Source: Rhodoferax lithotrophicus
Lineage (GTDB): Bacteria; Pseudomonadota; Gammaproteobacteria; Burkholderiales; Burkholderiaceae_C
Assembly (NCBI RefSeq): GCF_019973615.1
Contig: NZ_AP024238.1
Location: 3,679,989 to 3,743,988 of the forward strand
Length of the DNA stretch: 64,000 nucleotides
Direction of reading: 5' to 3'
Positions within the stretch are counted from its first letter, which is position 1; every line of letters begins with the position of its first letter. The position numbers were made by a program, and so were the translations under genes. Below are positions 1 through 64,000 of the stretch, in pieces. The notes under the pieces are model-generated. The model had not been told where the DNA came from. It was given only the letters and a program-made list of their open reading frames with translations, and ran no database searches.

Positions 1-91
1 CAGCATGCTGCTGGCGCTGATCAGAGGCGAAACGGTGGAACCCCGCTGTGTTGATCTTTCCTACACCTTGCAGGTGCGTGAGAGCACCTGA
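1..91 (+). CDS. LacI-family transcriptional regulator, C-terminal fragment (partial)
   Basis: An open frame enters from the left edge (first full codon at base 2) and stops at the TGA at 89-91. The 29 visible residues run through LLALIRGE, then PRCVDL, then LQVREST. This looks like the last strand and tail of the effector domain in LacI/PurR-type repressors, which often end with a 'I-x-G-E...P-R-x-V-D-L...L-x-V-R-x-S-T' pattern. The DNA-binding domain lies outside the window, so the effector and target cannot be named. A strong hairpin follows about 57 bases after the stop. The assignment rests on a short tail and is only moderately secure. Confidence 0.5.
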   Translation, partial: SMLLALIRGETVEPRCVDLSYTLQVREST

Positions 92-147
92 TCACCTGAC
101 TCACACCAGCACTCAATCTCTCGTTTCGAAGGCTTCAAGGGTTTGAG

Positions 148-167
148 GCTTGGCATTGGTGCCAAGC
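148..167 (+). terminator. Hairpin, possible terminator after the LacI-type gene
   Basis: Perfect 8-bp stem GCTTGGCA / TGCCAAGC with the tetraloop TTGG. It lies downstream of the LacI-type stop codon and upstream of cheW. There is no clean T-run after it (AAGAGCCTATTTG follows), so rho-independent termination is plausible but not proven. Confidence 0.4.
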
Positions 168-194
168 AAGAGCCTATTTGTTCGAAATTGAACG

Positions 195-262
195 CTTTAA
201 CCGAAAAAATCAATTTAAACGACTAAATCGATTAAATCGCTTTACACGATTATTTCGATGCG
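195..262 (+). promoter_or_regulatory. AT-rich leader with palindromic motif upstream of cheW
   Basis: This stretch is much richer in A and T than its surroundings and carries clustered CGATT/AATCG motifs, including the palindrome CGATTAAATCG at 229-239. It is the natural place for the promoter of the cheW/chemoreceptor cluster. No convincing sigma-70 or flagellar sigma-28 box pair could be fixed by eye, so only a regulatory region is claimed. Confidence 0.25.
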
Positions 263-319
263 ATAGACTTGCTTTCAAAGGGATTCATCTCGAGTTCTGA
301 TCACTTCATTTTTCCTGCC

Positions 320-838
320 ATGAATAGCAAGCCACCTACCGTTGAAACGGCAACAACACCCCCCCTTATCCAAACGACTGGTGAATACCTGAGTTTTCGC
401 CTGGGCCGCGAAGAGTACGGCATTGATATTCTGAATGTGCAGGAAATCCGTGGTTATGACGAGCCCACCCGCATGTTCAGTGCTCAACCGTTTGTCAAAG
501 GCGTGATGAACCTGCGTGGGGTCATCGTGCCCATCATCGATATGCGTATCAAGTTCGGACTCAGCGAAGTGGTTTATGACGGGTTAACCGTCATCATCGT
601 GCTCAATATCGGCCAGCGCGTGGTGGGGATGGTGGTTGATTCGGTCTCTGACGTGATCAAACTCCAAGCCACGGACATCCAGCCTGCACCTCAATGCAGC
701 AATGCGCTGGAAACCGAACACATCATCGGCCTGGGCACGGTGCAAAACGGCGACAGCCCACGCATGCTGATTTTGCTGGACATCCAAAAACTCATGTCCA
801 GTGCGGACATGGGCCTGGTATCCCAGGCCATGCACTGA
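320..838 (+). CDS. cheW: CheW-type chemotaxis coupling protein
   Basis: CheW couples chemoreceptors to the kinase CheA in the inner-membrane signalling array. The protein has 172 residues from the ATG at 320, the normal size. It shows the CheW pattern: [16 protein letters not shown] near the start, VQEI, then [18 protein letters not shown], and a later [14 protein letters not shown] at 269 would add 17 residues without family support, so the ATG is preferred although its ribosome site is weak. The next gene, 45 bases downstream, is a chemoreceptor, and no cheA is in the window. It may be an accessory coupling protein for that receptor. Confidence 0.92.
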
Positions 839-883
839 GCTGGCAACCAACACCATACACCCTTCATTGATGAAAGATCACCC

Positions 884-2626
884 ATGAATCAGCTCAAAAT
901 TTCCACCCGACTGAGCCTACTGATTGCACTTATGTCGGCACTCCTGATTGTCATCGGCAGTTTTGGTTTGAATGGCATCAGCCAAACCAACGATGCCCTC
1001 AAATCCGTGTACGAAGACCGAACCGTACCTATCGGACAGATTGCCGAGATTAACGCACTGAACCTGCGCAACCGCCTGGCCATAGCCGGTGCGCTGCTCG
1101 ACCCGACACCCGGAGAAATCAATCAGGGAATTGCCGATATCACAGCCAACATCACAAGCATCCAAAAAATATGGGTCTCCTACGCGAGCAGCAACCTGAC
1201 ACCCGAGGAGGACCGGTTGGCTAAAAAACTGGCTGAAGATCGTGCTCGGTTTGTGCAGGAAGGCCTTCAGCCAACCATTGCAGCCTTGCGCGCCAACGAC
1301 ATGGATGGTGCACGTCAGTTGGTATTTGAAAAAATACGTACGCTGTATGCGCCGGTGCGAGAAGACATTAACAATTTAATGCAGCTTCAAGTGGATGTAG
1401 CTCAACACGAATACACCGCAGCACAGGCCCGTTATGAAGCCCAGCGCTGGTGGTTTATAGGCACTATTCTGGCCGGACTGCTGGTAGCGATCTTGCTGGG
1501 TATCGGAATGATTCGCAGCATCTCCCGCTCGCTGGGGAAAGCACTGACCATTGCCAATGCGGTGGCCCAAGGTGATTTGAGCCACCACATTCAACTGGAT
1601 GGCAAAGACGAAGTGTCCCAGGTGCTGGTTGCCCTGTCTGACATGCAAGGCAGCTTGTCCAAAGTGGTCAACACCGTGCGACAGGGCTCTGAAAGTGTGG
1701 CTGCTGCCAGCTCACAAATTGCACAAGCCAACCATGACCTCAGTGCCCGCACAGAAAGTCAGGCCAGTGCCCTGGAAGAAACCGCTGCCTCCATGGAGCA
1801 ACTCAGCGCCACGGTCAAGCAAAATGCCGATAGCGCCACACAGGCCAATCAACTGGCTCTGAGCGCCAGTGCCACGGCGGTTCATGGCGGCGAAGTGGTC
1901 GCCCAGGTGGTGGAAACCATGAAGCACATCAACGACTCGTCCAAACGTATTTTTGACATCATCAGCGTCATTGACAGTATTGCTTTTCAAACCAATATCC
2001 TGGCACTGAATGCGGCAGTGGAAGCTGCCCGTGCCGGTGAGCAGGGCCGTGGCTTTGCGGTAGTCGCCACTGAGGTGCGCAGTCTGGCCGGGCGTTCCGC
2101 CGCTGCAGCCAAAGAAATCAAGGCCCTGATTGGTGCCAGTGTGGAGCGTGTCGAACAGGGTTCCACATTGGTAGACCAAGCCGGGGTCACCATGGGTGAT
2201 GTGGTCAGCAGCATCATGCGTGTGACCGATATCATGGGCGAAATCAGCGCAGCCAGCCGTGAGCAAAGCCAAGGTGTCAGTCAAGTGGGCGAAGCGGTCA
2301 CACAAATGGACCAGGTCACGCAGCAAAATGCCGCCCTGGTGGAAGAAATGGCGGCGGCGGCCAGCAGCCTCAGAACACAAGCGCAAGACCTGGTGGGCAC
2401 CGTAGCGGTGTTCAAACTCGACCCGGATGATGCGGCCAACGACCAACCACCCGTCAAACGGACAAGCACTCGCTTACCCACATTGACTCAGGAAAAAAAT
2501 TCATCCCCCATGCGGCGCAGTCTCAACCGTCCAACCAATGTGACCCGTATGAAAATAGAGCGCCATACAGCAGCCCCAGCACTGTCAGGCTCCAAAACCG
2601 GTACCGACAACTGGGAACAATTTTGA
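884..2626 (+). CDS. Methyl-accepting chemotaxis protein
   Basis: A 580-residue transmembrane chemoreceptor of the class with a four-helix-bundle periplasmic ligand domain. Transmembrane segments lie at about 11-31 and 189-211, with the sensor domain between them. A HAMP domain follows (about 211-263), then the long cytoplasmic signalling coiled coil with its conserved hairpin tip at about 363-402 ([20 protein letters not shown]). The last residues are NWEQF, matching the xWxxF tether used by CheR and CheB in Tar/Tsr-type receptors, after a flexible linker. That suggests methylation-based adaptation. The ligand cannot be inferred. It probably forms one operon with cheW and the two response regulators downstream. 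Confidence 0.95.
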
Positions 2627-2641
2627 AACGGAACAAACCAC

Positions 2642-3211
2642 ATGAGTGATGAACTCAAACACAAGGCTTTTCTGACCCCTACCGAAGTGGCGCAATGGAT
2701 GATGGTGTCGCCCGTGACGGTACGTGGTTGGGCCCAAAAAGGTCTGTTGCAAGCAGAAGTCACCCCCGGTGGGCATCGCCGCTTTCGCAGCGAAGAGGTG
2801 GAACGTTTTGCACGCCAGTGGAACCCGGCAGGAAACAAAGGGCTACTGCGGGTGTTGATCGTGGATGATGACCGCGCTGTGGTGGGTTTTCTCAAAGAGC
2901 TGCTGGACGATGGCGTGCATCAAACCGTGGTCGAGTCCGCCTCTGACGGTTTTGAAGCCGGTCGGAAAGTCCACACGTTTTCGCCCGATATTGTGCTGCT
3001 GGACTTGATGATGCCAGGCATCAATGGCGTGGAGGTTTGTCGCCAGATCAAGCAAATTCCCGGCCTGGCAGATGTACGGGTGATTGCCATGAGCGGCTAC
3101 CTCAACCCGGAGAACGAGGCTGCACTGCTGGCCGCAGGTGCCGAATGCTGCATGGCCAAACCCCTTGACACCAGCCGCCTGCTGCAGCTCATGGGACTTC
3201 TTCACACTTAA
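2642..3211 (+). CDS. Response regulator with N-terminal MerR/excisionase-like HTH
   Basis: A 189-residue protein with an unusual domain order. Residues 8-57 form a MerR/excisionase-type winged helix (LTPTEVAQWMMVSPVTVRGW then TPGGHRRFR). Residues 69-189 form a CheY-like receiver with the acidic pocket D75-D77, phospho-acceptor D121 in LLDLMMPG, and K173 in MAKP. Most DNA-binding response regulators have the receiver first, so this is a reversed arrangement. It starts 15 bases after the chemoreceptor and is followed within 30 bases by another receiver protein, so the three are probably co-transcribed. Phosphorylation by the MASE3 hybrid kinase downstream is a reasonable inference. Confidence 0.88.
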   Translation: MSDELKHKAFLTPTEVAQWMMVSPVTVRGWAQKGLLQAEVTPGGHRRFRSEEVERFARQWNPAGNKGLLRVLIVDDDRAVVGFLKELLDDGVHQTVVESASDGFEAGRKVHTFSPDIVLLDLMMPGINGVEVCRQIKQIPGLADVRVIAMSGYLNPENEAALLAAGAECCMAKPLDTSRLLQLMGLLHT

Positions 3212-3238
3212 CCGCCATTGCGGACCCGGAGTCGCTTC

Positions 3239-4336
3239 ATGCCAGCATACAGCTTGTCGTCGCAGCCCAACAAATACCCTTTTCACGTATTGATCGTGGA
3301 CGACGACCCCATACACAGAGCGTTGGAGCGTGAAATTCTTGAATCCGACAAATACCTGATCAAAGAAGCCAACTCAGGCATGCAGGCCCTGAACATGTTG
3401 CGTGAGCACAGCTTTGATGTGGTGCTGCTTGACAAGCGCATGCCCGGTTTGGACGGTGACGAAGTATGTCGCCGTATCCGGGGCGAGCTGGGCCTGGACA
3501 TGCTGCCGATTTTGATGGTCAGTGGCGACAACGATACCGACAACCTGACCGTGAGCTTGGCCGCTGGTGCCAGTGACTTTGTCCGCAAACCTTACGAACC
3601 GGTAGAGCTGGTGGCGCGGCTGGATGCGGCAGTCAGCCACAAACGACTGACCGATCAGCTTGACAGCGCAGAGTCCATGCTGTTTGCACTGGCGCGTATG
3701 GTCGAAGCCAAAGACGGCACCACCGGCGACCATTGCACCAGACTGTCACACAACGGTGTCGTCCTGGGCAAAACACTGGGTTTGAACCCTGATGAATTGA
3801 TGGCGTTGCGCCGCGGTGGCGTTTTACACGACATTGGCAAATTGGGTATTCCCGACAGCATTTTGCTCAAACCCGGGCCACTGACTGACGCTGAATGGGC
3901 CATCATGCGCCAACATGTCGACATCGGCGCGAGATTGGTGGGGGGGCTCAAGAGCATGCGCCTGACGGTGCCCATCATTGCCTGTCACCATGAACGTTGG
4001 GACGGTAGTGGTTACCCGCAAGGCCTGCGCGGGCAACAGATTCCGTTGCTGGCACGTATTTTCCAGATGGTGGACATCTACGATGCCCTATCCCATGTGC
4101 GTCCTTACAAACCCGCCCTGAACCGGCAACAGGTCGTGGCCGTATTACACGACGAGGCTGCACGCGGCTGGCGTGACCCCGAGCTGACCGCTGTGTTTTT
4201 GGACATTGTGCAAAACCGCCCGCATGAACTGGACGTGCCGTCCACCACACACGATGACCTTGGCTTAAGCTTGCTAAACGATATCCGACTTACCGGGGCA
4301 CTTGACTGGAAAAAAAATCATGGGCTTAAGGCATGA
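3239..4336 (+). CDS. Response regulator with HD-GYP domain (c-di-GMP phosphodiesterase)
   Basis: HD-GYP proteins hydrolyse cyclic di-GMP. From the ATG at 3239 (CGGAG upstream) the protein has 365 residues. The receiver domain occupies about 15-135, with D21-D23 and phospho-acceptor D65 in LLDKRMPG. The HD-GYP domain follows from about 145, with HDIGK at 197-201 and HHERWDGSGYP at 250-260, then the DALSHVRPYKPAL segment typical of active members. All key metal-binding motifs look intact. A TTG at 3218 would extend it by seven residues. Its stop codon overlaps an ATG (ATGA) that was the start of the neighbouring sensor kinase before an IS element interrupted it, which indicates that kinase and phosphodiesterase were translationally coupled. 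Confidence 0.93.
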   Translation: MPAYSLSSQPNKYPFHVLIVDDDPIHRALEREILESDKYLIKEANSGMQALNMLREHSFDVVLLDKRMPGLDGDEVCRRIRGELGLDMLPILMVSGDNDTDNLTVSLAAGASDFVRKPYEPVELVARLDAAVSHKRLTDQLDSAESMLFALARMVEAKDGTTGDHCTRLSHNGVVLGKTLGLNPDELMALRRGGVLHDIGKLGIPDSILLKPGPLTDAEWAIMRQHVDIGARLVGGLKSMRLTVPIIACHHERWDGSGYPQGLRGQQIPLLARIFQMVDIYDALSHVRPYKPALNRQQVVAVLHDEAARGWRDPELTAVFLDIVQNRPHELDVPSTTHDDLGLSLLNDIRLTGALDWKKNHGLKA

Positions 4337-4379
4337 CACTCGACGAATTTATAGAGGAAAACACCGCCCCTAACTTTCA
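4333..4379 (+). pseudogene. Severed 5' end of the MASE3 histidine kinase gene
   Basis: An ATG at 4333 overlaps the stop of the HD-GYP gene (ATGA), the usual geometry of a coupled gene. It opens the frame MTLDEFIEENTAPNFH and then runs into the IS element, stopping at 4417-4419. If 4380-5959 is removed, the frame continues as MTLDEFIEENTAPNFHVKG and on into the kinase, with the TTT-CA codon phase identical on both sides (4375-4379 and 5955-5959). These bases are therefore read as the original N-terminal codons of the kinase, cut off by the IS110 insertion. This is a reconstruction from one sequence. Confidence 0.6.
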
Positions 4380-4399
4380 TGAATCCAGGCCGACGCCCC

Positions 4400-4640
4400 G
4401 GATGATGAAAGAAACTTGAGGGAGGAGGTGCTGAGGTAGAAGTCGAGAAAATTCTTTGGGGCTGGCACCCCGATAGCTAACTTGACTCACCCACACCGAC
4501 TCGTACCCCGAATTGACTCCATCGGTTTTGCCGATGAGATCTCACGTTAAACAGGGCTGCCGGGCGCAAGGCCGGACAAGCAATTTCGGTGGGGTACCCC
4601 GGCACCTCCAGTTTTGAAGTTTACCTTTCAACTGGAGGAT
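4400..4640 (+). ncRNA. Putative bridge RNA of the IS110 element
   Basis: IS110-group elements encode a structured bridge RNA in the non-coding end next to the recombinase gene, with loops that pair with target and donor DNA. This stretch has no coding signal but several hairpins: GGGG/CCCC at 4458-4471, CATCGG/CCGATG at 4520-4536, palindrome GGGGTACCCC at 4591-4600, and the 9-bp stem 4605-4638. CTAACTT at 4477-4483 equals the left flank 4370-4376, the position and sense expected of a left target guide. TGAGA just after the CATCGG hairpin could pair, with one wobble, with TTTCA of the right flank. A 10-base match TCACGTTAAA (4542-4551 versus 5957-5966) is also present but in the sense not expected for a right guide. 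RNA ends are approximate. Confidence 0.55.
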
Positions 4641-5875
4641 ATCGATGGAACTTACCCCCCATCTACAAGCGCGTGATTGGCCTGGACGTGCACCAAGCCC
4701 AGATCAGCGGCTGCGCCATCGTGGAGCAAGCCGATGGCACTGTCAGCGTCGAGCGGCACGAGTTCGGCGGCTTCAAGCGCGACCGCAAAGCGCTGGCCGA
4801 ATGGGCGCACTCGATCAGCCCGGATGTGGTTGTCATGGAGAGCACCGGCATTTACTGGAAAAGTCCATTTGCAGCCCTGGAGTCAGTGGGCATCATCGCT
4901 TGGGTGGTCAATGCCCGCCACGTCAAAGCGGTGCCGGGTCGCAAAACCGATGTGGCCGATGCGCAGTGGCTGGCCACACTGGCGCGCGCCGGGCTGCTGC
5001 GGGCCTCCTTCATTGCCAAAGCTGACCTGCGCAGCCTGCGCCATATTGCGCGACACAGACAAAAGCTCGGCGGCATGCTCGCCAGCGAGAAGAACCGGTT
5101 ACACAAACTGCTCACCGATGCGGGTATCCGCTTGGGTGTGGTGGTGTCTGACTTGCACGGGCAGTCAGCACGCGCCATGGTGAAGGCCCTGATCGCAGGC
5201 AAAAGCGTGCCCGAGGTGCTGAGCTTGGCCAGTAATCGCTTGCGTGCCAGCCGCGAAGATATCTTTGAGGCGCTACAGGCTGAAGAACTCACACCAGCAC
5301 ATCGCTTTGTTCTCACCGAAATCATGGTGCATATCGAGGAGCTCGAAAACCGTATCGCCCGCTTTGATGCAGAGTTGCTGCGCTCTTTGCGGGATGCCGG
5401 TTATGGGGTACCTTTGCAACTGCTGCAAACCTTGCCGGGCATTGACCTGATGGGAGCGGCCATGCTGCTGGTGGAGATCGGTGTGGACATGAGCGTGTTT
5501 GGCAGTGCGCAGCGACTGGCATCCTGGGTGGGCATGTGTCCGGGCAACAACGAGTCCGCAGGCAAGCGCAAAAGTGGGCGCATCAGAAAAGGCAACGCCT
5601 GGGTGCGTCGGCTGCTGTGCGAGTTCGCGCAAGCTGCTGGGCGCAGTCGCTGCGCGCTCAAAGATAAGTTTCAGGCCCTCAACGTGCGCAAGGGGCACAA
5701 ACGATCCATCGTGGCGCTGGGGCACAAGATGCTGCGCACGATCTATGCGATGCTGCGCAAAAAGACGCATTACGTGGATAAAACAGTGGACTACGAGGCC
5801 TTGATGGTGGCGCGCAATGCGCCGCGCTGGTTGCAGATGTTGGTCAAGCACGGCTATGTGCCTGCGCACGCCTGA
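4589..5875 (+). CDS. IS110-family transposase (DEDD recombinase), possible start-proximal frameshift
   Basis: The recombinase cuts and rejoins DNA under bridge-RNA guidance. The N-terminal RuvC-like domain shows D33 (IGLDVHQ), E84 (VVMESTG), and D121 and D124 (KTDVADAQWLA). The C-terminal transposase-20 domain holds the ASWVGMCPGNNESAGK segment. The best ribosome site (GGAGG, 4634-4638) points to the ATG at 4645, but that ATG is one base out of frame. With five instead of six C at 4655-4660 it would read MELTPIYKRVIGLDVHQ. As given, the open frame begins at the GTG at 4589 or an internal start. The gene is therefore slightly broken, mis-sequenced in the C run, or uses a +1 slip at CCC-C. Confidence 0.85.
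   Translation: MGYPGTSSFEVYLSTGGYRWNLPPIYKRVIGLDVHQAQISGCAIVEQADGTVSVERHEFGGFKRDRKALAEWAHSISPDVVVMESTGIYWKSPFAALESVGIIAWVVNARHVKAVPGRKTDVADAQWLATLARAGLLRASFIAKADLRSLRHIARHRQKLGGMLASEKNRLHKLLTDAGIRLGVVVSDLHGQSARAMVKALIAGKSVPEVLSLASNRLRASREDIFEALQAEELTPAHRFVLTEIMVHIEELENRIARFDAELLRSLRDAGYGVPLQLLQTLPGIDLMGAAMLLVEIGVDMSVFGSAQRLASWVGMCPGNNESAGKRKSGRIRKGNAWVRRLLCEFAQAAGRSRCALKDKFQALNVRKGHKRSIVALGHKMLRTIYAMLRKKTHYVDKTVDYEALMVARNAPRWLQMLVKHGYVPAHA
4605..4638 (+). promoter_or_regulatory. Hairpin that sequesters the transposase ribosome-binding site
   Basis: CCTCCAGTT at 4605-4613 is the exact complement of AACTGGAGG at 4630-4638. The right arm contains the Shine-Dalgarno sequence GGAGG (4634-4638), six bases before the ATG at 4645. 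In a transcript entering from outside, this stem would hide the ribosome site, a common way for insertion sequences to limit transposase. It may also be the 3' part of the bridge RNA fold. Confidence 0.6.
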
Positions 5876-5903
5876 TTTACTGACTTCTTGAGATTAACGT
5901 GTC

Positions 5904-8720
5904 TTGCGTATGGCTTGGTCGGGTCAGGGGTTTGCTCGTCTGACGGTTGGGTTCTTTCACGTTAAAGGCGATTTGCTTCGCCAACAACTCATTCTGGTCA
6001 GCTTTTTTGCTGCATTAACGCTGACCAGCCTGGCGCTGCCCATGAGCGAGCTGCACATCCCAATGCGGCACTTCCTACCAATGCATACGGTAATGGAGTT
6101 TGTGGCTATTACGGTAGCATTTCTGGTGTTTGCAACGGTCTGGCACACCCCAACCAAGCTGACTTCGGGCTCATTACTCGTACTGGGCTTGTCACTCTTC
6201 TCGGCAGGTTGGCTGGATATTTTTCATGCCTTGTCCTACAAAGGCATGCCCGATTTTGTCACTCCAGCTTCGGTTGAAAAAGCCATATGCTTCTGGTTAG
6301 CTGCACGTTTTATGGTGGCCTCCGGGTTGCTGCTAGTGAGCTTTCAGCACACGCTGTCACCCGTATCGATGCCGGTGCGATATGGCACGCTGGGTATATT
6401 TGCATTGATCAACCTGCTGGTGACATGGTTGATTGTTTTCCACGAAGCTGAACTCCCACATACGTTCATTGAGGGCATCGGTGTCACACCATTAAAAACG
6501 CGATTGGAATGGCTGATTATTGGCATGATGACACTGGCCGCCTGGCGCTACTACCGCTTGGCACGTGTATTTGACGAAGATTTTTTGCCCTTGATATTTT
6601 CCGCCACAGTTGTCGGTGCTCTTGGTGAAACCTTTTTCACCCAGTACCATGTGGTCAGTGATTTGCAGCACTTCCTGGGACACTCGTTCAAGATGATCAG
6701 CTATGGCCTGATGTACCAGGCCATGTTCATTGTGAGTGTGCGACGGCCCTACCAACAACTGGCCAGCAGGAAACAATCACTGCTGCAAGCCAACGAATCC
6801 CTGCGCGTGCATTCACTGGCCCTGGACTCCACTGCAACACCGGTGCTGGTGGCGAATCTGCAAGGCCATGTGCGCTGGCGTAACCGGGCTGCCATGAAAA
6901 TGAGCCCCATTTTGTTTGCAGAACAGGCCAACGAGTTGCGTCTGTTTGCCGCACCACTGACACCGGACGCAACCCAGGCGCTAGAGATTCAAACCAGCGT
7001 TTCCAGTGGCCATATCTGGCGCGGGTTAGTGCATTTGGTGAGTGTCGATTGCAAAAGCTTCATTTTTGACCGCACCGTTACCCCCCTGCGTGACGAAAAA
7101 AACGCGATCGAAGGCTATGTGATAGTGGGTGACAACGTAACTGAGCGACTGGAAACCCAACTGCGACACAAACGCGTACTCGATAGCGCGCTTGACGGCT
7201 TCTGGGTCGCAGATATTGAAGGAAATTTGCTGGAAGTCAACGAGGCTTACGCCCGAATGTCGGGCTACACCGTCGAAGAACTAGTGACCATGCGTATTGA
7301 CCAGTTGGAAGCTGTAGAACAGCCGCACGAAGTTCTCTCACATTTTCAAAAAATCAGACAACTCGGTTCGTCCCAATTTGAAACCCGTCATCGACGCAAG
7401 TCAGGCGACATGTTCAGTGTCGATATTTCAGCCACTTATGACTATGTAAACAACCAAGTTTTTACCTTTATCCGTGACCGTACCGAGCGCGCGCAGGCCG
7501 CCGCCATCAAGCTAGACTTGGAGCGCCAATTGCAACAGTCCCAAAAAATGGAGGCCCTGGGGCAGCTTACAGGCGGTATTGCGCATGACTTCAACAACAT
7601 TCTGGCGGCTGTGCTGGGCTACTCCAATCTGGCACTGGAACGTTTTGCACCTGACAAGCAAGGCAAGCTAGCCACCTATTTGCGCGAAATCATTGGTGCC
7701 AGCGAACGGGCCAGAGACCTGATTGCCAAGATGTTGACCTTTGCACGCAAACAACCCAGTGTCAGCGTGCATGAAATTTCCCCCGCAGCCGTGGTTCATG
7801 ACGTGTCATCCATGCTGCGCCATTCCATTCCAGCGGGGATTGAACTTCGCGAAACCATCAAGGACCGGTTGAATATCCGCATGGATGCAGGTGAGCTCAA
7901 CCAGATGCTGGTCAACCTGATCATCAATGCGCGCGATGCCATCGGTGAACAAGGGCTTATTGAGGTGGAACTGCACCAAGTGATGATTGAAGGCGACATC
8001 TGTTCGACCAGCAAAACCCGTCTGTTTGGCAGCTACCTGGCGCTGGATGTGTCTGACAATGGCTCAGGGATCGCCCCCGAACATTTGCCACGTTTGTTTG
8101 ATCCATTTTTCACCACCAAAGAGGTCGGCAAAGGCACAGGCCTGGGCCTGTCCATGGTGCAAGGTATCTTGCGCCGCAGCCATGGCCATATTGTGGTGAC
8201 CTCCGAGCCAGGCCAAGGCAGCCGGTTCCGTCTGCTTTTCCCCATCGCCCAGCCAGCAGAGCCCCCCGCCAAGGCGGACTCCGACCAGCAGACGATTCAA
8301 CCCGGCCTGGGTCAACACATCTGGGTGGTGGACGACGAACCTACCGTGGTGCATTACATGGGTGAACTGCTGGAAACCGCTGGCTACCAGATCAGACTGT
8401 TCACCGACCCGTACCAGGTGGTGAAAGCGTTTAAAACCAGCCACGCCAAGGTTGACCTGCTGATCACCGATCAAACCATGCCTGGCTTGAATGGTGTGGC
8501 ACTGACACAGCAATTGTTGGCCTGGCAACCTGAACTACCGGTGATCTTGTGCTCAGGCTATAGCGACAGCATCAGCCGCGAAGAAGTACTTGCCGCAGGT
8601 ATTCGCCGCTTTTATACCAAACCTGTCTCAGCGCAAATCTTGCTCAATGCCGTAGCCGAAGAGTTGGTGCAAACCGCGCATCACGCCAGACTGCGTTCGG
8701 AACCTGGTTTGAAACGCTGA
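5904..8720 (+). CDS. MASE3-PAS hybrid sensor histidine kinase with C-terminal receiver
   Basis: A large membrane sensor kinase. The N-terminal MASE3 domain (LPMHTVMEFVAITVAFLVFA and further membrane helices) spans about 30-285. Two PAS-like regions follow, the second ending in FTFIRDRTERAQAA. The HisKA domain has phospho-acceptor H561 in GGIAHDFNNIL, followed by a GHKL ATPase with DNGSGI and GKGTGLGLS. A receiver at the end has D856 in LLITDQTMPG. The original start was probably at 4333, coupled to the HD-GYP gene. The IS110 insertion removed it, and the frame now begins inside the IS right end (TTG 5904 or ATG 5910), adding about 17 foreign residues. It may still be made, but no good ribosome site is visible. 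Confidence 0.9.
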   Translation: MRMAWSGQGFARLTVGFFHVKGDLLRQQLILVSFFAALTLTSLALPMSELHIPMRHFLPMHTVMEFVAITVAFLVFATVWHTPTKLTSGSLLVLGLSLFSAGWLDIFHALSYKGMPDFVTPASVEKAICFWLAARFMVASGLLLVSFQHTLSPVSMPVRYGTLGIFALINLLVTWLIVFHEAELPHTFIEGIGVTPLKTRLEWLIIGMMTLAAWRYYRLARVFDEDFLPLIFSATVVGALGETFFTQYHVVSDLQHFLGHSFKMISYGLMYQAMFIVSVRRPYQQLASRKQSLLQANESLRVHSLALDSTATPVLVANLQGHVRWRNRAAMKMSPILFAEQANELRLFAAPLTPDATQALEIQTSVSSGHIWRGLVHLVSVDCKSFIFDRTVTPLRDEKNAIEGYVIVGDNVTERLETQLRHKRVLDSALDGFWVADIEGNLLEVNEAYARMSGYTVEELVTMRIDQLEAVEQPHEVLSHFQKIRQLGSSQFETRHRRKSGDMFSVDISATYDYVNNQVFTFIRDRTERAQAAAIKLDLERQLQQSQKMEALGQLTGGIAHDFNNILAAVLGYSNLALERFAPDKQGKLATYLREIIGASERARDLIAKMLTFARKQPSVSVHEISPAAVVHDVSSMLRHSIPAGIELRETIKDRLNIRMDAGELNQMLVNLIINARDAIGEQGLIEVELHQVMIEGDICSTSKTRLFGSYLALDVSDNGSGIAPEHLPRLFDPFFTTKEVGKGTGLGLSMVQGILRRSHGHIVVTSEPGQGSRFRLLFPIAQPAEPPAKADSDQQTIQPGLGQHIWVVDDEPTVVHYMGELLETAGYQIRLFTDPYQVVKAFKTSHAKVDLLITDQTMPGLNGVALTQQLLAWQPELPVILCSGYSDSISREEVLAAGIRRFYTKPVSAQILLNAVAEELVQTAHHARLRSEPGLKR

Positions 8721-8756
8721 GCATGAAGTCACCCCACAGGGGCTCACACCAAACCT

Positions 8757-10097
8757 TCACACCCGCACCTCCCCCTCACCCAACACCACGTATTTAAGTG
8801 AGGTCAGGCCTTCAATGCCAACCGGGCCACGGGCGTGAAACTTGTCGGTGCTGATGCCAATTTCGGCCCCCAGGCCGTACTCAAAACCATCGGCAAAACG
8901 GGTGCTGGTGTTGACCATGACGCTGGCCGAATCCACCTCACGCAGGAACTGCTGGGCATGCATGTGGTCACGGGTCAGGATGGCATCGGTGTGGTGGGAT
9001 GAATACTGGTTGATGTGGGCAATCGCCTCGTCCACACCGGCCACCACCTTGATGCTGATGATCGGGGCCAGGTACTCTTCAAACCAGTCGGCTTCACTGG
9101 CAGCCACCAATACCGGAGCCTTATGCGCTACACAATCAATAGCTTTTTGCGCTTTATCTACAAGGGCTAGAGGCAGATTTTGCTTCAAAATATCAAGCGC
9201 TTGAGGGTCGCAGCGCATCTCCACGCCCTTGTCAGCATAAATCTGGCCGATCAGCGGCAAAAATTCGGCCGCCACACCGTGCGCCACCAGCAGACTCTCG
9301 GTGGCGTTGCAAGGGCTGTACTTGTCGGTCTTGGCGTTGTCGGCCACTTTGACCGCCATGGCGATGTCACAGGGGTCATCCACATAGGTGTGGCAATTGC
9401 CGTCCAGGTGCTTGATGACCGGTACCTTGGCCTCGCGGCTGATGCGCTCGATCAAGCCTTTGCCACCACGCGGAATGATCACGTCCACAAACTGCGGCAT
9501 GGCAATCAACTGGCCAACCACCTCGCGGTCGGTGGTTTGCACCAGTTGCACGGCGTTGGCGGGCAAGCCGGATTCAGTGAGCGCCTGCTGCACCAGCCGG
9601 GCCAGCGCCTTGTTGGAGTCAATCGCTTCCGAGCCGCCACGCAGGATGCAGGCGTTGCCACTCTTGATGCTTAAGGAGGCGGCCTCAATCGTCACATTTG
9701 GTCGACTCTCAAAGATCATGCCAAACACACCAATCGGCACACGCATCTGACCGACACGAATGCCGCTGGGCTGCTGGCGCAGGGCGGTGATTTCACCAAT
9801 GATGTCGGCCATGGCAGCCAGTTGCTCGCAGCCCTGGGCGCAGGTCTCGATCACCTTGGGGGTGAGTTTGAGCCGGTCTACCATCGGCGCGGCCAGGCCA
9901 GCGGCCACGGCACGTTCAATGTCTTTGGCGTTGTCGATCTGCAAGGCATCCACGTTGGCACGCAGCAGCTCGGCAAGTTTTTTGAGTGCTGCGTTTTTGA
10001 TAGCTGCCGGCGCTTTAGCCATCAGCGCAGAGGCCTGTTTGGCTTGTAAACCCAGGGTCTGGGTGAGGGTGCTGATGTCAGATGTGTTTATGGTCAT
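8757..10097 (-). CDS. proA: Gamma-glutamyl phosphate reductase (glutamate-5-semialdehyde dehydrogenase)
   Basis: ProA reduces glutamyl-5-phosphate to glutamate semialdehyde in proline synthesis, using NADPH, in the cytosol. The sequence has the family blocks [28 protein letters not shown], and the catalytic-Cys segment [11 protein letters not shown]. At 446 residues it is about 30 longer than E. coli ProA (417). The surplus lies around [19 protein letters not shown], between two well-conserved regions, and its DNA (9133-9184) is a copy of the dispersed repeat found elsewhere in the window. The insert keeps the frame and avoids the stop that a consensus copy would carry. proB is not nearby. 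It converges with the kinase gene. Confidence 0.96.
9133..9184 (+). repeat. Dispersed hairpin repeat, copy inside proA
   Basis: AATAGCTTTTTGCGCTTTAT followed by CTACAAGGGCTAGAGGC matches the repeat family core (TAGCTGCTTGCGC...AAGCGCTAGAGGC). It lies inside proA on the opposite strand, read as residues [14 protein letters not shown] consensus copy read this way would contain TAA. This copy has GATAAAGCG instead, so the frame stays open. Confidence 0.7.
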
Positions 10098-10285
10098 GGG
10101 GTGGACTCCAACTTTGGCTTGGAAAACAAAACGGCAAGAGGATTGATGGCACGCTGATGTCTTGCGCTGAATTCAGGGTTTTGGCCCGCCAGAAGGCTCA
10201 CGGGCCATCCGGGGTAAGGCGCATGGCGGCTATTTTGGCAGAACCAACTGGGTATGATTCGCCCCTTCGCGAAAGTTGCCGCCCC

Positions 10286-12445
10286 ATGTCCTCCCCCTCT
10301 CCCAACGCCGGCCTGAATCTGGCCCAGCAAGAAGCTGTGAATTACATGCATGGCCCCTGTCTGGTGCTGGCGGGCGCAGGCTCGGGCAAAACCCGGGTGA
10401 TCACCCACAAAATTGGTGGCCTGATCCGGGCTGGGGTGCCAGCCAAACGCATTTTTGCCATCACCTTCACCAACAAGGCCGCCGCCGAGATGCGCGAACG
10501 CGCCCGGGGGCTGATCGGCCGGGCCGCCAAAGACGTGGTGATCTGCACCTTTCACGCCCTGGGCGTGCGCCTGCTGCGTGAAGACGGTGCGGTGCTGGGG
10601 CTGAAATCCCAGTTCTCGATTCTTGACAGCGACGATGTCGCCAGCATCCTGAAAGATGCCGGTGGCGGCGTGGACGTGGCCACCGCCCGCAGTTGGCAAT
10701 GGACCATCAGCCTGTGGAAAAACCAGGGGCTCAATTCAGCCGCTGCCTATGCCGCCGCCAGCAATGACAACGAACGCATCATTGCCAAGGTGATGGCGCA
10801 TTACGAAGAGCGCCTGGCCGCCTACCAGAGCGTAGACTTTGACGACCTGATCAGCCTGCCGCTCAAATTGCTCCAAAATCATGAGCAAGTCAGGCAGAAG
10901 TGGCAAGGGCTGGTGCGCCATATCCTCGTTGACGAATACCAGGACACCAATGCCACCCAGTACGACATGCTGAAACTGCTGGTGGGTGGCAAGCCATCCG
11001 AGCAGGCTTGTTTTACCGCGGTGGGGGACGATGACCAGTCGATCTACGGCTGGCGCGGGGCCACGCTGGACAATCTGAAAAAACTCCCCATCGACTTCCC
11101 CAGCCTGAAAGTCATCAAGCTGGAGCAAAACTACCGCTCCACCAGCGCCATTTTGCGTGCCGCCAACAATGTGATCGGCCCCAACCCCAAGCTGTTTCCG
11201 AAAAACCTGTGGAGCGATCTGGGCGAAGGTGAACCGGTGCGGGTGGTCGATGCCGACACCGAAGAGCACGAGGCCGAACGCGCCGTGGCCCGCATCCAGG
11301 GCCTGCGTGCTGGCGGTCTGAACCAGCCCGGCAAGCAGTACAAGGACTGGCGTGACTTTGCCGTGCTGTACCGCGCCAACCACCAGGCCAAAACCTTCGA
11401 GAAAGCGCTGCGCAAGGCGCAAATTCCCTACAAAGTATCGGGAGGCACCAGCTTTTTTGACCGCGCCGAGATCAAAGACCTGTGCGCCTGGTTTCGCCTG
11501 TGGATCAACAACAACGACGACCCGGCCTTTTTGCGCGCCGTGACCACACCCAAGCGCGGCATTGGCCACCAGACCCTGGGGCATCTGGGCGACTTTGCCG
11601 GCAAATACAAAATCAGCATGTTCGAGGCGCTGTTTTCCAGCAGTCTGGGCAGCGTGATTTCTGGCAAAGCCCTGGGCAGCCTGCACGAGTTTGGCCGCGA
11701 AATCAACGACCTCGAATTCCGCGCCCGCCACACCCTGGGTGCTGAGGCGGCCAAAACCTTTTTGATGGACTGGCTCAAGGCGATTGGTTTTGAGCAGTAC
11801 CTGATGGACAGCGAAGACAGCGACAAAGTGGCGGCGGCACGCTGGAGCAATGTGCTGGACTTTTGCGACTGGATGAGCGGGCGCTGTGGTGGCCAGGTGG
11901 AAGATGCCAGCGGGGTCAACGCAGCGGGCGAGGTCAAGTCCCTGTTGGAAGTGGCGCAAACCGTGTCGCTGCTGTCCACCATCAGCGAGCGTGAACAGGA
12001 CCAGGACGTGGTGACACTCTCCACCCTGCACGCCTCCAAAGGGCTGGAGTGGCCGCATGTGATGCTGGTCGGCGTGACCGAAGGCATGCTGCCCTTTCAA
12101 TTGCGCGACAACCCCGATGCAGGCGCAACGGGGCAAGAATCCGCCGCACAGCGTGCCCAGGCCCTTGAGGCCGCCAGCGCCACCCTGACCAGCCATTTGC
12201 AGGAAGAACGCCGCCTGATGTATGTGGGCATCACCCGCGCCCAGCGCAGTCTGGCCGTGAGCTGGACCCGCAAGCGCAAAAAGGGCCGCGAAATGGTGGC
12301 TGCCCAACCCAGCCGGTTTATTGCCGAAATGGGCTTGGACCAAGCCACCGCGCGCGAAGACCCGCGCGAAAAACTCAAGGCCTTGCGGGCCGAATTTGCG
12401 CAAAAAGCTGCCGCTAACGCAGCTGCACGTAACGCGGTGAAATAG
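10286..12445 (+). CDS. rep: ATP-dependent DNA helicase Rep (UvrD/Rep superfamily 1A)
   Basis: Rep is a 3'-5' helicase that helps replication forks pass obstacles. The ATG at 10286 gives 719 residues. An in-frame extension upstream to 10082 overlaps proA and has no family support. Superfamily 1 motifs are all visible: Walker A AGAGSGKT near residue 40, TFTNKAAAEM, DEYQDTN, GDDDQSIYGWRGA, EQNYRS, TLHASKGLEW, and VGITRAQ near the C-terminus. The start block NLAQQEAVNYMHGPCLVLAG fits Rep better than UvrD, but the two are close. It is transcribed away from proA, with about 190 bases between start codons. An inverted repeat follows its stop. Confidence 0.92.
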   Translation: MSSPSPNAGLNLAQQEAVNYMHGPCLVLAGAGSGKTRVITHKIGGLIRAGVPAKRIFAITFTNKAAAEMRERARGLIGRAAKDVVICTFHALGVRLLREDGAVLGLKSQFSILDSDDVASILKDAGGGVDVATARSWQWTISLWKNQGLNSAAAYAAASNDNERIIAKVMAHYEERLAAYQSVDFDDLISLPLKLLQNHEQVRQKWQGLVRHILVDEYQDTNATQYDMLKLLVGGKPSEQACFTAVGDDDQSIYGWRGATLDNLKKLPIDFPSLKVIKLEQNYRSTSAILRAANNVIGPNPKLFPKNLWSDLGEGEPVRVVDADTEEHEAERAVARIQGLRAGGLNQPGKQYKDWRDFAVLYRANHQAKTFEKALRKAQIPYKVSGGTSFFDRAEIKDLCAWFRLWINNNDDPAFLRAVTTPKRGIGHQTLGHLGDFAGKYKISMFEALFSSSLGSVISGKALGSLHEFGREINDLEFRARHTLGAEAAKTFLMDWLKAIGFEQYLMDSEDSDKVAAARWSNVLDFCDWMSGRCGGQVEDASGVNAAGEVKSLLEVAQTVSLLSTISEREQDQDVVTLSTLHASKGLEWPHVMLVGVTEGMLPFQLRDNPDAGATGQESAAQRAQALEAASATLTSHLQEERRLMYVGITRAQRSLAVSWTRKRKKGREMVAAQPSRFIAEMGLDQATAREDPREKLKALRAEFAQKAAANAAARNAVK

Positions 12446-12460
12446 CCCCTGGCAATGGCT

Positions 12461-12488
12461 CGGTTAACATCTTTGCGCGTCTTAACCG
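12461..12488 (+). repeat. Inverted repeat downstream of rep
   Basis: Perfect 7-base arms CGGTTAA (12461-12467) and TTAACCG (12482-12488) around a 14-base loop, lying between the rep stop and the next start. It could be an operator or a weak hairpin. There is no T-run. Confidence 0.4.
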
Positions 12489-12537
12489 CACCATGGTTTA
12501 TGGTTTAAATTCATTTTTCACGCCGGAGGAAACCCAA

Positions 12538-13452
12538 TTGAAACGCTCGCTATACGCACTCAGTCTGAGTATTAGTTTGCTGCTGCCCAGTTTTTCAAGC
12601 CTGGCGGCTGAAGAAGTGGCCCTGAAAGAGGAGGTTGCCAATGTGCCTAACTTTCCGAAAGAAAAACTTCCTCTGAAAAAAGTGGCCCTGAGTTCGGTCA
12701 ATGTCCGTGTAGGGGTACATCTGGAGCGCTTGACGCTGATCAGTGGCGAAGGCAACACCGAGAAAAAAGTCTTGGCGGGCGTGATGGCGGGGGCCTTTTC
12801 CCTGCTTGGAGCTGGCAGGGGCACGGATTTTGCTGAAAAAGAACCGCTGGAAGACCACCTCACCTCCGCAGATGCGCAAAAAATTGCCGACGATATCGCC
12901 AAACTGATCACCGATGCGGTCAGCGCCAACGGCCTGGAATTGGTGCCCCCGGAGCAAATTACCCCCACACCGGCTTATGCAGCGGTGGAAGGTGAATCCA
13001 AAATCACGACCGATACTGAAAACGTCAAGGGCAACATGTTCAAGCCGTCCTACTTTTTTGGTTATCAACAGGTTCCGGTACTGGGCTACAAATTCCGCAA
13101 AAAACAAACCATCTTTTTTGGGGTACCGTCCGACAACGCATCCACCCGTGTGCGGGAAGCCAGTGGTGTACCGCTGACATTGGCTTGGTCCGTGTCCGTG
13201 GTGAATGACCGCAAAGTCATGCGTATCAGGGAACTCTCTCTGAGTTGTTATGGTCAGGGCCCTGGTCCCTTGAGTGATGGTGACGACAAAATTTGGGCCA
13301 CCGTGGCCGTCGACCCCGACACTCTGAGTGTGCCCTCTGGTGAAAGTCATCAAAATCTGGCGTACTGGGCCACCCTGTCACCCAAAGTCTCAACGGCGAC
13401 CCACTCCATGATGAAACGAATGACCGAAAAATTTGCATCTGTCAGCCCATGA
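12538..13452 (+). CDS. Secreted protein of unknown function
   Basis: No family was recognised. From a TTG at 12538 with GGAGG eight bases upstream, the protein has 304 residues and begins with a good signal peptide (MKRSLYALSLSISLLLPSFSSLAA, cut near residue 24), so it is probably periplasmic. The mature part has a repeated EVALKEEV/LPLKKVAL start, a glycine-rich hydrophobic stretch (VLAGVMAGAFSLLGAGRG, about 75-95), and several beta-like segments, with a conserved-looking FFGYQQVPVLGYKFRKK region near 180. An ATG at 12493 gives 15 more residues but spoils the signal peptide. It stands alone between rep and pldA. Its residue pattern and codon use look like a real gene, but the function is open. 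Confidence 0.75.
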   Translation: MKRSLYALSLSISLLLPSFSSLAAEEVALKEEVANVPNFPKEKLPLKKVALSSVNVRVGVHLERLTLISGEGNTEKKVLAGVMAGAFSLLGAGRGTDFAEKEPLEDHLTSADAQKIADDIAKLITDAVSANGLELVPPEQITPTPAYAAVEGESKITTDTENVKGNMFKPSYFFGYQQVPVLGYKFRKKQTIFFGVPSDNASTRVREASGVPLTLAWSVSVVNDRKVMRIRELSLSCYGQGPGPLSDGDDKIWATVAVDPDTLSVPSGESHQNLAYWATLSPKVSTATHSMMKRMTEKFASVSP

Positions 13453-13564
13453 GCGCGATCAGCATCACGGCACAGGGTTGAACACCCCCTGATGCCATCG
13501 GGCTTTACCGGTCCGATTTCTGGACGCTAAAGACATTCAACTTTTTCTGGTACGGCCTTTTGCA

Positions 13565-14743
13565 ATGTATCGTTACACTCTTTTTTTAATAGCTATACAC
13601 GCTTTCTGCTCAAGCGCTATAGCCCAAAATGATCATAAAAATACGGCCACACCAGAGAACAGCGGCTGGCAGCAGTGCACCAACCTCGTCGCCGACCCCA
13701 GCGCCCGATTGCAGTGTTTTGATACCTGGGCTGCACAACAGCCCCAGCCAGCACCCGCCCAGACTTCGGCCGCACCACCTGACACTCCAGCAGCCGCTGC
13801 CCACCACCTGGCTGCCGAATCAGCGTTACCAACCACCACGCCAGTGGTCATCACCATGACCGCACCGGAGGCTCACAACTGCAAGAACACCAGATTCACT
13901 GAACTCTCACGCTTTTGGGAACTGGAAGCCGGGAGCGACTGCGGCACTTTTGGTATTCGCGGATTTCGCCCCATCAGTTTGAGCTGGATTGGTTCCGACA
14001 GCGTCAACACCCAGCCCACCTCGCCTTCGGCAACCAATAACGCACCCATAGCCGTACCTTACAAAACCACCGAGACACGCATGAGCTTGTCGGTGCGTAC
14101 GAAAATTGCCCAAGGGCTGCTCACCCAGGAGTCCCCCCTCAAACGCGACTCCGTCTGGTTTGCTTATTCACAACAATCCAACTGGCAATTGTTCAGCGGC
14201 GATTTGTCGCGTCCGTTTCGCACCACCGACCATGAACCCGAGCTGATCTATATCTATCCCACCGACGCGCCACTGCCCTGGGGCTGGCGCTGGCGCTACA
14301 GCGGGATCAGCCTGAATCACCAGTCCAATGGCCAGCCGCTGCCTTACTCTCGCAGCTGGAACCGGACCATCCTGATGGCGGGTATGGAAAAAGGCAACGA
14401 ATTCCAAGTGCAGGCCAAGTTCTGGCAGCGCCTGCCGGAAAACGCAGCCGATGACGACAACCCCGACATCACCGATCTGATGGGGCGCGCCGAAGTGGCT
14501 GGCTTCTGGAACGTCAATGCCGACAACACCCTGGGGCTGACGCTGCGCCATTCATTACAGGCCAACGCCAACGGCTCCATCAAACTGGAATGGCTGAAAA
14601 AACTGGGTGACAGCGGTGTCCCGGGCAACCAGAGTGGTCTGCGCTTTCACACCCAGTTTTTCAGCGGCTACGGCGACTCCCTGATCGACTACAACCGTCG
14701 GCGTACTGTTTTGAGTGTGGGTTTGAGTCTGGTGGATTGGTAA
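13565..14743 (+). CDS. pldA: Outer-membrane phospholipase A (PldA/OMPLA)
   Basis: OMPLA is a beta-barrel enzyme of the outer membrane that hydrolyses phospholipids mislocalised to the outer leaflet. The 392-residue protein has a signal peptide cut after about A20 (SSAIA-Q), then a Pro/Ala-rich spacer, then the barrel. The active site reads LNHQSNGQ, corresponding to the His and Ser of E. coli GFNHDSNG, and the tail has the YGDSLIDYN signature with a final aromatic residue (LVDW). The Cys-containing N-terminal region with LVADPSARLQCFDTWA is common in betaproteobacterial PldA. The DNA for the signal peptide (13581-13641) is a copy of the dispersed repeat, so the export signal appears to derive from it. 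Confidence 0.93.
   Translation: MYRYTLFLIAIHAFCSSAIAQNDHKNTATPENSGWQQCTNLVADPSARLQCFDTWAAQQPQPAPAQTSAAPPDTPAAAAHHLAAESALPTTTPVVITMTAPEAHNCKNTRFTELSRFWELEAGSDCGTFGIRGFRPISLSWIGSDSVNTQPTSPSATNNAPIAVPYKTTETRMSLSVRTKIAQGLLTQESPLKRDSVWFAYSQQSNWQLFSGDLSRPFRTTDHEPELIYIYPTDAPLPWGWRWRYSGISLNHQSNGQPLPYSRSWNRTILMAGMEKGNEFQVQAKFWQRLPENAADDDNPDITDLMGRAEVAGFWNVNADNTLGLTLRHSLQANANGSIKLEWLKKLGDSGVPGNQSGLRFHTQFFSGYGDSLIDYNRRRTVLSVGLSLVDW
13581..13641 (+). repeat. Dispersed hairpin repeat, copy encoding the PldA signal peptide
   Basis: AATAGCTATACACGCTTTCT and CTCAAGCGCTATAGCCC match the family core, with the poly-T before and the AAAA after also retained. It is read in frame as LIAIHAFCSSAIAQ. The same frame of the copy at 58597-58660 gives LIASCAYTTSATAQ, also a signal peptide. 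Confidence 0.65.
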
Positions 14744-14922
14744 ACGCCAAGATTAAGCACCACCAAACTCTGCGGCTGAATTCAACTGCATACCCAAACA
14801 CGTGACCCACGCTTTAGTTTGAGGATTGTGATATTTGTCAACACCTTGGCAGTGTCAGTCTGCTATTTTTGTCGCATTGAGGTTTGACGAACAACTCACA
14901 GCAACACTGTACGGGGGTAAAC

Positions 14923-16707
14923 ATGTTCTCATCCAAAGGCTTGATCAGGTGGGGGTTGGCGACGACAGGGGTGCTTTACCTGCTCTTCGGTTTGGCCGGA
15001 TGTGGTGGTGGCGGTGGTGCTACCGGCAACCCCGCTCCGGTCACCTTAAGCCTGGCCCCTCCAGCCAACCTAACGGCCGATGCGGGAAAACAAAGGGTCA
15101 CCTTAAACTGGTCTAACGTGCCATCGGCGACCTCGTTCACCATTTACTACGGCAACACGCCTGGCATATCCAAGTCCAGTCCAAAGATCACCGATGCCCA
15201 CAGCATCTACATCATGCGTGACTTGAGTAACGGCACACCTTATTTCTTTGCCATTGCCACCATGGGGGCCACGGGTGAGGGGGCGCTGTCTGCCGAAGTT
15301 TCCGCCACACCAACCGCCACACCACCACAGCCGGCACCTGTCACCCTTCGGGCAGAGGCCGGCAACAAACAGGTCCAGCTGAGCTGGGAGCCAGGCTTTG
15401 ATGCCACCAGTGATCCCACCAGCTATACCGTCTATTACGACACAACGTCCGCATTGAGCAAGCTCACCTCCAAGAAATTAACGTCTGCAGTGTCACCACA
15501 AACCGTTCCCACACTGGTGAACGGAACCACCTACTACTTTGCAGTCACAGCAACCACAGCAACCACAGCAAATGGTGAAAGTGCCCTGTCCTACACAACC
15601 TCGGCGATGCCGGTGGCCACCGCGGTACCTGCCGCACCCGCAGGCTTGACAGCCGTAGAGGGTAACGGGAGCATCACGCTGAACTGGAATCCTTCAGCAG
15701 GGGCAACCTCTTACAACCTGTATTACGGAACTGAGTTTGATGTCACCAAAGCCAATGGCATCAAGGTCACGGGTGTCAGCAGTCCGTTCACACTACAGGG
15801 TCTCACCAACAAGACCGCCTATTTCCTGGTGGTGAGTGCGGTCGGCCCCGGAGGGGAGGGTTTTGAAACCCCACAGGTCAGCGCAACGCCTCTGGCAAAC
15901 ACGCCCATTCAAGCCATGATGCACATCCCTGCAGGCACCTTCCAGATGGGTGACAACATGCTTGACCCAAGTGCACCCGCGCCTTATGCCACGCCGGTAC
16001 ACAATGTCAGCTTGAGCGCGTTTTCCATGGAGAGATTTGAGATCAGCTACACACAATGGCGCACCGTGTACGACTGGGCAATCACCAAAGGGTACACGTT
16101 TGACTCGGCCGGGCGCAACGGCGCACTGCAACTTGGAACCAACATGCCGGTGACACAAATCAATTGGTATGACACCGTCAAGTGGCTGAACGCACGTTCA
16201 GAAAAAGAGGGGCGCAGTCCGGTGTATTTCACCGATGCCAGCCACACCACCGTCTATCGCACCGGCAACATTGACCTGAGCAATGATGCCGTTGACTGGC
16301 TGGCCAACGGCTACCGGCTGCCGACTGATGCCGAATGGGAATACGCCTCGCGTGGTGGCCTGGTCGGCAAGCCATACCCATGGGGTGATGTGCTGGATGC
16401 CACCAAAGCCAATTTCGACCGTGGCACCTCCACATCCATCGGCAGTTATGCACCCAATGGTTACGGTCTGTACGACACGGCTGGCAACGTCTGGGAATGG
16501 ACCTGGGATCATGACTCGACCAATTACAGTGCCAGTGCAGCAGGTGTTACCAATCCGCATGGACCCTTGACCGGCTTGCTGCGCGTGCGCCGCGGCGGGA
16601 GCTACGTCTATGGTGAGCGCTATTTACGCAATTTTGACAAGATGTTTCGCAGCAACGACTATAGCGGCCCGTATTTCGGGTTCCGTGCCGCATCCAGCCA
16701 GCCTTAA
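14923..16707 (+). CDS. Lipoprotein with three FN3 domains and a formylglycine-generating-enzyme-like domain
   Basis: The ATG at 14923 (GGGGG upstream) gives 594 residues with a lipoprotein signal ending in LAGC (Cys27), then a Gly-rich linker. Three fibronectin type III repeats follow (about 35-130, 135-233, 237-325), each with the YYG/YYD and T-x-Y-x-F-x-V pattern. The last part (about 332-590) is an FGE/SUMF1-type domain: IPAGTFQMGD, YRLPTDAEWEYASRGG, YGLYDTAGNVWEW, RVRRGGSY, FGFRAA. True FGE converts a sulfatase Cys to formylglycine. Many bacterial relatives are enzymes on other targets or binding domains, and no sulfatase is nearby. The lipid anchor places it on a membrane surface. It converges with the CPBP protease gene, one base apart. 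Confidence 0.88.
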   Translation: MFSSKGLIRWGLATTGVLYLLFGLAGCGGGGGATGNPAPVTLSLAPPANLTADAGKQRVTLNWSNVPSATSFTIYYGNTPGISKSSPKITDAHSIYIMRDLSNGTPYFFAIATMGATGEGALSAEVSATPTATPPQPAPVTLRAEAGNKQVQLSWEPGFDATSDPTSYTVYYDTTSALSKLTSKKLTSAVSPQTVPTLVNGTTYYFAVTATTATTANGESALSYTTSAMPVATAVPAAPAGLTAVEGNGSITLNWNPSAGATSYNLYYGTEFDVTKANGIKVTGVSSPFTLQGLTNKTAYFLVVSAVGPGGEGFETPQVSATPLANTPIQAMMHIPAGTFQMGDNMLDPSAPAPYATPVHNVSLSAFSMERFEISYTQWRTVYDWAITKGYTFDSAGRNGALQLGTNMPVTQINWYDTVKWLNARSEKEGRSPVYFTDASHTTVYRTGNIDLSNDAVDWLANGYRLPTDAEWEYASRGGLVGKPYPWGDVLDATKANFDRGTSTSIGSYAPNGYGLYDTAGNVWEWTWDHDSTNYSASAAGVTNPHGPLTGLLRVRRGGSYVYGERYLRNFDKMFRSNDYSGPYFGFRAASSQP

Positions 16708-16708
16708 C

Positions 16709-17143
16709 TCAGCGGCCAGCAAACAGCCAGATAAAACCACTGTTGTAAAACACGTGTAATACAACTGAAGGCGCGATACGGCCATAGCGGTCACGAAAGT
16801 AGCCAAAGATCAAACTCGGCACAATAACTGCCAGCGCCTGCAACCCGCTATGCCACACCAAATGACTGATGGCAAACAACACCGTACACACCAGATTGGC
16901 TGTTGACAAACGCCAGTGACAAACAGACCCCCAAGGGCGCTGGAGCAGCGCTGGCTGCAGTAGGCCACGGAAAGTCATCTCCTCCAGTACCGGGTAAATC
17001 AGTGCAGGCATCAAAAACCGCACGGGCTCGACAAATGGCCACAACAAATCAGGCGCAGGCGCGTGAAACCAGAGCCATAACAGCCAAAAAAAGGGGGCGG
17101 CCCCCAAGGCCACCCCCAGTTGTCGGTCACGCAGAACCTGCAT
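16709..17143 (-). CDS. Small CPBP glutamic intramembrane protease (MrtJ-like, C-terminal sorting)
   Basis: A 144-residue membrane protein with all three CPBP (CAAX/Rce1-type) motifs: EEMTFRG (E54, E55, R59), FAISH (H94) and HVFYN (H130, N134). The ATG at 17143 lies seven bases after the stop of the upstream gene, whose product ends in a Cys, a membrane helix and four Arg, exactly what dedicated sorting proteases recognise. Small CPBP enzymes of about this size beside such a protein are known as MrtJ in JDVT-CTERM systems, in which one or a few substrates are processed. A longer open frame up to 17362 overlaps the substrate's C-terminus and is not needed. The subclass is inferred. Confidence 0.82.
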   Translation of the reverse strand: MQVLRDRQLGVALGAAPFFWLLWLWFHAPAPDLLWPFVEPVRFLMPALIYPVLEEMTFRGLLQPALLQRPWGSVCHWRLSTANLVCTVLFAISHLVWHSGLQALAVIVPSLIFGYFRDRYGRIAPSVVLHVFYNSGFIWLFAGR

Positions 17144-17150
17144 CAACCGT

Positions 17151-19001
17151 TTATTGACGACGCCGACGCAGCATATAAACAGCGCCACCGGCCAACAAAA
17201 CGAGCAGCGTTGGGTCTGGTTGACCGTTACCGACGCTGCAACCAAACCATCCAGAATTGTCCTGATGGACAGGTGCGGCCGCAACTGCTGCGCCAAACCC
17301 AGGCGCGCCCGGATCCACAATCTTGCCATCAGCCAAACCATCTGCGTCTTCCGGTCCACCATCCTTGAGGGTCACCAAAATGACACCCTTGGCAAGATCC
17401 ACCGTGATCGGCACACCGGCCAACTCTTTCCAACTTCCACTCACGATCTTGAACCAGCTCAGTCCGTCCTTGATCGTCACGCCGTCTGCTTTGACGAAGC
17501 TATTCGGGTTGGTGGGGTCAAGTGCCCCCACGGGTGGTGTGATGGACAACACCGTGCTGGAACCAGCGGGTGCCACATTGTTCAGCGTGAACGACACCGC
17601 GCCCACGGGAAGCACCACATTGGCACCCAGCGAGGGGCCAGCAACAACATCCCGACCAGCCGCACTGATGGTGACACCGCCCGTGGTATGCAGGGTCAAT
17701 AACCCCTTCACCACGTTGTCAAGGCGTGCCTCCTGAGCCAGCAGTTTTTCTGTCGACTCGGTGGCGGTACTGGCAAATGCCAACGAGGTCAGTACCCAGG
17801 AGGTTTGTGCAATGGTTTGAGGATCAAGGCCACTACCACTGTTCCAGGAATCGTAGGCCGGAACAGCGGGGGTTGTACCCGTCGCCGGTACTTCTGGCAC
17901 CGATGTGCGATAGGCGCTGGTCACCACTTCGTTCTTCATGTCCGCAGCCCAGTCCTTCGTGCCAACCTTGCCGCTAGTACCAAGAGCTGCGGTCAACGCT
18001 TTGGAGTTGCCATAAATCGCGTACATGTAGGCTGTGGAATAGTTCCACGTGTAATTGTTGGCATACCAGGTCACCGCGTTTTGCAACATGGTGTTGGCAT
18101 CGGCCGGATCTTTTTTGGCATCCGTTTGACCAATCATTGCCAAACTCCATATGCCTCCACCATTCGCCGCAATGGCTTTGTAACCAACACCACCGTAAAC
18201 ATAAAAACCACCGTCCGTGTCCTGGCGATGTTTCAGAAAAGTCAGCAAGGCCTTGGCCCAAGGCGCGGTGTCCACCGACAAACCAAGGTAGCGCGAGCCA
18301 TACCACAAGCCCATCACAGCAAATTGGGTGTTTGACAAGTCAGCACTGGTACTGCATTTGGTATTGCTGGGTGAATAGCCCCAGCCACCATAGTAGTCCA
18401 CCACCGAAGAACCACACCCGGCAGCGTTGGTAGGCGTGGCTTCACCCGCTGGGCCATAGTCACCACCCGCCGTTGAACCTTCAATGTTTTGGTAGCTCTT
18501 GAGGTAGTCAACAGCTTTTTGAACCATGGTTTTATAAGCCGCATCTGTGCTTGTCGCCTGCCCGTACAAGCCCAATGCAACCAGTGCCAAACCGGTCTCG
18601 TAAGTGGCTGAATAAGAAGCTTGGTAAATGCCACCATCTGCGTTGCCACTGGCTACGGTCTTGATGTAGGCAATCCCCTTTTCAATCATGGCTTTGTATG
18701 CCGGATCACTCATCTTGCCCGACTCAATCAAGGCGGTCACCGCAGTTGCCGTGCCCACCAAGTTGTCATAGTCGCTCCAGTAACCGGTGCCATCACCAAC
18801 ATCGTGAAACTGGTTGAACAGGTACTGTTGCCCGCCCTTGATGGCGGCCGCCACCTGGGCATCAGTGACCGTCTGCGCCTGCACAGGCGTTGTTAATAAC
18901 CCGCCCAACGCTAGCGCGGCTGCGACCAACGTCAATCGCGAACCAAAGCGACCCGCGTAATGCGGCATCCGCAAAGCCTTAACTCCTAAACCGCTCTTCA
19001 T
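17151..19001 (-). CDS. Exported prenyltransferase/squalene-oxidase-repeat protein with C-terminal sorting signal
   Basis: A 616-residue exported protein. The start is the ATG at 19001, five bases after GGAGG. A TTG at 19013 would overlap that site. The signal peptide ends near A42 (VQA-Q). The middle (about 60-430) has alpha/alpha-toroid repeats as in terpene cyclases and prenyltransferases (YLKSYQN, FLKHRQDTDGGFYVYG), without a clear catalytic motif, so a binding or structural role is possible. A beta-rich region follows. The tail has GC at 587-588, DPT at 596-598, a hydrophobic helix at 599-611 and RRRR at 612-615, a tripartite sorting signal of the JDVT-CTERM type. The CPBP protease directly downstream is the probable processing enzyme. 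Confidence 0.88.
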   Translation of the reverse strand: MKSGLGVKALRMPHYAGRFGSRLTLVAAALALGGLLTTPVQAQTVTDAQVAAAIKGGQQYLFNQFHDVGDGTGYWSDYDNLVGTATAVTALIESGKMSDPAYKAMIEKGIAYIKTVASGNADGGIYQASYSATYETGLALVALGLYGQATSTDAAYKTMVQKAVDYLKSYQNIEGSTAGGDYGPAGEATPTNAAGCGSSVVDYYGGWGYSPSNTKCSTSADLSNTQFAVMGLWYGSRYLGLSVDTAPWAKALLTFLKHRQDTDGGFYVYGGVGYKAIAANGGGIWSLAMIGQTDAKKDPADANTMLQNAVTWYANNYTWNYSTAYMYAIYGNSKALTAALGTSGKVGTKDWAADMKNEVVTSAYRTSVPEVPATGTTPAVPAYDSWNSGSGLDPQTIAQTSWVLTSLAFASTATESTEKLLAQEARLDNVVKGLLTLHTTGGVTISAAGRDVVAGPSLGANVVLPVGAVSFTLNNVAPAGSSTVLSITPPVGALDPTNPNSFVKADGVTIKDGLSWFKIVSGSWKELAGVPITVDLAKGVILVTLKDGGPEDADGLADGKIVDPGAPGFGAAVAAAPVHQDNSGWFGCSVGNGQPDPTLLVLLAGGAVYMLRRRRQ

Positions 19002-19177
19002 AATAGCCTCCAAAAGTGACCGTCAGCAAAAGAACTGGCTATTCAAGTCTAGGCCTTAAAAAATCGACATTTTTTGACAAAAATCAACTGCAACTCAGAG
19101 AAACTTGCTACTCCACGGCAGTGCTCACTGCCCCCCAGACTACCAATACCTTGGAATGTCCGGTGTGATTCACCCCT

Positions 19178-20110
19178 TCAGTCCGTGCTAGGTGCAACGG
19201 CCGTCAAACTGCCCGCCAAAAGCTCAGGCAAACGCTGGTACGGCATTTTGAAACCACAGGCCTGGGCATGACCGCCTCCGCCCATGCTGGCAGCCAGCGG
19301 GATGCAGTTGAAACCCGAGCGCGAACGCAGACCACACTTGACCAGCCCGGTTTTATCCACCGACCACATCAGGGCAAAAGTGCCTGACTTCTGACACAAC
19401 AGGTCACCCACCAGACTGTGGAACACACCCGGGGCATTGACCATCAAGCCCGTGATGCCGTTGAATACCACGGGCTGGGCACTTTCTGCAACGCCTTCAG
19501 CAAGTTTGGTGAATTTTTCGTCCATGGCGCGGCCACGGTCGATGTAAGCCGCCAGCTGAGTTGCATCCAAGTTGGCAATGGCCTGCCAGCGGGCAAAGTC
19601 AAAAGACTCCATGTCCAGCGCAGCCAGAAAACCGGCACTCTCGGGATATTGCCAAACCCAGATGTCACGGTCTTCCACATAGCGAACCAGATCGGGTATC
19701 GGCTGGCCAGGGTGAAAAAACTCCCAAGCCAGGCGTGCACCAGATTTTTTCATGTCAAAGTGCACCACGCCACAACGGCAGACAAAACCGGTGAGTTTTT
19801 CCGCCGCGCTCAAATGGTGATCCAGCATGACCAGCTTGGCCGCACGCTCTTCAATGCTCCGCAAAATGTCATGGGCAAACGAAAAGTCCAGAATGTAGAC
19901 AGCACGATCGTCCAGCGCGGGCAAGTCGGCCACCGACTTCACATCCCCGTGATCCAGCGCCTTAAATTCAGCCTGGCCATCGAAATACAGCCAAGCCGCC
20001 AAGGCCGCAGCAAAACCGTCCGGGCAATTGCGCCCGTGGTAAAGGATCAACGGATTGGGATCACTCTTGGAAGGGTTGACGGACAGATTCAGGGGAAAAA
20101 TAGTTTTCAT
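19178..20110 (-). CDS. DHH/DHHA1-type phosphoesterase-like protein
   Basis: 310 residues from the ATG at 20110. The N-terminal half has the DHH-like series ILYHGRNCPDGFAAALAAW, YILDFSF and LVMLDHHLSAAE. The C-terminal half has the DHHA1 signature MGGGGHAQACGF. This arrangement occurs in proteins related to oligoribonuclease NrnA and other phosphoesterases. The exact substrate (nano-RNA, cyclic dinucleotide product or other) cannot be told. The family often binds two metal ions through the Asp/His residues seen here. An upstream extension to 20230 runs through a repeat-like sequence and is unlikely to be translated. No ribosome site stands out. Confidence 0.85.
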   Translation of the reverse strand: MKTIFPLNLSVNPSKSDPNPLILYHGRNCPDGFAAALAAWLYFDGQAEFKALDHGDVKSVADLPALDDRAVYILDFSFAHDILRSIEERAAKLVMLDHHLSAAEKLTGFVCRCGVVHFDMKKSGARLAWEFFHPGQPIPDLVRYVEDRDIWVWQYPESAGFLAALDMESFDFARWQAIANLDATQLAAYIDRGRAMDEKFTKLAEGVAESAQPVVFNGITGLMVNAPGVFHSLVGDLLCQKSGTFALMWSVDKTGLVKCGLRSRSGFNCIPLAASMGGGGHAQACGFKMPYQRLPELLAGSLTAVAPSTD

Positions 20111-20150
20111 GGAATAGACAACGCGTAGGGAATAAACATGCTCGCAATTT

Positions 20151-20200
20151 GCTACATATTTTATAGCTATTTGAGCAATCTTCAAATGGGGTTGAAGCTC
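20151..20200 (+). repeat. Dispersed repeat, degenerate partial copy
   Basis: GCTACATATTTTATAGCTAT then TTGAGC matches the left half of the family as seen at 34059 (ACTACATTTTTTATAGCTAC then TTGCGC). The right half has diverged. It lies between the DHH gene start and the end of the catalase-like gene. Confidence 0.4.
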
Positions 20201-21194
20201 AAACGGCTGAGCGACCTTTCTGGCTCTCAAAATAAATCACTTTACGCGCGCGCTGCACATCGCCCAGTGGTCGGTGCGCCGCCAGTGCTTGCCAGGGGTC
20301 AAATACACTGGCTTCAACCTGACTCAACAAAGCCTGCCCGGCCGCGCTGTTACTGTCCTGGTGCGGCAAAGTCAGGCGTGCCACGGTGGTATACGGGCTG
20401 GGCCAGTTGATGCTGGCATCTTCAATCGGGGTCAGGGCCTCGCTCACAAACGGCTGCAACTGCAAGTCCCACTGCAAATCCTGCTGTGCCAGCCGGGCAA
20501 CAAAATCACCACCCCAATCCTGCTGGGCTCTAGGTGTGGCCACGCCGTTACTGGCCGCGGGCAGCAGCCTCACCCGCACCGCATACGGGCCACAGGCCAT
20601 GGGCACGGCGCTAAACAAGGGTTCGGTGGCAAAACCGCCAAACGGTTTGCCCACCGTTTTGAGCAATTTCAGCAACCGGGCCGGGCCCCCCAGCAAACCA
20701 TAGCGCAGAACCAAAAACTTCAGCAAGCTTGCGTTGCCCTGGGCTGCGGCCACCACAAAAGCCACAAATTCGTCGCTTTTCGGGAAGGCAAACTGTTCGG
20801 CATTGATCAGCGTGAAGCACTGGCACGGGGTGGGGCCATGGCCCAGCGCCGGGTCACCTGTCACACCCTGCACCCGGATCGCCAGGCCACGCACATCGGG
20901 TACGGGATCAGGGGCACGATCCAGACCGCCATTGGACAAGCGCACCCACACCGGGTAGCGCTTGGGCGTGGCAAACAAGCCATAGCGGGCAAACTCGGGC
21001 AGCTTGGCCAACACCTCCAGACGGCCTTGTGCGGCGGTGAGCTGCTTGCGGTGCAGCGCCCGGCCCGGCCCGTATTTGAGGGACCTGGACGCTTGAATCT
21101 CCAAAAATTGCTGGCCATAAGCCGCAAACCGCTCGCACTCATCAGCAGCAACTTGTTCGCGCCATTGCGTACTGGGGGTCATGGAGATGGGCAT
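20199..21194 (-). CDS. Catalase-family haem protein
   Basis: 331 residues, start ATG 21194 with GGAG eight bases upstream. It carries the distal core of the catalase fold (YPVWVRLSNGGLDRAPDPVP then DVRGLAIRVQG) and a later DFVARLAQQDLQWDLQLQPF segment. It is much shorter than classical catalases (about 480-750 residues) and lacks the obvious N-terminal R-x-x-H...H-G region in its usual form, so it fits the small catalase-related group whose members act as peroxidases or haem-dependent oxidases. Peroxide turnover is a family expectation, not shown here. It is divergent from the ferredoxin gene, about 100 bases away. Confidence 0.82.
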   Translation of the reverse strand: MPISMTPSTQWREQVAADECERFAAYGQQFLEIQASRSLKYGPGRALHRKQLTAAQGRLEVLAKLPEFARYGLFATPKRYPVWVRLSNGGLDRAPDPVPDVRGLAIRVQGVTGDPALGHGPTPCQCFTLINAEQFAFPKSDEFVAFVVAAAQGNASLLKFLVLRYGLLGGPARLLKLLKTVGKPFGGFATEPLFSAVPMACGPYAVRVRLLPAASNGVATPRAQQDWGGDFVARLAQQDLQWDLQLQPFVSEALTPIEDASINWPSPYTTVARLTLPHQDSNSAAGQALLSQVEASVFDPWQALAAHRPLGDVQRARKVIYFESQKGRSAV

Positions 21195-21294
21195 GAGATG
21201 AACTCCAGAAAGTTTTATTTAAATAAAAACAATAGCACCTTACGCAATACACAAGAGCATCAGAGGGCTAATTTGCTCTTCATATAATTCAAAC

Positions 21295-21588
21295 ATGAGC
21301 ACCCACGATACCGCAAAAATATTCACTGGACGCAGCCAACCAGACGGCCAGCAGTTTGACGCCTGGTCTAACCAGCCACTGCTGCTGTCCATGGAACAAG
21401 GTCAACTGGACTGGCCAAGCTCGTGCCGCAACGGCACTTGCCGCACCTGTTTTGGCAAACTTGAAAGTGGCCAGGTGCGCTATGAAATTGAATGGCCGGG
21501 TTTAAGCGCTGACGAAAAAGAAGACGGCTACATCCTGCCCTGTGTGGCGTACCCGTGTTCTGATGTGGTGTTACATCCGGGTGACTGA
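21295..21588 (+). CDS. [2Fe-2S] ferredoxin (plant type)
   Basis: A 97-residue electron carrier. The cluster ligands are Cys44, Cys49 and Cys52 in SSCRNGTCRTC, and Cys83 in LPCVAYP, the normal spacing for plant-type ferredoxins. The rest fits one ferredoxin domain with no fused reductase. The partner is unknown. The catalase-like gene is divergent, and the GTPase gene converges from the other side with eight bases between stops. Confidence 0.92.
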   Translation: MSTHDTAKIFTGRSQPDGQQFDAWSNQPLLLSMEQGQLDWPSSCRNGTCRTCFGKLESGQVRYEIEWPGLSADEKEDGYILPCVAYPCSDVVLHPGD

Positions 21589-21596
21589 ATAAGCGT

Positions 21597-22559
21597 TCAG
21601 CGACTACCACGACGATCAGGTCGCGGAATCTGCTTGAACCTGATTTTGCGATCCAGCTCAATCGCGTCTTTCTTCATCTGCCGCTGGGCATCCAGTGTTT
21701 GGCCTGCGGCCAGCCACTGGGCAAATTCTTTGGGGGTTTCCAGGGTGATGCGGCCCAGCACACTGGAGCGGAAATCGTAAATTGCAATCTCGGCGGCTTT
21801 TTGCAGATTCACCTTTTGCCCACCTTGTAGCGCACCACGCTTGCGGCCAATCGCTTCCAGCAACTGTTCATCACTCATGGCCGCAGCACCATCGATCTTG
21901 AAGCGTGCCTCCAGCAGCTGCGGGTAATGGGTTTTCAGGTAGTCCAGCAGTTCCAGCGCCACCTCTTGCTCGTCAAACGCATTACGCCCGACCGCACCGC
22001 TGGCGGCCAGGTTGTAACCACTCTTGGCCACAATGATGCGCGGCCATAACACGCCCGGTGTGTCGTACAGGTAAAAGTCATCGGCCAGGGAGATGCGCTG
22101 CTCTACCTTGGTCACACCAGCTTCGTCACCGGTCTTGGCGGCGCGCTTGCCGGTCAGGGTGTTGATCAACGTCGACTTGCCCACGTTGGGGATGCCGCAA
22201 ATCAGCACCCGCATCGGCTTGACCATGCCGCCCCGGTTCGGGGCCAACTCGAAACAAGCCTTGATCAGTGCCTTGGCCGGGGCCGCCATGCTGGCATCCA
22301 GCGAAATGGCGCGGGTGCCAGGTAACGCGTTGTAATGCGCCAGCCACAGCGCGGTGCGCTCCGGGTCAGCCAGGTCTTGCTTGTTCAGCACTTTCAGCGC
22401 CGGTTTGCCCTGGGTGAGGGTGGCCAGCATCGGGTTGGCACTTGACCCCGGCAGGCGGGCATCCAGCAGCTCGATCACCACGTCGATGTTTTTGATGCGC
22501 TCGGCAATTGCTTTTTGCGTCAGGTGCATGTGCCCTGGGAACCATTGAATCATTGCCAT
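21597..22559 (-). CDS. ylqF: YlqF/RbgA-type ribosome assembly GTPase
   Basis: 320 residues from the ATG at 22559. The opening MIQWFPGHM is the YlqF/RbgA hallmark. The GTPase motifs are circularly permuted: G4 LNKQD comes first (about 62-66), then G1 GIPNVGKSTL (about 130), and G3 DTPG. In Firmicutes RbgA helps mature the large ribosomal subunit, and proteobacterial YlqF is thought to act in ribosome assembly too. An open extension to 22685 overlaps the end of the upstream transporter gene and is not supported. The start is five bases after that gene's stop, so the two are probably in one transcript. Confidence 0.93.
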   Translation of the reverse strand: MAMIQWFPGHMHLTQKAIAERIKNIDVVIELLDARLPGSSANPMLATLTQGKPALKVLNKQDLADPERTALWLAHYNALPGTRAISLDASMAAPAKALIKACFELAPNRGGMVKPMRVLICGIPNVGKSTLINTLTGKRAAKTGDEAGVTKVEQRISLADDFYLYDTPGVLWPRIIVAKSGYNLAASGAVGRNAFDEQEVALELLDYLKTHYPQLLEARFKIDGAAAMSDEQLLEAIGRKRGALQGGQKVNLQKAAEIAIYDFRSSVLGRITLETPKEFAQWLAAGQTLDAQRQMKKDAIELDRKIRFKQIPRPDRRGSR

Positions 22560-22564
22560 ATTTT

Positions 22565-24511
22565 TTATAAATCCAGAGTCGGCCGCAGTGCGGACAGTTT
22601 CACATAACGCCAGCGCCCAACCCACGTGGCCACCAGTGCAGCCAGAGCGCCCCACAGTGCCACCCACAGCAAAGCGGCCAGCCATTGGCCGTCAAACGCG
22701 CCAAACAGGCTAGCCTTGATGGCTTTCACCACCCAGGTGATGGGCAGATAAGGACTCATCAGGGCAAACAGTCCCCCGCTGAGCTCCACCGGCAAAATCC
22801 CGCCAGACGATGACAACTGCACCGCCAAAAAAATCAGCGCCAGCGCTTTGCCGGCATCACCCAGCGCGCGGGTCAAGGCAAACACCAGCCACAAAAACGT
22901 GGCCGCAGCCAAGGCCAGCGTCAAGACCAAGCCGCCGACACTTACCGCCTGCATCTGCAGCACCCACAACAAGGCGGCCCAGACCAGCAGTGCCTGCAAC
23001 AACACCAGCAGCATCGGCATGGCGACTTTGCCCAATATCCGCGCCAGCACCGGATAGCCCTTGGCCTGGCGCGGCAAGGCACGCATACGAATCAAAAACG
23101 CCGCCAGACTGGCTCCCAGCCAAAGTGCCCCGGGGACGATGTTGGCCGCAAACGCGCTGCCATTGTTTTGCACCGGTGCCGCCACCTCCACCTCAGGCTG
23201 TACCGAGCTGGCCAGCCCCTGGGCGTTGCCGTCCAGTTGCCGGGTGGAAGCCGGTAAGGCCTGCTCCAGCAAATCCAGACCACCTGCCAGGTGCTGCGCA
23301 CCTTGCACCACCTGCTGGGTACCTTGCTTCAGGGTGATGGAACCGATGCTCAGACTACTTGCACCACGCGCCAATTCATCCAGTTTGCTGTCCTCGGGCA
23401 ACTGGGTGACGATGGTACGCAGGCCCGTATTCAGGCTGATCAGGCCACTGGTCAGCGTGCTGACCCCGGCGCTGAGCGCGTCGGCCCCGTCACCGAGCTT
23501 TTGCTGGCCCGCCGCCGCTGTTTTCAGACCAGCATCCAACGTGCCAACACCCTGGCCGAGTTGTCCCAGTGCGGTTTTGACTTCAGTGGCCACAAACAGG
23601 CTGCTGTCGGCTTCTTCACGAAAACCATCGATGCTTTTTTGCAGGCGCAGGGTGCCCTGTTGCAGCTCGGCCAACCCCTTGCCCAGTTCGTCATGCCCTG
23701 CAGCCAGGGCTTTGGCTCCTTCGTCCAGGCGGCGCAGTTCCGAATTTTTGGGGCGTTGGGCAAACATGCTGCGCAAGCCCGCGTTCAACTCTTTGAAACC
23801 CGTGCTGAATTGGCCTACACCCAGATCAAGCCGCGCCGTACCACGAGTAAAAGTATCCGCACCACGGGTGGTTTGCTGCGCCCCGTTCACCAATTCGGTT
23901 GCCCCATGACGCAATTGCGCCAAGCCATCGTGCAACTGCGCCAGACTGCGTTGCGAGCCCGCCGCATCAGCCAGCACCAGCACCCAACGCTGCTCGTTCA
24001 GGCTTTGATTCACCTCGCGGCCCAGGTCTTCAGCAAAGCGCCGGGCCAGACCAGCGCTGGGGTAGCTGTTGCCCTCGGAAGTGAACACCACCAGCTTGCC
24101 AGCGCCGGCTTGGGCACCGGGAATGGCGTTGGAGCTGAAGTCGACGGGGACAATCAGCGCAAACGCCAGGGCACCACTGCGTACCAACTGGCGTGCTTCT
24201 TGTTCGCTGGTGTAGTCCACGTAGCCAAAAGCCGGTTTGGCTTTAAGGCGCTGGGTCACGTCACGCCCCACGTTGAAGGCTTGTTCACGGTACACCAGCC
24301 CCTGATCCAGGTTAACGATGGCCACCGGCAAAGCCCCGGTTTTGGCTGCCGGGTCCCACACACTGGTCAGGTAAATCACCACGTACAACGCCGGAATCAG
24401 CACCACCACCAAGGCGGACAACAGCATCCTGGGGCTGTGCAGAAAAAAATGCACTTCCAGGCGGGCAATGGCCCACACCGCCTGGGCACAACTGAACAGC
24501 CAACGGCTCAT
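22565..24511 (-). CDS. YhgE/Pip-type ABC-2 membrane transporter
   Basis: 648 residues. One membrane helix near 30-50 is followed by a long extracytoplasmic part (about 55-470) with many heptad-like 'L-x-x-G-x-x-x-L-x-x-G' repeats (LHDGLAQLRHGATELVNGAQ and similar). Five or six helices follow at the C-terminus, as in YhgE/Pip and ABC-2 permeases. Family members include phage-infection proteins and exporters related to type VII secretion accessory proteins. The substrate is unknown. The ATG at 24511 overlaps the stop of the diguanylate cyclase gene (ATGA), so the two are translationally coupled. A longer frame to 24652 overlaps that gene. Confidence 0.85.
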   Translation of the reverse strand: MSRWLFSCAQAVWAIARLEVHFFLHSPRMLLSALVVVLIPALYVVIYLTSVWDPAAKTGALPVAIVNLDQGLVYREQAFNVGRDVTQRLKAKPAFGYVDYTSEQEARQLVRSGALAFALIVPVDFSSNAIPGAQAGAGKLVVFTSEGNSYPSAGLARRFAEDLGREVNQSLNEQRWVLVLADAAGSQRSLAQLHDGLAQLRHGATELVNGAQQTTRGADTFTRGTARLDLGVGQFSTGFKELNAGLRSMFAQRPKNSELRRLDEGAKALAAGHDELGKGLAELQQGTLRLQKSIDGFREEADSSLFVATEVKTALGQLGQGVGTLDAGLKTAAAGQQKLGDGADALSAGVSTLTSGLISLNTGLRTIVTQLPEDSKLDELARGASSLSIGSITLKQGTQQVVQGAQHLAGGLDLLEQALPASTRQLDGNAQGLASSVQPEVEVAAPVQNNGSAFAANIVPGALWLGASLAAFLIRMRALPRQAKGYPVLARILGKVAMPMLLVLLQALLVWAALLWVLQMQAVSVGGLVLTLALAAATFLWLVFALTRALGDAGKALALIFLAVQLSSSGGILPVELSGGLFALMSPYLPITWVVKAIKASLFGAFDGQWLAALLWVALWGALAALVATWVGRWRYVKLSALRPTLDL

Positions 24512-25905
24512 GCACCACCCGAATAAAGCACCACACGGTTGCGACCGGATGCTTTGGCCTGATAAAGCGCCAGATCGGCCTGAACAAACAGTTTTTCTGG
24601 CGGATCGATGGCATTGAGCGAAGCCACCCCCGCACTGAGGGTCAGTGCACAACCGGCACTGCTCCTGAAATCCCGCACAGCTTGCAAAATTCGCTCAGCC
24701 AACAAAACCGCCTTGTCCGCTGAAGTGCCGGGGCAGATCACCAAAAACTCTTCGCCACCCCAGCGCATCAAAATATCAATGGTTCGCACCTGCTGCCGCA
24801 ACACCTGCGCTATTTCCTTCAGGACCAGATCACCCGCCAGATGGCCCAACTCATCATTGACACGTTTAAAAAAATCAATGTCCAGAATCATGATCGACAA
24901 AGCGTGCGTAAAGCGCTGGCTTCGCTCCAACTCATCTTTAAAAATGGCATCCAGCCCCGTGCGGTTCTGCAGCCCGGTAAGGTCATCCGTGTGCGAGAGT
25001 GCTTTCAGCTTGGCATTCAATTGCCGCAGTCGCAAAATCCAGAAAAAACTGGTCAACCCCACTGCCACCACCAAGGCCAGAAGCCATTTCACCAAGGTGT
25101 AATCGATGGCTGAAATGAAGTTGATGGCGGTGTGCCGGTTGACAATCAACTGCCGCTCTACAGGCGTTATGGACTGCACGGCAACATTGAGCACGTCGCG
25201 CAACTTGGCTTGATTTTTGGCCACACCAATACGCAACTGATTCCCGTACCCCGGCACTTGTCCGGCAATTTTCAGGTTGAACCAACCTTGGCGCTTGATG
25301 GTGTCAGCCGCCACAATCAGGGATCGCATGGTCATATCGGCCTGCCGCTCAGACACCATTTTGAAGGCAATAGCCTCACTGTCCACCAGGGTCAACCTGA
25401 TATTGGGGTAATCATGGCGCACCCGCTCCTCAACCGAGGTTCCCTTGGGCAACACCATGCTGGCCTGGTCCAAGGAGGCCAGATCTGAAATAAACGGGTG
25501 TTCTTCACGCGTGATCAACACATTTTCATCCACCAGCAAGGGCTCGGTAAACATCAACCAAGCCTCACGCTCCGGGGTTTGATTCAGAAAGCTCATGAGG
25601 GTACAGCGCCCATCTTGCGAGGCCCTGATGCTTTCTTCCCAATCTTTGGTCACCAACAACTGCAGATTCAACCCGCTGCGTTGCCCAACCAATGACAGCA
25701 GATCAGCCGAAATACCAACATGTTTGCCTTGTGGATCAATTTGCTCAAAGGGGGCCCAATCAGGATCCACACAATAGGTCACAACAGCTTGCCGACTGTT
25801 CGCTTGGACCGGCGCGTTCACTTTCTCTGCGGCCCCAACCGGCCACACCACCACCCAACAGATCACCAGAGCCACCAAACGCCAGCAGTCTTTGGTGTTA
25901 ATCAT
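24508..25905 (-). CDS. Diguanylate cyclase with periplasmic solute-binding domain
   Basis: 465 residues. A signal or anchor helix (8-25) is followed by a bacterial solute-binding type 3 domain (about 35-265; DPDWAPFEQIDPQGKHVGIS is typical), a membrane helix (about 275-298), and a GGDEF domain with active site RWGGEEF near residue 398. It should make c-di-GMP in response to a small periplasmic ligand, probably an amino acid or similar. The loop DLTGLQNRTGLD and the GGEEF site look intact. It overlaps arfB upstream by eight bases and the YhgE/Pip gene downstream by four, a tight operon. Confidence 0.93.
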   Translation of the reverse strand: MINTKDCWRLVALVICWVVVWPVGAAEKVNAPVQANSRQAVVTYCVDPDWAPFEQIDPQGKHVGISADLLSLVGQRSGLNLQLLVTKDWEESIRASQDGRCTLMSFLNQTPEREAWLMFTEPLLVDENVLITREEHPFISDLASLDQASMVLPKGTSVEERVRHDYPNIRLTLVDSEAIAFKMVSERQADMTMRSLIVAADTIKRQGWFNLKIAGQVPGYGNQLRIGVAKNQAKLRDVLNVAVQSITPVERQLIVNRHTAINFISAIDYTLVKWLLALVVAVGLTSFFWILRLRQLNAKLKALSHTDDLTGLQNRTGLDAIFKDELERSQRFTHALSIMILDIDFFKRVNDELGHLAGDLVLKEIAQVLRQQVRTIDILMRWGGEEFLVICPGTSADKAVLLAERILQAVRDFRSSAGCALTLSAGVASLNAIDPPEKLFVQADLALYQAKASGRNRVVLYSGGA

Positions 25906-26299
25906 CCAAGGATCTCCGCTGTGTTTTTAAGACTCCACGTTGATGTTTGGCATCCAATCGCCGCTTGGTTGAAGCCCGCGTCGGCTTGGTCGGCTTGCGG
26001 TCTTTGGGCGGCTGGGCCACGCTGTTGACCAGCTCGTGCAGGCGGATCAGCGCATCAAAGCGGTTCATCTCTTGCGTGCGGTGCTGCTGCGCCTTGAGCA
26101 CCAGCACGCCGTCTTTGCTGATGCGGCTGTCGTGCAGCGCCAGCAGACGCTGCTTGACATCCGGTGGCAGGCTGGAAGCGGCAATGTCAAAACGCAGGTG
26201 AATCGCGCTGGAGACCTTGTTGACGTTTTGCCCCCCAGCCCCCTGGGCGCGGATGGCGCTCAAGGATATCTCTTCGGGGGGGATTCTCAATGCTTCCAT
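25898..26299 (-). CDS. arfB: Alternative ribosome-rescue factor ArfB (peptidyl-tRNA hydrolase)
   Basis: ArfB (YaeJ) releases ribosomes stalled on mRNAs without stop codons. The 133-residue protein has the GGQ motif in RAQGAGGQNVNKVSSAIHLR and a basic C-terminal tail (KPTKPTRASTKRRLDAKHQR) that enters the empty mRNA channel. Both are diagnostic. The 32 bases between the trhP stop and this start consist of the dispersed repeat, leaving no recognisable ribosome site, so expression may depend on read-through from trhP or be weak. Confidence 0.95.
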   Translation of the reverse strand: MEALRIPPEEISLSAIRAQGAGGQNVNKVSSAIHLRFDIAASSLPPDVKQRLLALHDSRISKDGVLVLKAQQHRTQEMNRFDALIRLHELVNSVAQPPKDRKPTKPTRASTKRRLDAKHQRGVLKTQRRSLDD

Positions 26300-26343
26300 T
26301 TTGATAGCTGCTTGCGCTTATTTATCAAGCGCTAGGGGACTAA
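26299..26343 (+). repeat. Dispersed hairpin repeat, copy between trhP and arfB
   Basis: A near-consensus copy with the perfect stem GCGCTT / AAGCGC around ATTTATC. On the minus strand it supplies the trhP stop codon (TAG at 26334-26332, from the CTAG of the repeat) and occupies the whole trhP-arfB gap. Confidence 0.8.
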
Positions 26344-27702
26344 AACACTCTCAACATCGGGAACCACGACCTCGGGCGGGTGAATGTAGCGTGCCACAAA
26401 CGCGCCCACCGCGCTCTCGGGCAAGGGCAACCACACGATGTGGCCGCTGCCTGGGGCCACCGGCATGGCCGCGCCGTCGGTGCTCTCCATGCGTTCCAGC
26501 AGCACATCCACATTACCAGCCGGGGCAATGATCTCCAGCCAGTCACCCACGGCAAAGCGGTTTTTCACGGCCACCTGGGCCAGGCCACGCGCCGCATCAA
26601 AACCGACCACGTCGCCCACGTACAGGCTGCGGCCCGACTCGGAGTAGCCGCGCAGGTAGTTTTGCGTGGCCTCGGGGGTGTGGCGCTGGAAAAAGCCGCT
26701 GGTGTAGCCACGGTTGGCCAGGCCTTCGAGCTGGCCGAGCAATTCGGGGTTGAGCTCGCGCCCGGCCACTGCATCGTCAATCGCGCGGCGGTAGCTTTGC
26801 ACCGTGCGAGCCACGTAATACGGGCTTTTGGTGCGGCCTTCGATCTTGAGCGAATCCACGCCGATTTCCACCAGGCGTTTGACGTGTTCGATGGCCCGCA
26901 AGTCTTTGCTGTTCATCACGTAGGTGCCGTGCTCGTCTTCTTCAATCGGCATGTAGCTGCCCTCGCGCTGGCTTTCTTCGATCATGTAGACCTGATCGGC
27001 CTCGGGCGAGCGCTCAAGGGCTTCCTGCTCACGCGCCTGCGCGGCTTGCTGGGTCAGCACATCACCCGAGGCATCGACCACGCCTTTTTGCGTCTTGTAA
27101 TCCCAGCGGCAGGAATTGGTACAACTGCCCTGGTTCGCATCACGATGGTTGAAATAGCCCGACAGCAGGCAGCGGCCCGAGTAGGCAATACACAGTGCGC
27201 CGTGCACAAAGACTTCCAGCTCCATGTCGGGGCAGGCCTGGCGGATTTCTTCCACCTGATCGAGTGACAACTCGCGCGACAGAATGATGCGCTTCAAGCC
27301 GACCTTTTGCCAGAATTTGACCGCCGCCGAGTTGACGGTGTTGGACTGCACCGAGAGGTGAATCTCCATCTCGGGCCAGGTCTCGCGCACCATCATGATC
27401 AGGCCGGGGTCAGACATGATCATCGCGTCGGGCTTCAAGGCAATCACTGGTGCCATGTTGTCGATGTAGTGCCGGATCTTGTTGCCGTGCGGGAAAATGT
27501 TGCTCACCAGGAAGAACTTGGCCCCCTTGGCGTGCGCCGTGTCAATGCCCTGCTTGAGCACATTGATGTCGCCAAAGTCGTTGTTGCGCACACGCAAGCT
27601 GTAGCGCGGCTGGCCAGCGTAGATGGCGGTCGCGCCAAAGGCCAGCGCGGTTTCCAGCATGGTCAAAGAGCCTGCCGGGGCCAGCAGTTCGGGGGTTTTC
27701 AT
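26332..27702 (-). CDS. trhP: U32 peptidase-family tRNA hydroxylation protein TrhP (YegQ)
   Basis: TrhP is needed for prephenate-dependent hydroxylation of uridine 34 in some tRNAs. The protein has 456 residues from the ATG at 27702, matching E. coli YegQ closely: KTPELLAPAGS, YAGQPRYSLRVRNN, IMSDPGLIMMVRE, ILSRELSLDQVEEIR, FVHGALCIAYSGRCLLSGY and the Cys cluster GSCTNSCRW for the iron-sulfur site. An ATG at 27723 would add seven residues not in the family. The last codons read VLVP and the stop falls in the dispersed repeat. It heads the minus-strand set with arfB and the c-di-GMP genes. Confidence 0.94.
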   Translation of the reverse strand: MKTPELLAPAGSLTMLETALAFGATAIYAGQPRYSLRVRNNDFGDINVLKQGIDTAHAKGAKFFLVSNIFPHGNKIRHYIDNMAPVIALKPDAMIMSDPGLIMMVRETWPEMEIHLSVQSNTVNSAAVKFWQKVGLKRIILSRELSLDQVEEIRQACPDMELEVFVHGALCIAYSGRCLLSGYFNHRDANQGSCTNSCRWDYKTQKGVVDASGDVLTQQAAQAREQEALERSPEADQVYMIEESQREGSYMPIEEDEHGTYVMNSKDLRAIEHVKRLVEIGVDSLKIEGRTKSPYYVARTVQSYRRAIDDAVAGRELNPELLGQLEGLANRGYTSGFFQRHTPEATQNYLRGYSESGRSLYVGDVVGFDAARGLAQVAVKNRFAVGDWLEIIAPAGNVDVLLERMESTDGAAMPVAPGSGHIVWLPLPESAVGAFVARYIHPPEVVVPDVESVLVP

Positions 27703-28104
27703 AAAGCAGATTCCATTCATCACACAGGGCGTGCATTATCGGGGTTGGTGTGGATTGGCGCATGGAGGCAGGGTAAGCGCGAGGCTGAACCCAGTTGCCA
27801 ACGGCCTGACCAACCTTCTTCACCAAATCGAAAAACCAGCCAACCCTGTGCGACGCGCCACATCCCTGAATGCTGACTTTCTTGTTGCTACTATAAATAT
27901 AGCTTCTTGCACAAGATACACATGGATCACAGGGCATTTTTATCCAAAAAATCCTGCATGGATATGTCACGCATCGCCAGCTTCCGACGTGGCGCAAAAA
28001 ATGATACCGACGGTATAAACTGAAATTGTCAGCGTATCCAAAGGTCAGCGCCAACTGTCGGTCGACCTTCGTCCCTCCAACCTCACAACCGCAAGTCCAC
28101 CTTT
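27703..28104 (+). other. Intergenic region between trhP and the secreted hydrolase
   Basis: No convincing gene. It contains the divergent promoters, a partial dispersed repeat (27886-27920; ACTATAAATATAGCTTCTTGC) and a palindrome at 28004-28016 described separately. Confidence 0.5.
28004..28016 (+). promoter_or_regulatory. Palindromic operator candidate upstream of the hydrolase gene
   Basis: ATACCG-A-CGGTAT is a perfect 13-base palindrome, of the kind bound by TetR-family repressors. TATAAA at 28013-28018 could be a -10 box overlapping it, which would give simple repression. It lies about 90 bases before the hydrolase start. No regulator gene is adjacent. Confidence 0.35.
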
Positions 28105-28950
28105 ATGAGACCCTTCTTCCTTGCCATGGCAGCCACCCTCTCCATCACCAGTGCCGCGGTCGGCGCGCAGCCGCTGGCACCCGTTGGCGAAATCAAGGGA
28201 GATGCCTGGGTTCACACCCCAGAATCACTCGCCGCCACCGTACAACAAGCCGATGTCTGCCTACCCCCTGCCACAGCGGGCGGCACCGGGTTTTGCGGCA
28301 AGTTCAAGGACATCCCCAAGCAGGCAGGCACGGCGTTCCCGGTGATCGTCTTTCTGCACGGGTCGTCCGGCCTGGGGCTCAAGGCCATCGGTGAGTGGCA
28401 GCAATGGCTGGCCAGCCTGGGTTATGCCAGCGTCGCCCCCAATTCGTTCACCCTGGCAGGCCACGTCACCTACAAGTCACCGATTGACAAAGATGCGTAT
28501 GAAAAAATCCTGGCTCTGCGCGCCTCTGAAATTGCGCCAACGCTGACAGCGTTAAAAAGCCAAAGCTGGGCCGACCCCGCCCGCCTGATTCTGGCAGGCA
28601 CCAGCGAAGGTGCGGTGCCGGTGGCCCGTTACACGGGTACGGAATTCGTGGCGCGCATGTTGTTCGCCTGGAGCTGCGAGGCCAACTACTTCGTCAAAGA
28701 ACCGCTGAACGCGTTTGAGCCCGGCAAACCCGTGCTCAACGTCATCAGCGCCACCGACCCATTTTTCTCCCGCAGCAACACCTGGCTGGGCAACCCACAG
28801 GCCGAAGGCCACTGCGGAGCAGCGCTAAAAGACAACCCACGCGCCGCCGTTCTTTTGGTGCCCAATGCGCCACACACGTTGCTCAATTTACCCGCCGCAC
28901 GCAGCGCTACTGCGGGATTTTTGGCGCTGCTTGGAAAGGCCAAGCCCTGA
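28105..28950 (+). CDS. Secreted dienelactone-hydrolase-like alpha/beta hydrolase
   Basis: 281 residues with a signal peptide (cut near VGA-Q, residue 21), so probably periplasmic. Hydrolase landmarks are the oxyanion segment FLHGSSGLG, the nucleophile elbow GTSEGA (Ser), an Asp in ISATDPFFS, and the His in NAPHTLLN, consistent with a Ser-Asp-His triad. The Cys pairs suggest disulfides. The substrate is unknown; dienelactone hydrolase relatives act on various esters. It appears to be a single gene behind a palindromic operator candidate. Confidence 0.8.
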   Translation: MRPFFLAMAATLSITSAAVGAQPLAPVGEIKGDAWVHTPESLAATVQQADVCLPPATAGGTGFCGKFKDIPKQAGTAFPVIVFLHGSSGLGLKAIGEWQQWLASLGYASVAPNSFTLAGHVTYKSPIDKDAYEKILALRASEIAPTLTALKSQSWADPARLILAGTSEGAVPVARYTGTEFVARMLFAWSCEANYFVKEPLNAFEPGKPVLNVISATDPFFSRSNTWLGNPQAEGHCGAALKDNPRAAVLLVPNAPHTLLNLPAARSATAGFLALLGKAKP

Positions 28951-28954
28951 TTTT

Positions 28955-29020
28955 ATAAGCGGTTTCCGCTACTTTAGATATAGCTTCCAACGCTGATTTT
29001 AAAAGGGCTACAGGGTGTTT
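28955..29020 (+). repeat. Dispersed repeat, diverged copy after the hydrolase gene
   Basis: ATATAGCTTCCAACGCTGAT then TTTAAAAGGGCTACAGGG resembles the copy at 50107 (GAGCTACCAACGCTTATTTT...CTCTAGAGG). It directly follows a plus-strand stop codon. Confidence 0.45.
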
Positions 29021-29357
29021 TTCATCAAAACTATAGAAGTTTGGGTGCCACACGCACTTGGTTCATGGATGACGCATCAAAAGTGACTCTGATGCCGCAC
29101 GCTGTGGGCTATAGTGGTTCCACTTCGGCTCGGGTAGATTTACTCGATACACACACCAAGTTGCCAGGATTGGCGACCAGACACACAGGGACGGCGATGA
29201 AATTCATTGCTTCAATCAACACACGGCAGATGCCATCGGCATCCGGCTTGGCGCGCTATCGAGCGAGTCGTGCGTTTTGACCCAATGCGTTTTTATACCG
29301 TCGTCAAAGCTGCAATCGCCAGAATAGACGACTGTCAACATTGAGTAGGTTGCATAA
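29021..29357 (+). other. Intergenic region at the left edge of a small accessory island
   Basis: About 340 bases without a credible gene. An open frame starting with TTG at 29041 (79 codons) has no family likeness and no ribosome site. The stretch may hold decayed sequence and the promoter of the next gene. Confidence 0.35.
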
Positions 29358-30521
29358 ATGCCTTTTACTGTCCAACTTGGTACGCCACCGCAAGGCATCT
29401 CTTTGAATAGCGCCCAAGAGGGCGAAACCGTCCGCCTAGCTTGGCGGGACTTCAGTTCCTCTGAAGACGGCGACCTATTTATTGCCAGACTTGAAGACTA
29501 CCCGTCTCACGTACTGAGACTGATCGGGTCTCCTGCTATAAAACCTTCAGCTATTGACCACTTCTTGTTTTTGATAAAACCGGATGGCGAGTGCACTGTC
29601 TACGTCAATGAACTTATTCACATCGCCAAAGTTCGGATAAGGAAGAATGTCAGCAAAGGTGATCAGATATATAGCGACGATATATTGGACATAGAAGAAC
29701 TAAGATTTGACGGCGTTGAAATCCCCCAAGACGTTGGCGTATTTGTGCTTTTGTCCAACGGCTGGCGAAAGGGCATGTATTTTGACCTTGGCCCACTTTG
29801 GAGTCCTCCAATCCAACGAGACTACGATATTGGGAAGCTGCTTGGTGGATATCTCAACTACCTGACATACCAGCAAATCTTCAAGATCACGGAAAAAGAT
29901 TGGGAGGCACTGTTGGCTGTCGGTTGGTTTCCATTCATTGGCCTGAAAACGGACACAATTGCTGAAGTTCTGAATCACATCCGAAACGGATGGAATCCTG
30001 ACAGGTTGGTCGAAAATATATATACCGAAACTGCAGAGCGAGTGCACTTATTGTTGGAACACTGGCGAAAAAGCCCAGTCCTTGCGCCACACAGGGACAT
30101 CCTCACTCGAGCAATTGAGAGATTTGCGGCGCAAGATTTCATCAGTTGTGTATCCATTCTCTATCCAAGACTTGAGGGGTTGCTAAGAAGCATTGCCAGT
30201 CACGCAGGAGAAACTAACTTCAGTCAGAGCAATTTGGCCGAAGCCCCCGCGAGGGCTCACCGTTCGTCGCCAAATACCTACAGCCGATTACTGCCACAGA
30301 GATTCCGTGAGTTCTTAAGCAAAGTCTTTTTTAAATCGTTCGATCCAAACGATTCCGGAAATCCAGCCGAGGCCTCGCGGCACACCATCGCACACGGCGT
30401 TGCTGCGGAAGACGGATTCAATCAAAAGGCATCTCTGCTCGCCATATTGATGATCGAACAAATCGTCTATCACCTTCCAGCAAGTGAAGCCCTTGCGGCC
30501 GAGGCACCAAGTGCAACTTAA
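29358..30521 (+). CDS. Unknown protein with HEPN-like C-terminal region
   Basis: 387 residues, not assignable to a named family. The N-terminal half (1-200) is beta-rich and unfamiliar. From about 225 it is helical: AERVHLLLEHWRKSPVLAP, AIERFAAQDFISCVSILYPR, LEGLLRSIA, then REFLSKVFF and SRHTIAHGVAAED. The last segment has R341-x4-H346, the motif of HEPN ribonucleases, and the layout 'collect-many-LyPRlEgllR ... RN/RH-x-x-x-HG' is typical of HEPN domains in abortive-infection and toxin proteins. A/T content is higher than in neighbouring genes, and the flanks hold a repeat copy and a dead transporter gene, which suggests acquisition by transfer. RNase or defence function is inferred only. Confidence 0.6.
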   Translation: MPFTVQLGTPPQGISLNSAQEGETVRLAWRDFSSSEDGDLFIARLEDYPSHVLRLIGSPAIKPSAIDHFLFLIKPDGECTVYVNELIHIAKVRIRKNVSKGDQIYSDDILDIEELRFDGVEIPQDVGVFVLLSNGWRKGMYFDLGPLWSPPIQRDYDIGKLLGGYLNYLTYQQIFKITEKDWEALLAVGWFPFIGLKTDTIAEVLNHIRNGWNPDRLVENIYTETAERVHLLLEHWRKSPVLAPHRDILTRAIERFAAQDFISCVSILYPRLEGLLRSIASHAGETNFSQSNLAEAPARAHRSSPNTYSRLLPQRFREFLSKVFFKSFDPNDSGNPAEASRHTIAHGVAAEDGFNQKASLLAILMIEQIVYHLPASEALAAEAPSAT

Positions 30522-30660
30522 CGCTCTTAAGTAACTTCAAAAATACCTTTACAAATCAACGATCTAAAAATCAAGTTTCTTCGGCACGGAGTCCGGACGC
30601 GGCCGGCTAGATCGCTAACGATTGTTTCGTCTACAACTTGAATATCAGCTCGCAACATCC

Positions 30661-30950
30661 TTAAGCCGCCTTCAAACCCTCCCACCAGATCACCGCCTCA
30701 ACTCCCTCGCCCCAAACCCGCCAAGCACACCTAAACGCTACAAACCCCATAGCTGCCGCCGCAACAAACACGGCTTCTAGACCGTGTTTGGCACTTTAAG
30801 CCCCACCTCCCAGACTCCCCAGCACACCGAAAAAGCCGTAGCCAATCACGGTGTACAGCGCCTGCCCTCGGCCACGCAGGCGGCCCGGAAGTAGCTGGCC
30901 GGCAGCGCACCAAAAGCGATCAGGTGGCGGCGCTGCGCCGACGCTGTGGC
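30661..30950 (-). pseudogene. Remnant of an MFS transporter gene
   Basis: Several reading frames of the minus strand together resemble the end of a major-facilitator transporter: LLPGRLRGRGQALYTVIGYG with FFGVLGSLGGGA in one frame, and after a break EAVFVAAAAMGFVAFRCAW with RVW in another, ending in KAA and TAA at 30661-30663. Frameshifts, an in-frame stop and loss of the first two thirds make it non-functional. It lies directly behind aroC in the same direction. The missing part suggests a deletion linked with arrival of the adjacent island. Confidence 0.6.
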
Positions 30951-30954
30951 CAAA

Positions 30955-32049
30955 TCAAACCGAGGCTTTGATCGGGGCCAGACTCACCGCTACATCCCCA
31001 CACTGGGCGCGCTGGCGCAGGGCGTGCTCCATCACCACCAGCGCCAGCATGGCTTCCAGAATGGGCGTGGCGCGAATGCCAACACAGGGGTCGTGGCGGC
31101 CTTTGGTGATCACCTCCATCGGCGCTCCGCTGGTGTCAATCGATTGGCGCGGGGTCAGGATCGAACTGGTGGGCTTGATGGCCACCGACACCTCCAGATC
31201 TTGCCCGCTGGTGATACCACCCAAGGTGCCGCCAGCGTTGTTGCTGGCAAAGCCTTGGGGGGTGAGGGAGTCGCCATGCGTGCTGCCACGCTGCGCCACG
31301 CAGGCAAAACCAGCGCCTATTTCAACCCCCTTGACGGCGTTGATGCCCATCATGGCGTAGGCAATGTCAGCATCCATCTTGTCAAACAGCGGCTCGCCCA
31401 GGCCAACCGGCACGTTGGATGCGCTGACCCGCAGGCGTGCGCCACACGAATCACCGTCTTTGCGCAAGGCGGCCATGTAGTCTTCCAGGGCCGAAACATC
31501 GGCCACCGGGGCAAAAAACGGGTTGTTGGGCACATGCTCCCAGGACTCGAAGGCCACCGGCAGTTCACCCACTTGCGTCATACAGCCGCGAAAGGTGGTG
31601 CCGTATTTTTCAAACAGCCATTTTTTAGCCACCGCACCGGCAGCCACCATGGGCGCGGTTAGGCGGGCGCTGCTGCGGCCACCACCACGCGGGTCGCGGA
31701 TGCCGTATTTTTGAAAGTAGGCGTAATCGGCGTGGCCGGGGCGAAAGGTCTGGACGATGTTGCCGTAATCTTTGCTGCGCTGGTCGGTGTTGTGGATCAG
31801 CAGGCAGATCGGTGTGCCGGTGGTTTTGCCTTCATACACGCCAGAGAGAATCTGCACCGCGTCGGGTTCGTTACGCTGGGTGACGAATTTGCTGGTGCCG
31901 GGACGGCGGCGATCCAGGTCGGGCTGGATGTCGGCCTCACTGAGTGACATGCCCGGCGGACAGCCGTCAATCACGCAGCCAATGGCCGGGCCGTGGGATT
32001 CACCAAAGTTGGTGACTGCGAATAGGGTTCCAAAGGTATTGCCGCTCAT
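30955..32049 (-). CDS. aroC: Chorismate synthase
   Basis: AroC makes chorismate from EPSP using reduced FMN, the last step of the shikimate pathway. The 364-residue protein is full length, with the family signatures [76 protein letters not shown], and [10 protein letters not shown]. The start and length agree with proteobacterial enzymes. It stops just before the MFS remnant, and the CBS-domain gene lies 53 bases upstream in the same direction. Confidence 0.98.
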
Positions 32050-32102
32050 GGGGCGGGATTATCCCAGAGCGGCTCTTGGCATGTGCGCCAAGAATAAAAG
32101 AC

Positions 32103-32567
32103 TTACAGCTTGGGTGCGTCGTCCGGCTGCTGACCTTCGGGCCAGTCGTGGATGTAGGCTTTGAGCAGCTTGTTTTCCAGATTCTGGCTGTCGACCACGG
32201 CGCGGGCGACATCGTGGAAACTGATCACACCCATGAGCATTTTTTTGTTCATGACCGGCATGTAGCGGGCATGGCGATCCAGCATCATGCGGCGCACTTC
32301 GTCCATGTCCGTTTCGGACGTACAGGTCAGGGGGTGGTCATCCATCGCAGCACGTACGGTGGTGGCAGAAATGTTGCCCTCGGTTTTGACCAGCACCTGG
32401 GTCAGTTCACGCACCGTGACCATGCCCACCAGTTCACCATGTTCCATGATCACCAGCGAACCAATATCACGATCAGCCATCAGCCTCAAGGCATTGATCA
32501 AGGTTTCATCGGGCGATGCGGTGTACAAGGTGCCGCCTTTGATGCGCAAGATATCGCTAACTTTCAT
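32103..32567 (-). CDS. CBS-domain protein
   Basis: A 154-residue cytosolic protein consisting of two CBS domains (about 8-62 and 75-130), which as a pair bind adenine nucleotides or similar ligands. Landmarks are LMADRDIGSLVIMEHGELVG and LDRHARYMPVMNKKMLMGVI followed by SFHDVAR. The ATG at 32567 has GAGGA close upstream. An extension to 32630 overlaps the metY leader and is rejected. No effector domain is fused, so it may regulate another protein. Confidence 0.92.
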   Translation of the reverse strand: MKVSDILRIKGGTLYTASPDETLINALRLMADRDIGSLVIMEHGELVGMVTVRELTQVLVKTEGNISATTVRAAMDDHPLTCTSETDMDEVRRMMLDRHARYMPVMNKKMLMGVISFHDVARAVVDSQNLENKLLKAYIHDWPEGQQPDDAPKL

Positions 32568-32721
32568 GATGTTCCTCAAATTGAATGGATCGCTGTGATC
32601 AGGTGAAGTGGCTCGAAATATAGCCCACAATCTGTCCTTTGGTATCAGTAAATTCCAGCAACTTGGCCCGTTTGAGCAAAAATCGTGGCCTCACATACCT
32701 TGTCTACAGCGAAAGACCTTC

Positions 32722-34041
32722 ATGCCCGGCTACTCTGACCCCGCTTTTGACACTTTGGCCCTTCACGCAGGTGCCGCCCCTGACCCAGCCACTGGCGCAC
32801 GCGCGGTGCCGATTCACCTGACCACCTCGTTTGTGTTTGAGAGCAGCGACCATGCCCAGTCGCTCTTTAATCTGGAGCGTGCCGGCCATGTCTACAGCCG
32901 CATCAGCAACCCGACCAACGCGGTGCTGGAGCAACGTATCAGTGCGCTTGAAGGCGGCATAGGCGCGATTTCAGTGGCCAGCGGCCAAGCCGCGCTACAC
33001 CTGAGTGTGGCCACGCTGATGGGGGCCGGCAGCCACATCGTGGCCAGCACCGCGCTGTATGGCGGCAGCCAGAACCTGCTGCACTACACGCTGCGCCGTT
33101 TTGGCATTGACACCACCTTTGTCCAGCCCGGCGACATTGACGGCTGGCGCGCTGCCGTACGCCCCAACACCAAGCTGTTTTTTGGTGAAACCGTGGGCAA
33201 CCCAGGGCTGGATGTGCTGGATATTCCGACGGTCAGCGCGATAGCCCATGAGGCCGGTGTGCCATTGCTGGTGGACTCCACCCTGACCACGCCCTGGTTG
33301 ATGAAGCCGTTTGAGCACGGGGCCGACCTGGTTTACCACTCGGCCACCAAGTTTTTAAGCGGTCACGGCACGGTGATTGGCGGTGTGGTGGTGGATGGCG
33401 GCAGTTTTGACTGGGAAGCCCCCTCTGACAAAGCCACGGGGGCACTCAGCAAGTTCCCCGAACTTTGCCAAGCCTATGACGGCTTTCACAACATGGTGTT
33501 TTCCGAAGAATCCACCGTGGGCGCGTTTTTGCTGCGCGCCCGGCGCGAAGGCCTGCGCGACTTTGGCGCATGTTTGAGTCCGCACTCGGCCTGGTTGATT
33601 TTGCAAGGCATGGAGACCCTGCCGCTGCGCATGGCGCGGCACATGAGCAACACGCAAAAAGTGGTGGCGTTTCTGGCCAGTCAGCCGTTTGTCTCGCGCG
33701 TCGGCCACCCCATGCTGGAAAGCCATCCCAGCCATGCACTGGCGCAAAAATTGTTGCCCCGCGGCGCAGGCTCGGTGTTCAGCTTTGACCTGAAGGGCAA
33801 CCGCGAGCAAGGCAAAAAGTTTGTCGAAACCCTGAAAATTTTCAGCCACCTGGCCAATGTGGGTGATTGCCGCAGCCTGGTAATTCACCCGGCCAGCACC
33901 ACGCATTTCCGCATGACCGACGCGGCCCTGGCCGCAGGTGGCATCACCCAGGGCACGATCCGCCTGAGCATCGGCCTGGAAGACCCGGATGATTTGATCG
34001 ACGACCTCAAACGCGCCCTGAAAGCGGCTGAAAAGGCCTGA
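32722..34041 (+). CDS. metY: O-acetylhomoserine/O-succinylhomoserine sulfhydrylase (PLP-dependent)
   Basis: A Cys/Met-metabolism PLP enzyme that makes homocysteine from an acylated homoserine and sulfide. From the ATG at 32722 it has 439 residues, the length of MetY-type enzymes. It shows YSRISNPTNAVLE, SGQAAL, STALYGGSQNLLHYTLRRFG, VDSTLTTPWLMKPFEHGADL and the PLP lysine in HSATKFLSGHGT. Acetyl versus succinyl preference cannot be read off safely. An upstream open extension to 32608 is not family-supported. No SAM-sensing riboswitch was recognised in the leader. A dispersed repeat with a T-run follows the stop. Confidence 0.92.
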   Translation: MPGYSDPAFDTLALHAGAAPDPATGARAVPIHLTTSFVFESSDHAQSLFNLERAGHVYSRISNPTNAVLEQRISALEGGIGAISVASGQAALHLSVATLMGAGSHIVASTALYGGSQNLLHYTLRRFGIDTTFVQPGDIDGWRAAVRPNTKLFFGETVGNPGLDVLDIPTVSAIAHEAGVPLLVDSTLTTPWLMKPFEHGADLVYHSATKFLSGHGTVIGGVVVDGGSFDWEAPSDKATGALSKFPELCQAYDGFHNMVFSEESTVGAFLLRARREGLRDFGACLSPHSAWLILQGMETLPLRMARHMSNTQKVVAFLASQPFVSRVGHPMLESHPSHALAQKLLPRGAGSVFSFDLKGNREQGKKFVETLKIFSHLANVGDCRSLVIHPASTTHFRMTDAALAAGGITQGTIRLSIGLEDPDDLIDDLKRALKAAEKA

Positions 34042-34058
34042 TGTGGCACACCACCTGA

Positions 34059-34127
34059 ATACTACATTTTTTATAGCTACTTGCGCATACATTACAAGCT
34101 CTAGAGGCCAATTTTTTTTATAAAAAT
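34059..34127 (+). repeat. Dispersed hairpin repeat behind metY, terminator-like
   Basis: CACCTGAATACTA (34051-34063) precedes TATAGCTACTTGCGC, then CTCTAGAGGCC and a run of eight T. The leading CACCTGAATACTA also precedes the copy at 41848, so the repeating unit is longer than its core. The stem plus T-run directly after metY may act as its terminator. Confidence 0.75.
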
Positions 34128-34144
34128 CAACCCATTCACGCCCC

Positions 34145-34951
34145 ATGTACCTGACCGTCAACACCCATCGCACCTATTGCTACACCGGCGGCAAAGCTTT
34201 TGATGCAGCCAAACCCACCGCCATCTTCATTCACGGTGTGCTCAATGACCACAGCGTGTGGATTTTGCAAACCCGTTACCTGGCGCACCATGGCTGGAAT
34301 GTGCTGGCCGTGGATTTGCCAGGTCACTGCAAAAGCGCTGGCGCACCGCCCGCCAGTGTGGAAGAAGCCGCCGACTTTGTGCTGGCCCTGCTGGATGCCG
34401 CCGGGCTTGAAAAGGCGGTGCTGATCGGCCATAGCTTTGGTTCGCTGATTGCGCTGGAGACCGCCGCCCGCGCACCGGGGCGCATCAGCCAGTTGGTGCT
34501 GGTCGGCACGGCGTTCCCGATGCGGGTGTCGCCCGCCTTGCTGGAGAGTTCGGTCAGTGCACCGATGAAAGCATTGGAAATGGTCAACGTGTTTTCCCGC
34601 TCTACCCTGGCCCCACCACCCTCGGCCCTGGGGCCGGGTACCTGGGTGTATGGCGCGTCCATGGCGCTGGGGCGGCGGGTACTGGCCAGCAACCCGGCCG
34701 TGAATGTGTTTTACACCGGCTTCAAGGCCTGCGACAGCTACCAGAACGGCTTGCAGGCGATGGCCCAGGTGACCTGCCCGGTGCTGTTTGTACTGGGCCA
34801 AGTCGACCAGATGACCCCGCCCAAAGCAGCCCTTGCGCTGATTCAGGCCGCCCGGCAGCCTCAAGTGGTTTACCTGCCCGGTGGGCATCATCAAATGAAC
34901 GAAACGCCGGAAGAAATGCTGACAGCCTTGCAAAATTTCTTGAAACCCTGA
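34145..34951 (+). CDS. Alpha/beta hydrolase
   Basis: 268 residues of the cytosolic alpha/beta-hydrolase fold. FIHGVLNDHSVW gives the oxyanion strand, VDLPGHCKSAG the next turn, GHSFGS the nucleophile elbow with Ser, LGQVDQMTPP the acid and PGGHHQMNE the His. The fold is similar to esterases, haloperoxidases and lipases of the MhpC/BioH type. Substrate unknown. It follows metY after the repeat and converges with the PAS-GGDEF-EAL gene. Confidence 0.88.
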   Translation: MYLTVNTHRTYCYTGGKAFDAAKPTAIFIHGVLNDHSVWILQTRYLAHHGWNVLAVDLPGHCKSAGAPPASVEEAADFVLALLDAAGLEKAVLIGHSFGSLIALETAARAPGRISQLVLVGTAFPMRVSPALLESSVSAPMKALEMVNVFSRSTLAPPPSALGPGTWVYGASMALGRRVLASNPAVNVFYTGFKACDSYQNGLQAMAQVTCPVLFVLGQVDQMTPPKAALALIQAARQPQVVYLPGGHHQMNETPEEMLTALQNFLKP

Positions 34952-34978
34952 TCTGGCCGTGCAGGCAACACGGGCGGG

Positions 34979-37582
34979 CTAGGTTTTGTCCTGGCAGAGG
35001 TCAGCCTCAAACTGTGCCAGCGGAACCGGCCTGCCAAAAAAATAGCCCTGAAAGGAATGGCAGCCACGCTGCTCCAGAAACGTCCTTTGGGCATCGGTTT
35101 CCACCCCTTCGGCAATCACGTTCAAACCCAGAGCTTCGGTCATGGCAATGATGGTTTGCACAATGGCGGCATCGTTGGCATCGGTGGTGATGTCACGCAC
35201 AAAACCCTGATCGATCTTGATTTGATCCAGCGGCAGACGCTTGAGGTATTGCAGCGACGAATAACCCGTGCCAAAGTCGTCCATCGAGAAACTGATGCCC
35301 AGCAGCTTGAGTTCACGCATTTTGGCAATGGTGTCTTCCACATTTTTCAGCACAATACTCTCGGTCAACTCCAGCTTCAGGTGAGACGGTTTGGCACCGG
35401 TCTCGACCAAGGTGCGGCGCACTTGCTCGACAAAATCATCCTGGTGAAATTGCTTGGCACTGACGTTGACGGACAGGGTCAAATCACATGTGATGGGCCT
35501 GGCTTGCCAGGATTTGAGTTGCCTGCAAGCCCCCTGCAACACCCACAAGCCCATGGCCATGATGATGCCGGTTTCTTCTGCCAGGGGAATAAATTGCGCA
35601 GGTGACACCAAGCCACGCTGGGGATGCTGCCAGCGGATCAACACCTCGGCCCCCATGGTGCGCCCCTGGGCGTTGACCTGCTTCTGAAAATAGAGCAACA
35701 ACTGCCCCTGTTCTTGCGCCCGCGCCAAGTCTTCCACCAGCCCTAAGCGGGCTTCCAGGGCCGTTTGCACCTGGGGATCAAAAAAACTGATGGAGTTGCG
35801 CCCGGCTTTTTTAGCCTGGTACATGGCAGCATCTGCATGCTTGAGCAGCGAGTCCGAGCCTGGCTCAAGACCCCGAAACATCACCACACCAATGCTGGGG
35901 GTGGTATGTACAACCACCTTCCCCAGCTCAAACTTCTGGTTGACCACGTGCCGAATTTTTTCAGCCACCAGTTCAGCTTGTGCCGCAGCATCGTCCACGT
36001 CAGCACCCAAACCTTCAAGCAGAACGATGAATTCGTCACCCCCAGGACGGGCCACCATGGCGTGATCCCTCACACAGTCTTTCAGCCGTGCACCCACCTC
36101 GATCAACAACTTGTCACCAAGGTGTAAACCCTTGGCATCGTTCAGGCTCTTGAAGTCGTCCAGATCCAAAAACAGCAACGCACACCAACGTTGACTGTGT
36201 TCACTGGTTTCCATGGCCTGGTGCAAGCCATTGATCACCTGTTGCCGATTGGGCAAACCCGTCAGGGTATCAAAATAAGCCAGCTTTTCAATTTGCGCCT
36301 GGGCTTGTTTCTGCGCGGTGATGTCGTCATAGATACCCAGCACCCCCATCTCTTGGCCATCCGTCCCGATCAGTGGCACTTTGGAGGTGCGTAGCCAAAT
36401 CTGTTGGCCCTCAGGGGTGGTTTGCGGCTCTTCAAAATTCAGCCGCGGCGTTTTGCTGGTCATGACAAGCTGATCATCGGCACGGTAGAGCTCCGCCTGC
36501 TCATGCCACCCCATGTCAGAGTCCAATTTGCCGACCAGCTCATCGGGCTCGTTCAAACCCGCATCATGCGCAAAAGCCCGGTTGCAGCCCAGGTAACGTG
36601 AGTCCTTATCTTTCCAGAAAATCCGCAAGGGGGCGGTTTCCAACACCAAACGCATCATGCGATTCACCGCCCGCAACTGCTCCTCGGCACGCTTTTGTTC
36701 GGTCAAATCCACAAAGTAAGAAAACGTTCTCGGGCCCTGGGGAGTCTGCAAACGCCTGGAAGACACCATGAACGGAAATTGCGTGCCATCCTGGCGCAAA
36801 CCCACCGTCTCATAAGTATCTTGTGTCGTCAGGCCTTGGGCACGCGAGGTCATGTGTTGCCAAATTTTGTCCCGCTGTTGCGGAGCAATACAGTTCGTCA
36901 ACACTTGACCACGCAAATCCTCAATTCGCGCATAACCAAAAAGCTGAAGAAAAGCGTCATTGGCATCCATGATGATGCCATCACTGGACAAACCCACCCC
37001 CATGGGACTGATCGCCATCAGGACTTGAAACTCCCCCTCGACTTGTGCAAGCGACTGCTGCAAGATTTCTTGCTGCGCTGCAGCTGCTGCCAATTGGGCA
37101 TCGTGTGCTCGGCACAACACAATGGCCTTGGACAATTGTGTCAGCACAGGCGTAAGCACTTGTGCCAGATCAAAGTTTGTTTCGGGCTGTGTCATTGCCA
37201 GCAACACAATAGCACCGTTGTGTTCAAGTGGCAGCCTGTAAAACGCTTGGTAGTGACTGCGGGTCAGCCCCAAAGCGGCCAGAAAAGGCATCGGTTCAAG
37301 CTCCTGGCTGGCACAACCATAAACCAACGCACAAGGCACGGTGATGGAGTTTCCGATCTGGGCAATCAATTCAAAATCACCCACCGCGGCACTGATACAC
37401 ACCGCCAAGGGAGCCTGTGCGCCTTCACAAGCGGGCATGTCCAGACAGACAAACCCCGCCGAAAACGAGGTGTGGTAGAGCAAACGCTGCAAGGTCCGGG
37501 TGAGCAGTTGTTTAAGCCGAATCTCGCTGCCAATCGTGACGGACAGGTCATACAGCACTGGCAAGATCTGTTGATGCTGCAT
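34979..37582 (-). CDS. PAS-GGDEF-EAL c-di-GMP signalling protein
   Basis: 867 residues without membrane helices. The first 165 residues resemble a GAF-like sensor region. Two PAS domains follow (about 190-300 and 310-430). The GGDEF domain carries the intact site RPGGDEF, and the EAL domain has GAEVLIRWQHP (EVL in place of EAL), NVSAKQF, DDFGTGYSSLQYL and KIDQGFV, so phosphodiesterase activity is likely while cyclase activity is possible. Which activity dominates cannot be told. The FIST gene lies only 20 bases upstream in the same direction, which suggests that FIST sensing feeds this enzyme. Confidence 0.94.
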   Translation of the reverse strand: MQHQQILPVLYDLSVTIGSEIRLKQLLTRTLQRLLYHTSFSAGFVCLDMPACEGAQAPLAVCISAAVGDFELIAQIGNSITVPCALVYGCASQELEPMPFLAALGLTRSHYQAFYRLPLEHNGAIVLLAMTQPETNFDLAQVLTPVLTQLSKAIVLCRAHDAQLAAAAAQQEILQQSLAQVEGEFQVLMAISPMGVGLSSDGIIMDANDAFLQLFGYARIEDLRGQVLTNCIAPQQRDKIWQHMTSRAQGLTTQDTYETVGLRQDGTQFPFMVSSRRLQTPQGPRTFSYFVDLTEQKRAEEQLRAVNRMMRLVLETAPLRIFWKDKDSRYLGCNRAFAHDAGLNEPDELVGKLDSDMGWHEQAELYRADDQLVMTSKTPRLNFEEPQTTPEGQQIWLRTSKVPLIGTDGQEMGVLGIYDDITAQKQAQAQIEKLAYFDTLTGLPNRQQVINGLHQAMETSEHSQRWCALLFLDLDDFKSLNDAKGLHLGDKLLIEVGARLKDCVRDHAMVARPGGDEFIVLLEGLGADVDDAAAQAELVAEKIRHVVNQKFELGKVVVHTTPSIGVVMFRGLEPGSDSLLKHADAAMYQAKKAGRNSISFFDPQVQTALEARLGLVEDLARAQEQGQLLLYFQKQVNAQGRTMGAEVLIRWQHPQRGLVSPAQFIPLAEETGIIMAMGLWVLQGACRQLKSWQARPITCDLTLSVNVSAKQFHQDDFVEQVRRTLVETGAKPSHLKLELTESIVLKNVEDTIAKMRELKLLGISFSMDDFGTGYSSLQYLKRLPLDQIKIDQGFVRDITTDANDAAIVQTIIAMTEALGLNVIAEGVETDAQRTFLEQRGCHSFQGYFFGRPVPLAQFEADLCQDKT

Positions 37583-37602
37583 GATCTACAAGGTCCAGAA
37601 AG

Positions 37603-38760
37603 TCATGGCCAGTGTGCCGCCAGCAACGCAGCATTGTGAAACAGCGGATAACCATGCAGGGTAGAGCCACCGATTTCGCCTAAGGACACAGCACCTGCAA
37701 TCTGGCCCGCCTGGGTAAGCCGTTCAAATTCAACCAGTTCACTGGTGGAGCGCTCCACCCCGAGGTGCAAGCGCCTGCCAGCGCAATAAAACAGCAACAC
37801 ATCGGCACCGGCGCTGTCACCATTCAACTCGGTCAAACCGGCGATCAAGACACGCATGGTTTCATGGGTGTCCACCATCGGGCGTTGCAGCAGCGTCAAC
37901 ACCGAGTTGGCAGGCACTTCACCCACGCAAAACAGCGAGCCATCTTCATGGAGCATGACGGGAATACGCACCAACACATGGTGATTGGCCCGCACAATGC
38001 CAAACGGGAAATGCACCGCATGTTCATAAAAATTCTGCGGCGTAATCTGCACGCCGTACTGGCTTTGAACCAGCTCCTGGTACACCTTAAAAGCCGGACG
38101 CCAATCAATCTGAGAAATACGGTTGCCCAAGGTACTGGTGGCATACACCGTTTTCGCTGGGGCATGGTAACCATGCTCAAGAATCGCCCCCTGATGTTGG
38201 GGCAGCAGCATCAGCAACACCCCGTTTTGCACCAGACGGCTGGTGTCGAACAAGCAAGGCAAGGGTTGAAAGGTTTCGCTGCCGGCGTTGGCTCCAGCGT
38301 AATGAACGCGATTGGCCAATTGCAGGTAAACACCATCCAGCAATGTCCCAATGTTGGGCACCATGGCATCAAACAACATGAACAGCGTGAATTCTTCGTT
38401 TCCCACAAGTTGGTTGGCAATTTGCTGGGCGATCAAGTCAGTTTGCTGCTCAACACCTGGTGCATCCACAGGCAAATCAGCATACAAGGCGTAAAAAGGC
38501 ATCTCATCAAAGCGCAACAGCCAGATACCGTGGGTGTGAAATGCAGCCTGATGAATCAGCGCCGGAAAAATAGCCCCCACCAAGGGAATCTTCCGCTTGG
38601 CGCACAGCGCTTGCACCAGGCCAACGTGTTCTTTTTGCGCCTCTGGCAGCAATACACAAACACCCATGTGGGGAAACCCGGTTTGCCAGCCAGACAACGT
38701 GTCATCCAGCAAAGTTGCGTCTAAACTGGGTAAAAAACGCATTCTCTCAACGTCATTCAT
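37603..38760 (-). CDS. FIST-domain sensory protein
   Basis: FIST proteins are predicted small-ligand sensors, often linked to c-di-GMP enzymes or kinases. The 385-residue protein from the ATG at 38760 comprises FIST_N (about 25-215) and FIST_C (about 220-365), with the end segments ADVLLFYCAGRRLHLG and IAGAVSLGEIGG typical of the C-terminal domain. An upstream extension to 38802 is less likely. No output domain is fused, so it probably acts on the PAS-GGDEF-EAL protein whose gene follows after 20 bases. Ligand unknown. Confidence 0.87.
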   Translation of the reverse strand: MNDVERMRFLPSLDATLLDDTLSGWQTGFPHMGVCVLLPEAQKEHVGLVQALCAKRKIPLVGAIFPALIHQAAFHTHGIWLLRFDEMPFYALYADLPVDAPGVEQQTDLIAQQIANQLVGNEEFTLFMLFDAMVPNIGTLLDGVYLQLANRVHYAGANAGSETFQPLPCLFDTSRLVQNGVLLMLLPQHQGAILEHGYHAPAKTVYATSTLGNRISQIDWRPAFKVYQELVQSQYGVQITPQNFYEHAVHFPFGIVRANHHVLVRIPVMLHEDGSLFCVGEVPANSVLTLLQRPMVDTHETMRVLIAGLTELNGDSAGADVLLFYCAGRRLHLGVERSTSELVEFERLTQAGQIAGAVSLGEIGGSTLHGYPLFHNAALLAAHWP

Positions 38761-38850
38761 GGTGACCTTTTGAACTGTTCCAACAACAACGATCCTGCAC
38801 AACCTGACTTGAGGAAATTATCACACCATGCCCGTAGATTGGCTAGCAGA

Positions 38851-40008
38851 TCAATGGGCTGGTCGCAATTTCAAATCACGCATCCATTGCTGTTCGGCCT
38901 TTGAAAGTGGCTTTTGCAACATACGCTCAGGCACTTCCCACACGATGGTCTTGGGCGGCGTTTGCTCAAAGGTAGGACTACCCAGGTAGGCCAAGGCAGA
39001 GCCTTCAAAATTACCCCCATCCTTGGCCAGATTGGCCACTTCAGCACCCATGTAATGGCTTAAAAACGGCACAAAATTGGACGTGCGCGAGAACGATGTG
39101 CCCACCACCACCACCGTGGGCAAAGCAGCATCGCCAAACAAATCATCCGCCCCAGCCGCTGGAACGGCAGGTGCTGCGGCCAGGGTAGTGATCTGGGCCT
39201 TTTCTACCGGGGGCCGCAACAGGGCGGGCAAGCCCTCCAGGTTGGACAAGCGAAACAGGTCACCGGGACGATCCGCCGTCTGGCGATTCATTTGGGCAGC
39301 CTCAGCAGACGGCACGCCAGAGGCCCCCTTCAGATGCTTGGCAATCGCCAGCGCCGCCGCGTCTGAACCCGACTCATTCCAATGTGAATCGGTGCGGTAA
39401 TAACGCTCACCCGGCAAGGCCGACAGCACCGGCTCCAGGTTCAGCACGTTGACACCGGCTTGTGTCAGCGCGGTTTGCCATTGGCTCAGGCGCTGGGCAA
39501 ATAAGGGCGAGCGGTGCAGGCCGCACAAATGCGCCTGCTCAATTCGGGTCTTGTCAGGCACCAGGGCAACCACCAGGTCGATGCCCTGGGCTTTCAGGTT
39601 TTTGGCAACGGCCGCAACAATGTCGGCACGGGCCTGGGCCGACTGTTGGGGATGGGGAAAAGTCTCCAGCTCTTCGGTGAGGAAAAACCAGTCCGAGCAA
39701 CCGGTTCCGACCTGGGCACCGGTGTCGCCCACCAGCGTCCAGGTGACGGCCCGCTCAACCTGCGCGAAAAAATGGCTGGGTAAAAAATGGTCATTCAGGT
39801 TGCTGGTGAACTGGCGGGTCGATTCACCGCCCAACAATTTGGTCGGCTCAGTAAACCCCGCCCAGGCCGACTCGGGCACATTGCGCAAGGATTGAACCGT
39901 GACCCCCAAGCCGGCCAGCATCATCACCACAAACATGGCGGCGGGCAACAAGGCCAGGCGGTGCGGTGTCTTGGAAGCCGCTTCGTTGGATTTGTCAGTT
40001 GTGCTCAT
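38851..40008 (-). CDS. AlgJ/AlgX-like SGNH acetyltransferase-associated protein
   Basis: 385 residues with one N-terminal membrane anchor (about 18-40) and a periplasmic SGNH-like domain. YYRTDSHWNESGSDAAA holds the Asp-x-His of the triad and VVVGTSFSRTSNF the Ser region. It matches AlgJ-type proteins that pass acetyl groups to secreted polysaccharides. The MBOAT gene ten bases upstream is the usual partner. No polymer synthase is in the window, so the acetylated product (exopolysaccharide, cell-wall or other glycan) is unknown and need not be alginate. Confidence 0.85.
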   Translation of the reverse strand: MSTTDKSNEAASKTPHRLALLPAAMFVVMMLAGLGVTVQSLRNVPESAWAGFTEPTKLLGGESTRQFTSNLNDHFLPSHFFAQVERAVTWTLVGDTGAQVGTGCSDWFFLTEELETFPHPQQSAQARADIVAAVAKNLKAQGIDLVVALVPDKTRIEQAHLCGLHRSPLFAQRLSQWQTALTQAGVNVLNLEPVLSALPGERYYRTDSHWNESGSDAAALAIAKHLKGASGVPSAEAAQMNRQTADRPGDLFRLSNLEGLPALLRPPVEKAQITTLAAAPAVPAAGADDLFGDAALPTVVVVGTSFSRTSNFVPFLSHYMGAEVANLAKDGGNFEGSALAYLGSPTFEQTPPKTIVWEVPERMLQKPLSKAEQQWMRDLKLRPAH

Positions 40009-40018
40009 ATCGGTCTGC

Positions 40019-41416
40019 CTAGAACTGGAAGTACAAGAAGGGAATGGCTTTTTGTCCGGCCAGCACCATCACGGCATAAGCAAAGGTCAGAATCGGCCAG
40101 ATATTGCTCCAGGCGGGCGCATTCAGCCCGCCACGCTCGGCAAACTTTGTGCCGGGGTAGACCACACACACCAGCCCGATCAAAAAGGTCACCAAAATAC
40201 TCGGGCGCAGGGCCAGGGCAATGGCATCACCCATGGCAAAACCGTTCAGGCCAAACTGGCCAGTGAGCATGTGCATGGCCTGATCCCAGCCGCTGGCGCG
40301 AAACACCGTCCAGGCCAGCATCACCACCAGCAAGGTCAGGGTGCGCGAGGCGTAGTTGGGCATGCTGTGGCCCCGCAGCGTGTAGGCCCGATCCACACAC
40401 AGGGCACTGCCCTGGATGATGCCCCAGATCAGGTAATTCCAGTTGTCACCCCCATGCCACAGGCCGCCAATGGCCATGGTAAGCATCAGGTTGACGTAGG
40501 TGCGGGTCACGCCAAACCGGTTGCCGCCGAGTGAGATGTACAGGTAGTCGCGCAGCCAGGATGACAGTGTCATGTGCCAGCGCCGCCAGAAATCCTGGAT
40601 CGACACCGCCAGATAGGGGTGGTTGAAGTTTTCCTGAAACTTGAAGCCCATCATCAGCCCCAGGCCAATCGCCATGGCGCTGTAACCGGCAAAGTCAAAA
40701 AACAACTGCAAGGTGTAGGCCGCGCAGCCCACCCAGGCATCGACAAACGAGGGGTTTTGCAGGCCAAATGCAAGAGACACCACCGGTGAGAGGGTGTCGG
40801 CAATCAGCACCTTCATGGAAAAACCGATCATGAAGCGCTTGACCCCGGCACCAAACTCTTGCACCGAGAAGACCCGATCCCGCAATTCCTTGTCAATCAC
40901 CTTGTAGCGCACGATCGGCCCGGCAATCAAATGGCCAAACATGGCCATGTAGGCCGAAAACGAGATCAGGCTGTACTGGCATTCCACCGTTTTGCGCCGC
41001 ACATCCACCAGGTAAGAAATGGCATGCAACACGGTGAATGACAAGCCAATCGGCAGCATCACATTTACCCAGGGAATCGGCGGCAGGTCATGCCCGGTCA
41101 GCAAGGTGTTGAGCGACTGCACCACCATGTTGGTGTATTTGTACCAGACCAGCGAGGCCAGGTTCAGCACAATGGCAGTGGCCATGATGCGGGTTTTGCG
41201 CTGCTCATTGTGGGACTTGTCAATCAGAATCGCCGCACCCCAGGCCAGCACCGTGAGTGTGATGATCAACAGCAAAAACTTCGGTGTCCACCAGGCATAA
41301 AACAGCCAGCTGCCCACCAGCAGAGTGTGGTTGCGATAGTGCTGTGGTGTGGCCACATAAAACGCAAAAAACAAAGGCAAAAAAAGCGTCAGGAATTCCA
41401 GCGAGGCAAATACCAT
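40019..41416 (-). CDS. MBOAT O-acyltransferase (AlgI-like)
   Basis: 465 residues with about ten membrane helices. MBOAT landmarks are SIQDFWRRWHMTLSSWLRDY, ISLGGNR, and GGLWHGGDNWNYLIWG with the catalytic His. AlgI-type enzymes move acetyl groups across the inner membrane for O-acetylation of extracellular glycans. The AlgJ-like gene follows within ten bases, and the two probably form a functional unit. The exact glycan is unknown. Confidence 0.93.
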   Translation of the reverse strand: MVFASLEFLTLFLPLFFAFYVATPQHYRNHTLLVGSWLFYAWWTPKFLLLIITLTVLAWGAAILIDKSHNEQRKTRIMATAIVLNLASLVWYKYTNMVVQSLNTLLTGHDLPPIPWVNVMLPIGLSFTVLHAISYLVDVRRKTVECQYSLISFSAYMAMFGHLIAGPIVRYKVIDKELRDRVFSVQEFGAGVKRFMIGFSMKVLIADTLSPVVSLAFGLQNPSFVDAWVGCAAYTLQLFFDFAGYSAMAIGLGLMMGFKFQENFNHPYLAVSIQDFWRRWHMTLSSWLRDYLYISLGGNRFGVTRTYVNLMLTMAIGGLWHGGDNWNYLIWGIIQGSALCVDRAYTLRGHSMPNYASRTLTLLVVMLAWTVFRASGWDQAMHMLTGQFGLNGFAMGDAIALALRPSILVTFLIGLVCVVYPGTKFAERGGLNAPAWSNIWPILTFAYAVMVLAGQKAIPFLYFQF

Positions 41417-41483
41417 GGCGTGCCTTTAAGTCAAAAATGTTGGAGTGGGCATCTGGTCAGTTCGCCATGCGGCGCAGCTCAGG

Positions 41484-41732
41484 CTATTTATAAAACGCCT
41501 CGACCTTGCCTTTGAGCTTGATCAACAGCGGGTTACCTTTGCGGTCACGGGTTTTGCCTGCGGGTACCTTGACCCAACCTTCACTGACACAGTATTCCTC
41601 GACATTAAACAACTCTTTGTCGTTCAGGTGGATGCCAATGTGATGCTCAAACACCGCGGCCACATGGTGAGGGCTGCGGGGGTCACTGGACAGATGGTCG
41701 GGCAAAAGAGGGCGTTCTGAGGTTTCGTTCAT
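41484..41732 (-). CDS. DUF3297 family protein
   Basis: A small 82-residue cytosolic protein of unknown function. The blocks LSSDPRSPHHVAAVFEHHIG, NVEEYCVSEGWVKVPAGKTR and LLIKLKGKVEAFYK are characteristic of DUF3297, common in proteobacteria. Start ATG 41732 fits family length. An upstream extension to 41753 does not. It lies between the algI-like gene and the repeat at 41848, with no clear operon partner. Confidence 0.9.
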   Translation of the reverse strand: MNETSERPLLPDHLSSDPRSPHHVAAVFEHHIGIHLNDKELFNVEEYCVSEGWVKVPAGKTRDRKGNPLLIKLKGKVEAFYK

Positions 41733-41847
41733 ATCAATCATGCGGTAGGTCAATCAAAGTGGGGGGGATTTTCCAGCATTTGAGGCATCCAACTTTCGTT
41801 GTCTGAATACTGGTCGGCACACTGGCGGCACAAGCGTTTACGGGGCG

Positions 41848-41920
41848 CACCTGAATACTATTAAATTTATAGTACCTCACGCAAATAAATAGAGCGCCAG
41901 AGGCTTATTTTCCATAAATT
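41848..41920 (+). repeat. Dispersed repeat, copy encoding the end of the YihY-like protein
   Basis: CACCTGAATACTA followed by TTATAGTACCTCACGC and AGAGCGCCAGAGGC shares the extended left part with the copy at 34059. It overlaps the minus-strand gene end at 41867, which reads KISLWRSIYLREVL and stops in the repeat. Confidence 0.6.
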
Positions 41921-43105
41921 ATCGGTAGAACCTTCCTGCTGCAACAACAAGGTATTGAGCAACGGTGCCATCAGGGTGGTATCGGGATTGGCCAGCAAAA
42001 CATAGCGGGCTTCTCCGCCTTCAGACTGCTCATCCAGCTTGCCCACCCAATCCAGCACCTGCAAGGTTTCCAGCACGGGCTCAAGCTGCAAGGCATCCAC
42101 CTTCAACTCTTTGGCCAGTGCCGACATGGTCAGGCCTTTTTCTGGCTTGAGCTGCCTGGGCTCCAATTGCTGCAAAGTTTCCAGCGCCAGCAAAAACTGC
42201 CAGCCGTGGGCTCGTGCACGGCGCTGCACACCACTGAGCAAACTGGGCAGGTAAGCCGTAATCACCGCACCCAGCAGCACAATCACCCAGGCGGTGTAAA
42301 TCCAGACCAACAAAATCGGCACCGTGGCAAACGCCCCGTACAACACGGAATAAGTGGGCACCTGACCCAGGTACCACACCAGCAGACGCTTGGCCAATTC
42401 AAACCCGGCAGAAACAAAGACCCCACCCACCCACGCATGCCCCCAACGCACCTGGGTATTGGGCACGTAGTGGTAGAGCGCGGCCATGCCCCAGGCAAAA
42501 ATCACAAACTGCAAGCTGTCCAACAACAATTGCACCCCACCCGGCAAGGCACCCACCAAGCCTTTGGACGCTGACAAGGCATATGAAGTCAGTGACAAAC
42601 TCACCGCCAGCAACAACGGCCCCAACGACACCACCGACCAGTACACCAGCACGCGCTGCCCCAGAGGGCGCGATTTGCGCACCCGCCAGATACCGTTCAA
42701 GGTGCGGTCAATCGTCAGAATCAAGGCCAGTGCGGTGACAAACAGGATCGCCAGACCCGCACCACCCAGTTTGCTGGCCTTGCCAGAGAACTGCGTCAGA
42801 TAACCCAATACCTGACGGGAAATGCTGTCGGGGATCAGACTATCTACCAGCCACCGCTGCAACACGTCCTGGAACTTGCTGAACATCGGAAACGCGGTAA
42901 ACACCGCCAGAATCACGGTGAACAGGGGCACCAGTGCAATGGTGGTGGTAAAGGTCAGGCTGCTGGCAGTCAGCCCGAGCCGATCTTCACGAAAACGCTC
43001 GCGCAGCGTATGGGCCGTGTTTTTCCAGGGAAAACGCGACAACTCTCTGACAAATACTTCCAGCCTCTGGGGCCAGGTGATGGGGGACGTGGGCAAGGAA
43101 CTCAT
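41867..43105 (-). CDS. YihY/UPF0761-type inner membrane protein
   Basis: 412 residues from the ATG at 43105. The N-terminal 290 residues have six predicted helices and the YihY family blocks LTASSLTFTTTIALVPLFTV, RTLNGIWRVRKSRP, ALYHYVPNTQVRW and YGAFATVPILLVWIYTAWVI followed by LLGA. This family was once called ribonuclease BN, but the membrane proteins are not that enzyme. The C-terminal about 110 residues look like a winged-helix tail. The last 15 residues are encoded by the dispersed repeat and are probably a recent extension. Divergent from DUF2069, with 21 bases between starts. Confidence 0.9.
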   Translation of the reverse strand: MSSLPTSPITWPQRLEVFVRELSRFPWKNTAHTLRERFREDRLGLTASSLTFTTTIALVPLFTVILAVFTAFPMFSKFQDVLQRWLVDSLIPDSISRQVLGYLTQFSGKASKLGGAGLAILFVTALALILTIDRTLNGIWRVRKSRPLGQRVLVYWSVVSLGPLLLAVSLSLTSYALSASKGLVGALPGGVQLLLDSLQFVIFAWGMAALYHYVPNTQVRWGHAWVGGVFVSAGFELAKRLLVWYLGQVPTYSVLYGAFATVPILLVWIYTAWVIVLLGAVITAYLPSLLSGVQRRARAHGWQFLLALETLQQLEPRQLKPEKGLTMSALAKELKVDALQLEPVLETLQVLDWVGKLDEQSEGGEARYVLLANPDTTLMAPLLNTLLLQQEGSTDNLWKISLWRSIYLREVL

Positions 43106-43126
43106 GCCCGCTATGATGCCATCCCA

Positions 43127-43567
43127 ATGACGCATCTCACTCCCCCCTCCTCCAACCCCGCCTCAAATTCTGTGGCATTCACCCGGATTCTGGCCGTAGG
43201 TAGCCTGTTGGGCCTGATTGCCCTGGGCCTGGCCTGGGAACTGCTGCTGGCTCCGCTGCGCCCAGGCGGCTCCTGGCTGGCCCTGAAAGTGCTGCCACTG
43301 TGTATCCCGCTGGCTGGTTTACTGAAAAACCGCATGTACACCTACCGCTGGGTCAGCTTGCTGGTGTGGCTGTATTTCACCGAAGGTGCTGTGCGGGCCT
43401 ACAGCGACAAGGCCCCCGGAAACGTCCTGGCCATGATGGAAGTGGCGCTGTGCCTGGCACTGTTTACCGCTTGTGCGTTGCACGTACGCTTGCGCCTGAA
43501 AGCCGCACCCCAGGCCAACCAACCTGTTGCCGACCCGTCTCCCGAGCATGCAAACCCTTCTCAATGA
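43127..43567 (+). CDS. DUF2069 membrane protein
   Basis: 146 residues with four hydrophobic segments (about 20-40, 50-65, 72-88, 98-118). LKVLPLCIPLAGLLKNRMYT followed by YRWVSLLVWLYFTEGAVRAY is the DUF2069 core. Function unknown. The ATG at 43127 is chosen because an upstream extension to 43010 would run back over the YihY start. The end overlaps the FAD oxidase by 20 bases, so the two are probably co-transcribed. Confidence 0.9.
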   Translation: MTHLTPPSSNPASNSVAFTRILAVGSLLGLIALGLAWELLLAPLRPGGSWLALKVLPLCIPLAGLLKNRMYTYRWVSLLVWLYFTEGAVRAYSDKAPGNVLAMMEVALCLALFTACALHVRLRLKAAPQANQPVADPSPEHANPSQ

Positions 43568-44984
43568 ACTGAAACACATCGTTGGGACAGCACATGTGCT
43601 GACCGACGGCGACCTGAGTGCCTGGACACAAGACTGGCGCAAACGCACCCATGGTCAAGCACTGGCCGTGGTGCGCCCGGCCCACACCACGGAGGTGGCG
43701 CAAGTGGTCCAAGCCTGCGCACGTTACCGCCGCGAACACCCCGACAGCCCTGTGAGCATCGTGCCGCAAGGTGGCAACACCGGCTTGGTGGTGGGCTCCA
43801 CACCTGATGAATCAGGTCGACAAATTGTGCTGAGCTTGCAACGCATGCATGCCATTCGCCAGGTGGACGGTGCCAACCTGACCCTGACGGTGGAAGCCGG
43901 ATGTATCTTGCAGACCGTGCAGGAACAGGCCAAAGCCGCGGGCTTCTGGTTCCCACTGAGTCTGGCCGCCGAAGGCTCTTGCACCATTGGCGGCAACCTG
44001 GGCACCAATGCCGGTGGCACACAAGTCCTGCGCTTTGGCAATACCCGCGAGTTGTGCCTGGGGCTAGAGGTGGTGACACCCCAAGGCGAGGTGTGGCACG
44101 GCCTGAGTGGATTACGCAAAGACAACACCGGTTACGACCTCAAAAACCTCTACATTGGCTCGGAAGGCACGCTGGGCATCATCACCGCCGCCACACTCAA
44201 GCTGTTTCCCTTGCCCAAGGCCCAACTGACGGCTTGGGTGGCCGTGCCTTCCACCCAAGCTGCGGTCACGCTACTCGGCTTGGCACAGCAGCATTTGGGA
44301 CCCAGTCTGACCGGGTTTGAGATGATGGGTCAATTTGCCCTGAGCCTGGTGGCCAAGCACTTTGACAGTTTGCGGGTACCCCTGTACCAGGATGCCCCGT
44401 TTTGTGTATTGCTGGAAAGTGCTTCGCAAGACGCACCAACCCAAGCCAGAACCCAGTTTGAGAATATGCTGGAAGCCGCCCTGGAGGCGGGCCATGCCAG
44501 TGATGCCGTGGTGGCTGAAAATCTGGCACAAGCCAAAGTCTTGTGGCAAATTCGTGAAAGTATTCCCCTGGCCCAGGCCGAAGAAGGGCTCAATATCAAG
44601 CACGATATTTCGGTGCCTATTTCCAGCATGGCAGCTTTTGTGCAAACCACTGACGCGCAATTGGCGGCGGCCATCCCTGGTGTGCGCCTGGTGAATTTTG
44701 GCCACCTGGGTGACGGCAATCTGCACTACAACGTGCAGGCACCCGTGGGGATTGATGCCGCTGTGTTTCTGCGCGAGCACGAACCTGAAGTCAACCGCAT
44801 CGTGTTTGACTCGGTGGCGGCTTTTGGCGGATCGATATCCGCCGAACATGGCATTGGCAGCCTCAAGATTGAGCATCTGGCCCATTACAAATCACCCGTG
44901 GCCTTGGGCCTGATGCGCGCCATCAAGCTGGCGCTTGATCCTCAAAACCTGTTGAATCCCGCCAGAGTGATCGCCTTACCGTGA
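43548..44984 (+). CDS. FAD-linked 2-hydroxyacid dehydrogenase (GlcD/D2HGDH type)
   Basis: 478 residues of the VAO/FAD-linked oxidase family. The FAD domain shows VSIVPQGGNTGLVVGSTPD and the GGNLGTNAGGTQVLRFGNTR loop, and the C-terminal domain has NFGHLGDGNLHYNV with the metal-binding His and ISAEHGIGSLK. This pattern fits D-2-hydroxyglutarate or D-lactate dehydrogenases better than flavin aryl oxidases, but the substrate is not fixed. The ATG at 43548 lies inside the DUF2069 end. Electron acceptor unknown, no partner Fe-S subunit gene nearby. Confidence 0.92.
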   Translation: MQTLLNELKHIVGTAHVLTDGDLSAWTQDWRKRTHGQALAVVRPAHTTEVAQVVQACARYRREHPDSPVSIVPQGGNTGLVVGSTPDESGRQIVLSLQRMHAIRQVDGANLTLTVEAGCILQTVQEQAKAAGFWFPLSLAAEGSCTIGGNLGTNAGGTQVLRFGNTRELCLGLEVVTPQGEVWHGLSGLRKDNTGYDLKNLYIGSEGTLGIITAATLKLFPLPKAQLTAWVAVPSTQAAVTLLGLAQQHLGPSLTGFEMMGQFALSLVAKHFDSLRVPLYQDAPFCVLLESASQDAPTQARTQFENMLEAALEAGHASDAVVAENLAQAKVLWQIRESIPLAQAEEGLNIKHDISVPISSMAAFVQTTDAQLAAAIPGVRLVNFGHLGDGNLHYNVQAPVGIDAAVFLREHEPEVNRIVFDSVAAFGGSISAEHGIGSLKIEHLAHYKSPVALGLMRAIKLALDPQNLLNPARVIALP

Positions 44985-45091
44985 TTATTTCTTCCTGAAT
45001 ATTGACGAATTTTGTGTACTATCTGACAAATTCACATCTATCTCGCACTGACTTGACATTTGCTTGACACCACAGACCAAAGGGGTTCGCC

Positions 45092-45574
45092 ATGGGATTT
45101 TTCAGCCGACTGTTTTCATTGGGCAACAAAGACACTGATAAAGCAGCCAACGTTGCCTCAACTGGAGCCGTCACTGAACTGGGGCTGGATGCCCAAGCCT
45201 CCGCTGCCATCCTGTCAGAAATTGACATCGACACCGCCATCGCAGCGCATGAAAACTGGAAACTTCGTCTGCAAAACTACCTCAATGGCAACTCGACCGA
45301 AACACTTCAACCCGAAATTGTTTGTCTGGATGACCGTTGTGACCTCGGCAAATGGTTGCACGGGCCTGGTACCCAGCGCCTGGGGAAATACCCGGCGTTT
45401 TCAGTGCTGATCGCACGGCACAAATACTTTCACGTACAAGCCTCCAACGTGGTGGCTCTGGCGCAAACCAACCAAAAAGACAAAGCCATGCAAGCCCTGG
45501 AGGGCAGTTACCGTTACGCATCCAACCAAGTCGTGTTGCTGCTCAAGGAGCTCAAACGCGGGTTGGGCCGCTGA
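45092..45574 (+). CDS. Soluble CZB (chemoreceptor zinc-binding) domain protein
   Basis: 160 residues. The CZB domain (about 47-150) shows the zinc ligands H53 (AAHENWK), C83 (DRCDLGKWLHGPG), and H110 and H114 (ARHKYFH), the 3-His/1-Cys pattern. CZB domains usually sit at the C-terminus of chemoreceptors or diguanylate cyclases. Here it stands alone behind a short Ser/Leu-rich N-terminus, so it may modulate another protein in response to zinc. The ribosome site AAAGGGG precedes the ATG. A TTGACA at 45053 may be part of its promoter. Confidence 0.88.
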   Translation: MGFFSRLFSLGNKDTDKAANVASTGAVTELGLDAQASAAILSEIDIDTAIAAHENWKLRLQNYLNGNSTETLQPEIVCLDDRCDLGKWLHGPGTQRLGKYPAFSVLIARHKYFHVQASNVVALAQTNQKDKAMQALEGSYRYASNQVVLLLKELKRGLGR

Positions 45575-45870
45575 ATAGATCAACCGCTTCTGACGCAGCC
45601 CCGCCTTCGACCTGGCAGGACTGAAAAATCACCATTGATTCGGGCCAATGAAATGTGAACCGGCTGTGTTCACGCCCATCTCCCATCGGCACATACCCAA
45701 GGCCGATCAAAAGCTCAATATGCTGAACGCTTGGCCCGCATAGGCTAGGCAGTCCCAACAAGCCACTTCACTCCAAAGGGTTTCCCCGTTCGGCCTTAAT
45801 CTGCAGGCACTCGAACGCTCGTCATAGCGTCGTTCCATTCTTCAACCCATTGAGCGAGGGCAGTGCATTT
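45575..45870 (+). other. Intergenic region between the CZB and SRPBCC genes
   Basis: No credible plus-strand gene. On the minus strand a short frame (45761-45552) contains HSRFTFHWPESMVIFQ and may be decayed coding DNA, but no family was recognised and no start or ribosome site is convincing. It probably includes the SRPBCC promoter. Confidence 0.35.
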
Positions 45871-46317
45871 ATGGCTACAGGAACCGTCACCCTACATCGC
45901 GTCATCCGCGCTCCGGCTGAACGCATCTATCGCGCATTTCTTGACGCTGATGCCATGTGCAAATGGCTGCCGCCTCATGGCTTCACCGGGAGAGTCCATC
46001 ACATTGATGCCCGCACCGGTGGCAGCTACCAGATGTCATTTGCCAATCTCTCCACAGGCCACATTCATTCCTTCGGTGGTGACTACCTTGAACTCGTCCC
46101 GAATGAACGTATTCGCCACAGCGACAGGTTTGACGACCCCAACCTTCCCGGCGACATGTACACCACGATCACGTTCAAACCGGTATCTTGCGGCACTGAA
46201 CTGCACATCGTCCAGGAAGGTATTCCAAGCCTTATTCCCACCGAAGCCTGTTATCTGGGCTGGCAGGAATCCCTGGTGTTACTCACCCAGCTTGTGGAAG
46301 CAGAGATTCCCGACTGA
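45871..46317 (+). CDS. SRPBCC/AHSA1-family protein
   Basis: 148 residues of the START/Bet-v-1-like fold. It opens with VTLHRVIRAPAERIYRAFLD followed by KWLPPHGF, then GGSYQMSFANL and TTITFKPVSCGTELHIVQEG, the activator-of-Hsp90-homologue pattern. Such proteins bind hydrophobic ligands and have no shared enzyme activity. The ATG at 45871 fits the fold. It is upstream of the ccdAB operator, oriented the same way, but probably separate because the operator carries its own promoter. Confidence 0.9.
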   Translation: MATGTVTLHRVIRAPAERIYRAFLDADAMCKWLPPHGFTGRVHHIDARTGGSYQMSFANLSTGHIHSFGGDYLELVPNERIRHSDRFDDPNLPGDMYTTITFKPVSCGTELHIVQEGIPSLIPTEACYLGWQESLVLLTQLVEAEIPD

Positions 46318-46380
46318 TCACACGCCAACCTGGCACTTGCGGTCAATGCCGCCATAGAGCTGCCTGCGAGCACTTCACCC

Positions 46381-46415
46381 ATGAATGATGCGCATATACT
46401 GTGCGCATCATTCAT
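46381..46415 (+). promoter_or_regulatory. ccdAB promoter-operator palindrome
   Basis: Perfect 14-base arms ATGAATGATGCGCA (46381-46394) and TGCGCATCATTCAT (46402-46415) around TATACTG. TATACT (46395-46400) is a good -10 box in the centre, so a bound repressor would cover the promoter. This fits autoregulation by the CcdA-CcdB complex, as established for ccd loci. The GGAG site and the CcdA ATG follow at 46427. Confidence 0.8.
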
Positions 46416-46426
46416 GGAGTCAGATC

Positions 46427-46714
46427 ATGCTGAATTTTGACAATGCCACCAAAAAGGCGACTAACCTGTCGCTCAACGCCAAGGTGCTAGAAGCCGCCCG
46501 CGAAATGGGCATGAACCTGTCCCAAACGGTGGATACTTTACTGGCCGATGAGGTCAAGCGGCGTTACTGGGCCAAGTGGAACGAAGACAACAAGGAAGCG
46601 ATTGCAGCCTACAACGAGCGTGTCGCCACGCATGGCTTGCCGCTGGCCAAATACCGCACCTGGGGAAAATCACTGGGGGATGGTCGCGAAGAGGTTAAAA
46701 ATGGCACGCTTTGA
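46427..46714 (+). CDS. ccdA: CcdA-type antitoxin
   Basis: 95 residues. The N-terminal part (about 1-45) is a ribbon-helix-helix with TNLSLNAKVLEAAREMGMNL, and the C-terminal part is a charged tail (EVKRRYWAKWNEDNKEAIAA, then YNERVATHGLPLAKYR) that wraps the toxin, both typical of CcdA. GGAG lies seven bases before the ATG at 46427. An open extension to 46385 would read into the operator. It overlaps ccdB by 14 bases. Expected role: neutralise CcdB and repress the operon. Confidence 0.94.
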   Translation: MLNFDNATKKATNLSLNAKVLEAAREMGMNLSQTVDTLLADEVKRRYWAKWNEDNKEAIAAYNERVATHGLPLAKYRTWGKSLGDGREEVKNGTL

Positions 46715-47015
46715 TGTTTACCCAAATCCAGATGCTGACGATGCCGAACTCACCCCATACTTTCTTGATGTGCAAAACGACCACATCAAAGGCTTCAAGA
46801 CTCGCGTGCTGGTGCCTTTGTGGAACGCCGACATGCTACCGCGTCAAATGAACGATCTGAATCCCTCATTTCAAGTGAAGGGCTCCACCGTGGTGATGGA
46901 TACGCCCGCTATGGGTGCAGTGGCCATCAGTGCGCTGAAACCCGCCGTTGCCAACTTGGGTGCACATCAGTTCAAGATTCAAAACGCACTGGACATCCTG
47001 TTTGGGGGCTATTGA
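46701..47015 (+). CDS. ccdB: CcdB-type toxin (gyrase inhibitor)
   Basis: 104 residues. [31 protein letters not shown] and the C-terminal [14 protein letters not shown] are CcdB blocks. In F-plasmid CcdB the last three residues (W-G-I) matter for poisoning; here the end is G-G-Y, so potency may differ. GAGG lies upstream. The TGA stop overlaps the thyA ATG by one base (TGATG), which couples the toxin to an essential gene. Chromosomal, with no plasmid genes nearby. Confidence 0.93.
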
Positions 47016-47845
47016 TGTTGAAACCTGATTCCTCCCAATACGAAAACTTTTTACGCCATGTGCAAACCACCGGCGTGTTCAAGCCTGACCGCACCGGCAC
47101 CGGCACCACCAGCGTGTTTGGTTACCAGATGCGCTTCGATTTGACCCAGGGCTTTCCGCTGGTGACCACCAAAAAGGTATTCCTGCGCGCCATCATCGTC
47201 GAGCTGCTGTGGTTTTTGCGTGGTGATTCCAACGTGAAATGGCTGCAAGAACGCGGCTGCACCATCTGGGACGAATGGGCCCGCGCCGACGGCGACTTGG
47301 GCCCGGTCTACGGCGTGCAGTGGCGCAGCTGGCCCACCCCTGACGGCGGTCACATTGACCAGATTCAGCAGGTCATCGACACCCTCAAAACCAACCCCGA
47401 CTCGCGTCGCATCATCGTCAGTGCCTGGAATGTGGCCGATCTGGACAAGATGGCGCTGATGCCCTGTCACGCCTTTTTCCAGTTCTACGTGGCCCCACCC
47501 ACCACACCGGGCGGGCGCGGCAAACTCAGCTGCCAGCTGTACCAGCGCAGTGCCGACATTTTTTTGGGTGTGCCGTTCAACATTGCCAGCTACGCCCTGC
47601 TGACCCACATGGTGGCGCAGCAATGCGACCTGGATGTAGGCGACTTCATCTGGACCGGTGGCGACTGCCACATCTACGCCAACCACGCCGAGCAGGTGGC
47701 GCTGCAACTCAGCCGCACGCCCCTGGCCTACCCCCGGTTACACATCAAGCGCCAACCCGAGTCCATCTTTGACTACCAGTTTGAAGACTTTGAGGTGCAG
47801 GGTTATGAATGCCATCCCGCCATCAAAGCCCCGGTGGCGGTGTGA
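47015..47845 (+). CDS. thyA: Thymidylate synthase
   Basis: ThyA methylates dUMP to dTMP with methylene-tetrahydrofolate. 276 residues from the ATG at 47015, with [50 protein letters not shown], the catalytic Cys in [12 protein letters not shown] and [13 protein letters not shown]. It is full length. No separate ribosome site is visible. The start overlaps the ccdB stop, so translation may depend on coupling. The in-frame region before 47015 belongs to ccdB in another frame. folA is found nearby, a sensible pairing because ThyA makes dihydrofolate. Confidence 0.97.
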
Positions 47846-48750
47846 TCAGCCGTCGACAGCTCTGGAGCCTGGTCGCCCTCACGCTGATGTGGGGCATCAA
47901 CTGGCCCATGATGAAGTACAGCCTGCGCGAGTTGTCGCCGCTTTACTTTCGCGCCCTGACCATGTCGTTTGGGGCCTTATGGCTGTTCTGCTTCTACCGT
48001 TTCAAAGGTGTACGTATGTGGCCGCAGGTCACCGAGTGGCGCAGCGTGGTCACACTGGGTTTGCCCAACGTACTGGGCTGGCATACCCTGGCCATTTTGG
48101 GCGTGAAAGAGCTGGCCAGCGGGCGGGCAGCCATTTTGGGCTTCACCATGCCGATCTGGACCGTGCTGCTGGGTATTGTGTTTTTCAAGGAAAAGCTCAC
48201 CCCACGCATCGGCCTAGCGGTACTGGCAGTGGCGCTGGCCATAGGGCTGCTGACCTTCAATGAACTCACCGCCTTGAGTGGCAAGCCACTGGGCATTGTC
48301 TGGATGGAGCTGGCCGCGCTGGCATGGGCCGCCGGCACACTGATGATGCGCCGTGCCCACCTGAGTATGCCGATGGAAACACTCACCGTGTGGATGCTGA
48401 TCCTGGCCAGTATTTGCCTCTGGGGGTTGGCGGTGGTGCTGGAGCCTTGGCCTGCTTGGCAATTTTCTGTGCCCATGTGGGGCAGCCTGGTGTATGGCGC
48501 ACTCATCAACTATGGTTTTGCCCAGATCATCTGGTTTGGCATGGCACGTCATCTGCCACCCACCACCAGTGCCATGAGCATCATGGCTATTCCGCTGATT
48601 GGCACCTTGACCGCCACCCTGATTGTGGGCGAAGCACCTGGTTGGCAAGACTTTGTGGCCGTGCTGTGTGTGATGGCGGCTATTGCGGCCGTGCTGCTGC
48701 CGCCACGCAGGCCGCCCACACCCAAGCCCAGCAATAAAGCGTCATCTTAA
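47842..48750 (+). CDS. DMT-family (EamA) transporter
   Basis: 302 residues with ten membrane helices in two EamA halves (about 5-130 and 145-290), including [20 protein letters not shown] and [16 protein letters not shown]. The start is read as GTG 47842, overlapping the thyA stop (GTGA). Drug/metabolite exporters of this kind carry amino acids, nucleobases or toxins. The substrate is unknown. It is placed between thyA and folA in the same direction. Confidence 0.9.
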
Positions 48751-48769
48751 AAATCATCAGCGTTTCAGC

Positions 48770-49255
48770 ATGCAACTCAAGCTCATTTTTGCCCGCGCCG
48801 CCAACGGTGTGATTGGCCATCACAACACCCTGCCCTGGCATTTGCCCGAAGACATGGCGCATTTCAAACGCACCACGCTGGGCTGTCCAGTGATTATGGG
48901 GCGCAAAACCTGGGATTCCCTGCCACCCAGGTTTCGCCCCTTGCCGGGGCGGCTCAACGTGGTGGTGACCCGCCAGGCGGGTTGGACGGCAGACGGTGCG
49001 GTGGTCGCCCACTCGCTTGAGGCCGCGTGTGCCGCCTGCCCGGTTGACAGTACCGCCTGGGTGATAGGTGGTGCCGAGATTTACGCCCAGGCTCTATCGC
49101 TGGCCAGCGTCGCCGTGGTGACCGAGCTGGCGGACAACTTTGAAGGTGATGCCTTCGCACCAGTCTTTGGCCCGGACTGGGTGGAAACCGAACGTCAGCC
49201 CCAGACCAGTACGAACGGTTTGCACTTCAGCTTTGTAACCTATCAAAAACAATAG
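48770..49255 (+). CDS. folA: Dihydrofolate reductase
   Basis: 161 residues from the ATG at 48770. DHFR landmarks are LIFARAANGVIGHHNTLPWH, LPEDMAHFKRTTLG, PVIMGRKTWDSLP and the AWVIGGAEIYAQAL segment. It regenerates tetrahydrofolate after ThyA. The stop TAG (CAA TAG) falls within the dispersed repeat that fills the gap to the exonuclease gene. The extension upstream of the ATG belongs to the transporter. Confidence 0.97.
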   Translation: MQLKLIFARAANGVIGHHNTLPWHLPEDMAHFKRTTLGCPVIMGRKTWDSLPPRFRPLPGRLNVVVTRQAGWTADGAVVAHSLEAACAACPVDSTAWVIGGAEIYAQALSLASVAVVTELADNFEGDAFAPVFGPDWVETERQPQTSTNGLHFSFVTYQKQ

Positions 49256-49293
49256 CTGCTTGCGCTTATTTATCAAGCATTAGAGACCCAAAT
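49249..49293 (+). repeat. Dispersed hairpin repeat, copy at the end of folA
   Basis: AATAGCTGCTTGCGCTTATT and TATCAAGCATTAGAGACC is near consensus. AATAG holds the folA stop codon, and the copy fills the gap to the exonuclease start. Confidence 0.8.
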
Positions 49294-49296
49294 ATC

Positions 49297-50094
49297 ATGA
49301 AATTTGCTACCTGGAACGTGAACTCACTCACCGTGCGCCTGCCGCAGGTACTGGACTGGCTGGCAGCCAACCCGGTGGATGTGCTGGCCTTGCAAGAGCT
49401 CAAATTGACCGACGACAAGTTCCCCCATGCGGCCTTCCAGGCGGCGGGCTACGAGTCGGTCTGTTTTGGCCAGAAAACCTACAACGGCGTGGCGCTGATC
49501 AGCCGCGCTCCAGCACAAGACATCGTGCGCAACATTCCGGGTTTCAGCGATGACATGGCACGTGTGATCAGCGCCAGTTTTCCCCTGGCGACCTCCGCAG
49601 CGGACGGCGCTCCATCCAGCGTGCGCATCGTCGGCGCGTATTTTCCCAACGGGCAGGAGCCCGGCAGCGACAAGTTTGAGTACAAACTGGCCTGGCTTCA
49701 AGGTCTGCGTGCCTGGCTGCGCACCGAATTGGTGACACACCCCAAACTGATTCTGATGGGGGACTACAACATCACCTTTGATGATGCCGATGTCTGGGAC
49801 CCCGAAGGTATGCGTGACCAGATTCACTGCACCGATGAAGAACGTTATGAACTCGGTGCCCTGATCGCCCTGGGTTTGGCCGATGCGCACCGCTTGTTCC
49901 CGCAAGCGCCCAAAAGCTATTCGTGGTGGGATTACCGTGACTTTGGCTTCAAACGCAACCGGGGCATGCGTATTGACCACATTCTGCTCAGCCAAGCACT
50001 CAAACCGTTGGCCAAGGCCTGCTGGATTGACAAAACCCCGCGCAAGAACGAACGCCCTAGCGATCATGCGCCTGTCATTGTCGAGTTGGCCTGA
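49297..50094 (+). CDS. xthA: Exodeoxyribonuclease III (ExoIII/AP endonuclease)
   Basis: 265 residues. ExoIII cuts at abasic sites and trims 3' ends in base-excision repair. It shows ATWNVNSLTVRLPQVLDWL, LQELKLTDDKFP, GAYFPNGQEPGSDKFEYKLAW, GDYNITFDDADVWD, DYRDFGFKRNRGMRIDHILL and SDHAPV, the metal-binding and catalytic residues of the family. The start lies just after the repeat copy at the end of folA. The next gene, ntrC, converges from the other side, with a further repeat copy between. Confidence 0.95.
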   Translation: MKFATWNVNSLTVRLPQVLDWLAANPVDVLALQELKLTDDKFPHAAFQAAGYESVCFGQKTYNGVALISRAPAQDIVRNIPGFSDDMARVISASFPLATSAADGAPSSVRIVGAYFPNGQEPGSDKFEYKLAWLQGLRAWLRTELVTHPKLILMGDYNITFDDADVWDPEGMRDQIHCTDEERYELGALIALGLADAHRLFPQAPKSYSWWDYRDFGFKRNRGMRIDHILLSQALKPLAKACWIDKTPRKNERPSDHAPVIVELA

Positions 50095-50106
50095 TCTACG
50101 CTCTGT

Positions 50107-50157
50107 TTATAAGAGCTACCAACGCTTATTTTGTAAGCTCTAGAGGCTAATTTTCCT
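50107..50157 (+). repeat. Dispersed repeat, copy between xthA and ntrC
   Basis: ATAAGAGCTACCAACGCTTA then TGTAAGCTCTAGAGGC followed by TAATTTTCC. The minus-strand gene ntrC ends in it. Its stop TAG (50149-50147) comes from the GGCTAATTTT edge. Confidence 0.7.
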
Positions 50158-51649
50158 CAAGACCAAGCTCCTGGATTTTGCGCGTGATGGTGTTGCGCCC
50201 GATGCCCAGCTTTTGGGCGGCTTCAATACGCCGGCCTCGGGTTGCAGCCAAGGCTGAATGAATCAGGCACGACTCAAAACGTGCCGTCAGCACATCCCAC
50301 ACATCAGTGCGGTCAGTAGCCAGCAACGCATTGGCTTCTTCAATCAACCCTTGTTCCCAGGCTTGTGGCGTGTGTGGTGTAGCCGCTTCCACGGCAACAG
50401 CGGTATGAACCACTGGAGCTGTCGGAACAGCTACAGGCGCTACAGGCGCGGGGCTGGCGGGGCTGGCGGGGCTGGCAGGAATCAGGATTTCATCCACCGC
50501 CACTTCCGGCGGTAAATCCTTGGCTTCAATCACCTGCGCCGGTGCCATCACCGTCAGCCAGTGGCAAATATTTTCCAGTTGGCGCACATTGCCGGGAAAC
50601 GCAAATTTACCCAACCACAGCAACGCAGCATCCGAGATGCGCTTGGGCTCCACCCCCAACTGGCGGGCGCTTTGCTGCAAGAAATGCCGGGTCAGCATCG
50701 GAATGTCTTCTAGCCGCTCACGCAAGGCCGGCAAGCGAAGGCGGATCACGTTCAGGCGGTGAAACAAATCCTCACGGAACACGCCATCCTTGACCCGCTG
50801 CTCCAGGTTCTGGTGCGTAGCGGCAATCACCCGCACATTGGTTTTGACCGCACTGTGTCCACCCACGCGGTAAAAATGACCATCTGACAAGACCCGCAGC
50901 AACCGGGTTTGCAGGTCAAATGGCATGTCACCAATTTCATCCAGAAACAGGGTGCCGCCATCGGCTTGCTCAAAGCGGCCACGGCGCATGGTTTGCGCCC
51001 CGGTGAAGGCGCCACGCTCATGGCCAAACAGCTCAGACTCCAGCAAATCCTTCGGAATGGCGGCGGTGTTGATGGCCACAAAGGGCCCATTGGCACGCGG
51101 CGAGTGTTTGTGCAGCGCACGCGCCACCAGTTCTTTGCCCGAACCGGATTCACCGGTGATCATGACCGTGACATTGCTTTGGCTCAAACGGCCAATCGCA
51201 CGAAACACATCCTGCATGGCCGGTGCCTGACCGAGCATCTCCGGTGTATCAACCGTCAGCTCTTCTCGAACCTCTTCGCGTTGACTTTCTTCGACCGCAC
51301 GGCGAATCAGCTCCACGGCTTTGGACAAGTCAAACGGTTTGGGCATGTACTCAAACGCGCCCCCCTGAAAAGCAGACACCGCGCTGTCCAGATCCGAATA
51401 AGCGGTCATGATGATCACAGGCAGCCCCGGGAACTTCGCCTTGACCTTGTCCAGCAGCTCCAGGCCCGAACCGCCAGGCATGCGAATATCACTCACCAAC
51501 ACCTGAGGGGGGTTGTCGTCTTCCTCCAGTGCCAAGAGCACATCACGGGCATTGGTGAAACTGCGGCTGGGCAACTGCTCACGCAACAGGGCTTTTTCCA
51601 GCACGAAGCGAATCGACTGGTCATCGTCTACGATCCAAATGGGTTTCAT
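50147..51649 (-). CDS. ntrC: Nitrogen regulation response regulator NtrC (sigma-54 activator)
   Basis: NtrC activates nitrogen-starvation promoters with sigma-54. 500 residues from the ATG at 51649: receiver (1-120) with D54 in VLVSDIRMPG, AAA+ domain with GESGSGKE and the sigma-54 contact GAFTGA, and a C-terminal Fis-type HTH (AAQKLGIGRNTITRKIQEL). A Pro/Ala linker near 405-440 carries three PAS triplets from a 9-base tandem repeat. An extension to 51700 is not needed. The stop falls in the dispersed repeat. It ends the glnA-ntrB-ntrC run, 79 bases after ntrB. Confidence 0.96.
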   Translation of the reverse strand: MKPIWIVDDDQSIRFVLEKALLREQLPSRSFTNARDVLLALEEDDNPPQVLVSDIRMPGGSGLELLDKVKAKFPGLPVIIMTAYSDLDSAVSAFQGGAFEYMPKPFDLSKAVELIRRAVEESQREEVREELTVDTPEMLGQAPAMQDVFRAIGRLSQSNVTVMITGESGSGKELVARALHKHSPRANGPFVAINTAAIPKDLLESELFGHERGAFTGAQTMRRGRFEQADGGTLFLDEIGDMPFDLQTRLLRVLSDGHFYRVGGHSAVKTNVRVIAATHQNLEQRVKDGVFREDLFHRLNVIRLRLPALRERLEDIPMLTRHFLQQSARQLGVEPKRISDAALLWLGKFAFPGNVRQLENICHWLTVMAPAQVIEAKDLPPEVAVDEILIPASPASPASPAPVAPVAVPTAPVVHTAVAVEAATPHTPQAWEQGLIEEANALLATDRTDVWDVLTARFESCLIHSALAATRGRRIEAAQKLGIGRNTITRKIQELGLEEN

Positions 51650-51728
51650 CACGTTGTGTTGCCTTCGGTTTTGCCTGCACCTGCCGAACGCCTCACACAC
51701 CGGGCAGTGTGCTTGAATCGTCCCGCAG

Positions 51729-52820
51729 TCAGGGCAGTGGTATCAGAATTTTGAAATCGGTATAGCCTGGCTCACTGTCGCACTCGATCAAGCCGTGGTG
51801 TTGCTGCACAAAGGTTTGCGCCAATGTCAGCCCTAACCCTGAACCACCTTCCCGACCCGACACCAGCGGGTAAAAAATTCGGTCTTTGATCGACTCAGGC
51901 ACGCCAGGCCCGTTGTCGATGACATGCAATTCCAATGCCAACCGATAACGCTGTTTTCCAAATGTGGTTTGGCGGGCCACACGGGTACGAAAAATCAGCT
52001 GGGCATCCCCTTGGGCCATCCGTTCCGACAGGGCTTGGGCCGCGTTATGGGCAATGTTGATCAGCGCTTGAATCAACTGTTCATGATCCCCGCGAAACTC
52101 TGGAATGGAGGTATCGTAATCACGCAACACGCTCAAGCCTTTGGGGAACTCCGCCAAGATCAGCGAACGCACCCGCTCACACACCTCATGAATGTTCACA
52201 TCACTCACCACATGAGGCTTGCGGTGTGGAGCCAGCAGCCGGTCCACCAGCGACTGCAGACGGTCTGCTTCGTGGATGATGACCTGGGTGTACTCAGACA
52301 ACTCCGGCTGTGCCATCTCAAGCTCCAGCAACTGCGCCGCTCCACGGATGCCCCCCAAAGGGTTTTTGATTTCATGCGCCAGGTTGCGAATCAGCTCCTT
52401 GTTGGACTGGGCTTGCTCAGCCAGACGCTCTTCCCGGTCTTGCCGCGCCTGCTGCTCCAGCGGCAGCAACTCCACAATAATTTCATGGGCCTCCGTCAAT
52501 GTCACGATCACATGCACCGGCAAGGGCTCACGAGCCATACGCAACAGACCTGCGTCATAACGCAAGGCAGCAAATTCGTTAAATCCTGCACCCTGCAGGG
52601 CCGTCTCAAGGTGAGTCGGCTCGGTAAAACTGTCCGGCAAGTGCGAGCCCACAATGCTGCGGCGCGAGATGCCCAGTGCATCTTCCAGCGCGGCATTGGC
52701 AAACAGCACCGTCCCGTCGCTTTGCACCACGGCCACCAAGGTGGCCAGTAAATCAAACGATTGAAACCGCACAGCGATGGCGCTGGACTCTTGCGGTTTA
52801 GATAAAACAGAACGCTTCAA
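51729..52820 (-). CDS. ntrB: Nitrogen regulation sensor kinase NtrB
   Basis: NtrB phosphorylates NtrC under nitrogen limitation and is controlled by PII proteins. 363 residues: PAS domain (about 15-120), HisKA with H149 in RNLAHEIKNPLGG, and ATPase motifs HNAAQALSE, DNGPGVPE and REGGSGLGLTLAQ. No membrane helix, as expected for the soluble sensor. It starts 21 bases after the DUF4124 gene and precedes ntrC. Transcription probably includes read-through from glnA. Confidence 0.96.
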   Translation of the reverse strand: MKRSVLSKPQESSAIAVRFQSFDLLATLVAVVQSDGTVLFANAALEDALGISRRSIVGSHLPDSFTEPTHLETALQGAGFNEFAALRYDAGLLRMAREPLPVHVIVTLTEAHEIIVELLPLEQQARQDREERLAEQAQSNKELIRNLAHEIKNPLGGIRGAAQLLELEMAQPELSEYTQVIIHEADRLQSLVDRLLAPHRKPHVVSDVNIHEVCERVRSLILAEFPKGLSVLRDYDTSIPEFRGDHEQLIQALINIAHNAAQALSERMAQGDAQLIFRTRVARQTTFGKQRYRLALELHVIDNGPGVPESIKDRIFYPLVSGREGGSGLGLTLAQTFVQQHHGLIECDSEPGYTDFKILIPLP

Positions 52821-52841
52821 GGAGGACCTTTCATGCAGCGG

Positions 52842-53348
52842 TTAATGTGCCGCGGTACTGGCAGGTACACGCCCGATTTCACGTCGGATGCCGGCTATGT
52901 CGCTCTCATTGCGGGCCAGGTTGGCTTTGAGTTCGGCTACCCGATCCAGGTATTTTTGGTGGTTTCTTACCTCGTCACCCCGTTTTTCTGGCTCGCCGTT
53001 GTTGTATTCCTTGAGCAATTCAGCTTGCCGAGCCTCGGCTTTGGTCAGTTCAGATTGCAAGATCAAACGGGCATCCGAGTCACGGGATTTTTGCTCGGTA
53101 GTGGCGACTCTCGCACCAGGAGTGCTTGCCGCGCCCCCCGCATCCGTTGCTTTCGCAGCGGTTTTCGGGCGAATGCCCTGCACCACGGTCACGTTGCCAC
53201 CATCGACCAATTTGCAGCCTTTGGCCTGCGCTTGCGACACGGTGTTGGTGTACTCATTACCACAGCGGTAAATACGGTCTTGTGCCATGGCAGGTTGACA
53301 CAGCGTGACCGCCCCAAAAATTGTCCAAAAAATGTGTGTGATTGTCAT
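52842..53348 (-). CDS. Secreted DUF4124-domain protein
   Basis: 168 residues from the ATG at 53348. A signal peptide ends near PAMA-Q (residue 23). DUF4124 follows (IYRCGNEYTNTVSQAQAKGC then KLVDGG). The C-terminal half is a charged coiled coil (LTKAEARQAELLKEY and further). Its function is unknown. It lies between the glnA terminator and ntrB in the glnA-ntrBC run. Extension to 53378 adds ten basic residues that weaken the signal peptide. A/T-rich lead and possible own promoter. Confidence 0.88.
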   Translation of the reverse strand: MTITHIFWTIFGAVTLCQPAMAQDRIYRCGNEYTNTVSQAQAKGCKLVDGGNVTVVQGIRPKTAAKATDAGGAASTPGARVATTEQKSRDSDARLILQSELTKAEARQAELLKEYNNGEPEKRGDEVRNHQKYLDRVAELKANLARNESDIAGIRREIGRVPASTAAH

Positions 53349-53430
53349 ACCCAGCCTTTTTAATACGGTGCGTCGCAAACCGTGAAACCCATTTGTACAG
53401 CCATCACCATGGAGCTAGTTTCCCACAAGC

Positions 53431-53459
53431 AAAAAAGGGACAGCCTGAGCCGTCCCTTT
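53431..53459 (-). terminator. Rho-independent terminator of glnA
   Basis: Read on the minus strand, AAAGGGAC pairs with GTCCCTTT around a 10-base loop and is followed by a run of T (TTTTTT), a textbook terminator 40 bases after the glnA stop. It would make glnA the most abundant message and reduce read-through into the DUF4124-ntrB-ntrC genes. Confidence 0.88.
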
Positions 53460-53500
53460 GGTAACCCCACAGGTTGTGCAAGACAACCTGCTTGCGCTGC

Positions 53501-54916
53501 TTAGAGCGAGTAGTACATGTCGTATTCCACTGGGTGCACCGCCATACGGAAGCGTGTGACTTCAGTCATCTTCAGGTCAATGTAGGCATCGAGCATGGAA
53601 TCCGTGAACACGCCGCCTTTGGTCAGGAAGGCACGGTCTTTGTCCAGATGCTCCAACGCTTGATCCAGACTGTGGCAAACGGTCGGGATCAACTTGTCTT
53701 CTTCTGGTGGCAAATGGTACAGATCCTTGGAAGCTGCTTCGCCAGGGTGAATCTTGTTCTCCACGCCATCCAGACCAGCCATCAACAAGGCCGCAAAACC
53801 CAGATAGGGGTTCATCAGTGGATCGGGGAAGCGAGCCTCCACACGACGGCCCTTGGGGTTGGCCACAAACGGAATACGGATGGATGCGGAACGGTTTTTG
53901 GCAGAGTAAGCCAGCTTGACCGGTGCTTCGAAGTGAGGCACAAGGCGCTTGTAGCTGTTGGTACCTGGATTGGTAATGGCGTTCAATGCACGAGCGTGCT
54001 TGATGATGCCGCCAATGTAGTACAGCGCAAACTCGGACAGACCGGCATAACCGTCGCCAGCAAACAGGTTTTTACCGTCTTTCCAGACCGACTGGTGCAC
54101 GTGCATACCGCTGCCGTTGTCGCCATGGTAGGGCTTCGGCATAAAGGTCGCTGTTTTGCCGTAGGCATTGGCCACGTTGTGGATCACATACTTTTGCAGA
54201 ATCGTCCAGTCAGCGCGCTCAACCAGGGTGCTGAATTTGGTACCAATTTCATTTTGGCCCGCGCCAGCCACTTCATGGTGGAATACTTCAACAGGAATAC
54301 CCACAGACTCAAGAATCAATGCCATTTCAGCGCGCATGTCTTGTGTGCTGTCAACCGGGGGCACTGGGAAATAACCACCCTTGGTGGTGGGACGATGGCC
54401 ACGGTTGCCGCCTTCAAGCTTGGCGCCAGTGTTCCAAGGTGCTTCATATTCTTCGATTTCGTAGAACGTGTTGTTGGGTTCGGTGCTCCAACGCACGCCG
54501 TCAAAAATGAAGAATTCTGGCTCAGGACCGAAGAAAGCAGCATCACCGATGCCTGAAGCCTTCAGATAGGCTTCTGCGCGTTTGGCGATGGAACGGGGGT
54601 CACGGTCATAGGCCTTGCCATCGCTGGGTTCAACCACGTCGCAAGTCAGGATCAAGGTGGTTTCTTCAAAGAATGGGTCGATGTTGGCGGAATTTGGATC
54701 CGGCACCAACTGCATGTCAGAGGCTTCAATACCTTTCCAGCCAGCAATGGATGAGCCATCAAAAGCGTGGCCCGATGTGAACTTGTCTTCATCAAAATGC
54801 GAGACGGGCACCGTGGTGTGATGCTGCTTGCCACGGGTATCGGTGAAACGGAAGTCAACAAACTTGACTTCGTTGTCTTTCACCATCTTCATCACGTCTG
54901 CGACGGTCTTGGTCAT
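53501..54916 (-). CDS. glnA: Glutamine synthetase type I
   Basis: GlnA joins ammonia and glutamate in the cytosol. 471 residues with [27 protein letters not shown], the glutamate/ammonia-site segment [33 protein letters not shown] and NRSASIRIP. The adenylylation loop [10 protein letters not shown] keeps the Tyr that is AMPylated in proteobacterial GSI. Length and motifs fit GSI-beta. Its upstream region carries a sigma-54 promoter and an NtrC site, and a strong terminator follows. Confidence 0.98.
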
Positions 54917-54963
54917 GCGTTACTCCAAATGAACAGTTGTTTAAAGGGTTTCGGTGTATTGGA

Positions 54964-54980
54964 ATGCAGTTTTTATGCCA
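54964..54980 (-). promoter_or_regulatory. Sigma-54 promoter of glnA
   Basis: On the minus strand TGGCAT-AAAAA-CTGCAT matches the -24/-12 consensus TGGCAC-N5-TTGCA, with the invariant GG and GC in the right spacing. It lies about 48 bases before the glnA start and is the expected target of NtrC-driven transcription. Confidence 0.82.
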
Positions 54981-55106
54981 GACCACTCGCTCAAAGCCAT
55001 GATCTGTCAAAGCGACTATTTTGCCTTGAGTTGACACACTTTCCCAAAATGCAACGAATGATTCAAGGGAATTTCAATACACCTTGTACAGGGGAAGTTT
55101 TATCAA

Positions 55107-55123
55107 TGCACAAATAAAGTGCA
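55107..55123 (-). promoter_or_regulatory. NtrC-binding site upstream of glnA
   Basis: The palindrome TGCACTTTATTTGTGCA closely fits the NtrC consensus (TGCAC-N7-GTGCA). It is about 140 bases upstream of the sigma-54 promoter, a usual enhancer distance, in the gap between glnA and the CinA-like gene. Confidence 0.78.
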
Positions 55124-55139
55124 TTTAAAATTCAAAACC

Positions 55140-55979
55140 TTAATTTCGCACCAACTTAGGGCCAATTTCAAGCTGAAATGATTCCAAACCAACCAATAAG
55201 GCTGCAAAAGCGGGTGCGACTTGCTCAGGCGCTCCTTTGACACCCAGCTCAATATGCCGGCCATATTCGGGATGATCCACACTGGGCAAGCTGAACACTT
55301 TGACACCTGGGTGGGCTTGTTCAATCGCTTCCATCAGTGGCGTAAGTGTGGCTTCCATGGCCCCAAAAACAATCACTGATTGCTCCAGCCAAGCTTGGGA
55401 GGTGAAAAATTCCTGGTAGTACGTGTCAAGCACCCATTCGATCATGGGCCAGGCCATCACCGGAAAACCTGGCACAAAGTGAACAGACCCCACGCTGAAA
55501 CCCGGAATCTTGTTGTATGGATTGGGAATGATGTTGGCCCCCTGCGGGAACACCCCCATGTTCAAGCGGTGCAGGTTGTCGGCTTGGCCCGGGTCGTACA
55601 CACGCCCCTGCTCCAGCGCCACATCGTGCATCCGCTGCTCGATCAACACTTTGGCCTGGGGGTGCAGAGCCAGGTCAACACCCAACGCTTGGGCGGCACA
55701 TTGACGCGTGTGGTCATCGGGTGTGGCCCCAATGCCGCCCGTGGAAAACACCACATGGCCAGACGCAAAGGCGCGTTTTAATACCGCCGTGATCCGCGCC
55801 GGGTCATCCCCCACATATTCGGCATAGTCCAATGCAAGACCCCGATTCTTGAGCAGTTCTATGACCTTGGGCAGATGTTTATCTGCACGCTTGCCGGACA
55901 AGATTTCATCGCCAATGATGATCAAGCCAAAAACGGGAGGATGCTCAGTGGCTGGGAGGCAAAGACTGGACTGGTTCAT
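55140..55979 (-). CDS. CinA N-terminal / MoaB-like molybdopterin-binding domain protein
   Basis: 279 residues. The MoCF/CinA-N domain (about 15-185) shows IIGDEILSGKRADKHLP, STGGIGATPDDHTR and the PNPYNKIPGFSV loop. CinA proteins cleave ADP-ribose or NMN via a separate C-terminal domain (PncC), which is absent here. The protein is therefore the stand-alone N-type 'competence/damage-inducible protein A'. Its biochemical role is not known. It overlaps the upstream EI24 gene by 35 bases, so the two are co-transcribed. Confidence 0.88.
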   Translation of the reverse strand: MNQSSLCLPATEHPPVFGLIIIGDEILSGKRADKHLPKVIELLKNRGLALDYAEYVGDDPARITAVLKRAFASGHVVFSTGGIGATPDDHTRQCAAQALGVDLALHPQAKVLIEQRMHDVALEQGRVYDPGQADNLHRLNMGVFPQGANIIPNPYNKIPGFSVGSVHFVPGFPVMAWPMIEWVLDTYYQEFFTSQAWLEQSVIVFGAMEATLTPLMEAIEQAHPGVKVFSLPSVDHPEYGRHIELGVKGAPEQVAPAFAALLVGLESFQLEIGPKLVRN

Positions 55980-56838
55980 GATCGGTTGTCGCGTAAGTTA
56001 AATCCATATCAAACACCTCCGCTGCAGGCACGGGGCGTGACGCACGCTCAGCACGCAGTTGCTGCAAAGCGGAGAGACAAAAATGTGCAAACCACAGGGA
56101 TGACAATGCAAATACCACGGCATAAATCCAGATGGCCAGCGGTACCAGCACCACAAAAGCCGCGGCCAACAAGGCCCCAGAGGCCCAGATCAGGCTAGGG
56201 GCGGCCCCCAGGAAACCACAAAACACGCCAATAGCCATCAAAGACAACCGGTGTCGACGAAAAATTTCACGACGCTCTTCCAGACTGGCATGCTCCGCCA
56301 ACGCATCAAAGGCCATCACCCGGTAAGTCAACCACCCCCAGATCAATGGCGGCAACACCAAAATCAATGGGGGAACCAGCCACAGCGGCATCGACACCAC
56401 CAAAGCCACCAGCGCCAACAAGGTCGATAAAAGGGACCAACCCAAGCTCCCCAGGAAAGATCCCCCTTTGCAACGCTCCAACGCTGGGAAACGCTTTTCA
56501 GCCACCAGGGAAGTCAAGGCGGGGGTCATCATGAGAGCCACCACCAGCAGCGAAATCACCACGATCAAGGGCGTGACCGCAAAAATCACAATCAACGGAG
56601 CCAGCACAGACTGCAACTGACCTACCCCCATGGCTTGCAGCCAGGACGACAGGTTATCAACCATGGTGGAGGCATCCAGCCAGTGGCGAACAGCCTCCAG
56701 GGCCAGATCCCAGTACACATACCCGACCCCCAGTGACAGCACCACCAGCAGGATCAAAGGCAAAACCGACAGCAGCATCACACGCGGATGCAAGCAATAA
56801 GCAACCGCACGCCAGAAGGAGTCAAACAACAAAGTCAT
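55945..56838 (-). CDS. EI24-domain inner membrane protein (CysZ-like)
   Basis: 297 residues with six or more membrane helices (about 24-45, 75-105, 135-170, 210-255) and the EI24/CysZ start FDSFWRAVAYCLHPRVML followed by SVLPLILLV. CysZ proper is a sulfate permease; this relative is longer and has no cys genes nearby, so the name is cautious. The ATG at 56838 is preferred over 56850. The end overlaps the CinA-like gene by 35 bases. Confidence 0.82.
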   Translation of the reverse strand: MTLLFDSFWRAVAYCLHPRVMLLSVLPLILLVVLSLGVGYVYWDLALEAVRHWLDASTMVDNLSSWLQAMGVGQLQSVLAPLIVIFAVTPLIVVISLLVVALMMTPALTSLVAEKRFPALERCKGGSFLGSLGWSLLSTLLALVALVVSMPLWLVPPLILVLPPLIWGWLTYRVMAFDALAEHASLEERREIFRRHRLSLMAIGVFCGFLGAAPSLIWASGALLAAAFVVLVPLAIWIYAVVFALSSLWFAHFCLSALQQLRAERASRPVPAAEVFDMDLTYATTDHEPVQSLPPSH

Positions 56839-56891
56839 GCCAACAAGCATACCGCAGTCGCCATCGGTTCATCAAACACCCCCCAATCGCT

Positions 56892-57848
56892 TCAAGCACG
56901 CCCGACCAGCCGCATCAAGCCCAGCTTTTGCTGTGCCCAAAAACCCTGACCGTAATCTCGCCCCTGCTCCACCTGGTCGCGCACACCAGTGGGATCAAAA
57001 CGGCGTTCAAAATTGGCAGTGCCCCAAAGCATGTCCCACCAGGGCAGCAGTACACCGAAGTTGTGACCACCCAGAGTGTGCTTGCCCATGGACTCATGGC
57101 CCAAACCAACCGCATGGTGCAAGCGATGAAAGCGCGGGCTGACCCACAGGCGCTCACCCACTTGCCCAAACCAGATGCGCACATTGGCGTGCTGAAAACT
57201 TTCGCTGATCTGGGTAAACGCCACAATCGCCACAAACTGTCCAGGCGCAATACCAATAGCCTGCGCGACCACCACAAAAATCACCGCGCGCAGCACGTCA
57301 TCAAGCAGATGGTTACGGTTGTCACTCCACATGGTCAGCTGGGTTTGAGCGTGGTGCAAGGCATGCAGTTGCCACCACCAAGTCCATTGGTGCTGCGCCC
57401 GGTGAATCCAGTAATCGACAAAATCCAAAACCACCAGGTAGATCAGCAAACTGACCCACGCCACATCGGTCACGCCAGGCCAGACCGCATCCAGCTGAAA
57501 AGTCTGCCAGCCCGCCACACGCAAGGCACCAAAACCTCGGTCAAACAAAGTATCCAGGGTAAAAAACATCCCCACCCGGAATAAACCCAACCGGTGGATC
57601 AGGGTATAGAGCATGTCCACCCGCACTGCCTTGCGGTCGGTCACGGCTTGCACTGGCCAGCCATACTCCAACGGGCCGATCACCGCCACCAGTACCACCA
57701 GTTGAATCAAACCCACCAGCAGCCAACCCGTGGCGTTGTAGCCCTCTGGCAGCAAATTCCCGAGCCCCATGTGAAACATCAGCGGCTGCAAGACCAGCTC
57801 AAACAAACTGCCTTGCCAATCTGAAAACACGTCTGCCAGCCACTGCAT
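56892..57848 (-). CDS. Sterol desaturase/fatty acid hydroxylase family protein
   Basis: 318 residues with about four membrane helices and the His-cluster pattern of integral-membrane diiron oxygenases: DYWIHRAQH, LHALHHAQT, then FQHANVR and RFHRLHHAVG, with later HN. Such enzymes hydroxylate or desaturate lipids or sterols. The substrate is unknown. AGGAGG lies upstream of the ATG at 57848, inside the end of the deacetylase gene, two bases from its stop. It is the last gene of the propeller-deacetylase operon, which hints at modification of a lipid-linked or exported product. Confidence 0.9.
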   Translation of the reverse strand: MQWLADVFSDWQGSLFELVLQPLMFHMGLGNLLPEGYNATGWLLVGLIQLVVLVAVIGPLEYGWPVQAVTDRKAVRVDMLYTLIHRLGLFRVGMFFTLDTLFDRGFGALRVAGWQTFQLDAVWPGVTDVAWVSLLIYLVVLDFVDYWIHRAQHQWTWWWQLHALHHAQTQLTMWSDNRNHLLDDVLRAVIFVVVAQAIGIAPGQFVAIVAFTQISESFQHANVRIWFGQVGERLWVSPRFHRLHHAVGLGHESMGKHTLGGHNFGVLLPWWDMLWGTANFERRFDPTGVRDQVEQGRDYGQGFWAQQKLGLMRLVGRA

Positions 57849-57850
57849 GC

Positions 57851-58687
57851 CTAGCCTCCTGCGGTAGATGGTTTTGGGGCACCTGCACGCGATAACCACT
57901 CCCGATAGGCCGGGTGTTCACGGAGCGTGGCAAAACAAAAACCACGTTCCTTGAGCCCAATAATCAGGGGCTCCAACACCGCCGGTGCCCAGGGATCTTG
58001 CCGCGACCAGATACCCAGATGCGCAACCAGAATGTCACCCGCGCGAATATCACGCAAGGCCTTGGCCAACAAATCTGCGTTGCTGAATTGATCACTGGGC
58101 AACTCATCCCCCAAAAAACCGGCAGGGGGCCAACCCACGTGGGCAAAACCGCAGGCTTTTGCGGCAGCCAGCAGTTTGGGTGATGTTTTACCACCTGGTG
58201 CACGAAACAAGGGCAAGGGCTGCTGGCCGGTGATGTCTTTCAGACGTTCATTGGCGTGCTCCAGTTGCTGGCAATATTGCGCAGCCGTCCAGGTGAAATC
58301 ACGCCCGGCCAAAGCACCTGCGCTGGGCCGCACCCGGAAGGAGGGTTTGACACCAGGCAGGTCAGCGCGCCAATAAACATGGTCATAGGTATGACTGGCA
58401 AATTCATGCCCCTCTGCAGCACGCGCCTTCCACCAGGATGCCCAATGCTGACCCAAACTGCCATCACCAACCTTGGTGCGCTCATTGGCGGCAAAAAAGG
58501 TTACCCGCACCCCTTGTCGATGCAAGATGTCAGCCATCAGCGGTGCCACCTCCATATGACCCGTGTCCAGCGTCAGGTAAACCGGTTTTTCACATGTTTT
58601 TTGGGCTGTAGCGCTTGTTGTATAAGCGCAAGAAGCTATCAATAAAATAGCTAATTTATGGCCTGTCGAATTACTGGCGTGCAGCAT
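57851..58687 (-). CDS. Secreted polysaccharide deacetylase
   Basis: 278 residues from the ATG at 58687. A signal peptide is cut after about A28 (ATA-Q). The NodB-homology fold follows with LTLDTGHMEV (Asp), HEFASHTYDH (His pair of the metal site), the FRAPGG loop and a C-terminal DILVAHLG motif. It should remove N-acetyl or O-acetyl groups from a glycan in the periplasm. The DNA for the signal peptide is a repeat copy (58597-58660). It overlaps the propeller gene upstream by 17 bases and abuts the hydroxylase gene downstream. Confidence 0.9.
   Translation of the reverse strand: MLHASNSTGHKLAILLIASCAYTTSATAQKTCEKPVYLTLDTGHMEVAPLMADILHRQGVRVTFFAANERTKVGDGSLGQHWASWWKARAAEGHEFASHTYDHVYWRADLPGVKPSFRVRPSAGALAGRDFTWTAAQYCQQLEHANERLKDITGQQPLPLFRAPGGKTSPKLLAAAKACGFAHVGWPPAGFLGDELPSDQFSNADLLAKALRDIRAGDILVAHLGIWSRQDPWAPAVLEPLIIGLKERGFCFATLREHPAYREWLSRAGAPKPSTAGG
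58597..58660 (-). repeat. Dispersed hairpin repeat, copy encoding the deacetylase signal peptide
   Basis: Minus-strand TTGATAGCTTCTTGCGCTTA followed by AACAAGCGCTACAGCCC is near consensus with the stem GCGCTT/AAGCGC intact. It is read in frame as LLIASCAYTTSATAQ, the hydrophobic core and cleavage site of the signal peptide. PldA uses the same frame of its own copy. Confidence 0.8.
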
Positions 58688-59645
58688 GATCCAGTGTCCA
58701 GACCCCGTGGGGGGATTTTCCGACCTTGACCTGGTGCACCACTTTGTGCAAGCGGGTGTCAATAACGCTGAGTTTGCCTACCCAGCGTGAGGCCACATAA
58801 ATGAAATGACCGTCGGGGGTAACCTCCATGTCATCCGGGCCATCGGGTGCCGGGTAGCTGTCCACCACCGTCATGCTCTGGTAATCGATCTTGCTGATGG
58901 TGTTGCCAACGCGGTTGCTCACAAGCACATGGCGTTTGTCCCCCACGGCGCGAAAGGAGTGTGCCCCTGCCCCGGTTTTCAGCAATTTGACAAATTTTGG
59001 CGTGGGGCCGGTTATGTCGTAAATCTCGACACCCACGCCCCCCGTCAGTGCCACCAGCAAAAACTTGTCGTCCGGTGTGCCAAACACATCGGCTGGCAAA
59101 GAGCCGGTGGGATGTCGCCATTGGAGGGTCTGGGTTGCAAGGTCAATGGCGATCAGCTCATTACTGTCCTGCATCGTGGAATAGACCGTCCGGCTGCCGC
59201 TGTCGATCCAGACGTGACTGGGTGTTTTGCCACTTGAAATGCGTTTGGCCAAAGTCAGGTTGAGGCCATCCCAGTGGTAAATGTCCACGTGGTTGAGCCG
59301 ATTGCCATTGATGACAAACCATTTCATGTCCGGTGAAAACCGCAGTTGATAGGGGTCCAGAATGCCGGTCACCGTACGCTGCACGACCGCAGTTCTAGGG
59401 TCGATAAACGACAAAGAGTCGCTCAAGGCATTGGCAATAATGAGCGATTTTTCGTCCGGTGTCAGGTACAGGTGATGTGGTTCTTTGCCGGTAGGAATGC
59501 GTTTAAGCTCCGTCCAGCTCACCGGGTCGACCACACTGACATTGGCATCCAGTGAATTGAGCACAAACACCGGCGGTGCAGCCAGCACCTGGCATGACAG
59601 CGCACAGGCCACTGAAGTCATTAAAAAAGTGAGCAATTGACGCAC
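58671..59645 (-). CDS. Secreted YVTN-type beta-propeller protein
   Basis: 324 residues from a GTG at 59645, with AAGG upstream. The signal peptide ends near VLA-A (residue 22 or so). The mature part is about seven propeller blades with the YVTN/NHL pattern (VVDPVSWTELKRIPTGKEPH, then VTGILDPYQLRFSPDMKWF, GSLPADVFGTPDDKFLLVA, GPDDMEVTPDGHFIYVASRW). A start at 59705 would add a basic extension without a signal. The function is unknown; such propellers bind partners or haem. It overlaps the deacetylase gene by 17 bases, first gene of the operon. Confidence 0.88.
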   Translation of the reverse strand: MRQLLTFLMTSVACALSCQVLAAPPVFVLNSLDANVSVVDPVSWTELKRIPTGKEPHHLYLTPDEKSLIIANALSDSLSFIDPRTAVVQRTVTGILDPYQLRFSPDMKWFVINGNRLNHVDIYHWDGLNLTLAKRISSGKTPSHVWIDSGSRTVYSTMQDSNELIAIDLATQTLQWRHPTGSLPADVFGTPDDKFLLVALTGGVGVEIYDITGPTPKFVKLLKTGAGAHSFRAVGDKRHVLVSNRVGNTISKIDYQSMTVVDSYPAPDGPDDMEVTPDGHFIYVASRWVGKLSVIDTRLHKVVHQVKVGKSPHGVWTLDHAARQ

Positions 59646-59770
59646 ATTGGGCCTTGATAAAAAAAAGGAAAAACGGTGAGATGAATGGCCCGATTCAGGC
59701 CGCACAAGTCATCTGTTGACAAGCAAAATGGCGCGCGAGTGTAGCGCTTTGGGGATGCCACAAACCGCCC

Positions 59771-60517
59771 TCAAGCGCCTTGAATACTGAGCAAATCCTG
59801 GGCTGTCAACCAACGCCACTGACCAGGAGCCAGATCATCGGGCAGCCGCAAGCCACCAATTTGGGAACGGTGCAAACCCTCCACCCGGTTGCTGACCGCT
59901 GCCAGCATACGTTTGACCTGGTGGTATTTGCCCTCGGTGAGCGTCAGACGCAGATGAAACTCGGACACCGCTTCGCAAGCAGCGGCACGCACCGGCTTGG
60001 GGTCATCGTCCAGCACCACGCCCGAGAGTAATTGGCTCACCTGTTTGTCGGTCAACGGATGTTTGACGGTGACCTCATACACCTTGGGCACATGGTGACG
60101 CGGCGAGCTCATGCGGTGGATGTACTTGCCATCATCGGTCAGCAGCAGCAAACCGGTGGTGTCCTGATCAAGCCGGCCAATGGCCTGCACACCTTGTACG
60201 GCACCCTTTTGCGGCCGCTGACGCAAAGGCGCTGGCAGCAAGGTGTAAATGCTGGGGTAGGTAGAGGGTTTTTGCGAGCACTCGGTACCCGTCGGCTTGT
60301 GCAGCATGAGGTAGGCCTTGTCGGCATACGGCCAGTCCACACCCTGCACCTGGAAGCGCAACCCTTCCGCTACAAATTCTGCAGCTGCTTGCGTACATTT
60401 GACGGGCATTAGAGGGTTATTTTGCTCATAAACTTGAACAAAACCCTGCTGAATCAAGCCCGCGCAGACACGGCGGGTGCCAAAACCCTGCGAGTAAAGA
60501 ATGTCTTGAAGTTGCAT
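59771..60517 (-). CDS. rsuA: 16S rRNA pseudouridine-516 synthase (RsuA family)
   Basis: 248 residues. The S4 domain comes first (ILYSQGFGTRRVCAGLIQQG). The catalytic domain has LMLHKPTGTECSQKP, the catalytic Asp in GRLDQDTTGLLLLTDDG, KVYEVTVKHP and EGKYHQVKRMLAA. This fits RsuA, which makes one pseudouridine in 16S rRNA; RluE-type enzymes are the alternative. About 15 residues (YEQNNPLMPVKCTQAAAEF region) lie between S4 and catalytic domains and are encoded by a dispersed repeat, an in-frame insert. Downstream gene proximal to a divergent stretch. Confidence 0.93.
   Translation of the reverse strand: MQLQDILYSQGFGTRRVCAGLIQQGFVQVYEQNNPLMPVKCTQAAAEFVAEGLRFQVQGVDWPYADKAYLMLHKPTGTECSQKPSTYPSIYTLLPAPLRQRPQKGAVQGVQAIGRLDQDTTGLLLLTDDGKYIHRMSSPRHHVPKVYEVTVKHPLTDKQVSQLLSGVVLDDDPKPVRAAACEAVSEFHLRLTLTEGKYHQVKRMLAAVSNRVEGLHRSQIGGLRLPDDLAPGQWRWLTAQDLLSIQGA
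60378..60428 (+). repeat. Dispersed repeat, copy inside rsuA
   Basis: TGCAGCTGCTTGCGTACATT then GGCATTAGAGGGTTATTTTG matches the family. It is read on the minus strand as NNPLMPVKCTQAAAEF, the same frame as the proA insert ([13 protein letters not shown]). Confidence 0.65.
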
Positions 60518-60538
60518 GGGATGCGTATCTTCGAGCCG

Positions 60539-61723
60539 TCAGGCTGCCAACAGTTTGGCAGCCTCACGTGCGGCCACCACGCCTTCATCGGTGGGCACCA
60601 CCCAGACTTCGACACGACTCTCTGGCGCATGGATGGCCATGATCTGATCACCCGTGGCCTGGCTATTCAATACCGGATCAATCACCACCCCCAACCAAGC
60701 CAGGCGCTGACCCAGCTCGGTGCGTAAGGTCACATCGTGTTCACCGATGCCGCCACTGAAAGCCAGCACATCCAAGCCCTGCAAACAGGCCACCATGGCC
60801 CCACATTCACGTTGCAGGCGGTAGGTAAAGATGTCAACGGCCAGTTGGGCAGATGCCGACGGATCGGCCCGCAAACGGCGCATATCAGCCGAAATGCCCG
60901 ACACACCCAACAGACCGCTTTGTTTGTAAAGCATTTTTTGCAAGCGGCCATGATCCCAGCCTTGCTCCAGCAAATACAGCATCACCCCCGAATCCAGGGT
61001 GCCAGGGCGAGTGCCCATCATCAGGCCGTCGAGCGCAGAAAAGCCCATGGTGGTGGAACAACTCTGGCCCTGCTTGGCCGCGCATAAGCTGGCCCCATTG
61101 CCCAGATGAGCCATCAACACACGACCACTGGCGCGCGGGCTTTGCGCCAACAGCACACCCATCACGTATTGGTAAGACAGGCCGTGGAATCCATAACGAC
61201 GCAAACCTTGCGCGTAAAGTGCTTCGGGCAGGGCAAAGCGGTAGTCCACTTCCGGCAGGCTGGCATGAAAAGCCGTGTCAAAACAGGCAACTTGAGGCAC
61301 CTCAGGAAACGCCTTGGCAAAGGCGCGCACGCCTTCCAGATTGTGTGGCTGATGCAGTGGAGCCAAAGAGTTGAGTTGCATCAAATCAAACAACACGGCC
61401 TCAGACACCACCACACTGGCACGGTATTGAGCGCCACCATGGACCACCCGGTGCGCCACCGCCTGGATTTTGGCGGTACCAAGCAATTCCGTGAGCAATT
61501 CACGCAAGGCCAGCAAAGCCTGGGCAAACACCGATGTCGTACCCAGAACCAAAGATTTTTGGTACGCTTGCCCCTGAAAATTCCAGGTCATTTCTGGTGC
61601 ACCACCCGGCTCCAGGCCTTCAATACAGCCACTGAGCACCTGGGCTTGAACTTGCCCCGCACTGAGGGGATAAAGCGAAAATTTGAGCGTGGAAGACCCC
61701 GCGTTGACGGACAAAATCGCCAT
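60539..61723 (-). CDS. ackA: Acetate kinase
   Basis: 394 residues. AckA interconverts acetyl phosphate and acetate with ATP. Blocks are ILSVNAGSSTLKFSLY, HRVVHGGAQYR, CFDTAFHASLP, YGFHGLSYQYV, HLGNGASLCA, GTRPGTLDSG and FSGGIGEHD, all of the ASKHA phosphotransferase family. It starts 13 bases after the MaoC-Pta gene, so the two make an acyl-CoA to acetate/ATP route. The specificity could include propionate. Confidence 0.96.
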   Translation of the reverse strand: MAILSVNAGSSTLKFSLYPLSAGQVQAQVLSGCIEGLEPGGAPEMTWNFQGQAYQKSLVLGTTSVFAQALLALRELLTELLGTAKIQAVAHRVVHGGAQYRASVVVSEAVLFDLMQLNSLAPLHQPHNLEGVRAFAKAFPEVPQVACFDTAFHASLPEVDYRFALPEALYAQGLRRYGFHGLSYQYVMGVLLAQSPRASGRVLMAHLGNGASLCAAKQGQSCSTTMGFSALDGLMMGTRPGTLDSGVMLYLLEQGWDHGRLQKMLYKQSGLLGVSGISADMRRLRADPSASAQLAVDIFTYRLQRECGAMVACLQGLDVLAFSGGIGEHDVTLRTELGQRLAWLGVVIDPVLNSQATGDQIMAIHAPESRVEVWVVPTDEGVVAAREAAKLLAA

Positions 61724-61736
61724 GTACTAAGGCTCC

Positions 61737-63158
61737 TTACCAAACAGATCGAGGTTGATCACGGCGGGCGTTATGCGCCACCAACAAAGCCAACAAGGCC
61801 GAAGCCACCCGGTTGGATGGGCCATCTGCACGGCTGGTCAGGGCAATCGGCACACGCGCGCCCAACACAATGCCTGAGCCACTGGCACCGGCCAGGTATT
61901 CAAGCTGTTTGGCCAGCATGTTGCCGCTTTCCAGGTCGGGCACCGCCATGATGTCGGCATGCCCCGCCACCACGGAGTCAATGTGCTTGATTTGCGCGGC
62001 TTGCATCGAAATGGCATTGTCAAAAGCCAACGGACCATCAAGTACACCACCGGTGATCTGCCCACGCTCGGCCATTTTGCACAGGGCGGCAGCATCCAAT
62101 GTGGACGGTATGTTGGGGTTGACCATTTCAACGGCCGACAGAATCGCCACCTTGGGCACAGCCACGCCCAGAATGCGGGCAAAGTCGATGGCGTTCTGGA
62201 TGATGTGCACCTTCTCTTGCAAGGTCGGGTGAATGTTCAACGCGGCATCGGTGATCAGCAAGGGCTTGTGGTACAGCGGCACATCAAAACGAAACACGTG
62301 CGACATACGTCGCCCTGTGCGCAGGGCTGGTTTGGACAACACCGCGTGGATCAACTCATCGGTGTGCAAGCTACCCTTCATGAGAATTTCGACATCCCAG
62401 TTGGCGGCCATTTCAGCCGCTTTTTCCGCAGCGGCATGGCTGTGCGGTTGGTCAATGAGTTCAATCCCGGTCAAGTCGATACCCGCTTCAGCAGCTACGT
62501 GACGAATACGCACTTCGGGGCCAATCAGCACCGGCACAATCAGGCCATAACGCGCTGCATCCATGGCACCACTCAAGGAACCCTCATCACACGGATGAAC
62601 CACTGCACAGCGCACCGGCTCCAGTTTTTCGCCCAGCGCCAGCAAATCCCGAAAACGGGCTTGCGGGTCATACACCTGAATTTGCGGGGCGTCCATGCGA
62701 GGCAAGCGCACTTTGGTGGTGGGTGCCAATACTTTGGCAACACCACTCAACACACGTTGTCCATGCTGATTCACCACATCACAGTCAAGCTCCACACTTT
62801 TGTGAGTAGAGTCCATGGACATCACCACAACCGTCACCGTTAGCGTGTCTCCGACACGCACTGGTTTGACAAAATGCAGCACCTGATCCTGGTAAATCGT
62901 GCCTGGCCCTGGAAACTGTGTGCCCAAAAGCGCAGAAATCAGCGCACCGCTCCACATGCCGTGCGCAATGACACCATGAAACAAGGTGTCATTGGCATAT
63001 TCAGGATTCAAATGCGCAGGATTTGTGTCGCCAGACACAGCAGCAAACGCTGAAATATCTTGCAGTGTCAACGTGCGCAACAAACGGGCACTTTGCCCAA
63101 TGTGAATTTCAGGATAGGTGTAGTTTTCTATCAGTTCATTATCTTGAGGCAGATTCAT
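61737..63158 (-). CDS. Bifunctional MaoC-like hydratase/phosphate acetyltransferase
   Basis: 473 residues. The MaoC-type hot-dog domain (about 20-150) has FAAVSGDTNPAHLNPEYAND and FHGVIAHGMWSGALIS, the R-specific enoyl-CoA hydratase motif. The C-terminal Pta/Ptb domain (about 165-465) shows VLIGPEVRIRHVAAEAGIDL and ILSAVEMVNP with IMAVPDLESGNML. This fusion is typical of Burkholderiales and works with AckA: CoA thioester to acyl phosphate to acid. MaoC fusion suggests a link with polyhydroxyalkanoate or fatty acid intermediates. Confidence 0.93.
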   Translation of the reverse strand: MNLPQDNELIENYTYPEIHIGQSARLLRTLTLQDISAFAAVSGDTNPAHLNPEYANDTLFHGVIAHGMWSGALISALLGTQFPGPGTIYQDQVLHFVKPVRVGDTLTVTVVVMSMDSTHKSVELDCDVVNQHGQRVLSGVAKVLAPTTKVRLPRMDAPQIQVYDPQARFRDLLALGEKLEPVRCAVVHPCDEGSLSGAMDAARYGLIVPVLIGPEVRIRHVAAEAGIDLTGIELIDQPHSHAAAEKAAEMAANWDVEILMKGSLHTDELIHAVLSKPALRTGRRMSHVFRFDVPLYHKPLLITDAALNIHPTLQEKVHIIQNAIDFARILGVAVPKVAILSAVEMVNPNIPSTLDAAALCKMAERGQITGGVLDGPLAFDNAISMQAAQIKHIDSVVAGHADIMAVPDLESGNMLAKQLEYLAGASGSGIVLGARVPIALTSRADGPSNRVASALLALLVAHNARRDQPRSVW

Positions 63159-63193
63159 ATCAATCCAGATTATTCACAGAACACATTCAAAAA

Positions 63194-63601
63194 TCATTTG
63201 ATCTCAAAAAAATCATTCAGACCCAAACCATCTGCACCAAGCTTGAAGCCTTGACGCGCCATGTGCTCTTCTGCTTGTACCATGGCCTGCCGGGTCACTG
63301 ACCAACCGTTATCGGTCAGACTGGTGGTCTCCATGTGGTAACGCAATAAAAGCAAGCCTCGTAATTCCTCGCGTTTGTGCGCTTGGCGTCGCTCCGATGT
63401 CACCCGGACAGCGGAGGCATTGTCACTGGCACGTCGGCGTTCGTTTTCAACTACCCGAATTTGCGGCTGGGCCATTAACGCATCGACGGCTGCACGGTCG
63501 TTCAGGGCCACATTCAGCGCCATGGCCAAGCGTGCAATACGGGCATTGAGTGCTTCCATGGATGCGCCCAATCGTTGGGTCAAGTCATCATCAATCTGCA
63601 T
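63194..63601 (-). CDS. Unknown protein, helical
   Basis: 135 residues, not assigned to a family. Residues 1-80 are charged and alpha-helical (IDDDLTQRLGASMEALNARI, VVENERRRASDNASAVRV), then KREELRGLLLLRYHMETTSL and a C-terminal ALNDFFEIK-like end. It has no signal peptide or membrane helix. It lies 35 bases from the MaoC-Pta gene in the same direction and may be in that operon as its first gene. The N-terminal part resembles small coiled-coil proteins, but no function is proposed. Confidence 0.65.
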   Translation of the reverse strand: MQIDDDLTQRLGASMEALNARIARLAMALNVALNDRAAVDALMAQPQIRVVENERRRASDNASAVRVTSERRQAHKREELRGLLLLRYHMETTSLTDNGWSVTRQAMVQAEEHMARQGFKLGADGLGLNDFFEIK

Positions 63602-64000
63602 AACGTACCTTTACATATTCGCCAAATACATCGCCAAGCGAGCAACTGGCTTCTAGGTTATAGGCTGGCACAGGTGTACCAGAGTGATCTTTGGACAAAC
63701 GATGCATGGGGTTGCAGCGCCGGGATAAGCTGCTTCCGACACAATTCCGGCATTATGACCACCAACGACGACACCTTGTCATGGGCCTTCAGAAACTGAA
63801 AACACCCGACCAGCGTGGAACCCGTCCCATAACAGGCATACGCCATCGACTCACGACAAGTTTTGAACTATGCATTGTGAATGAACACATCCGTCGCAGA
63901 GATCACTGAAATTGGTCTGCGCTGCCAGCAAGCTGACCGTGGTCACCTCGGCAGGTGGCCCAAGCTGTGGACACCGTCCTTGCAACAATCAAGCCAAACC
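63602..64000 (+). other. Region at the right edge without a clear gene
   Basis: No convincing coding sequence. A minus-strand frame 63846-63658 (62 codons) has no family likeness and no ribosome site. Another gene may begin beyond the window. Confidence 0.35.

Follow-up and report, generated by a model that had tools for sequence, protein, structure and literature searches.

Rickettsia palindromic elements (RPEs; Ogata, Audic, Barbe et al. 2000) are described, in passages of PMC2229807, PMC3733652 and PMC10969869, as short palindromic interspersed repeats that lie in frame within many unrelated protein genes and are read through, and the same holds for a repeat of Rhodoferax lithotrophicus reported here. 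Unlike RPEs, which are 105–146 bp long and specific to Rickettsia, this repeat is about 70 nt long, belongs to Comamonadaceae, is mostly intergenic and uses two open frames; it has also been used repeatedly as a signal peptide, for which those passages on RPEs contain no report. Measured against that description, the repeat works like an RPE in kind, and by length and host it is outside the RPE family. One repeat-derived predicted signal peptide has been described in Yersinia, where an RU-2/YPAL copy lies in YPO1552 and relatives have signal peptides unrelated to the RU-2 repeat (Delihas 2007, PMC2759123). The Yersinia case concerns a 168-bp element, one main locus and a 144-aa protein (PMC2759123), whereas the repeat described here involves several known exported families and copies across genera, and is documented with chance controls and before/after comparisons.

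Two further reports concern interspersed motifs or repeats. An unexplained spaced motif pair, GCTTAT(N)5AAGCG, was noted in Acidovorax ebreus, with a high motif count in Rhodoferax ferrireducens (PMC5217627). The pair matches the core of our repeat (GCTTATTTATCAAGCG in the copy at 26289), which on the motif suggests that the two are the same; like our repeat, the A. ebreus motif is mostly intergenic and often lies between convergent genes, and the report describes neither element boundaries nor coding frames or signal peptides for it (PMC5217627). BRE, interspersed in Bordetella and Comamonadaceae, also has some copies within coding sequences, but it is about 90 bp long, has 69% G+C in Bordetella, is partly tandem and has 4 copies in R. 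ferrireducens (PMC3110155), whereas our repeat is rich in A+T and dispersed, and has far more copies. Given the composition and copy number in the description of BRE, we rejected the possibility that the repeat is BRE. In the open-licence PMC literature the core sequence of the repeat appeared in no paper, and we found no named description for Comamonadaceae. The first-pass annotation had likewise known of none, and its claim stands for this family, with YPO1552 (PMC2759123) as a precedent that it had not taken into account. What is new is thus the Comamonadaceae family, the repeated recruitment and the before/after comparisons; a single case, that of RU-2 in Yersinia, had already been published.

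The repeat is dispersed, palindromic and A+T-rich, with about 310 copies in the 1.66 Mb that we sampled (the stretches from position 1 to 1.2 Mb and from 3.48 to 3.94 Mb) of an R. lithotrophicus genome consisting of one contig of 4.94 Mb. A profile seeded with the copies of the window, the whole 64-kb stretch of DNA analysed, and then refined on the 1.66 Mb found 312 copies of at least 12 bits, compared with 0 in the reversed sequence; scaled by proportion, the whole genome would hold roughly 900. A 17-nt core, with at most three mismatches allowed, gave 332 matches genome-wide and 6 with the reversed pattern. Aligned copies have sharp ends at −16 and +53 nt relative to the first base of the ATA codon in the signal-peptide frame. 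Their 59-nt consensus, TGCTATAAAATTAATAGCTGCTTGCGCTTGTTTAACAAGCGCTAGAGGCCAATTTTATA, forms a single hairpin (−13.2 kcal/mol, z = −3.6, with 0 of 200 shuffles equally stable). As to the terminal inverted repeats expected of a MITE, the consensus termini TATAAAATT and AATTTTATA pair, but single copies are degenerate, with a mean identity to the consensus of 72%. No covariation supporting the hairpin was found among copies within the R. lithotrophicus genome. In copies from the related genomes G055, G024 and G031 the stem varies (GCGCTT/AAGCGC and GCCCTT/AAGGGC), and this may reflect compensatory change in the hairpin from one species to another. By a strict pattern the distribution is patchy: across the family 34 of 151 sampled genomes contain the repeat, and within the genus 30 of 61, with 1 match in total for the reversed pattern. 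A search of the window against Rfam 15 returned 0 matches above gathering score. We also considered a RAYT (Y1 transposase) as the mobiliser of the repeat and found it unsupported, with 1 divergent Y1_Tnp gene here and such genes equally common in repeat-free genomes.

The profile built from the window copies gave nine matches in the window at E ≤ 3.5e-10, eight of which are solid (Table 1). The protein encoded by pldA begins MYRYTLFLIAIHAFCSSAIAQ and the deacetylase begins MLHASNSTGHKLAILLIASCAYTTSATAQ, and the copies in these two genes are read in the same repeat frame. The first-pass annotation had taken both sites for copies of one dispersed repeat in one frame, and the profile matches, with none in the reversed control, bear this out; its frame consensus, LIAACAYLSSARG, agrees with the one found here, LIAACACLTSARG-Q. 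The start of the deacetylase gene (58671–58687) lies within the 3′ end of an upstream beta-propeller gene (58671–59705), and orthologues retain this start region whether or not they have a repeat signal peptide.

Table 1 Repeat copies in the 64-kb window and the genes that host three of them
Feature	Position	Strand	Evidence
Repeat copy within proA, which uses its second open frame (minus strand); enzyme insertion, no signal peptide	9124–9190	+	nhmmer E = 7.4e-15
proA, gamma-glutamyl phosphate reductase, host of the insertion at 9124	8757–10097	-	Best solved homologue 4ghk_A, E = 2.7e-151
Repeat copy in pldA, encoding the h-region and cleavage region of its signal peptide (LIAIHAFCSSAIAQ)	13574–13639	+	nhmmer E = 1e-11
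pldA, outer-membrane phospholipase A1, 392 aa; hydrophobic N-terminal segment coded by the repeat	13565–14743	+	PF02253, E = 1.3e-83; orthologues
Near-consensus repeat copy between two genes	26289–26355	+	E = 3.4e-15
Intergenic repeat copy, downstream of gene 28105–28950	28966–29031	+	E = 7.6e-13
Intergenic repeat copy	34059–34123	+	E = 7.7e-14
Repeat copy between genes, from which the upstream gene takes its final codons and stop; the ATG of gene 49297 follows closely	49247–49302	+	E = 3.1e-11
Repeat copy between genes 49297–50094 and 50147–51700	50097–50162	+	E = 3e-14
Repeat copy, signal peptide of the polysaccharide deacetylase (AILLIASCAYTTSATAQ)	58589–58652	-	nhmmer E = 1e-14
Polysaccharide deacetylase, 278 aa from ATG	57851–58687	-	PF01522, E = 1.5e-20; orthologues

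Signal peptides are one part of a broader use of the repeat inside genes. The consensus is open in 2 of 6 frames, and these are the frames that genes mostly use. Of the copies, 271 were aligned: 162 run into no gene, the sense frame (AIKLIAACACLTSARGQFY) coincides with the reading frame of a gene in 34 and one antisense frame (NWPLALVKQAQAAINFIA) does so in 44, and the few copies in other frames lie mostly at gene ends. The repeat is in frame in dozens of genes, including those of the enzymes ProA and TrpA. In ProA the repeat-coded residues correspond to a stretch that is unaligned or missing in the solved homologue 4ghk; among Rhodoferax orthologues a repeat-like insert is present in about 20 and absent, with a short empty site, in 4. 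The solved structure 5ey5 lacks 18 residues that TrpA has at its copy, and DapF and a tRNA nucleotidyltransferase have shorter extra segments at their copies. A 400-kb sample of G168, from another genus, showed the same two frames used inside genes, with in-frame insertions but no signal-peptide case. The neighbouring genes trpF, trpB and trpA, so assigned by sequence (genome positions 3578291–3581226; L174/L175), each hold an in-frame copy, that of trpB being C-terminal. About 10 genes terminate inside a copy and use its stop, with ends such as LLNK or LQNK (for example, in the copies at 911830, 795273, 888071 and 3650822).

Within this background, copies are over-represented at signal peptides. 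By a crude home-made rule (cut-off 2.2) rather than SignalP, pldA scores 3.31 and the deacetylase 3.66, and both N-termini have the Sec signal-peptide features that this crude rule looks for, namely charge in the n-region, an uncharged h-region and small residues at −3 and −1. Genes were called with a home-made, codon-based caller that misplaced some starts; on these calls, 10 of 58 in-frame copies of at least 20 bits lie at N-termini that pass the rule, whereas such segments account for 2.1% of the coding length (P = 3e-7). One of the ten, the N-terminal MoaC case (545020–545724), was dropped because the domain begins at residue 86 and the start is therefore probably wrong, which leaves 9 of 58 (P = 3e-6), and 7 of 56 (P = 1.6e-4) when both window genes are removed as well. 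The proteins with repeat signal peptides belong to exported families (two solute-binding proteins, a TctC receptor, SCO1/SenC, PldA and the deacetylase), with antisense-frame cases in DUF4136, DUF2147 and another solute-binding protein. Adjacent TctC receptor and SCO1/SenC genes (genome positions 3825349–3827474) both have repeat-derived signal peptides.

The over-representation arises because one of the open frames (LIAACAxLTSARG-Q) is already like a signal peptide. When MKK is placed before the open non-coding copies in the sense frame, 25 of 76 (33%) pass the crude rule unchanged, compared with 2% of base-shuffled copies and of other intergenic DNA, 4% of random in-frame coding segments and 0–7% of copies in the remaining repeat frames. 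In small numbers, the Arg of codon +10 is absent in all 6 sense-frame signal-peptide copies and kept in 48% of open non-coding copies, and codons 0 to +7 are free of charged residues in all six, whereas 44% of non-coding copies have one there. Hydropathy did not differ significantly between signal-peptide and non-coding copies (P = 0.09).

Relatives provide before/after comparisons, many of them with metagenome-assembled genomes. The named relatives found through pldA are mostly Rhodoferax. Repeat-coded peptides of PldA (20–42 bits) occur in two sister genera as well as in Rhodoferax, R. antarcticus among them, and a different, longer peptide of the type RLAQAAGLA..AQAQ is found in G006, G032, G036 and G037 of the same genus and in several outgroups. 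Four pldA orthologues (L067, L068, L069 and L077) have lost the DNA score, yet their peptides still have a hydrophobic core and small residues at the site that precedes Q. The deacetylase tree of 39 rows holds 13 repeat-coded peptides, from several genera, and 9 with weaker traces, the remainder being unrelated. For the solute-binding protein, four genomes have the repeat peptide (35–48 bits), and the G039 protein, with a mature part 78% identical, has an unrelated signal peptide in a genome that gave no repeat match; this is a clear case of signal-peptide replacement. Repeat-type signal peptides also persist in the genomes G026, G037 and G172, which have no strict repeat match. Horizontal transfer of the pldA or deacetylase genes could account for part of the scatter, and the trees do not fix the number of gains.

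These results bear on what the first-pass annotation had proposed, namely independent recruitment of one repeat as an export signal in two genes. Outside the repeat-bearing lineages the signal peptides of pldA and the deacetylase are indeed unrelated, the solute-binding protein adds a third such gene, the share of in-frame copies at signal peptides in the genome sample exceeds by far the roughly 2% expected under the crude rule, and the built-in likeness of the open non-coding copies upholds its view that few changes suffice. Recruitment is supported, but not as a special case of two genes, given the general in-frame insertion into coding genes, nor as an event confined to one genome: it is of old date and extends to several genera.

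An explanation by convergence holds that signal peptides rich in Ala, Leu and Ile have codons that resemble the repeat by chance, and the intrinsic likeness of the sense frame to a signal peptide lends it some appeal. We recoded the same residues with random synonymous codons, 3000 times per gene under each of two codon models, a form of the shuffled-signal-peptide control that the first-pass annotation had proposed. In each of seven signal-peptide genes (pldA, the deacetylase and five further ones), 0 of 3000 recodings reached the real score under either model. With a 250-copy model the pldA copy scores 29.6 bits against a maximum of 15.1 among 6000 recodings, and the deacetylase copy 48.3 bits against 28.3. 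The weak match at 9986–10050 in the N-terminal part of proA does look like chance and was rejected as a repeat copy: its 22.6 bits are close to the background of coding DNA, and ProA aligns there gap-free to a homologue. It nevertheless beat its own 3000 recodings, so a single-gene control is insufficient genome-wide, and we used an all-gene control with a limit of 27 bits, which every counted signal-peptide case reaches. Across all 1547 called coding sequences, 53 matches have at least 27 bits, compared, per recoding, with 0.6 when codons were permuted within genes and 0.0 when they were drawn; at 22 bits, 0.2–1.8 chance matches are expected, and the proA site is a useful warning about matches near that score. 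For pldA and the deacetylase, whose copies are homologous to the dispersed repeat, the DNA comparison thus refutes convergence, and we give it practically no credence as a general account.

Homology alone leaves the direction of descent to be considered, and a segment coding for a signal peptide might have been the source of the dispersed repeat. The repeat-type deacetylase peptide occurs in many genera, including some where other copies are rare or absent, which fits such an origin. The repeat, however, is a palindrome over its full length with ends of its own, the majority of copies either do not code or use the other frame, and the signal-peptide copies look derived, as the loss of the Arg at codon +10 indicates; we regard this direction as highly improbable. 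Copies may alternatively have been placed or kept for a function of the DNA or RNA, such as a terminator, an mRNA hairpin or protein binding, with coding a tolerated by-product. The positions of the repeat are conserved very unequally, with AGC at +2 to +4 present in more than 97% of copies and free variation next to it, and intergenic copies are few in divergent regions (15, against 51 in convergent and 96 in co-directional ones); together these hint at a constraint at the DNA or RNA level. Such a function leaves unexplained the over-representation at signal peptides and the four pldA orthologues that keep the features of the peptide without the DNA score. We consider it rather unlikely as an account of the coding copies; for the intergenic copies alone it may still be true.

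The reading that we prefer, and hold to be very probable from the comparisons above, is that a spreading palindromic repeat was captured in frame and became the signal peptide of several unrelated exported proteins. The repeat, a palindrome of about 70 nt with two open frames, would be non-autonomous and would spread mostly to sites between genes. Landing in frame within a coding sequence, presumably by insertion rather than templated copying, would add some 17–18 residues, to be retained where tolerated. One open frame, AIKLIAACACLTSARG-Q, has an Ala-x-Gly/Ala site after a hydrophobic stretch; where the gene of an exported protein carried a copy at its 5′ end, a few substitutions could thus turn that copy into a signal peptide: loss of the Arg, a change of Lys to a hydrophobic residue and one of Gly to Ala before the cut. 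The older signal peptide would be lost afterwards. Separate events of this kind probably occurred in pldA, the deacetylase, the solute-binding protein and several other exported proteins. Sec export through the repeat-derived peptides is predicted from the exported families concerned, including an outer-membrane phospholipase and periplasmic binding proteins, and selection on export would keep the peptide after the DNA likeness, or the repeat family itself, has faded.

For annotation, the finding means that starts of signal peptides derived from the repeat are easily missed; our codon-based caller clipped those of both pldA and the deacetylase. Signal peptides can be replaced by many different sequences, and to our knowledge the origin of new ones has rarely been seen. 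Here the source is traceable to one dispersed repeat, with intergenic copies representing the starting material and relatives that keep the older signal peptide. Free-living betaproteobacteria also join the short list of lineages that tolerate a palindromic repeat inside conserved enzymes. More broadly, we lean towards the view that the repeat is a standing store of ready-made signal peptides in Comamonadaceae, pre-fitted in its sense frame, which, captured in frame again and again over a long evolutionary span, may have replaced the older signal peptides of many unrelated exported proteins and been outlived by the peptides that it gave rise to.
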